IMG/VR virus record: IMGVR_UViG_3300007540_000109
Location: 1-23,781 of that record
Direction: 5' to 3' (one strand)
Length of the DNA stretch: 23,781 nucleotides
Source of the DNA: a virus
Positions 1 to 23,781 of this stretch are shown here, in pieces; within the stretch, counting starts at the first letter, position 1; each line of letters starts with the position of its first letter. Position numbers and translations under genes: made by a program. The notes beneath the pieces were generated by a model, which was given only the letters and a program-made list of their open reading frames with translations, was not told the DNA's origin and did no database searches.

Positions 1-204
1 ATAGGTAACCAAGGAACTGCTAATACTACACAAGGAACACAAGGTACTAAAGGTACTCAAGGACCGAAAGGTAAAATCGGACCTGCCGGTGTTCAAGGTA
101 TCATAGGTAACCAAGGAACTGCTAGTACTACACAAGGAAATCAAGGTAGCACTGGTACTCAAGGTCCGAAAGGTAGTCAAGGTACTGATGGTAATAAAGG
201 TATT
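1..204 (+). repeat. 102-bp imperfect tandem repeat in the fibre gene
   Basis: Bases 1-38 recur at 103-140 with a single difference (aat to agt). The two 102-bp units encode 34-residue collagen-like blocks, each starting IGNQGTA and containing GTQGPKG near residue 19. The second half of unit 2 is more diverged. Such repeats typically arise by slippage or recombination and change fibre length. Confidence 0.75.
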
Positions 205-747
205 CAAGGTAATGTAGGTGGAGCTAGTTCAAACATCGGTACTCAAGGTGCAGTAGGACCTACAGTAACAGGTACTACTAACGGTGTAATTACTTGGGAT
301 GATACTGAAAAATACGGTGATATAGAATCGAACTTCACGTATGACGGTACAAGAGTTTATATCAACGGAGCATTAAGAGTAGGATCTGCTGCTGCAAATC
401 CATCTACAAACGGACTTATACATGCATCAAACGATGTAATCGCATACTCATCATCAGATATTAGATGGAAAGAGAATATTAAAACAATCTCAGACGCATT
501 AGGTAAAGTGATGCAGATCAACGGTGTTGAGTTTGACTGGAAAGAATTGACCGAAGAAGAAAAGTGGGAACAGCATAGCAATGAAGGCCACGACATAGGT
601 GTTATCGCACAAGAGATTGAAGCTATAATCCCAGAATTAGTAGTTACTAGAGAGAATGGGTATAAAGCTGTTAAGTACGATAAGCTTGTAGCTATCTTAA
701 TTCAAGCAATAAAAGAGCTAAACGAAAAAGTAGAAAAGTTATCTTAA
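1..747 (+). CDS. Collagen-like tail fibre with C-terminal S74 auto-cleaving chaperone domain (5' end outside window)
   Basis: The reading frame is open from base 1 to the stop at 745-747, so the N-terminus lies upstream; 248 residues are visible. Residues 1-85 are Gly-X-Y-like collagen repeats (many GTQG, GPKG and GNQG units), forming at least two 34-residue units. A short beta-rich stretch follows (about 90-145). The last ~97 residues match the intramolecular chaperone/peptidase S74 domain: the SDIRWKENI start motif, then GVIAQEIEAIIPELV, then YKAVKYDKLVAILIQAIKEL. In this family the domain trimerises the fibre and cleaves itself off before the Ser of S-D-x-x-x-K; here Ser152 (codon 454-456) and Lys157 (codon 469-471) fit that dyad. 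The protein is therefore probably a distal host-binding fibre or adhesin. Its neighbours are glycan-related genes, which suits an adhesin locus. The domain assignment is secure; the fibre's place on the virion is inferred. Confidence 0.88.
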   Translation: MGNQGTANTTQGTQGTKGTQGPKGKIGPAGVQGIIGNQGTASTTQGNQGSTGTQGPKGSQGTDGNKGIQGNVGGASSNIGTQGAVGPTVTGTTNGVITWDDTEKYGDIESNFTYDGTRVYINGALRVGSAAANPSTNGLIHASNDVIAYSSSDIRWKENIKTISDALGKVMQINGVEFDWKELTEEEKWEQHSNEGHDIGVIAQEIEAIIPELVVTRENGYKAVKYDKLVAILIQAIKELNEKVEKLS

Positions 748-749
748 AA

Positions 750-785
750 GTTGCCTAGCAACAGAATATTACCTATATTAGGTAA
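750..785 (+). other. Two adjacent small hairpins between fibre and glycosidase genes
   Basis: In the 47-base gap, GTTGC(750-754)-CTA-GCAAC(758-762) can form a 5-bp hairpin. It is followed by a perfect 7-bp stem, TTACCTA(769-775)-TAT-TAGGTAA(779-785). Neither has a U-tract, so an intrinsic terminator is unlikely. An RNA processing or stability element, or a protein-binding palindrome, is possible. The function is unknown. Confidence 0.4.
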
Positions 786-794
786 ATAAGTTAT

Positions 795-1781
795 ATGGAA
801 AGAAATTTAGCTAAACGAGCATTACAAGCAGGTGGTGTTATAAAGCCTATGATTATCCCGTCTTCAGAGACGAGAGGATCAGGTCTTTGCAACCCATCTG
901 TTTTTATAGATGATAATGGAGATATCTTAGTCATTATCAGAAACGTCAACTACGACTTTTTTCATCTAGAACACGACAAGAGATTTGCTAACTGGGGTAC
1001 CAGCTGGTTAATTTATCTTCATAGAGAAGATGATGTACGTTTACATACTTTTAATTTTCTAGCTAAGTTAAATAAAGATTTAGATATAGAATGGTATCAT
1101 AAGATTGATACTTCTGAATTAGATGTAGAACCTATCTGGGAGTTTGTCGGATTAGAAGATGCTAGACTTTTTAGATGGGACGGTACATTATACGGAAGCG
1201 GTGTTCGTAGAGATACTACAGATTACGGTCAAGGTAGAATGGAGTTATCTGAACTACAGGTAACATCCGAAGGAGTAAGAGAAGTAAAACGTAATAGAAT
1301 AGAAGTACCATTCGACCCAGACTCTTACTGTGAAAAGAATTGGATGCCGATCTTAGATAAACCCTTTCATTATATAAAATGGGCCAATCCAACTCAAGTA
1401 GTAAAAATAGCTGATGATAAAAACTCTTGCGAGGTAGTACATCAATCAGAAAAAACAGTACCAGATACATACGGCTTTAGAGGAGGCTCTCAAGTTATTA
1501 GAATACCAGAAGGATACTTAGCGATCGTCCATGAAACGAATTTCGGGTACAACGAACACGGTACTAAGGACTCATCTTACCCTCATAGATTCGTTATGTG
1601 GGATGAGAACTTCGAAATAATTAAGACCTCAGAGAATTTTCATTTTATGGATTCTGAGATTGAATTCTGCTGCGGATTAGCAGATTATGGAGACAACTTT
1701 TTAATTACTTACGGTAATCAAGACAATACAGCTTATGTAATGTCTATCTCAAAACAGACGGTTTATGAATTTATCGGTTAA
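795..1781 (+). CDS. Five-bladed beta-propeller glycosidase-like protein (GH43/GH130-type)
   Basis: This 328-residue protein has the repeated blade pattern of the GH43/GH130 beta-propeller superfamily. Visible elements are NPSVF (33-37) followed by GDILVIIRN, GLEDARLF (119-126, resembling the G-x-E-D-x-R element of GH130/COG2152-like proteins), KNWMP (181-185), GGSQV (230-234) followed by GYLAIVHE, YPHRFVMWD (262-270), and a last blade with IEFCCGLA and LITYGNQDNTA (289-313). No signal peptide or membrane segment is seen. It lies between the fibre and a methyltransferase gene and overlaps the latter by 17 bases, suggesting coupled expression. It could trim or bind a surface or fibre glycan, or act as a phosphorylase/transferase. 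The fold call comes from pattern recognition by eye, and the substrate is unknown. The start follows a TAAGTTAT sequence. Confidence 0.55.
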   Translation: MERNLAKRALQAGGVIKPMIIPSSETRGSGLCNPSVFIDDNGDILVIIRNVNYDFFHLEHDKRFANWGTSWLIYLHREDDVRLHTFNFLAKLNKDLDIEWYHKIDTSELDVEPIWEFVGLEDARLFRWDGTLYGSGVRRDTTDYGQGRMELSELQVTSEGVREVKRNRIEVPFDPDSYCEKNWMPILDKPFHYIKWANPTQVVKIADDKNSCEVVHQSEKTVPDTYGFRGGSQVIRIPEGYLAIVHETNFGYNEHGTKDSSYPHRFVMWDENFEIIKTSENFHFMDSEIEFCCGLADYGDNFLITYGNQDNTAYVMSISKQTVYEFIG

Positions 1782-3009
1782 GAGAGATATTGAAAGGTTA
1801 GTAAACCTACATATAAATGATCCTAGAGATATTGAAACTAACTTTAATCTTGGATGGTCATTTGAGAGTATTGGACAGCATGCCTCAGCTCTCACTCACT
1901 ACTCTAAGATTTCAGAATTAGCAGAAGACAAGCTAACACAGTATGAAGCGTTAATTCGTATAGCTGAAAACTTTCGTAAACATACTGGACGTCCTACAAG
2001 CGAAAGAGCTATGTTGTTGCACGCTTGTTCTCTCTTACCAGAAAGACCTGAAGCGTACATACTCTTAGCTAAGCACTACTTATCCAACGGTATGTATCAC
2101 GAAGCAGATAGCTACCTTTCTATCTATAAAGCTAAGTCTATGTTTAATGGACCATCTTTAAGATTACCGATAGTAATATTAGATTGGGATTACGACCTCA
2201 TACAGATGCAGACAGAATGGATGTTAGGTAGAGGACCTAGCGCTAGGACGCACGCCGAAAAATTAATGAACGAGTACGAATTACCTAAAGACATAGCATT
2301 ATCTGCTAGACAGTACGTAGGAAAAGTAAAAGGAGACATGTACCCAGTACGTAAGTATATTAAAGGAGAGCATAAATTTAGATTGCCGTTTAGAGGAATA
2401 GAAAAGGTTGATACCAATTACGCTCAAGCACTACAGGATATGTTTGTTCTCGCTGTACTCGACGGCAAAGAAAATGGAACATATTTAGAGATAGGAAGTA
2501 ATCAACCTATCTACAATAATAATACGTACCTATTAGAACAATTTAACTGGAGAGGAGTATCTGTTGAATTAGAAGTAAGTTATAACAACGAGTTTAATCT
2601 AATACGAAAGAACCCAGCAATGACTGAAGATGCTACCGAATGTCATTATGCCTACTTATTAGAGACTTACGGCATAGGAAAAGTAGTAGACTATCTTCAA
2701 GTAGATTGCGAACCAGCAGAAACTACTTATAAAGCACTTCAAAAAATACCTTTTGATAAGTATACTTTTAGAGTTATAACTTATGAACACGATTACTATC
2801 AAGACCTAGAAGGAAAATATCGTGAGTTATCTAGAGATTACTTAACTAATTTAGGGTATGAATTAATAATTGGGAACGTAGGTACGGATTTAAACAACAG
2901 TTTTGAAGACTGGTACGTTCACCCAAACTATGTAGATACAAAAAGAGTAGACTTAATAAAAGACGTAAACAGTAATATTGTACCAATTCACAAACATCTA
3001 TTAATATAA
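1765..3009 (+). CDS. TPR-like N-terminus fused to FkbM-family methyltransferase
   Basis: This 414-residue protein appears to have two parts. Residues ~20-190 are helical repeats with TPR-like spacing (NFNLGWSFESIGQHASALTHY, then ALIRIAENFRKHTGR, then AYILLAKHYLSNGMYHEADSY). Residues ~215-400 are a class I SAM-dependent methyltransferase of the FkbM type. Motif I is GTYLEIGS (238-245), and the FkbM hallmark VDYLQVDCEPAE (308-319) is present, followed by FRVITYEHDYY (335-345). FkbM enzymes O-methylate sugars or small molecules, so a role in modifying a glycan on the virion or host surface is plausible; that is inference. The gene begins inside the end of the glycosidase gene. Its stop shares one base with the next start (TAATG), so the set 795-3257 looks like one translationally coupled unit. 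Confidence 0.7.
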   Translation: MNLSVKRDIERLVNLHINDPRDIETNFNLGWSFESIGQHASALTHYSKISELAEDKLTQYEALIRIAENFRKHTGRPTSERAMLLHACSLLPERPEAYILLAKHYLSNGMYHEADSYLSIYKAKSMFNGPSLRLPIVILDWDYDLIQMQTEWMLGRGPSARTHAEKLMNEYELPKDIALSARQYVGKVKGDMYPVRKYIKGEHKFRLPFRGIEKVDTNYAQALQDMFVLAVLDGKENGTYLEIGSNQPIYNNNTYLLEQFNWRGVSVELEVSYNNEFNLIRKNPAMTEDATECHYAYLLETYGIGKVVDYLQVDCEPAETTYKALQKIPFDKYTFRVITYEHDYYQDLEGKYRELSRDYLTNLGYELIIGNVGTDLNNSFEDWYVHPNYVDTKRVDLIKDVNSNIVPIHKHLLI

Positions 3010-3257
3010 TGGCAAATAAGAAACTAACACAAGAAGAAATAAGACAGCTAGAGAATATCCAGCATCAGAGAACTAATATGCTCGCTCAACTCGGGAACAT
3101 GGAGGTGACTATGATGAAACTTCAAAAAGAGAAAGAAAAAGGATTAAAAGCTATTAAAGAGCTTGAGCAATCAGAACAATTTTACTATAAGGTACTTCAA
3201 GAGAAATACGGACAAGGAAGATTAGATTTACAAGCTAACGAGTTTATCTCAGATTAA
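3009..3257 (+). CDS. Small coiled-coil protein, unknown function
   Basis: This 82-residue protein is mostly a predicted helix or coiled coil rich in Lys, Glu and Gln, with heptad-like Leu/Ile/Met spacing over residues 6-65. It contains no Cys and no known catalytic motif. It starts on the last base of the upstream stop codon (TAATG), which indicates translational coupling to the methyltransferase gene. It is the last gene before a strong terminator. Similar short coiled-coil proteins are common near phage tail genes, but I do not recognise a family. Confidence 0.7.
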   Translation: MANKKLTQEEIRQLENIQHQRTNMLAQLGNMEVTMMKLQKEKEKGLKAIKELEQSEQFYYKVLQEKYGQGRLDLQANEFISD

Positions 3258-3279
3258 AGAGGGTTTCGGCCCTCTTTTT
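3256..3279 (+). terminator. Intrinsic terminator after the fibre/glycan operon
   Basis: A perfect 8-bp stem, AAAGAGGG(3256-3263) and CCCTCTTT(3270-3277), has a TTTCGG loop and ends in a T-run. It lies immediately after the stop of the coiled-coil gene and immediately before a CTATTTATA promoter-like element at 3280. Confidence 0.88.
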
Positions 3280-3293
3280 CTATTTATAATAAA
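3280..3293 (+). promoter_or_regulatory. Putative phage late promoter, CTATTTATAATAAA
   Basis: The element directly abuts the upstream terminator and lies 10 bases before the next start codon. The 14-mer is identical to the one at 6151-6164 upstream of the tail tube gene. It contains TATTTATA, the reverse complement of the T4 late promoter core TATAAATA. No -35-like element is evident, as in T4 late promoters. Activity is inferred from position and recurrence. Confidence 0.6.
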
Positions 3294-3303
3294 CTGATCC
3301 CAA

Positions 3304-4350
3304 ATGGCTTTAGAAAACAAGAAATCAATCCTACAACCTCAATCTATAGAAGCACAGCAGTATAGGTTGAAAGAGTCAAGACTAGTAAACACAGTAGCTA
3401 CTCCTATTACATTCACAAACCAAGTAAGATCAGCTGCACCAGCTAGACCATCACTCTTCGCCCCTAATCCAGCAGATACCGTAGGTTCAGGCGATGTAGT
3501 AACATCTGACACTTCAACCGGAACAGATAACTCATCAAACGGTGGATCATCCTCATCGGTAGTTTATAAAAGAGATGCGATCTCTTTAGATGGATCTGCG
3601 TACCTTACCGCTTCTTTAGATCTTACAGATCCAGATTTAAGTATTGCTAACGTTACAGGAAGCCGTTGGGGATTTGTATTTATGGTAGATACAGAGAATC
3701 GTAAAGCAGGTCACCGTCAGACACTTTTACATACGTACTCTGGATCTGCTCAAAGTTCTTCTTTAGAGATGGGAATTGGAGAAGATGGAGGATTGTTCTT
3801 AGAATACAAAAATAACGGAGGAGTACTAACATACGCCGGTCATCCAAACACTCAGGTTCGAACAAGACATCTTGCTAGGCTAGATCAATTTGAAGGTAAG
3901 CAAGGAAATGGGTATACGTATATACAATTCGACAGACAGAGCTCTGGGACCAATACTCCAAATGTCCGAGCTAGTCACACCGGATTATTCGGTAGAGGAG
4001 GAGCTACTATTTTCGAATCATCTTCAGTAAACCTAACATCAATCCTCGGAGCAGACTTAGATATTAGTAATAATGATAACCTTTATATTGGCGGTACTTC
4101 TGCAAGACCGAATTCAAATTTCTCCGGATCTATAGCATATGCCGCTATTTACAAAAGAGCTCCATTTGCAGGATTTATTCAACAACTAAGAGATAGTGGT
4201 ACGGATCCTACTTATACAACTGTAAATAATACCTTCGTTAGAGAATATAGATTTAATGGAAGCATAGTAGAACGTACAGGAAGTTTAGCAACAACTCAAG
4301 TACCTTTAGGCACATCAGGAAGTATAACTTACGTAGATGCACATAAATAA
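3304..4350 (+). CDS. LamG/concanavalin-like domain virion protein
   Basis: This 348-residue protein has a polar N-terminus (1-60), a Gly/Ser/Thr-rich linker (about 61-87), then a jelly-roll region (about 92-285) with the LamG/ConA-like pattern. It begins SLDGSAYLTA, continues with RWGFVFMVDTENRK and LEMGIGEDGGLFLEYKN, and closes with NLYIGGTS and FSGSIAYAAIYKRA. The last ~60 residues form a separate Thr-rich tail. No signal peptide is present. LamG-like domains on virions usually bind glycans or decorate the capsid or tail. It sits directly upstream of the sheath gene in its own late-type transcription unit, so a structural role is likely; the exact virion location is unknown. Confidence 0.6.
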   Translation: MALENKKSILQPQSIEAQQYRLKESRLVNTVATPITFTNQVRSAAPARPSLFAPNPADTVGSGDVVTSDTSTGTDNSSNGGSSSSVVYKRDAISLDGSAYLTASLDLTDPDLSIANVTGSRWGFVFMVDTENRKAGHRQTLLHTYSGSAQSSSLEMGIGEDGGLFLEYKNNGGVLTYAGHPNTQVRTRHLARLDQFEGKQGNGYTYIQFDRQSSGTNTPNVRASHTGLFGRGGATIFESSSVNLTSILGADLDISNNDNLYIGGTSARPNSNFSGSIAYAAIYKRAPFAGFIQQLRDSGTDPTYTTVNNTFVREYRFNGSIVERTGSLATTQVPLGTSGSITYVDAHK

Positions 4351-4371
4351 AAATTTTTGCACTTTAGCTAC

Positions 4372-4385
4372 ATATTTATATAAAG
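4372..4385 (+). promoter_or_regulatory. Putative phage late promoter upstream of the tail sheath gene
   Basis: TATTTATA at 4373-4380 is embedded in ATATTTATATAAAG in the 57-base gap before the sheath gene. It begins 35 bases upstream of the ATG. It matches the recurrent element seen at 3280, 6151, 7199, 8259 and 18752. Confidence 0.55.
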
Positions 4386-4407
4386 AACAAACTAACCCTT
4401 CATAACG

Positions 4408-6150
4408 ATGGCAGAAAGAATTTTATCACCAGGTGTATTCTCAAGAGAGAATGACCTATCTTTCGTTACCCCAGCACCGGGAGAGATCTCAACAGCATTA
4501 ATAGGACCTACTGTAAGAGGACAGTTAGGTGTACCGACTATTGTAAGATCTTACGGAGAGTATTTAAATACATTCGGCAGCACTTTTAAATCAGGTAGTG
4601 ACTACTATAGCCACTTCACTTCTTTAGCTGCAGAAAAATACTTCGAGCAAGGCGGGACTTCCCTTTTGGTAACAAGAGTATCAGACCAAAACTTTACAAG
4701 CGCTACTGCAACCGTATATTCAGGTTCAACTGAATGGTTCGAATTATCAACAATCGCTCAAGGCGAGATTATGAACAACAGCGGTTCAGCAACTGAAAAC
4801 TTATCAGAAAACGCTTTACTTAGCGGTTCAGCGGATAACGTAAGATGGGAAATCACTAACAAGAACGCTTCTCAAGGAACTTTCTCATTAGTAGTAAGAA
4901 GAGGTGACGATAATCATAAGAGCAAAATCATCTTAGAATCTTATCAAAACTTATCTTTAGATCCAAAATCAACAAATTACATTGCAAAAGTAATTGGCGA
5001 TCAGTCTAGAACAGTCGATCCTTCAGATGGAGCGGTAACGGTTGAAGGTGATTATCCAAACGCTTCTAAGTACGTATATGTATCTAACGTAAACTTCAAA
5101 ACACCAGATTACTTAACTGCCGACGGAACAGCAGATCCAGCATTCTCAGGATCATTTGATAATTTTGTTATCGGCAGTGGTTCAGAACACGGTACTTTCG
5201 GAAATGCAACAGGTCAATTATTTGATGCTAGTAGAGTTGCTAATTTCTATCAAAATATCAACGGCACAGATACACAAGGGTTAGATGCTGATTCAACAAA
5301 TGGTAGAAACTACGATAAAGCAGCATTAACATTAGCCAATAGAGACGAATACAGATTCAACGTACTATTGACACCAGGTATTACTAAAGACGAACACTCT
5401 TCAGTAGTTAACAGTTTTGTTAATATGGTTGAAGATAGAGGTGATGCAATCTACGTAGCTGATTTAGTACGGCACGGAGTTAGTGTGTCAACTGTAACTA
5501 CTCAAGCTAATTCAATGAATAGCTCATTTGCAACTAGTTACTGGCCATGGGTTAAGATTGTTGATAATCAATTAGGAAGAAACGTATGGTCTCCGGCTTC
5601 TACAGTTATCGGCGGTGTTTACGCCTTTACTGATAGAGTAGGTGCTGAATGGTTTGCTCCAGCAGGTCTATTAAGAGGAGGTATCCCAACAGTAGTTGGG
5701 GCAGAAAGAAAACTTTCTCAATCAGACAGAGACACTCTCTACAGCGGGAAAGTAAACCCACTAGCTACCTTCCCAGGTTCAGGCGTAGTTGCTTACGGTC
5801 AGAAAACATTACAAACTAAAGCATCAGCTTTAGATAGAGTAAACGTTAGAAGATTGTTAATCAACTTGAAGAACTTTATCGGTGATGAAGCTAACAACTT
5901 AGTATTCGAACAAAATACAATCGCTACAAGAAATAGATTCTTAGCTTCTGTTAACCCATACTTAGAGTCTGTAGTACAGAGACAAGGTCTTTACGCATAC
6001 AGAGTAGTAATGGATGATACAAACAACACTGCAGATGTAATCGACAGAAATCAATTAGTAGGTCAGATCTTTATCCAACCAACTAAGACTGCTGAATTCA
6101 TCGTATTAGACTTCGTTGTACAGCCAACTGGCGCAAGCTTTGGAGCGTAA
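4408..6150 (+). CDS. 18: Contractile tail sheath protein (T4 gp18-like)
   Basis: This 580-residue protein has the typical sheath N-terminus: SPGVFSRENDLSFVTPAPGEI (6-26, split by family-conserved small residues), then ALIGPTVRGQLGVPTIVRSYGEYLNTFG. It also has the sheath-conserved C-terminal domain from about residue 470 (VNVRRLLINLKNFI, then FEQNTIATRNRF, then GLYAYRVVMDDTNN and VGQIFIQPTKTAEFIVLDFVV). Sheath subunits form the contractile outer tube that drives the inner tube through the host envelope. The variable middle (about 90-270) is Ser/Asn/Gly-rich, consistent with the protruding domains of gp18. It lies directly upstream of the tail tube gene, as in T4, with its own late-type promoter element. 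Arg codons are nearly all AGA. Confidence 0.95.
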   Translation: MAERILSPGVFSRENDLSFVTPAPGEISTALIGPTVRGQLGVPTIVRSYGEYLNTFGSTFKSGSDYYSHFTSLAAEKYFEQGGTSLLVTRVSDQNFTSATATVYSGSTEWFELSTIAQGEIMNNSGSATENLSENALLSGSADNVRWEITNKNASQGTFSLVVRRGDDNHKSKIILESYQNLSLDPKSTNYIAKVIGDQSRTVDPSDGAVTVEGDYPNASKYVYVSNVNFKTPDYLTADGTADPAFSGSFDNFVIGSGSEHGTFGNATGQLFDASRVANFYQNINGTDTQGLDADSTNGRNYDKAALTLANRDEYRFNVLLTPGITKDEHSSVVNSFVNMVEDRGDAIYVADLVRHGVSVSTVTTQANSMNSSFATSYWPWVKIVDNQLGRNVWSPASTVIGGVYAFTDRVGAEWFAPAGLLRGGIPTVVGAERKLSQSDRDTLYSGKVNPLATFPGSGVVAYGQKTLQTKASALDRVNVRRLLINLKNFIGDEANNLVFEQNTIATRNRFLASVNPYLESVVQRQGLYAYRVVMDDTNNTADVIDRNQLVGQIFIQPTKTAEFIVLDFVVQPTGASFGA

Positions 6151-6164
6151 CTATTTATAATAAA
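6151..6164 (+). promoter_or_regulatory. Putative phage late promoter upstream of the tail tube gene
   Basis: CTATTTATAATAAA begins at the base after the sheath stop codon and is identical over 14 bases to the element at 3280-3293. The tube ATG follows at 6180. An independent promoter for the very abundant tube protein would make sense. Confidence 0.6.
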
Positions 6165-6179
6165 GTAAATAACTAGAAG

Positions 6180-6665
6180 ATGCCTACATTAGATCCAAAC
6201 GAAATCATGTTTACTGCCTTCGAACCGAAGGTAGCAAATAGGTTTATCATGTACATCGATGGTATCCCATCATACATGGTTAAGAGTGCTACATCACCGT
6301 CTTTCACAGATAATATTGTAAAACTCGATCACATTAACACATACAGAAAAATCCGAGGTAAGAGAGAGTGGCAGAACATGACCCTTACTTTATACGATCC
6401 AATAACACCTTCAGGTGCTCAAGCAGTAATGGAGTGGGCTCGTTTATCTTACGAATCAGTAACTGGTAGAGCTGGTTATTCTGATTTCTACAAGAAAGAC
6501 GTAACTCTCAACTTGCTAGGTCCTGTAGGCGATATCGTTGGTGAGTGGATTATCAAAGGTGCATTCATTCAGAATTCAAACTTCGGACAATATAACTGGT
6601 CTACAGATACTGCTGTTGAAGTATCATTAACACTCGCAATGGATTATTGCGTACTAAACTTCTAA
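6180..6665 (+). CDS. 19: Tail tube protein (T4 gp19-like)
   Basis: At 161 residues it is very close in length to T4 gp19. Conserved features are FEPKVANRFIMYIDGIPSYM near the N-terminus (14-33), the middle IRGKREWQNMTLTLYDPI (58-75), and a C-terminal beta-strand pattern (WIIKGAFIQNSNFG, then VEVSLTLAMDYCVLNF). Hexameric rings of this protein form the rigid inner tube inside the sheath. It sits immediately after the sheath gene, as in T4. The start is preceded by an A-rich leader with no Shine-Dalgarno sequence. Confidence 0.93.
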   Translation: MPTLDPNEIMFTAFEPKVANRFIMYIDGIPSYMVKSATSPSFTDNIVKLDHINTYRKIRGKREWQNMTLTLYDPITPSGAQAVMEWARLSYESVTGRAGYSDFYKKDVTLNLLGPVGDIVGEWIIKGAFIQNSNFGQYNWSTDTAVEVSLTLAMDYCVLNF

Positions 6666-6672
6666 TTAAGTT

Positions 6673-7137
6673 ATGGATAATTTTGATCTAAGAAAATTCT
6701 TAGCAGAAAGCAAACAACCTATCCAAGAGATGGACGCTCCTATGGAAGTAGAAGCACCAATGGAAGGTGAGACAATGGAAGAGATGGTTGCAGAATATGT
6801 AACTGAAGCTCTTAAAGGACAGGATATTAAAGAAGTAACTAGCATCATCGAAAGAACTTGTACTAAAGCAATGTACGAAATGAAGATGGAAGTTATTGCT
6901 GAAGTAATAGGTGCTTACGAAGGTAGACTATCAGAAATTAAAGGCAGTCAATACTTCAAAGAAATGGCTGACGAAGCTAAAGTTGCTAACCAGGAAGGTA
7001 TGATCAGCGGTCTTCATGAATTGGCAATCGCCGTTAAAGAAGAGTACAAAAAAGCTTACATGCCAGAAGAGGTAAAAGAAGAAGAGCCTAAGAAAGAAGA
7101 AAAAAAAGACAAGAAAGAAGAGAAAGAAGAAAAGTAA
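6673..7137 (+). CDS. Acidic protein with Lys/Glu-rich tail, unknown function
   Basis: This 154-residue protein opens with NFDLRKFLAE (3-12), a short N-terminal signature I recall in several marine phage virion proteins. A Met/Glu-rich acidic stretch follows (17-40), then a helical middle (41-125), and finally a very low-complexity Glu/Lys tail (about 127-154). There is no catalytic motif. It lies seven bases after the tube gene and before a terminator, so it is probably co-transcribed with the tube from the 6151 element. A small virion or assembly factor is the best guess; it resembles scaffold-type proteins only in composition. Start context is AAGTT-ATG. Confidence 0.65.
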   Translation: MDNFDLRKFLAESKQPIQEMDAPMEVEAPMEGETMEEMVAEYVTEALKGQDIKEVTSIIERTCTKAMYEMKMEVIAEVIGAYEGRLSEIKGSQYFKEMADEAKVANQEGMISGLHELAIAVKEEYKKAYMPEEVKEEEPKKEEKKDKKEEKEEK

Positions 7138-7158
7138 ACCTCGCCCTGTCAAGCAAAT

Positions 7159-7195
7159 AAAACCCGGATCTTAGTTGGTTCGGGTTTTCTTTTTT
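7159..7195 (+). terminator. Intrinsic terminator after the tube operon
   Basis: The stem AAAACCCG(7159-7166)/CGGGTTTT(7181-7188) has a 14-base loop that can pair partly. It is followed by a T-rich tract to 7195. It lies 21 bases after the acidic-protein stop codon and just before the promoter-like element at 7199. Confidence 0.85.
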
Positions 7196-7198
7196 CAT

Positions 7199-7212
7199 AT
7201 ATTTATATATAA
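7199..7212 (+). promoter_or_regulatory. Putative phage late promoter for the tail assembly chaperone genes
   Basis: TATTTATA at 7200-7207, within an A/T-only stretch, follows a terminator directly and precedes the gp26-like ATG by 29 bases. This repeats the terminator-promoter arrangement at 3256-3293. Confidence 0.5.
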
Positions 7213-7236
7213 ATTGAGTTACACCTAATTAAGTAT

Positions 7237-7977
7237 ATGGAATCAAAATTCAAACTACCTACTGAAACAGTAGAATTACCATCCAAAGGATTAATCTACC
7301 CAGAGGATCACCCACTAGCCAACGGTACTGTGGAGATGAAATACATGACCGCAAGAGAAGAAGATATACTTACCAATCAGAACTATATTAAGAAAGGTAC
7401 GGTTATTGATAAGCTATTACAATCTCTGATCACATCTGATATCAGCTACGATGATCTTTTGGTAGGAGACAAGAATGCAATTATGATTGCTGCCCGCATT
7501 TTATCTTACGGTAAAGATTACGATTTTAATCTAGGAAACGGCTTACAGTCTGTGGATCTATCCTTATTCGAAAACAAAGAAGTAGACGAATCTTTATATA
7601 CTAGAGGTCAGAACGAGTTTACATTCCAATTACCAACTACTGATAATGTAGTAACATTCAAACTTCTCACCCACGGTGATGAGAAAAAGATCGAACAAGA
7701 GGTAAAAGGTCTTCAAAAGATTAATAAAGATAACATCACAGAAGCTACTACTCGATTAAAGCACATGATCACTTCTATCAATGGATCCTCAGAAAAAAAG
7801 GATATCAGAGAGTTTGTTGATTATGGATTATTAGCAAAAGATGCTAGAGCTTTAAGAGAAGAGTATGTAAGAGTATCACCTGATATCGATCTAACGGTGA
7901 CTTATGAAGATGTAGACGGAGTAGACAGGGAGGCTGCTCTGCCGATCGGGATTAACTTTTTTTGGCCTGACGCTTGA
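7237..7977 (+). CDS. gp26-like baseplate/tail assembly chaperone, short form
   Basis: This 246-residue protein resembles the T4 gp26-type family: LPTETVELPSKGLIYPEDHPL (7-27) followed by GTVEMKYMTAREEDILTNQNYIKKGTV, typical of the conserved N-terminus. It lies exactly between the tail tube and the tape measure genes, the position where most tailed phages encode tail assembly chaperones (lambda gpG and gpGT). Near its 3' end the codons for Phe-Phe-Trp lie in a run of seven Ts (7957-7963), five codons before the stop. The +1 frame then continues as plausible protein for 96 more codons (see next entries). The short form would therefore be the G analogue. Start context AAGTAT-ATG is shared with nrdB. 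Family call moderate; chaperone role inferred from position and frame structure. Confidence 0.7.
   Translation: MESKFKLPTETVELPSKGLIYPEDHPLANGTVEMKYMTAREEDILTNQNYIKKGTVIDKLLQSLITSDISYDDLLVGDKNAIMIAARILSYGKDYDFNLGNGLQSVDLSLFENKEVDESLYTRGQNEFTFQLPTTDNVVTFKLLTHGDEKKIEQEVKGLQKINKDNITEATTRLKHMITSINGSSEKKDIREFVDYGLLAKDARALREEYVRVSPDIDLTVTYEDVDGVDREAALPIGINFFWPDA
7957..7963 (+). other. Candidate programmed frameshift site (T7 run)
   Basis: Zero-frame codons AAC TTT TTT TGG sit on seven consecutive Ts. A tRNA-Phe on the second TTT can re-pair perfectly after a +1 or a -2 shift, entering the frame read GGC CTG ACG CTT GAG. That frame is open from 7925 (after TAG at 7922-7924) to 8254. A homopolymer length error would produce the same picture: with six Ts the two reading frames would be fused. 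Confidence 0.55.
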
Positions 7978-8254
7978 GTATAGACAATTAATATTCAGAC
8001 AAATTCACGATATAGTTTTCTACGGTAGAGGAGGCTTTACCTGGGAAACTGTATACAATATGCCGCTTTGGTTAAGAAAGTTTACTTCCAAAACCATTGA
8101 ACAGCAGATCACAGAAGAATACGAAGCTCAACAGAAAGCTTCTAAAGCTGCATCCGGTATTCAAGAAGCTACTCCAGAAAATACAAAAAACGTTAACGTA
8201 CCAGAAGCGGTACGTAAAGCAAGTTATACAACTACTGTCTCTAAAAAACAGTAG
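7964..8254 (+). CDS. Frameshift extension of the gp26-like protein (GT-like tail assembly chaperone)
   Basis: In the +1 frame, codons after the T7 run encode 96 residues. The first part, EYRQLIFRQIHDIVFYGRGG then FTWETVYNMPLWLRKFTSK, looks like a conserved globular domain and includes 32 codons upstream of the first ATG (8060). Starting at that ATG would discard most of it, and no alternative ATG exists upstream in this frame. Its C-terminus (about 8110-8254) is polar, with Gln/Glu/Lys/Ala-rich character. Joined to the zero frame it would give a ~338-residue protein (339 if the slip is -2). In lambda, the extended form recruits the tape measure protein during tail assembly, and here the tape measure gene is next. 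A separate 64-residue protein from 8060 is the alternative. Confidence 0.6.
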   Translation, partial: GLTLEYRQLIFRQIHDIVFYGRGGFTWETVYNMPLWLRKFTSKTIEQQITEEYEAQQKASKAASGIQEATPENTKNVNVPEAVRKASYTTTVSKKQ

Positions 8255-8258
8255 GAAC

Positions 8259-8268
8259 CTATTTATTA
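8259..8268 (+). promoter_or_regulatory. Weak late-promoter-like element before the tape measure gene
   Basis: CTATTTATTA lies four bases after the stop codon at 8254, with the tape measure ATG at 8287. It differs from the CTATTTATA consensus at the final base. Position and spacing match the other elements. Confidence 0.4.
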
Positions 8269-8286
8269 CTATAGTATAACTGCAAT

Positions 8287-10668
8287 ATGGCTGAAGGCGA
8301 TAACAATAAAAAATTCGGTAATGTAGATCCAAGCGCAGCAGCAAAACAAGCTGCCGAAGCTGCTAATGCTTTAAATGAAGTAAATCTAGCATTATCTTCT
8401 CTTACATCAAAGTACGCTGCAAATATTAAAGGTACTCGAGATATAGTTAAATCTACAGAAAGTAGCTTCACAAATATAGCAAAAGAACTTACTAAAACTA
8501 CAGAACAGCAACGTAATCAGCAAAAAATTCAATCCGAAGTCAAAAATCTCAATCAGCAATTACTGAGAATTGATGTAGAGCGAGCGATCTTAATGGAAAA
8601 AGTTAAGAATGCTTCTGGTGCCTATAAAGACGATATTATTGTTGCTTTAGAAGGTTTAATAGCCACAGAAGAAACTATCAAATCATCTGCCACCGGCATG
8701 GAAGAAATCGCCGATCAAGCTCAAAGGATAGTCGACGCAGGCCAAGGGTTTGAGAAAATGGCGAAGATTCTGGGGAGTATACCGTTGATAGGAAACCAAA
8801 TAGCTCCAGCATTTGAAAGAGCCGCAGGTGCAGCAAGAAAAGCAACAGAAGATGGTGCTAGTCCTTTCCAAGCTAAAATGGCAGGTACTCTCGCTCTATC
8901 TAAGCAAATCGCTCTTACCATCGGTACTGCTATCGTTGGAGCATTAATCGCTGGTAGTAAAAGAGCAGGTGATTTAAACAAACAATTAGGACTAGGGATA
9001 GATTCAGCAAGAGGTGTTGCTGAAAGATTTGAACAATTTGCTACTGCTAGTGAAGATTCTAGAATAACCACAGAGAAACTTATTGCCGCTAACGGACAGC
9101 TCAACCAAGCATTAGGTACCACAGTTGAATTTAGCGGAGAAACATTAGAGAACTTTATACTTACTACCGAGTACATGGGAGTATCTGTTGAAGCAGCTGC
9201 TAAATTAGAAACTTTAGCAAGAACAACAGGACAGAGCACTAAAGACTTTGCTGGTAATTTAGCAGAGAGCGTATCTCAAGCTGGTAAAAATAACAGTCTC
9301 TTTATTTCAACGGGTACAGCATTAGAGAAAGTAAAAAACTTATCAGCAACAACTCTACTAAATCTAAGAAGAAATCCTCAAGCAATCGGTGAAGCTATTG
9401 TAGCTACTGAGAAGTTAGGGATATCTTTTGACCAATTGCGCGGTATAGCAAGTTCTTTATTAGATTTCGAAGGCTCTATTCAGAAAGAATTAGAAGCTGA
9501 AGTATTAACCGGTAAAGAGCTTAATCTAGAAAGAGCTCGATCTGCAGCATTAAGAGGAGATGATTTAGCATTAGCTAAAGAATTAGCCAGCCAGGTAGGT
9601 ACCTTAGCAGAGTTTGAAGGAATGAACGTTATCCAGCGTGAATCCATGGCACAAGCCTTCGGGTTATCTTCTGATGCAATGTCTGAGATGCTATTAAAGC
9701 AAGAGCTCTTAAATAGTTTAGGAGAAGAAGCTAGAGACTTAACAGCAGAACAAGCCTCAGAAATTAGAAGAATGGTAGAGGACGGTGAAGCTGAATCAGA
9801 ACAAGCCGCTTTATTAAAGCTACAGCAGCAACAAGATATTGCTAAAAGATTCCAAGATGCTGTAGGTAAGTTAAAAAGCGCATTCGTAGATTTCTTTGAA
9901 GATTTTGAACCTACCTTTAATAAACTAGTTAACGCTATTACAGGTTTATCAGAAAGTAAGTTCCTTAAAACTATTATAGGATTCGCTACTAGCGGTGTAG
10001 GTATTGCTTCCTTAGCCGGGATGATGTTAGCAAGTAAACTTAGAGGGGCAACACCAATGACCCCAATGTTTGTATCGATGGCAGGAGCACCTGGCGCAGC
10101 TGGAGCTGGTATGATGGGCTTTGCACCAATGGGTGCAGGTGCAGGAGGTCGCTTCTACAACTCAGGAACAGTCACTGCAAAGAGCGGCCAAGTCTACGCA
10201 GCAAATTCGCCTCAAGGTAAAATGATCCAAAATATGAGCGGTCAGAAACCTGTCGGTAGAGGATTAACCGCCGGCGGAGCCGCAGGACTTGCCGGCATTG
10301 GTATGTTAGCAGGAGGTTTAATGCAGCAATCTGATAACGAAGGTATGCAAATGGCAGGAAGCGCTCTATCAGGAGCGGGTATGGGAGCAATGATGGGCTC
10401 AATGATATTCCCAGGAGTAGGTACAGCAATAGGCGCAGCAGTAGGCGGTTTAGGAAGCTTATTAATGGCTCATCATAAAAAACAAGAGGAAAGAGAAGCT
10501 AAAGCTGAAAAAGCACGCGAAGAAGCTAAAGCTAATGAAACAGACACTTACACTATGATGGAAGAGCACTTAAGGGCTTTAGCAGAAAAAGAATTAAAAC
10601 TAAACGTAGACGGTAACGAGATGGGTACTCAATTACAAATTTCGAAAAATGCATTAGGAAATAGTTAA
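8287..10668 (+). CDS. Tail tape measure protein
   Basis: This 793-residue protein shows the usual tape measure layout. There is a long helical, Ala/Gln/Lys-rich N-terminal part (1-200) with heptad-like coiled coil. A hydrophobic segment follows at about 210-225 (IALTIGTAIVGALIAG). A long helical middle (230-550) precedes a strongly hydrophobic Gly/Ala/Met-rich region (about 560-725), including FATSGVGIASLAGMML and GIGMLAGGLM. It ends in a charged helix (about 728-765) and a short tail. In this family the protein sets tail length and is ejected with DNA, and the hydrophobic parts may insert into membrane. It follows the putative chaperone pair, the canonical order. No lytic transglycosylase or peptidase motif was seen in it; a peptidase is instead on the large baseplate protein. 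Confidence 0.85.
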   Translation: MAEGDNNKKFGNVDPSAAAKQAAEAANALNEVNLALSSLTSKYAANIKGTRDIVKSTESSFTNIAKELTKTTEQQRNQQKIQSEVKNLNQQLLRIDVERAILMEKVKNASGAYKDDIIVALEGLIATEETIKSSATGMEEIADQAQRIVDAGQGFEKMAKILGSIPLIGNQIAPAFERAAGAARKATEDGASPFQAKMAGTLALSKQIALTIGTAIVGALIAGSKRAGDLNKQLGLGIDSARGVAERFEQFATASEDSRITTEKLIAANGQLNQALGTTVEFSGETLENFILTTEYMGVSVEAAAKLETLARTTGQSTKDFAGNLAESVSQAGKNNSLFISTGTALEKVKNLSATTLLNLRRNPQAIGEAIVATEKLGISFDQLRGIASSLLDFEGSIQKELEAEVLTGKELNLERARSAALRGDDLALAKELASQVGTLAEFEGMNVIQRESMAQAFGLSSDAMSEMLLKQELLNSLGEEARDLTAEQASEIRRMVEDGEAESEQAALLKLQQQQDIAKRFQDAVGKLKSAFVDFFEDFEPTFNKLVNAITGLSESKFLKTIIGFATSGVGIASLAGMMLASKLRGATPMTPMFVSMAGAPGAAGAGMMGFAPMGAGAGGRFYNSGTVTAKSGQVYAANSPQGKMIQNMSGQKPVGRGLTAGGAAGLAGIGMLAGGLMQQSDNEGMQMAGSALSGAGMGAMMGSMIFPGVGTAIGAAVGGLGSLLMAHHKKQEEREAKAEKAREEAKANETDTYTMMEEHLRALAEKELKLNVDGNEMGTQLQISKNALGNS

Positions 10669-10670
10669 TT

Positions 10671-12065
10671 ATGCCTTTAATAGATTTAAAAACAAAATTA
10701 AAAGATCTCAAGTTTAATACTAGAGCGCCTTATATCGTAAAAGATATAAACAATCCTCCTGTATACAACTCTCTAAGCAATCAAGCTACTAGGCGTCAAG
10801 ACGATGTACTACGTCTAACCAGGATGTTGACCGACGTACCAGGAGCTAAATTCGTTTCTAATCAAGTGCTACTACAAGCCTATAATAGTGCTAATTATAG
10901 AAAAGCAAGTGACAGTCTACTAGCTCAAGTAGCTGCTATATTAGGTAATACTATAGTAAGCACAGGTAGAGCAGCAGCAATAACTCTAGCTCAAGCAGGT
11001 ATTGAAGGCTCAGGAGCTAGACTAACCTTACCACAGCCATCTTCGTTTTATTACACTCAAGGAAACCCAGGATCAGCAGCAGCTATATTTGGTTCAGAAA
11101 TCGCTAATGAAAGAGGTACTCAGACATTATACTCTACTAGAAATTCAAAGTACGCTAGATTGCAGGAAAATCTTACTGACGGTGTAGATAATTACATAGA
11201 TGCTAGATTAGATCAATCTGCAATAAAACTACCTACCGAAGCTTCTATTAGCGCTAAAGCTAGAGAAAGTATTTCTGTTAAAGGCGAAGGTACATATCAC
11301 TTCGGAGGAACAAACAAATCAGATCAGATTAATCTCCTTGACGTAGGCGAAGGATTAGAAGAAGCTGACGACTTGTTTACAAAGATAGTTTTTGCTAAAT
11401 ACAACAAAAAAGGAGAATACTCAGGTACTAAAGTTTTTAGAGCATTTATAGGAAATATTTCCGATAACTTTACTGCTAAATGGAATGCTAACGAGTATGC
11501 AGGTAGAATGGAACAATTCTTCGTATATACAGGATTTACTAGAGCTTTAAGTTTCCCACTCCAGGTACCTATATTCTCATCTGCAGAACAGCCAATAGTT
11601 TATAATAAAGTAAATTCTCTGATATCACACACTGCACCTGAATATACAGGAGGTACTGGTATTCCAAGTGGTATTATTACTTACTTAGAAGTAGGAGATT
11701 ATTATAAAGGACCGGGAGTATTAAACTCAGTAGGAGTATCTATATCAAACGATGTACAATGGTCAGCAGGACCTGAGAAGTTTAACGGTAGGAGTTTAAT
11801 ATTACCACAAGTACTTTCTTTAAATATGAGCTTCACACCTATTCACGAGATTACTCCTCAAGCTATATTCGAAAACGACAATGAAATAATAGAATCTAAC
11901 TACAATAAGTTTAGATACATAGGTAACGGAGAAAAGTTAACAGAAGAAACTCAATCTAACCCAGAACGAGCTCGTGCAGAAGCATTAGCTGCAGAACAGG
12001 CAAGATTAGACGCTATAGATGCTGCGTTAGAAGAAGGTTTAAGAGATAGAACATCATTCTTATGA
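10671..12065 (+). CDS. Baseplate-tail tube junction protein (gp48/gp54-like)
   Basis: At 464 residues it is somewhat longer than T4 gp54 or gp48. The recognisable part is a tube-like domain at about 225-410, with FTKIVFAKYNKKGEY, RAFIGNISDNFTAKWN (247-262), YAGRMEQFFVYTGFTRALSF (266-285) and a final ILPQVLSLNMSFTPIHEI (367-384). This pattern (RAFI.. FTAKW..Y.GR.. F.YTGF.R.LSF) is what I associate with proteins joining baseplate and tube in T4-like phages. The N-terminal 220 residues contain helical and Ser/Ala-rich stretches without a recognised domain. The C-terminus (about 430-455) is an Ala/Glu/Arg helix. The gene starts two bases after the tape measure stop and overlaps the next gene by four bases (ATGA). 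Choice between gp48 and gp54 is open. Confidence 0.55.
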   Translation: MPLIDLKTKLKDLKFNTRAPYIVKDINNPPVYNSLSNQATRRQDDVLRLTRMLTDVPGAKFVSNQVLLQAYNSANYRKASDSLLAQVAAILGNTIVSTGRAAAITLAQAGIEGSGARLTLPQPSSFYYTQGNPGSAAAIFGSEIANERGTQTLYSTRNSKYARLQENLTDGVDNYIDARLDQSAIKLPTEASISAKARESISVKGEGTYHFGGTNKSDQINLLDVGEGLEEADDLFTKIVFAKYNKKGEYSGTKVFRAFIGNISDNFTAKWNANEYAGRMEQFFVYTGFTRALSFPLQVPIFSSAEQPIVYNKVNSLISHTAPEYTGGTGIPSGIITYLEVGDYYKGPGVLNSVGVSISNDVQWSAGPEKFNGRSLILPQVLSLNMSFTPIHEITPQAIFENDNEIIESNYNKFRYIGNGEKLTEETQSNPERARAEALAAEQARLDAIDAALEEGLRDRTSFL

Positions 12066-12361
12066 GCAGATATAGCACAATACCATTCCGTAGAGTAGAT
12101 GATAAGAGAGTAACAAGTACATCTATCTATCCAGAAGTTGCCGCTTCGGAAGAAGATTACTATATTATAGCTACTACTGGAGATAGGTTTGACATATTAT
12201 CTCAACAGTTTTACGGCTCTTCTGAATACTGGTGGGTATTAGCTTCTGCTAATCCTAATGTAAGAAGAGATACATTATTTATAACACCAGGTATTCAGTT
12301 AAGGATACCTCCTTACAGAACAGTAAAAGAAGCTTTTGAAAGCTTAAATAGGTCACGATGA
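12062..12361 (+). CDS. 53: LysM-type baseplate wedge protein (T4 gp53-like)
   Basis: This 99-residue protein consists mainly of a LysM-like module: YYIIATTGDRFDILSQQFYG (33-52), YWWVLASANPN (56-66), then ITPGIQLRIP (74-83). In T4, gp53 is a wedge component with a LysM-like fold that helps join wedges around the hub. The short N-terminal extension (1-30) is polar. It overlaps both neighbours by four bases (ATGA junctions at 12062 and 12358), so its translation is probably coupled to theirs. A P2 gpX-like tail protein is a related alternative with the same fold. Confidence 0.72.
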   Translation: MSRYSTIPFRRVDDKRVTSTSIYPEVAASEEDYYIIATTGDRFDILSQQFYGSSEYWWVLASANPNVRRDTLFITPGIQLRIPPYRTVKEAFESLNRSR

Positions 12362-15300
12362 GTTTAGGAGATTTTAAATTAGGAGAACCTATAAATCAAG
12401 GTGTTGCCGATAAAATTAAAGCCCTGCAGACAGTATTTGGAGATACAACAGACTCTAAAGATCGCCAGAGCTACATTAATCTACAACAAGCGGTACCTTG
12501 GATTCGAATGCAATCTGGCGTAACTATAACAGATGACGAGAAAGCTAAGCTATACGGAGTAAGTAAGGGTAACTTTCTAGCTAAACAGAATATTCTTTTC
12601 GGGTTAAATGCAAGAATAGACTCTCAAGACGGTAAAGGAAACTCTAACGTGCTTCAATCTTATTCCCCAAACGACGGAGTACTCCCAGGGTACGAAGTAA
12701 CTAGCGATTTCGGCATCAGACCAAGACCAGGTATTACTGGAATGACTATTCATTCTCATAATAGATTCGGGTCATTAAGGACTGCAGTTGTAAACTTCCA
12801 ATGTTGGTCTAAAGAACAGATCGACGCCATGGAGGTGTTGTATATGAGACCAGGGTATACAGTTCTATTAGAATGGGGACATAGTAAAAACTTAAAATTT
12901 AAACCTAGCGGCACCCCAGATGGCGTACAGGATATGGACCTAGGTATAGATTTCTATGACTCCAAGTACACATCTGCAATAACGTTACGTAACGCTATAC
13001 TTGAAAAAAGAAAAAGTAATCATTTTGGGTATGATGCAATCGTAGGTACTATTAAAAACTTTACTTGGAAGTTAAGAAAAGACGGCGGTTATGATTGTAG
13101 TACTTCTCTAGTAACTGCTGGAGATTTAATTGAATCGTACAAAGCAAACTTCTTTTTATCTCAAGGTAAAATTATAGACGACGTAATTAAAGAGCTTGAT
13201 GACTTAAAAAACCAGAACAACCCTACTGCAGTAGTTTTCCCTAATTTATTTAGAGATAATTATCAAGCTCAAGCACCACAGATCGGAGAAGCTTTAAGTA
13301 ATCTTATGCTAGGGTTCGCTCAACAATCAAACGCTGCGATTAAAGAGATCGCCGATTTTATCGACACAGCAGTCCCTGGCGGTTTTGATGATAAGTATAA
13401 AGGGAAATCTGATGATATCAAAGCACGAGTTGTACGAAGTTACTTCAAAAACGACGGAACAGATACCGGCGGTACGATCCCTTACGAATGGGCTCGTGTC
13501 AACTCAATAGACAAAAATAATTTCGCTCTTGTTCGAAAAGCTATTGCTGCAGTTTTAAGAGGAGTTTCAGTAGTAAATACTCAAGAGGTCGAACATACTT
13601 TCCAAGGATTATCATGGCGAGATAAATTATATAGCGTATTCAACGGTTATAGTCATGAATATTTTTACGGCGCCCAGCTTACAGAGTATTTCTTGCAGAC
13701 TAAATGGCCTGTGTTAGTTAACTTTTTCGCCGGAGGTCAGAATGGATTCGACGGATCAGGTACCCCTAACCTTGACTTTCCCGCCGGCGGAAGAGCAGCT
13801 TTTCAAATACCTTACGAGAATAGAGCTGAAGCTATTAAAACTTTCAACGAAGCGTTTAATCGAGGCGATGGATTTGGGTTTACGTACGATGAAGAAGAAG
13901 GAAAAAGTGAAGAAAGAAGTGCTATAATGCAACTATATGGAACCATTCTAAACTTAATACCACATATTTCAGCAGACATGCCTGACGGTCAAAAGTTTTT
14001 TGCCGATCAGACAAACATAGGCGATCCAGACGGTACCGGACTTACCGGCGACCTATCTGATCTAGAAACACAGAAATTAGCGCAAGATAGGGGACTACAA
14101 GGAACTTGGGAGGAAGTTAGGAAACTGACACATGTAAGAATTAGAAAAGGTCGTGAAGGTACTCTTACCTATCTCGAAGGCAGAAAAGCGAACCTACGCC
14201 ACAGTTCATTGAAGTATCCTGACATTCTAGTGCCTTCAATAGGGTCCACAATGGCAGAAGAAATCAAAGGAGTAACTCCTATTCTCTACACCGGACCTAA
14301 TAGTACAGTCACTAAAACTGATCTACAACAAGGACTTCAACGTGATGAAGCGCTCAAAGAAATAGGTTACGAAGGTTTAGAAACTCCCGACATCCCGGTA
14401 TACAATGTTTACAACCCTTTGGTTGAGTTAGCTGGAATCAACGATTCCAAAGAGAGTATTAAAGATTTATTCAGACCTAACTACGATCCTGACGACAGAG
14501 ATCATACTAGTCAAACAAGAGGTTTTGATGTAGATCCTTTCCCATCTGATTTATCTAATGTTAGATTTATGGTGATGAAGTGGACCGGGTTTGATTCTAC
14601 TAGGCTTCTTCAAGAAGCAACAGTTACCGGTGTTGATACAGAAACAGGAGCAACGTATACTTATCACGATCCTAATGACGACTATATCTCTAAATTACAT
14701 TACTACTTACGTACTAAAATAGAAAGTCCGTATATACAATCACACTTGTCCCGAGATTTCAGCGGAGCTACTTTTAGAAATGTATTTAGATATAGAAAGA
14801 TCACTAACCCAGATGAGATATCAAGCGATGTCCTCGGTGTTACCAGTGGTGCTAGTGCGATTAAAAGAGAGAGTACTAAAGCACTGATACTTAATCAGAT
14901 GACCGAGCTACTTGGAGGACGTTTTCAATCTGAAAAAGAACTGCTACTACGTAATTATGTATACATAAGACTAGGGGTCTTGTTAGAGATTATTAACAAA
15001 CACATCTTACGTAGCGATAGTGAATACTTTTTTACTTTCCAATCAACGTACGACAACGGAAAAGCTCCAGAGTATTTAACTTTTGATGATCATATATCAA
15101 CAGATCCTAGGGTATGTATACTTCCTCACACTCTATTAAAAGTATTAGACGATACATTAGTGCCGGAAGATAAAAAAGGTACTGATCCAAAAATATTAAA
15201 TATTGAAGTTAGTATTAGTTACGTATTAGAAACACTTAATAAGTACATAGGAGCGCAAGGACGAGTACCTATGCTTGACTTTATGCAGAGTTTATTAGAC

Positions 15301-16749
15301 GGTATTGCTAGAGTATGTGGAGATCAAAACAGCTTTGCCCTACAGTACATGGAAGATGATTCTGTATTTCATGTTGTAGATCGCCGTAGTCTTGCGAGGA
15401 CTAGTAAATCAACTTTAGAAAAGAATGCTAAAATCAACGTATTTGGATTAAATAGTATTGTACGTGATGTAAATCTAGTAAGTAAGATAACTGCTAAGAT
15501 GTCTTCTATGATAGCTATATCTGCTCAAGACAGTCCATACACTGCTCAAGATGAAGCAACCGGATTTAACGGTATTAACAGAGGATTAGAAGATCAAGTA
15601 TACAAGGAGAGGTACGAAATCGAGAAAAACACTGCTGAACAAGACGTTAAGAATTACAACGAGTTACGAGATAAATTAAGAAATGATATTGTTGGCGTGT
15701 TAGTGCATTTAGGATGTTTTTATGAAAAGTGTCTCGTCCCACGTCACGCTGTAGATACCCAAGTAAACGTCTATGCTAACTACTGTAAGTTCTTATTCGG
15801 TGGTGACACTAGATTTAATAAAAAGAACAAACGTTCGACTTACAGTTTTATTATTCCATTTGAATTACATCTAGGTATGTACGGAATCTCAGGATTACGA
15901 GTAATGGATTCTTTTATAATAAACAAAGACCTACTTCCAGTTACATATGGAGGTGACCCTAATCAACCAGTAGGGTTCCTGATCACTGGAGTAGAACATC
16001 AAGTAGACAGATCTAACTGGAGTACAAAAATAAAAACCCAGATCTATAATATAGATGAAAATCCTTCATCAGTCAATGTAACAAGCTTTTCTGATCTTAA
16101 AGAAGACTTTGTTGCCGCAGTAGAGCATATACAAATCGGAAGCTCTGGATTAGATGGTGCCCCAGGTGCTGGAGGAGTTGATTTAGTTCGAGGAGTAGAC
16201 GTAGTTGCAATCAACACTGAAGCAGACCTAGATACAGCTAGTACCAAACATTATTTAATACCTGCTGCTAAGGTGAAGTTTGAAGAAATGTTTAAAGACT
16301 GTGAAGCCGATATAGGATTACATTTAAAAATAAAATCATCTTTTAGAAGCGCAGCAGAGCAACGAGCATTGATAGACTGGGAACGTTATTATAGAACAGG
16401 CGGTAAACCGACAGATACAACGAGAAACAGGAGTGCAGAACTTTTTACTCTTAAAAACAAAGCTGTAGCCTGGCCAGGTGATTCAAATCATCAAAAAGGT
16501 CTTGCATTAGATTTATACGGTGCAAATAAAAACGGAGGAGCGACCACAGAAGAGCAAGCTCAAGGAAGAGAATGGGTTCGACTAAATGGAATTAAGTACG
16601 GCTGGTCCTGGTGGGATGGTAGAAACGCTAAAGAGCCTTGGCATTTTGTGTATGAAACAGATCCTTCTTCTCCAAGACTTAAAATATACGATTTTACTGG
16701 AATTGAAAATCACCCAGACATCAAAAAGCATATTGATGCATTAGCTTAA
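12358..16749 (+). CDS. Giant baseplate hub-like protein with C-terminal M15 zinc peptidase
   Basis: At 1463 residues this is the largest gene in the window. The N-terminal part has FGIRPRPGITGMTIHSH then MRPGYTVLLEWGHS (163-176), a pattern I associate with hub/baseplate proteins. A later region has FELHLGMYGISGLRVMDSF (1168-1186) and VGFLITGVEHQVDRSNW (about 1205-1221), suggesting a second hub-type beta domain. After a Gly-rich linker near 1240-1260 comes a VanY/M15-type peptidase (about 1275-1445): SFRS (1328-1331), S-x-H-x6-D with His1378 and Asp1385, and EPWHF with His1429, giving the His/Asp/His zinc set. Such enzymes cleave peptidoglycan stem peptides, so this likely opens the cell wall during injection, replacing the lysozyme of T4 gp5. 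The middle ~800 residues are unassigned. The gene overlaps gp53-like by four bases. Confidence 0.78.
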   Translation: MSLGDFKLGEPINQGVADKIKALQTVFGDTTDSKDRQSYINLQQAVPWIRMQSGVTITDDEKAKLYGVSKGNFLAKQNILFGLNARIDSQDGKGNSNVLQSYSPNDGVLPGYEVTSDFGIRPRPGITGMTIHSHNRFGSLRTAVVNFQCWSKEQIDAMEVLYMRPGYTVLLEWGHSKNLKFKPSGTPDGVQDMDLGIDFYDSKYTSAITLRNAILEKRKSNHFGYDAIVGTIKNFTWKLRKDGGYDCSTSLVTAGDLIESYKANFFLSQGKIIDDVIKELDDLKNQNNPTAVVFPNLFRDNYQAQAPQIGEALSNLMLGFAQQSNAAIKEIADFIDTAVPGGFDDKYKGKSDDIKARVVRSYFKNDGTDTGGTIPYEWARVNSIDKNNFALVRKAIAAVLRGVSVVNTQEVEHTFQGLSWRDKLYSVFNGYSHEYFYGAQLTEYFLQTKWPVLVNFFAGGQNGFDGSGTPNLDFPAGGRAAFQIPYENRAEAIKTFNEAFNRGDGFGFTYDEEEGKSEERSAIMQLYGTILNLIPHISADMPDGQKFFADQTNIGDPDGTGLTGDLSDLETQKLAQDRGLQGTWEEVRKLTHVRIRKGREGTLTYLEGRKANLRHSSLKYPDILVPSIGSTMAEEIKGVTPILYTGPNSTVTKTDLQQGLQRDEALKEIGYEGLETPDIPVYNVYNPLVELAGINDSKESIKDLFRPNYDPDDRDHTSQTRGFDVDPFPSDLSNVRFMVMKWTGFDSTRLLQEATVTGVDTETGATYTYHDPNDDYISKLHYYLRTKIESPYIQSHLSRDFSGATFRNVFRYRKITNPDEISSDVLGVTSGASAIKRESTKALILNQMTELLGGRFQSEKELLLRNYVYIRLGVLLEIINKHILRSDSEYFFTFQSTYDNGKAPEYLTFDDHISTDPRVCILPHTLLKVLDDTLVPEDKKGTDPKILNIEVSISYVLETLNKYIGAQGRVPMLDFMQSLLDGIARVCGDQNSFALQYMEDDSVFHVVDRRSLARTSKSTLEKNAKINVFGLNSIVRDVNLVSKITAKMSSMIAISAQDSPYTAQDEATGFNGINRGLEDQVYKERYEIEKNTAEQDVKNYNELRDKLRNDIVGVLVHLGCFYEKCLVPRHAVDTQVNVYANYCKFLFGGDTRFNKKNKRSTYSFIIPFELHLGMYGISGLRVMDSFIINKDLLPVTYGGDPNQPVGFLITGVEHQVDRSNWSTKIKTQIYNIDENPSSVNVTSFSDLKEDFVAAVEHIQIGSSGLDGAPGAGGVDLVRGVDVVAINTEADLDTASTKHYLIPAAKVKFEEMFKDCEADIGLHLKIKSSFRSAAEQRALIDWERYYRTGGKPTDTTRNRSAELFTLKNKAVAWPGDSNHQKGLALDLYGANKNGGATTEEQAQGREWVRLNGIKYGWSWWDGRNAKEPWHFVYETDPSSPRLKIYDFTGIENHPDIKKHIDALA

Positions 16750-16760
16750 TTATTAGTACT

Positions 16761-17363
16761 ATGTATATACCGCCATATAAAAAGAAGTTAGCAGATCAAT
16801 TTAAAAGAGCTCGTCGAGAAAAAGAAGGACTTGACCCATCACCTCCTACTTTTGACCCGCACGGTACTATTTTAGGCCAGCCTAAGATAGAGAATAGACC
16901 TGTCGGGAGAGAGTATACGAGGTATTTTGTAACGTACTTACCCACTAGGGAATTTTTTGAGATAGATATTAAGCTTTATAAAGAACTCCAAAAAGACCTA
17001 TCTGCTTTACGTATATATAAGGTGAGTTTGGTAAAATGGAATAGTACGTTGCCAAAAACCACTCAACTTATTAAAGGGTATTTAGAAAGAGGCTCAAACC
17101 ATACTAACTTTCATACATTAGTAAAACTCTCTAAAGAGCTCCCACAGTTATTTGACACAGTAATCGAGGATAGAACCTTTCAGCCAATCGCGTACACCCC
17201 AGGACAGGAGTTTAAAACTAAAGACGGAAAGGAGTATAAAGGTAGTTACGAATTCTTAAAAAATGGAGAAATACGTACACTTCCAAATTTAGACATAGAT
17301 CCTCAAGCTAGTAAGAAGAGACTCTATCCTATGGATAAAATCTTTACAGAGTTTGATCGTTAG
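16761..17363 (+). CDS. Probable virion/baseplate-associated protein, unknown function
   Basis: This 200-residue protein has a basic N-terminus (MYIPPYKKKLADQFKRARR) and a helical middle. Near the C-terminus is YTPGQEFKTKDGKEYKGSYE (about 144-163) followed by KNGEIRTLP. The last motif resembles a Y-x-x-G-x-E-F-x-(x)n-G-K-x-Y-x-G-x-Y pattern I recall in virion proteins of marine T4-like phages; this is recollection, not a search. It lies 11 bases after the giant baseplate gene and is the last gene before the replication module, so it is most likely the last structural gene of the late unit. No enzyme motif is visible. Confidence 0.6.
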   Translation: MYIPPYKKKLADQFKRARREKEGLDPSPPTFDPHGTILGQPKIENRPVGREYTRYFVTYLPTREFFEIDIKLYKELQKDLSALRIYKVSLVKWNSTLPKTTQLIKGYLERGSNHTNFHTLVKLSKELPQLFDTVIEDRTFQPIAYTPGQEFKTKDGKEYKGSYEFLKNGEIRTLPNLDIDPQASKKRLYPMDKIFTEFDR

Positions 17364-17382
17364 AAAATAATTCGTATATTAA
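17353..17382 (+). promoter_or_regulatory. Weak candidate Bacteroidota-type promoter before the polymerase gene
   Basis: TTG (17353-17355), a 19-base spacer and TATATTAA (17375-17382) partially fit the -33/-7 Bacteroidota consensus, missing the final TTG of TAnnTTTG. It overlaps the end of the upstream gene and would place the start site close to the polymerase ATG at 17405. This is where virion genes give way to replication genes. Confidence 0.3.
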
Positions 17383-17404
17383 TAAAGGTTATGAATAAGA
17401 AGTT

Positions 17405-18745
17405 ATGTTTTACATCGTTGAAAGCGATAATCAGTTAAAGTATCTTTGTAATTTAGGCAGACAAGGAGGTTATATAGAGGTGGTTAGATCTAACGACCGC
17501 TATCATCCTATGCTTTCTTCTGCTGTAGCGATTTACATTAGGCCTTTAGATCATAAGGAAGGTTATATTCTACCTATCGATCATGAGGAAGGACTTAACC
17601 TCTCAAAGAAAGAGGTACAAGAGGTTTTAAAATGCTTTGATACACTGTATACGTTTAATAAAAAGAACTTCTTATACTACTTCTCTCACGGTAATATCAA
17701 TGATATTAACCTAATGTATTCGATGGTTGAATACGATACCCTCAGATTACCAGATCCTCCGCAGACTATTCAATGGTATTATAACAGAATGTCTGACAAA
17801 AAAGACTTGAACCGTATCATCCCGCTTGCTAAACTACATGAGAGATGTGAGAGGAGTTATAATAGTCTTATTGAAATAATTGAAAACTACCAAGACATAT
17901 TAAAAGATCCTAGCTGGCCATTTTATAATAACTTAGCTACAGCAGTCTTCTATTTATCAGAACATAACGGAGTAAGAATTACCTATGAAGAATTTATTGA
18001 CAAGTTTAAACCGAATAACCCTAGCTTCAGTATTGCAGATAATATTTGTTATACAAGCTATAATCTTTATAATCCCACTAGTCGTCCTACTTCTGCCTTT
18101 AATAGCGTTAATTTCGCCGCTATCCCAAAGAAAGAAGAATTTAGAAAAGCCATCATTCCAAGGAACGATCGATTTATAGAATTCGATTTCGACGGATATC
18201 ACATCAGGTTGATCGCTGAAGTAATAGGTTACGAGTTCACTCCTGAAAGCGTGCACACTCAATTAGGTAGGATGTACTTTAACAAAGAGGAGCTAACTGA
18301 AGAGGAGTATAAACAATCTAAACAGACTACCTTCCAGATCATGTACGGTGGTGTTCCGGACAAATACAGACACATAGAGTTTTTTGATAAGGTAGCCTCT
18401 TATATAAATGAGATGTGGACCAGGTTTACTGTTGATGGAGTCGTTAGAGCTCCTATATCAAACAAGCCTTTCTACTCTAACCTTAAGGATATGAATCCTC
18501 AAAAACTTTTCAACTATGTTATACAAAGTTTGGAAACCTCAAGAAATATTCTTATCTTAAAAGAAGTATTAGGTTATTTAAAAGACAAGAAGTCTGGAGT
18601 AGCATTGTATACGTACGATGCGATACTTTTTGACTTTGATTTATCTGACGGAAAAGAGACGTTAGAAGAGCTTAAACGGTTATTAGAAACATCTGGGAAA
18701 TACCCAGTAAAATTTAAAAGTAATACAAACTTAGTTTTGGATTAG
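17405..18745 (+). CDS. polA: Compact family A DNA polymerase with degenerate exonuclease domain
   Basis: Most of the family A core is traceable in 446 residues. The SRPTS element (226-230) corresponds to the GRLSS region. Motif A is RFIEFDFDGYHIRLIAE with Asp261 at the metal-binding position. Motif B is KQSKQTTFQIMYGG with Lys306, Phe310, Tyr314 and Gly315 at O-helix positions. FNYVIQ (369-374) matches the N..Q element, and motif C is LYTYDAILF with Asp405. Differences from E. coli Pol I, aligned by eye: His266 at steric-gate Glu710, Tyr302 at Arg754, and Ala406 at Glu883. Residues 1-115 resemble a 3'-5' exonuclease fold (GYILPIDH at 53-60, EYDTLRLPD) but lack the DxE and D catalytic residues. 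It probably synthesises phage DNA, with proofreading lost or supplied elsewhere. It heads the replication module. An ATG at 17391 is out of frame. Confidence 0.85.
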   Translation: MFYIVESDNQLKYLCNLGRQGGYIEVVRSNDRYHPMLSSAVAIYIRPLDHKEGYILPIDHEEGLNLSKKEVQEVLKCFDTLYTFNKKNFLYYFSHGNINDINLMYSMVEYDTLRLPDPPQTIQWYYNRMSDKKDLNRIIPLAKLHERCERSYNSLIEIIENYQDILKDPSWPFYNNLATAVFYLSEHNGVRITYEEFIDKFKPNNPSFSIADNICYTSYNLYNPTSRPTSAFNSVNFAAIPKKEEFRKAIIPRNDRFIEFDFDGYHIRLIAEVIGYEFTPESVHTQLGRMYFNKEELTEEEYKQSKQTTFQIMYGGVPDKYRHIEFFDKVASYINEMWTRFTVDGVVRAPISNKPFYSNLKDMNPQKLFNYVIQSLETSRNILILKEVLGYLKDKKSGVALYTYDAILFDFDLSDGKETLEELKRLLETSGKYPVKFKSNTNLVLD

Positions 18746-18751
18746 TAAAAT

Positions 18752-18760
18752 CTATTTATA
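18752..18760 (+). promoter_or_regulatory. CTATTTATA element abutting an ATG
   Basis: The exact CTATTTATA core ends at 18760 and an ATG starts at 18761. If it acts like the other elements, transcription would begin at about 18766-18770, past that ATG. This suggests a late-transcribed, nearly leaderless gene beginning at the in-frame ATG 18770, or a chance match. Confidence 0.4.
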
Positions 18761-19213
18761 ATGGAAGTTATGACACAAGAATTCGGTTACGATTTTATCA
18801 CCGAGAATAGCATTTGGAACGACGATATGAGCAATAAATTATTCTGTACATTTACTACGGAAGAGAATCTTGATACTTTGATCACTGAGATTAAGGGCAA
18901 GTACGATATCATGTACAATAAGATCTTTGTTCTATATTCTAAGAGCAATCAAGAATATATCTGTACGTATAATGTCGATTTTGGCAATGTAGCCAACTTC
19001 CTAGACAATACTATCTTAGTACATAGAAAGAAAGAATCCAACACTTTATATACCATCAACGCATTAAACACTCTAATTAAGGAACTCAACGGAGGAATAC
19101 CAGATTCTAGGTATAGAGTTAACTGGAGCGATTTCCGCAACTGTATTCTACTCACTAGAGGCCCAGAGTTAAAGCGTATCAATACTCGATTACATCAAAT
19201 AATTGAACTTTAA
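18761..19213 (+). CDS. Unknown 150-residue protein between polymerase and SSB genes
   Basis: This soluble, mixed alpha/beta protein (147 residues if it starts at the in-frame ATG 18770) has no recognised enzyme motif. Distinct stretches are NKLFCTFTTEENLDTLITEI, a middle with KIFVLYSKSNQEYICTYNVD, and a C-terminal part with KKESNTLYTINALNTLIKEL, VNWSDFRNCILLTRG and a terminal helix. The C-terminal half has the look of a small regulatory or nucleic-acid-associated domain, but I do not recognise it. ATG 18770 is preceded by GAAGTT, like several starts here, and a CTATTTATA element lies directly before 18761; both favour 18770. Genes on both sides are replication genes, so a replication-associated role is possible. 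T4 RegA was considered, but no resemblance was seen. Confidence 0.7.
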   Translation: MEVMTQEFGYDFITENSIWNDDMSNKLFCTFTTEENLDTLITEIKGKYDIMYNKIFVLYSKSNQEYICTYNVDFGNVANFLDNTILVHRKKESNTLYTINALNTLIKELNGGIPDSRYRVNWSDFRNCILLTRGPELKRINTRLHQIIEL

Positions 19214-19214
19214 G

Positions 19215-19245
19215 TTGGCTCGTAAGGATACATTTCGTATCTTTA
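19215..19245 (+). promoter_or_regulatory. Bacteroidota-type housekeeping promoter for the SSB gene
   Basis: TTG (19215-19217), a 20-base spacer and TATCTTTA (19238-19245) match the Bacteroidota consensus TTG-N~19-21-TAnnTTTG at all but the last base. The element lies in the only substantial gap in the replication module (19214-19290) and would give a leader of about 40 bases before ATG 19291. It implies host RNA polymerase transcription of SSB and downstream genes. Confidence 0.5.
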
Positions 19246-19290
19246 TATTCGAAAGATAATACAAACAGTTATAATTAAATTAGTTTTTCT

Positions 19291-20106
19291 ATGGATTTAT
19301 CCGCTATCAAGCAGAAACTTCAGGCTCAACAGTCAAACGGACGTGAGCGTGAAAAGATCGATTACGAAGCTACATTTTGGAAGCCCTCAGTAGGTAAGCA
19401 TCAGATCCGAATTGTACCTTCTATGTTTAACCCTGAAATGCCTTTCAGTGAACTCTACTTCCATTACGGAATTGGTAAGTATCCTATGATTGCATTGACT
19501 AACTTTGGAGAGCAAGATCCTGTTGTTGATTTTGTTAACGAGTTGCGTAAGACTTCTGACCGTGATAACTGGTCATTGTCTGGTAAATTAGCTCCAAAGA
19601 TGCGTGTTCACGCTCCAGTCGTTGTGCGTGGTGAAGAAGACAAAGGAGTTCGCTTATGGGGCTTTGGTAAGCAAGTTTACAACACATTGTTGCAACTAGC
19701 TGCTGATGAAGATATCGGCGACTTTACAGACATCATCAACGGTTACGATATCGTTATCGAAGTAGTACAAGGCAACCCTTACCCGCAGACTTCTGTGCGT
19801 ATCAAGCCTAAGCAGACTCCTTTGAGTGATGATAACAACTTAGTAACAAAATGGACTAAAGAGCAACCAGATCCATTAAAGTCTTTCTCTAAGTACGATT
19901 TTGATTTTATCAAGCGTAATCTTGAAAACTGGCTATCAGGTAATGAAGACGGTGGTGATTCAGCACCAGCTCCTGTACAGGCAGCGCCAGCAGCAATGCA
20001 AGCATCTGCTAACAACTTTACTGTAGAGACTCAAGCTCCTAAGAAAGCTGATACAGTAAGTCAGTTTGACGACTTATTTGGCGGTAACGACGATCTACCG
20101 TTCTAA
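19291..20106 (+). CDS. 32: Single-stranded DNA-binding protein (T4 gp32-like)
   Basis: This 271-residue protein has a gp32-like plan. A Lys/Arg N-terminus (1-23) would serve cooperative binding. The core includes FWKPSVGKHQIRIVPS (29-44), LYFHYGIGKYPMIALTNFG (55-73) and VWGFGKQVY-like RLWGFGKQVYNTL. A flexible Ala/Pro/Gln linker (about 222-250) precedes the acidic tip FDDLFGGNDDLPF. The tip ends like bacterial SSB tails (DDxPF), which recruit replication partners. Unlike T4 gp32 there is no cysteine at all, so the gp32 zinc site is absent. It coats unwound strands for polymerase, UvsX and helicase. All ten Arg codons are CGN (eight CGT), against mostly AGA in the structural genes, which suggests selection for high expression. 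The start has no Shine-Dalgarno. Confidence 0.85.
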   Translation: MDLSAIKQKLQAQQSNGREREKIDYEATFWKPSVGKHQIRIVPSMFNPEMPFSELYFHYGIGKYPMIALTNFGEQDPVVDFVNELRKTSDRDNWSLSGKLAPKMRVHAPVVVRGEEDKGVRLWGFGKQVYNTLLQLAADEDIGDFTDIINGYDIVIEVVQGNPYPQTSVRIKPKQTPLSDDNNLVTKWTKEQPDPLKSFSKYDFDFIKRNLENWLSGNEDGGDSAPAPVQAAPAAMQASANNFTVETQAPKKADTVSQFDDLFGGNDDLPF

Positions 20107-20108
20107 GT

Positions 20109-21194
20109 ATGGCTAAGAGAAAAGGAGTATCAGAGACCGCAAAGGCGGCTATTAAGAAGGGATTTGATCTCAATAGTTTTAAGAAGAATAAAGGTCTAGC
20201 TTCTACGAGCATTAAGTTTAAGGAGCAGAGCTGGATTCCACTCTCTAAATCTTTCCAGGAGATTACTTCTATTCCAGGTATTCCTGAAGGTCATATTACT
20301 CTCTTACGTGGTCATTCGGATACCGGTAAAACTACAGCACTCCTAGAGGCTGCAGTTAACGCTCAGAAGATGGGCGTACTACCGGTATTCTTGATCACTG
20401 AGATGAAGTGGTCTTGGGAGCACGCTAAGGAAATGGGACTAGAAGTCCAAGAGGTTGTTGATAAAGATACTGGAGAGATTTACGATTACGAAGGATTCTT
20501 TATTTATGCCGATAGAGGTAACTTGCATACCATTGAAGATGTAGCTAGCTTTATATTGGACTTGATTGACGAACAGAAGAAAGGTAACTTACCTCACAAC
20601 ATGTGTTTCTTCTGGGATAGTATTGGATCAGTACCTTGTGAACTATCTGTACGTTCAAATAAGAACAATAACGAATGGAATGCCGGAGCAATGTCTACTC
20701 AGTTTGCTAATAATGTAAACCAGAAGATCTTGCTATCAAGAAAAGAAGGTAATCCATATACGAATACTTTAGTTGCAATCAACAAGGTATGGACGATGAA
20801 GCCTGAATCCCCTATGGGTCAGCCTAAACTACAGAACAAAGGAGGAATGTCTATGTGGTATGATGCTACGATGGTAGTAACATTCGGGAACATTACCAAC
20901 CCAGGTACTAGTAAGATCAAGGCTATTAAAGACGGCTTACAGGTAGAGTTTGCCAAACGTACTAATATTCAGATTGAAAAGAACCATATTAATGGTATTC
21001 AATCTCGAGGTAGAATTGTTATGACTCCTCACGGGTTTATCGACGATGAGAAAAAAGCTATCGATAAGTATAAAGATGCGCATAAAGACCGCTGGTTGAC
21101 GCTCTTAGGATCGGTAGAGTTTGATCTCGTAGAAGAGGGATCTATGGAGGAAGATATCCGAGATATCGGAGTAGAATTAACACCAGACTTTTAA
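20109..21194 (+). CDS. uvsX: UvsX-like RecA-family recombinase
   Basis: This 361-residue protein has a RecA core. Walker A is GHSDTGKTT (68-76). A candidate catalytic Glu98 follows the second strand (FLITEMKWSWEHA). Walker B is CFFWDSIGS (166-174). SRGRIVMTPHGFI lies near the C-terminus. The N-terminal 35 residues are Lys-rich, and the C-terminus is acidic (FDLVEEGSMEEDI). Length and order fit T4 UvsX (about 390 residues). It forms filaments on SSB-coated DNA and performs strand exchange, which in T4 initiates recombination-dependent replication. The start is two bases after the SSB stop and the stop shares a base with the next start (TAATG), indicating one operon for SSB, UvsX, exonuclease and helicase. 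Confidence 0.92.
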   Translation: MAKRKGVSETAKAAIKKGFDLNSFKKNKGLASTSIKFKEQSWIPLSKSFQEITSIPGIPEGHITLLRGHSDTGKTTALLEAAVNAQKMGVLPVFLITEMKWSWEHAKEMGLEVQEVVDKDTGEIYDYEGFFIYADRGNLHTIEDVASFILDLIDEQKKGNLPHNMCFFWDSIGSVPCELSVRSNKNNNEWNAGAMSTQFANNVNQKILLSRKEGNPYTNTLVAINKVWTMKPESPMGQPKLQNKGGMSMWYDATMVVTFGNITNPGTSKIKAIKDGLQVEFAKRTNIQIEKNHINGIQSRGRIVMTPHGFIDDEKKAIDKYKDAHKDRWLTLLGSVEFDLVEEGSMEEDIRDIGVELTPDF

Positions 21195-22219
21195 TGGGAA
21201 AATACGACTCGCTATTAAGTAGCATTCAGCAGTCGGCACCCCGTAAAGTTAACGATCACATCCTGGTTATCGACGCGATGAATACTTTCATCCGTAGTTT
21301 TACCATGATCAATATGATGACGCCTGAAGGTGTGCATGTTGGTGGAATGGTAGGATTTATGAAGTCGTTGGGATTCTTAGTGAGAACTATGAACCCGACC
21401 AGGGTAGTGATTGTCTTTGACGGACCGGCTTCTTCACAAGCAAGAAAGAACATAAACTCAGATTACAAAGCTAATCGAGATATTACCAGAATTACTAACT
21501 GGGAAGTATTTGATAAGAAGGAAGACGAGTACGATTCTATGTCCGCTCAAATTGGAAGGTTAGTTGAGTACCTTAACATGCTACCGGTAGATATGATATC
21601 TATGCCTAAGGTAGAAGCTGATGATGTGATGGCTTACATCGCTCAACAGTTCGGCAAAGACAACAACAGAGTAACCTTAATGTCTTCTGATAAAGACTTC
21701 TTACAGATTGTCAATGATAACGTAGAGGTATACTCTCCTATTAAGAAGAAATTCTACGGTCCTAAAGAAGTAAGAGAAGAGGTTGGAGTTCTTGCTGAAA
21801 ACTATTTAGTAATGAAGTCACTTTTAGGAGATAACTCAGACAATCTCCCAGGAGTAAAGGGACTCGGTCCTAAGGGTATCTTTAAACACTTCCCAGATCT
21901 GATGGATAAATCAGGTACTGATTTGGATTATGTTTTCGATATCTGTGAAGCAGGGGTTGAGAAGGTTAAAGTATTTCAAAAAGTACTTACAAACTACGAC
22001 CGAGTATGGCAAAATTACGATTTGATGAATTTAATGGAGCCAAGGTTGTCTGATCCCCAAAAAGTTCTTATATTGGACTTAATGGATAACTGTCCAGGTC
22101 AATTGAATGTAACAGCGTTTATGTTGATGCTAAAGCAGGATAATATCCAACATGGTATTACAAAGAATACAGAAAGCTGGTTAGAAAATTTTAGATATTT
22201 ACTCACAATTAAAAAATAG
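21194..22219 (+). CDS. 5'-3' exonuclease / flap endonuclease (T4 RNase H-like, PIN/FEN family)
   Basis: This 341-residue protein carries all FEN-family acidic clusters: VIDAMN with Asp27, VFDG with Asp76, EADD (Glu141, Asp143, Asp144), SSDKDF (Asp166, Asp168) and GDNSDNLPG (Asp213, Asp216). These are followed by the helix-hairpin-helix region VKGLGPKG (221-228), which holds DNA. It corresponds to the 5' nuclease domain of Pol I or to T4 RNase H, and would remove RNA primers and 5' flaps. It supplies in trans the 5' nuclease that the compact polymerase in this window lacks. The ATG overlaps the uvsX stop by one base. Five bases separate it from the helicase start. Confidence 0.93.
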   Translation: MGKYDSLLSSIQQSAPRKVNDHILVIDAMNTFIRSFTMINMMTPEGVHVGGMVGFMKSLGFLVRTMNPTRVVIVFDGPASSQARKNINSDYKANRDITRITNWEVFDKKEDEYDSMSAQIGRLVEYLNMLPVDMISMPKVEADDVMAYIAQQFGKDNNRVTLMSSDKDFLQIVNDNVEVYSPIKKKFYGPKEVREEVGVLAENYLVMKSLLGDNSDNLPGVKGLGPKGIFKHFPDLMDKSGTDLDYVFDICEAGVEKVKVFQKVLTNYDRVWQNYDLMNLMEPRLSDPQKVLILDLMDNCPGQLNVTAFMLMLKQDNIQHGITKNTESWLENFRYLLTIKK

Positions 22220-22224
22220 GTTAT

Positions 22225-23589
22225 ATGACTCTTCACAAACTCTCACAATACGGAAAACCTTTCCAAGTCAAGGTACTTGGTTCGCTTCTAACTGACAAAG
22301 GATTTCTATTAACTGTAAGAGACACTTTACAAGAAGAATACTTTGATGCTGATGCACATAAGTGGATTCTAAAAGAGATTGTGAATTACTTTGATAAGTA
22401 CCACACTACCATTACGATGGATGTTATCAAAATTGAATTAATCAAGATTGAAAACGATGTACTAAAGACCGCAATTAAAGAAGAGCTGAGGAATTCTTAT
22501 CAAGCATCTCAGCAGGATTTAGAGTACGTACAAGAAGAGTTTACAACTTTCTGTAAGAATCAAAAGCTTAAACAAGCTTTGATGGACTCAGCTGATTTAC
22601 TTAACCAAGGTGACTACGATTCTATTCGTGGTATAATTGAACAGGCATTGAAAGCTGGTATGGATAAAAATATCGGTCACGAATATCTTAAAGATGTTGA
22701 AAGCCGATACAGAGAAGATTACCGGCCTACCGTCCCTACTCCGTGGAGAGTATTAAATGAAAACTTCCAAGGAGGTATGGGACCTGGAGACTTGGGTATT
22801 GTATTTGGTAATCCTGGAGGAGGTAAATCATGGATGATGGTAGCTATGGGAGCGCATGCAGTGCAGCAGGGATTTAACGTTATCTATTATACTCTTGAGT
22901 TAGGTGAAGATTATGTAGGGAAGCGCTTTGACTGCTACTTTACTGGTTACTCTATTGATGAGGTTAACAACCATAGAGATAAAGTAGAAGAAGTAATGGA
23001 GAAGCTACCCGGTAGACTTATTGTAAAAGAGTACCCTCCTAAGCAAGCATCAGTCACTACTGTTAAGTCCCACATCCAGAAATGTGAAGATATGGGCTTC
23101 AAAGCTGATCTGGTTATTATCGACTACGTAGATTACTTGAGAGGACCTTCAAAGAAATTCGCTGAACGTAAGGATGAGATTGATGATGTATTCGTAGGTG
23201 TTAAGGGATTGGCTAAGGATCTGAAAATACCTGTACTAACACCTTCCCAAGTAAACAGAATGGGTGCTAAGGATCAGATTATCGAAGGAGACAAAGCAGC
23301 AGGCTCTTACGACAAGTTAATGGTAGCAGATTTCGCAATCTCACTCTCCAGACAGAAAGAAGACAAAGTAAACGGTACCGGCCGTATTCATATTATGAAG
23401 AATAGGTACGGTATGGACGGTATGACATACAACGCTCTTGTAGATACCAATAATGGTCATATAGATATCTCAGATGATATCATGACCGAGGATTTAGCAC
23501 CAGTACAACCAACTAATGTACCAGGTGTTGATACCCATGATAGGGCAATTTTAGCAAAAAAATTCTTCGAATTAACGCAGAAGAAGTAA
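22225..23589 (+). CDS. 41: DnaB-like replicative DNA helicase (T4 gp41-like)
   Basis: This 454-residue protein has an N-terminal helical domain (about 1-130), a linker helix, and a RecA-like helicase domain from about 180. Walker A is GNPGGGKS (195-202). The catalytic Glu225 lies in YYTLELGE. Walker B is LVIIDYVDYL with Asp300. The H4-like element is SQVNR (341-345). The Arg finger is KNRYG (392-396, Arg394). The C-terminal tail (about 415-454) is acidic/polar, as in helicases that dock partners. Hexamers of this family move 5'-3' on the lagging strand. At 454 residues it is close to T4 gp41 (475). No primase-type zinc motif is present, so the primase must be elsewhere. It is the last gene of the SSB operon before a terminator. 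Confidence 0.93.
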   Translation: MTLHKLSQYGKPFQVKVLGSLLTDKGFLLTVRDTLQEEYFDADAHKWILKEIVNYFDKYHTTITMDVIKIELIKIENDVLKTAIKEELRNSYQASQQDLEYVQEEFTTFCKNQKLKQALMDSADLLNQGDYDSIRGIIEQALKAGMDKNIGHEYLKDVESRYREDYRPTVPTPWRVLNENFQGGMGPGDLGIVFGNPGGGKSWMMVAMGAHAVQQGFNVIYYTLELGEDYVGKRFDCYFTGYSIDEVNNHRDKVEEVMEKLPGRLIVKEYPPKQASVTTVKSHIQKCEDMGFKADLVIIDYVDYLRGPSKKFAERKDEIDDVFVGVKGLAKDLKIPVLTPSQVNRMGAKDQIIEGDKAAGSYDKLMVADFAISLSRQKEDKVNGTGRIHIMKNRYGMDGMTYNALVDTNNGHIDISDDIMTEDLAPVQPTNVPGVDTHDRAILAKKFFELTQKK

Positions 23590-23609
23590 TAGGGCCTTAT
23601 TTATTAAAC

Positions 23610-23645
23610 ACGGCCCGAGAGGATTAAACCTCAAGGGCTGTTTTT
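23610..23645 (+). terminator. Intrinsic terminator after the helicase gene
   Basis: The outer stem ACGGCCC(23610-23616)/GGGCTGT(23635-23641) includes one G-U pair. An inner GAGG(23619-23622)/CCTC(23629-23632) stem carries an ATTAAA loop, and a T-run follows to 23645. A TTATTTATTAA sequence (23597-23606) sits just upstream but points into the terminator. Confidence 0.82.
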
Positions 23646-23674
23646 GTCTAATAATTTACCAAATATATAAGTAT

Positions 23675-23781
23675 ATGAGTATATTACAAGAGCGAGTGGT
23701 TTATAAGCCATTTGAGTATCCCGAAGCATATGATTACTGGTTAAAGCAGCAACAAGCACATTGGTTACATACTGAAGTACC
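23675..23781 (+). CDS. nrdB: Class I ribonucleotide reductase beta subunit, start only
   Basis: The first 35 complete codons run to the window end. The visible sequence includes RVVYKPFEYPEAYDYWLKQQ then AHWLHTEVP, which is the characteristic N-terminus of class I NrdB (KPF-YP-A---W---Q--HWL-EEVP). The beta subunit carries the metal/radical centre that lets the alpha subunit reduce ribonucleotides, so the phage raises dNTP supply for its own replication. The diiron ligands lie beyond the window. The start has the same AAGTAT-ATG context as the gp26-like gene. A terminator upstream suggests an own promoter in 23646-23674, but no convincing element was seen. Confidence 0.85.
   Translation, partial: MSILQERVVYKPFEYPEAYDYWLKQQQAHWLHTEV

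What the first reader, a model, noticed from the sequence alone, without database searches (positions are those of the whole stretch)
7922..8254. Apparent programmed +1 (or -2) frameshift joining a gp26-like gene to a chaperone extension
The gp26-like ORF ends at 7977, but the +1 frame is open from 7925 to 8254. Before its first ATG it encodes a convincing domain (EYRQLIFRQIHDIVFYGRGG then FTWETVYNMPLW). The overlap contains seven Ts on which tRNA-Phe can re-pair after +1 or -2. The locus lies between tail tube and tape measure, the known home of G/GT-type frameshifted tail assembly chaperones. T4-like phages are not usually described as having this arrangement. It suggests that the gp26 family, perhaps with its downstream partner gene in T4, is the T4-lineage equivalent of G/GT. 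A +1 or -2 slip would also differ from the usual -1.
Basis: partly seen in the sequence, partly recalled or inferred. Interest (0 to 1): 0.78.

Follow-up and report, generated by a model that had tools for sequence, protein, structure and literature searches.

The report
Frameshifted tail chaperone in T4-like phages
A virus gene that helps build phage tails carries a deeply conserved signal that makes some ribosomes skip one base and add a second domain; this is a +1 version of a known trick, here in the T4 gp26/gp51 family and in phages whose hosts are probably Bacteroidota.

Summary
The gp26-like ORF (7237-7977) and the +1-frame extension (to 8254) occur together, always in +1 relation, in all 99 distinct junctions first compared and in all 129 relatives later found by DNA pattern with both parts detectable. 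The junction is almost invariant: CTTTTTTTGGCCTGAC, with P-site TTT or CTT in 228 of 228 distinct cases. T-run length changes only by substitution, never by indel, so sequencing error is excluded. Junctions in LR756508 and Streptococcus phage GXN1 cannot re-pair after a -2 slip, so +1 is the mechanism. The extension is homologous (profile comparison) to one that jumbo phages, cyanophages and others reach by a -1 slip, and through these to the C-terminus of T4 gp51. T4 gp26 and gp51 are separate paralogous genes: short and long form. That T4-like phages encode two tail assembly chaperone forms was already proposed in 2022. New here: the +1 clade and its site, the +1/-1 switch at one homologous position, and a GGAGG element 23-26 nt upstream, conserved at RNA level in a phage whose genes lack Shine-Dalgarno starts. 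Expression, efficiency and chaperone function are inferred, not shown.

The parts
7237..7977 (+). Frame-0 ORF, gp26-like short form (TAC-N / G analogue), 246 aa, ends ..NFFWPDA*
   Evidence: PF12322 E=1.8e-6, phrog_150 E=9.6e-12
7929..7933 (+). GGAGG Shine-Dalgarno-like element, 23 nt upstream of the T run
   Evidence: GGAGG upstream in 53/63 non-redundant relatives (0.09 expected), 48 of them at 23 or 26 nt spacing; encodes different residues in two codon phases
7948..7950 (+). GGG codon (-3), over-used at this position
   Evidence: 29/43 Gly codons are GGG vs 8% background
7956..7971 (+). Near-invariant 16-mer CTTTTTTTGGCCTGAC containing the +1 slip site (0 frame: TTT TTT TGG; +1 frame: TTT GGC CTG)
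   Evidence: last codon before TGG is TTT or CTT in 228/228 distinct junctions
7961..8254 (+). +1-frame C-terminal extension (97 aa from FGL; TAC-C / T analogue); predicted helix-short helix-long helix
8060..8062 (+). First ATG of the +1 frame: a conserved Met inside the domain (YNMP), not its start
8287..10668 (+). Putative tape measure protein (793 aa)
   Evidence: Position, length, glycine-zipper region; the gene in this position in Flavobacterium phage immuto is annotated tape measure
6180..6665 (+). Tail tube protein
   Evidence: phrog_4542 E=6.4e-22

Best explanation
The locus is a tail assembly chaperone gene with a programmed +1 ribosomal frameshift. Most ribosomes read frame 0 and make the 246-aa gp26-like short form. 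A fraction pause with peptidyl-tRNA-Phe on UUU (CUU in some relatives) and UGG in the A site; the tRNA re-pairs one base downstream on UUU, GGC is decoded next, and a 338-aa long form with a helical extension is made. By analogy with lambda G/GT, the two forms would coat the tape measure and recruit tail tube subunits in a fixed ratio. Shown here: conservation of both frames, the site and the shift direction, and homology of the extension to -1-frame extensions elsewhere and, through intermediates, to the T4 gp51 C-terminus. Inferred: the tRNA step, efficiency, role of the upstream GGAGG, and chaperone function.
For: All distinct junctions are +1 (99/99; 129/129 pattern-found sites with both parts). 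Near-invariant 16-mer and synonymous constraint: TTT 63/63, TTT 61/61, CCT 63/63, GAC 61/61, AAC 39/39. Independent isolates keep +1: Flavobacterium phage immuto, Microcystis phage Mel-JY01, Rhodothermus phage RM378, SP-15, LIS04, GXN1. The extension is homologous to -1-frame extensions of jumbo phages (HHalign 95.7%; 0/60 column shuffles as good) and gp51's to cyanophage/Ackermannviridae ones (95.0%; 0/60). The cyanophage-like Melnitz extension matches phrog_634 (1.3e-27), as does T4 gp51's C-terminus (1.2e-23). Predicted helix order agrees between window extension and gp51. Locus lies between tail tube and tape measure.
Against: No protein or reporter data. The window extension does not match the T4 gp51 extension directly (HHalign 0.6%; 8/60 shuffles as good), only via intermediates. 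No conserved RNA structure was found (upstream and junction; downstream mean z -0.48). UGG is not, to my knowledge, an established pause codon of programmed +1 sites. The gp51 model matches no solved chaperone fold.
Confidence: 0.9

Rival explanations
1. -2 ribosomal frameshift: the ribosome slips back two bases on the T run, giving one extra Phe.
For: In the window TTT re-pairs perfectly after -2, so this sequence alone cannot separate +1 from -2. Phage Mu uses -2 (PMC5009743).
Against: LR756508 (AAC TTT CTA TTC) and GXN1 (GAA TTC TTT CGT) lie in the +1 clade and offer no -2 re-pairing, but both offer +1 (TTT to TTC).
Confidence: 0.05
2. The extension is a separate protein made by re-initiation or internal initiation.
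For: Some annotators call a short ORF there, e.g. immuto gp038, cyanophage gp51.
Against: 34 of 63 non-redundant relatives have no ATG/GTG/TTG in the +1 ORF until 29-37 codons into the conserved domain. Those annotated starts lie inside the conserved domain. No start codon follows the GGAGG at a usual distance in the window.
Confidence: 0.03
3. Transcriptional slippage on the T run makes a mixed mRNA population.
For: Seven or eight Ts in most members.
Against: The run is interrupted (TTTCTTT) in immuto and others, and absent in LR756508 and GXN1, yet the frame relation is unchanged.
Confidence: 0.02
4. Sequencing or assembly indel in the homopolymer, i.e. one uninterrupted gene.
For: Homopolymers are error-prone.
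Against: Hundreds of independent contigs and several isolates agree; run-length variants are substitutions that keep the frame; no in-frame fusion was found.
Confidence: 0.002

Closest known systems
Lambda G/GT and the frameshifted tail assembly chaperones of long-tailed phages
   Same: Short form plus frameshift-extended long form, encoded between tail tube and tape measure
   Different: Different protein family (PF12322/phrog_150); +1 at UUU-UGG instead of lambda's -1 shift
T4 gp26 (short) and gp51 (long), reported as tail assembly chaperones of T4-like phages (Vladimirov et al. 2022, as cited in PMC10885494, PMC12846349)
   Same: Same Pfam family; gp51 is a gp26-like domain plus a C-terminal extension with the same predicted helix order
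   Different: T4 has two separate paralogous genes; the window has one gene with a +1 shift
-1 frameshifted relatives in jumbo phages (RaK2, Munch, PA5oct), cyanophages and Melnitz
   Same: Same gene family, same position after the conserved FF, homologous extension
   Different: -1 at T TTT TTC or T TTT TTT heptamers instead of +1
Bacterial prfB (RF2) +1 site CUU-UGA-C
   Same: P-site YUU re-pairing to UUU at +1; context YUU-UGN-C
   Different: A-site is sense codon UGG, not a stop; the upstream GGAGG is 23-26 nt away, not about 3 nt

Membership tests
Frameshifted tail assembly chaperone (G/GT, TAC-N/TAC-NC) | Gene lies between tail tube and tape measure genes | tested here: met
   Tube 6180-6665 (phrog_4542), candidate tape measure 8287-10668; same order in immuto
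[quoted passage not shown]
   99/99 and 129/129 junctions +1 with near-invariant site
Frameshifted tail assembly chaperone (G/GT, TAC-N/TAC-NC) | Both products made, short form in excess, both absent from the virion | not testable with these tools
   Needs proteomics
Frameshifted tail assembly chaperone (G/GT, TAC-N/TAC-NC) | Binding to tape measure and tail tube proteins | not testable with these tools
   Needs binding assays
PF12322 T4_baseplate / phrog_150 (gp26 family) | Score above curated cutoff | tested here: met
   28.3 bits vs 24.5; phrog_150 9.6e-12
T4 gp51-type long form | Extension homologous to gp51 C-terminus | tested here: inconclusive
   Direct profile comparison 0.6%; linked through -1 extensions (window vs jumbo 95.7%, gp51 vs jumbo 41.5%, gp51 vs cyanophage group 95.0%) and same predicted helix order
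-1 XXXYYYZ frameshift sites | Extension in the -1 frame at a slippery heptamer | tested here: not met
   Extension is in the +1 frame in every window-family junction examined
prfB-type +1 site | YUU followed by a stop codon, with a Shine-Dalgarno element about 3 nt upstream | tested here: not met
   UGG follows and GGAGG is 23-26 nt upstream

The most novel reading that the evidence does not exclude
A new type of programmed +1 frameshift signal: UUU-UGG-C in the ribosome combined with a Shine-Dalgarno-like GGAGG at an unusually long 23-26 nt spacing, used by phages probably of Bacteroidota, whose genes start without Shine-Dalgarno sequences, so that the element would serve recoding rather than initiation.
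Probability: 0.3. Interest if true: 0.75.

Novelty: new variant of a known kind. Interest (0 to 1): 0.58.

Why it matters
It shows that one tail-chaperone gene family appears to reach the same short-plus-long outcome in three ways: +1 shift, -1 shift, and duplicated genes (T4 gp26/gp51). The long form appears unannotated or split in the records examined. It supplies a clean, deeply conserved +1 site that can be measured, and a conserved GGAGG element that makes a question about anti-Shine-Dalgarno use in phages of Bacteroidota testable. It also gives the long-unclear T4 gp51 a concrete testable role.

Tried and rejected
Direct homology of the window extension to T4 gp51: not significant alone. 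A first HHalign run with uncurated alignments failed, probably because one 889-residue outlier spoiled the columns. A conserved stimulatory RNA structure: none found; the alifold script stopped after its first regions, so only the upstream/junction stretch was tested that way, plus single-sequence folding downstream. A strict rule that T never precedes the T run in the +1 clade: rejected, eight-T members exist. A solved structural relative of gp51: none. A structural match of the extension model in BFVD: nothing at E <= 0.001. A first run of the T-run census failed on a wrong option and was repeated. The 2022 Virology paper is not held, so its content is known only through citing papers.

Full report
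Observation. The frame-0 ORF 7237-7977 encodes a gp26-like protein (PF12322 E=1.8e-6; phrog_150 E=9.6e-12). The +1 frame is open from 7925 to 8254, and the two frames overlap at a seven-T run, 7957-7963. The order is sheath, tube, a 154-aa ORF, gp26-like ORF, extension, then the candidate tape measure.

More than chance. Two viral-contig searches, one with each half, gave 160 loci in which both halves were found, and all 99 distinct junctions were +1. After removing near-copies, 63 representatives share CTTTTTTTGGCCTGAC almost without change. Synonymous choice is frozen at the junction: TTT 63/63 and 61/61 (background 84%), CCT 63/63 (36%), GAC 61/61 (19%), AAC 39/39 (31%). The binomial p-values ignore relatedness and overlapping coding, which explains part of the CCT and GAC constraint, so they are descriptive. 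In 34 of the 63 there is no ATG/GTG/TTG in the +1 ORF until 29-37 codons into the conserved domain.

Of these, 5, 109 and 15 carry both halves, all +1; 10 seven-T sites had only the N half detected and 5 six-T sites neither. Six-T members read CTT TTT TGG and eight-T members xxT TTT TTT TGG: substitutions, not indels. Across 228 distinct junctions the two codons before TGG are TTT TTT (220), CTT TTT (4) or TTT CTT (4); that census required the TTTGGCCTGA core, so it does not count more diverged junctions such as L152.

Direction of the shift. In the window, +1 and -2 both re-pair. In LR756508 (AAC TTT CTA) and GXN1 (GAA TTC TTT CGT), members of the same clade, only +1 re-pairs. TTTCTTT variants and run-less members also argue against transcriptional slippage.

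Relatives. Cultured phages with +1: immuto, Mel-JY01, RM378, SP-15, LIS04, GXN1. With a -1 extension at the same FF position: XacN1, RAS14, Atu_ph07, PA5oct, BF, Munch, XaC1, RaK2, Phosso, SCTP-2, Melnitz, P-RSM4, S-CAM9, S13 and the uncultured LR756511, at T TTT TTC or T TTT TTT; SenALZ1 and D507 have a -1-frame extension at a less canonical TTTTC. On a tree of the N domain the +1 label needs two changes, with the -1 row LR756511 beside the SP-15 group; gp26 and gp51 of T4-like phages fall in one supported group on the side of the cyanophage and Ackermannviridae genes.

Homology of the extension. Window clade vs jumbo phages: HHalign 95.7% (0/60 column shuffles as good). T4 gp51 C-terminus vs the cyanophage/Ackermannviridae group: 95.0% (0/60); vs jumbo 41.5% (0/60); vs the window clade directly 0.6% (8/60, not significant). 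The Melnitz extension matches phrog_634 at 1.3e-27, as T4 gp51 does at 1.2e-23. Models predict helix, short helix, long helix for both the window extension (mean pLDDT 72.7) and gp51 (84.4). T4 gp26 and gp51 both match PF12322.

Upstream element. GGAGG occurs upstream in 53/63 representatives (0.09 expected); in 48 of them it ends 26 (35) or 23 (13) nt before the run. It encodes EEV, EED, GEG, REA, KEA, QED or GGV in two codon phases, so the RNA itself is conserved. GGG is favoured at codon -3 (29/43 vs 8%). None of the 19 window gene starts checked has GGAGG or AGGAG upstream, although GGAGG occurs 26 times on the + strand of the window, mostly inside genes. The SP-15 group, RM378 and nearly all of the -1 phages lack it at this spacing. 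Its role is unknown.

Hosts. Related sequences lie in metagenome bins of Winogradskyella and Flavobacteriaceae, and the nearest isolate infects Flavobacterium; the window's own host is inferred to be of this group.

What was known. Phage tail chaperones use -1, -2 or +1 in different phages (PMC5009743). Some T4-like phages carry a short gene and a longer fusion gene instead of shifting (Vladimirov et al. 2022 as cited in PMC10885494), and poly-T -1 signals in T4-like TAC genes are cited in PMC12846349. I identify those genes as gp26 and gp51 from the title and family data; the paper itself was not readable. I found no report of the +1 clade in the searches of the held library.

Verdict. A deeply conserved programmed +1 frameshift in the gp26/gp51 chaperone family, on comparative evidence: a new variant of a known kind. 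Expression, efficiency and function remain to be measured.

Noticed in passing
window 7929-7933; relatives: GGAGG at a fixed 23-26 nt upstream of the slip site in most relatives, conserved at RNA level (53/63 vs 0.09 expected) in a phage whose gene starts lack Shine-Dalgarno sequences.
   Followed up: partly
L096, match 765-1082: The extension runs on in frame into a tape-measure-like sequence without a stop (889 residues), suggesting a chaperone-tape measure fusion or an assembly error.
   Followed up: partly
L192, L193 (P-RSM4, S-CAM9), L182 (Melnitz): Annotated gp51 / 'baseplate hub assembly' ORFs are in the -1 frame right after gp26 at slippery heptamers, so they look like pieces of a frameshifted long form.
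   Followed up: partly
L194 (SenALZ1), L195 (Vibrio D507): Ackermannviridae-type gp26 genes have a -1-frame extension with the conserved motif but only a TTTTC run, not a classical heptamer.
   Followed up: partly
MG010123.1 (hit H184): A record named Staphylococcus phage SAJK-IND holds a T4-like gp26, so its host label may be wrong.
   Followed up: no
window 6673-7137: ORF between tail tube and gp26-like gene with a Lys/Glu-rich tail; no Pfam or PHROG match.
   Followed up: no
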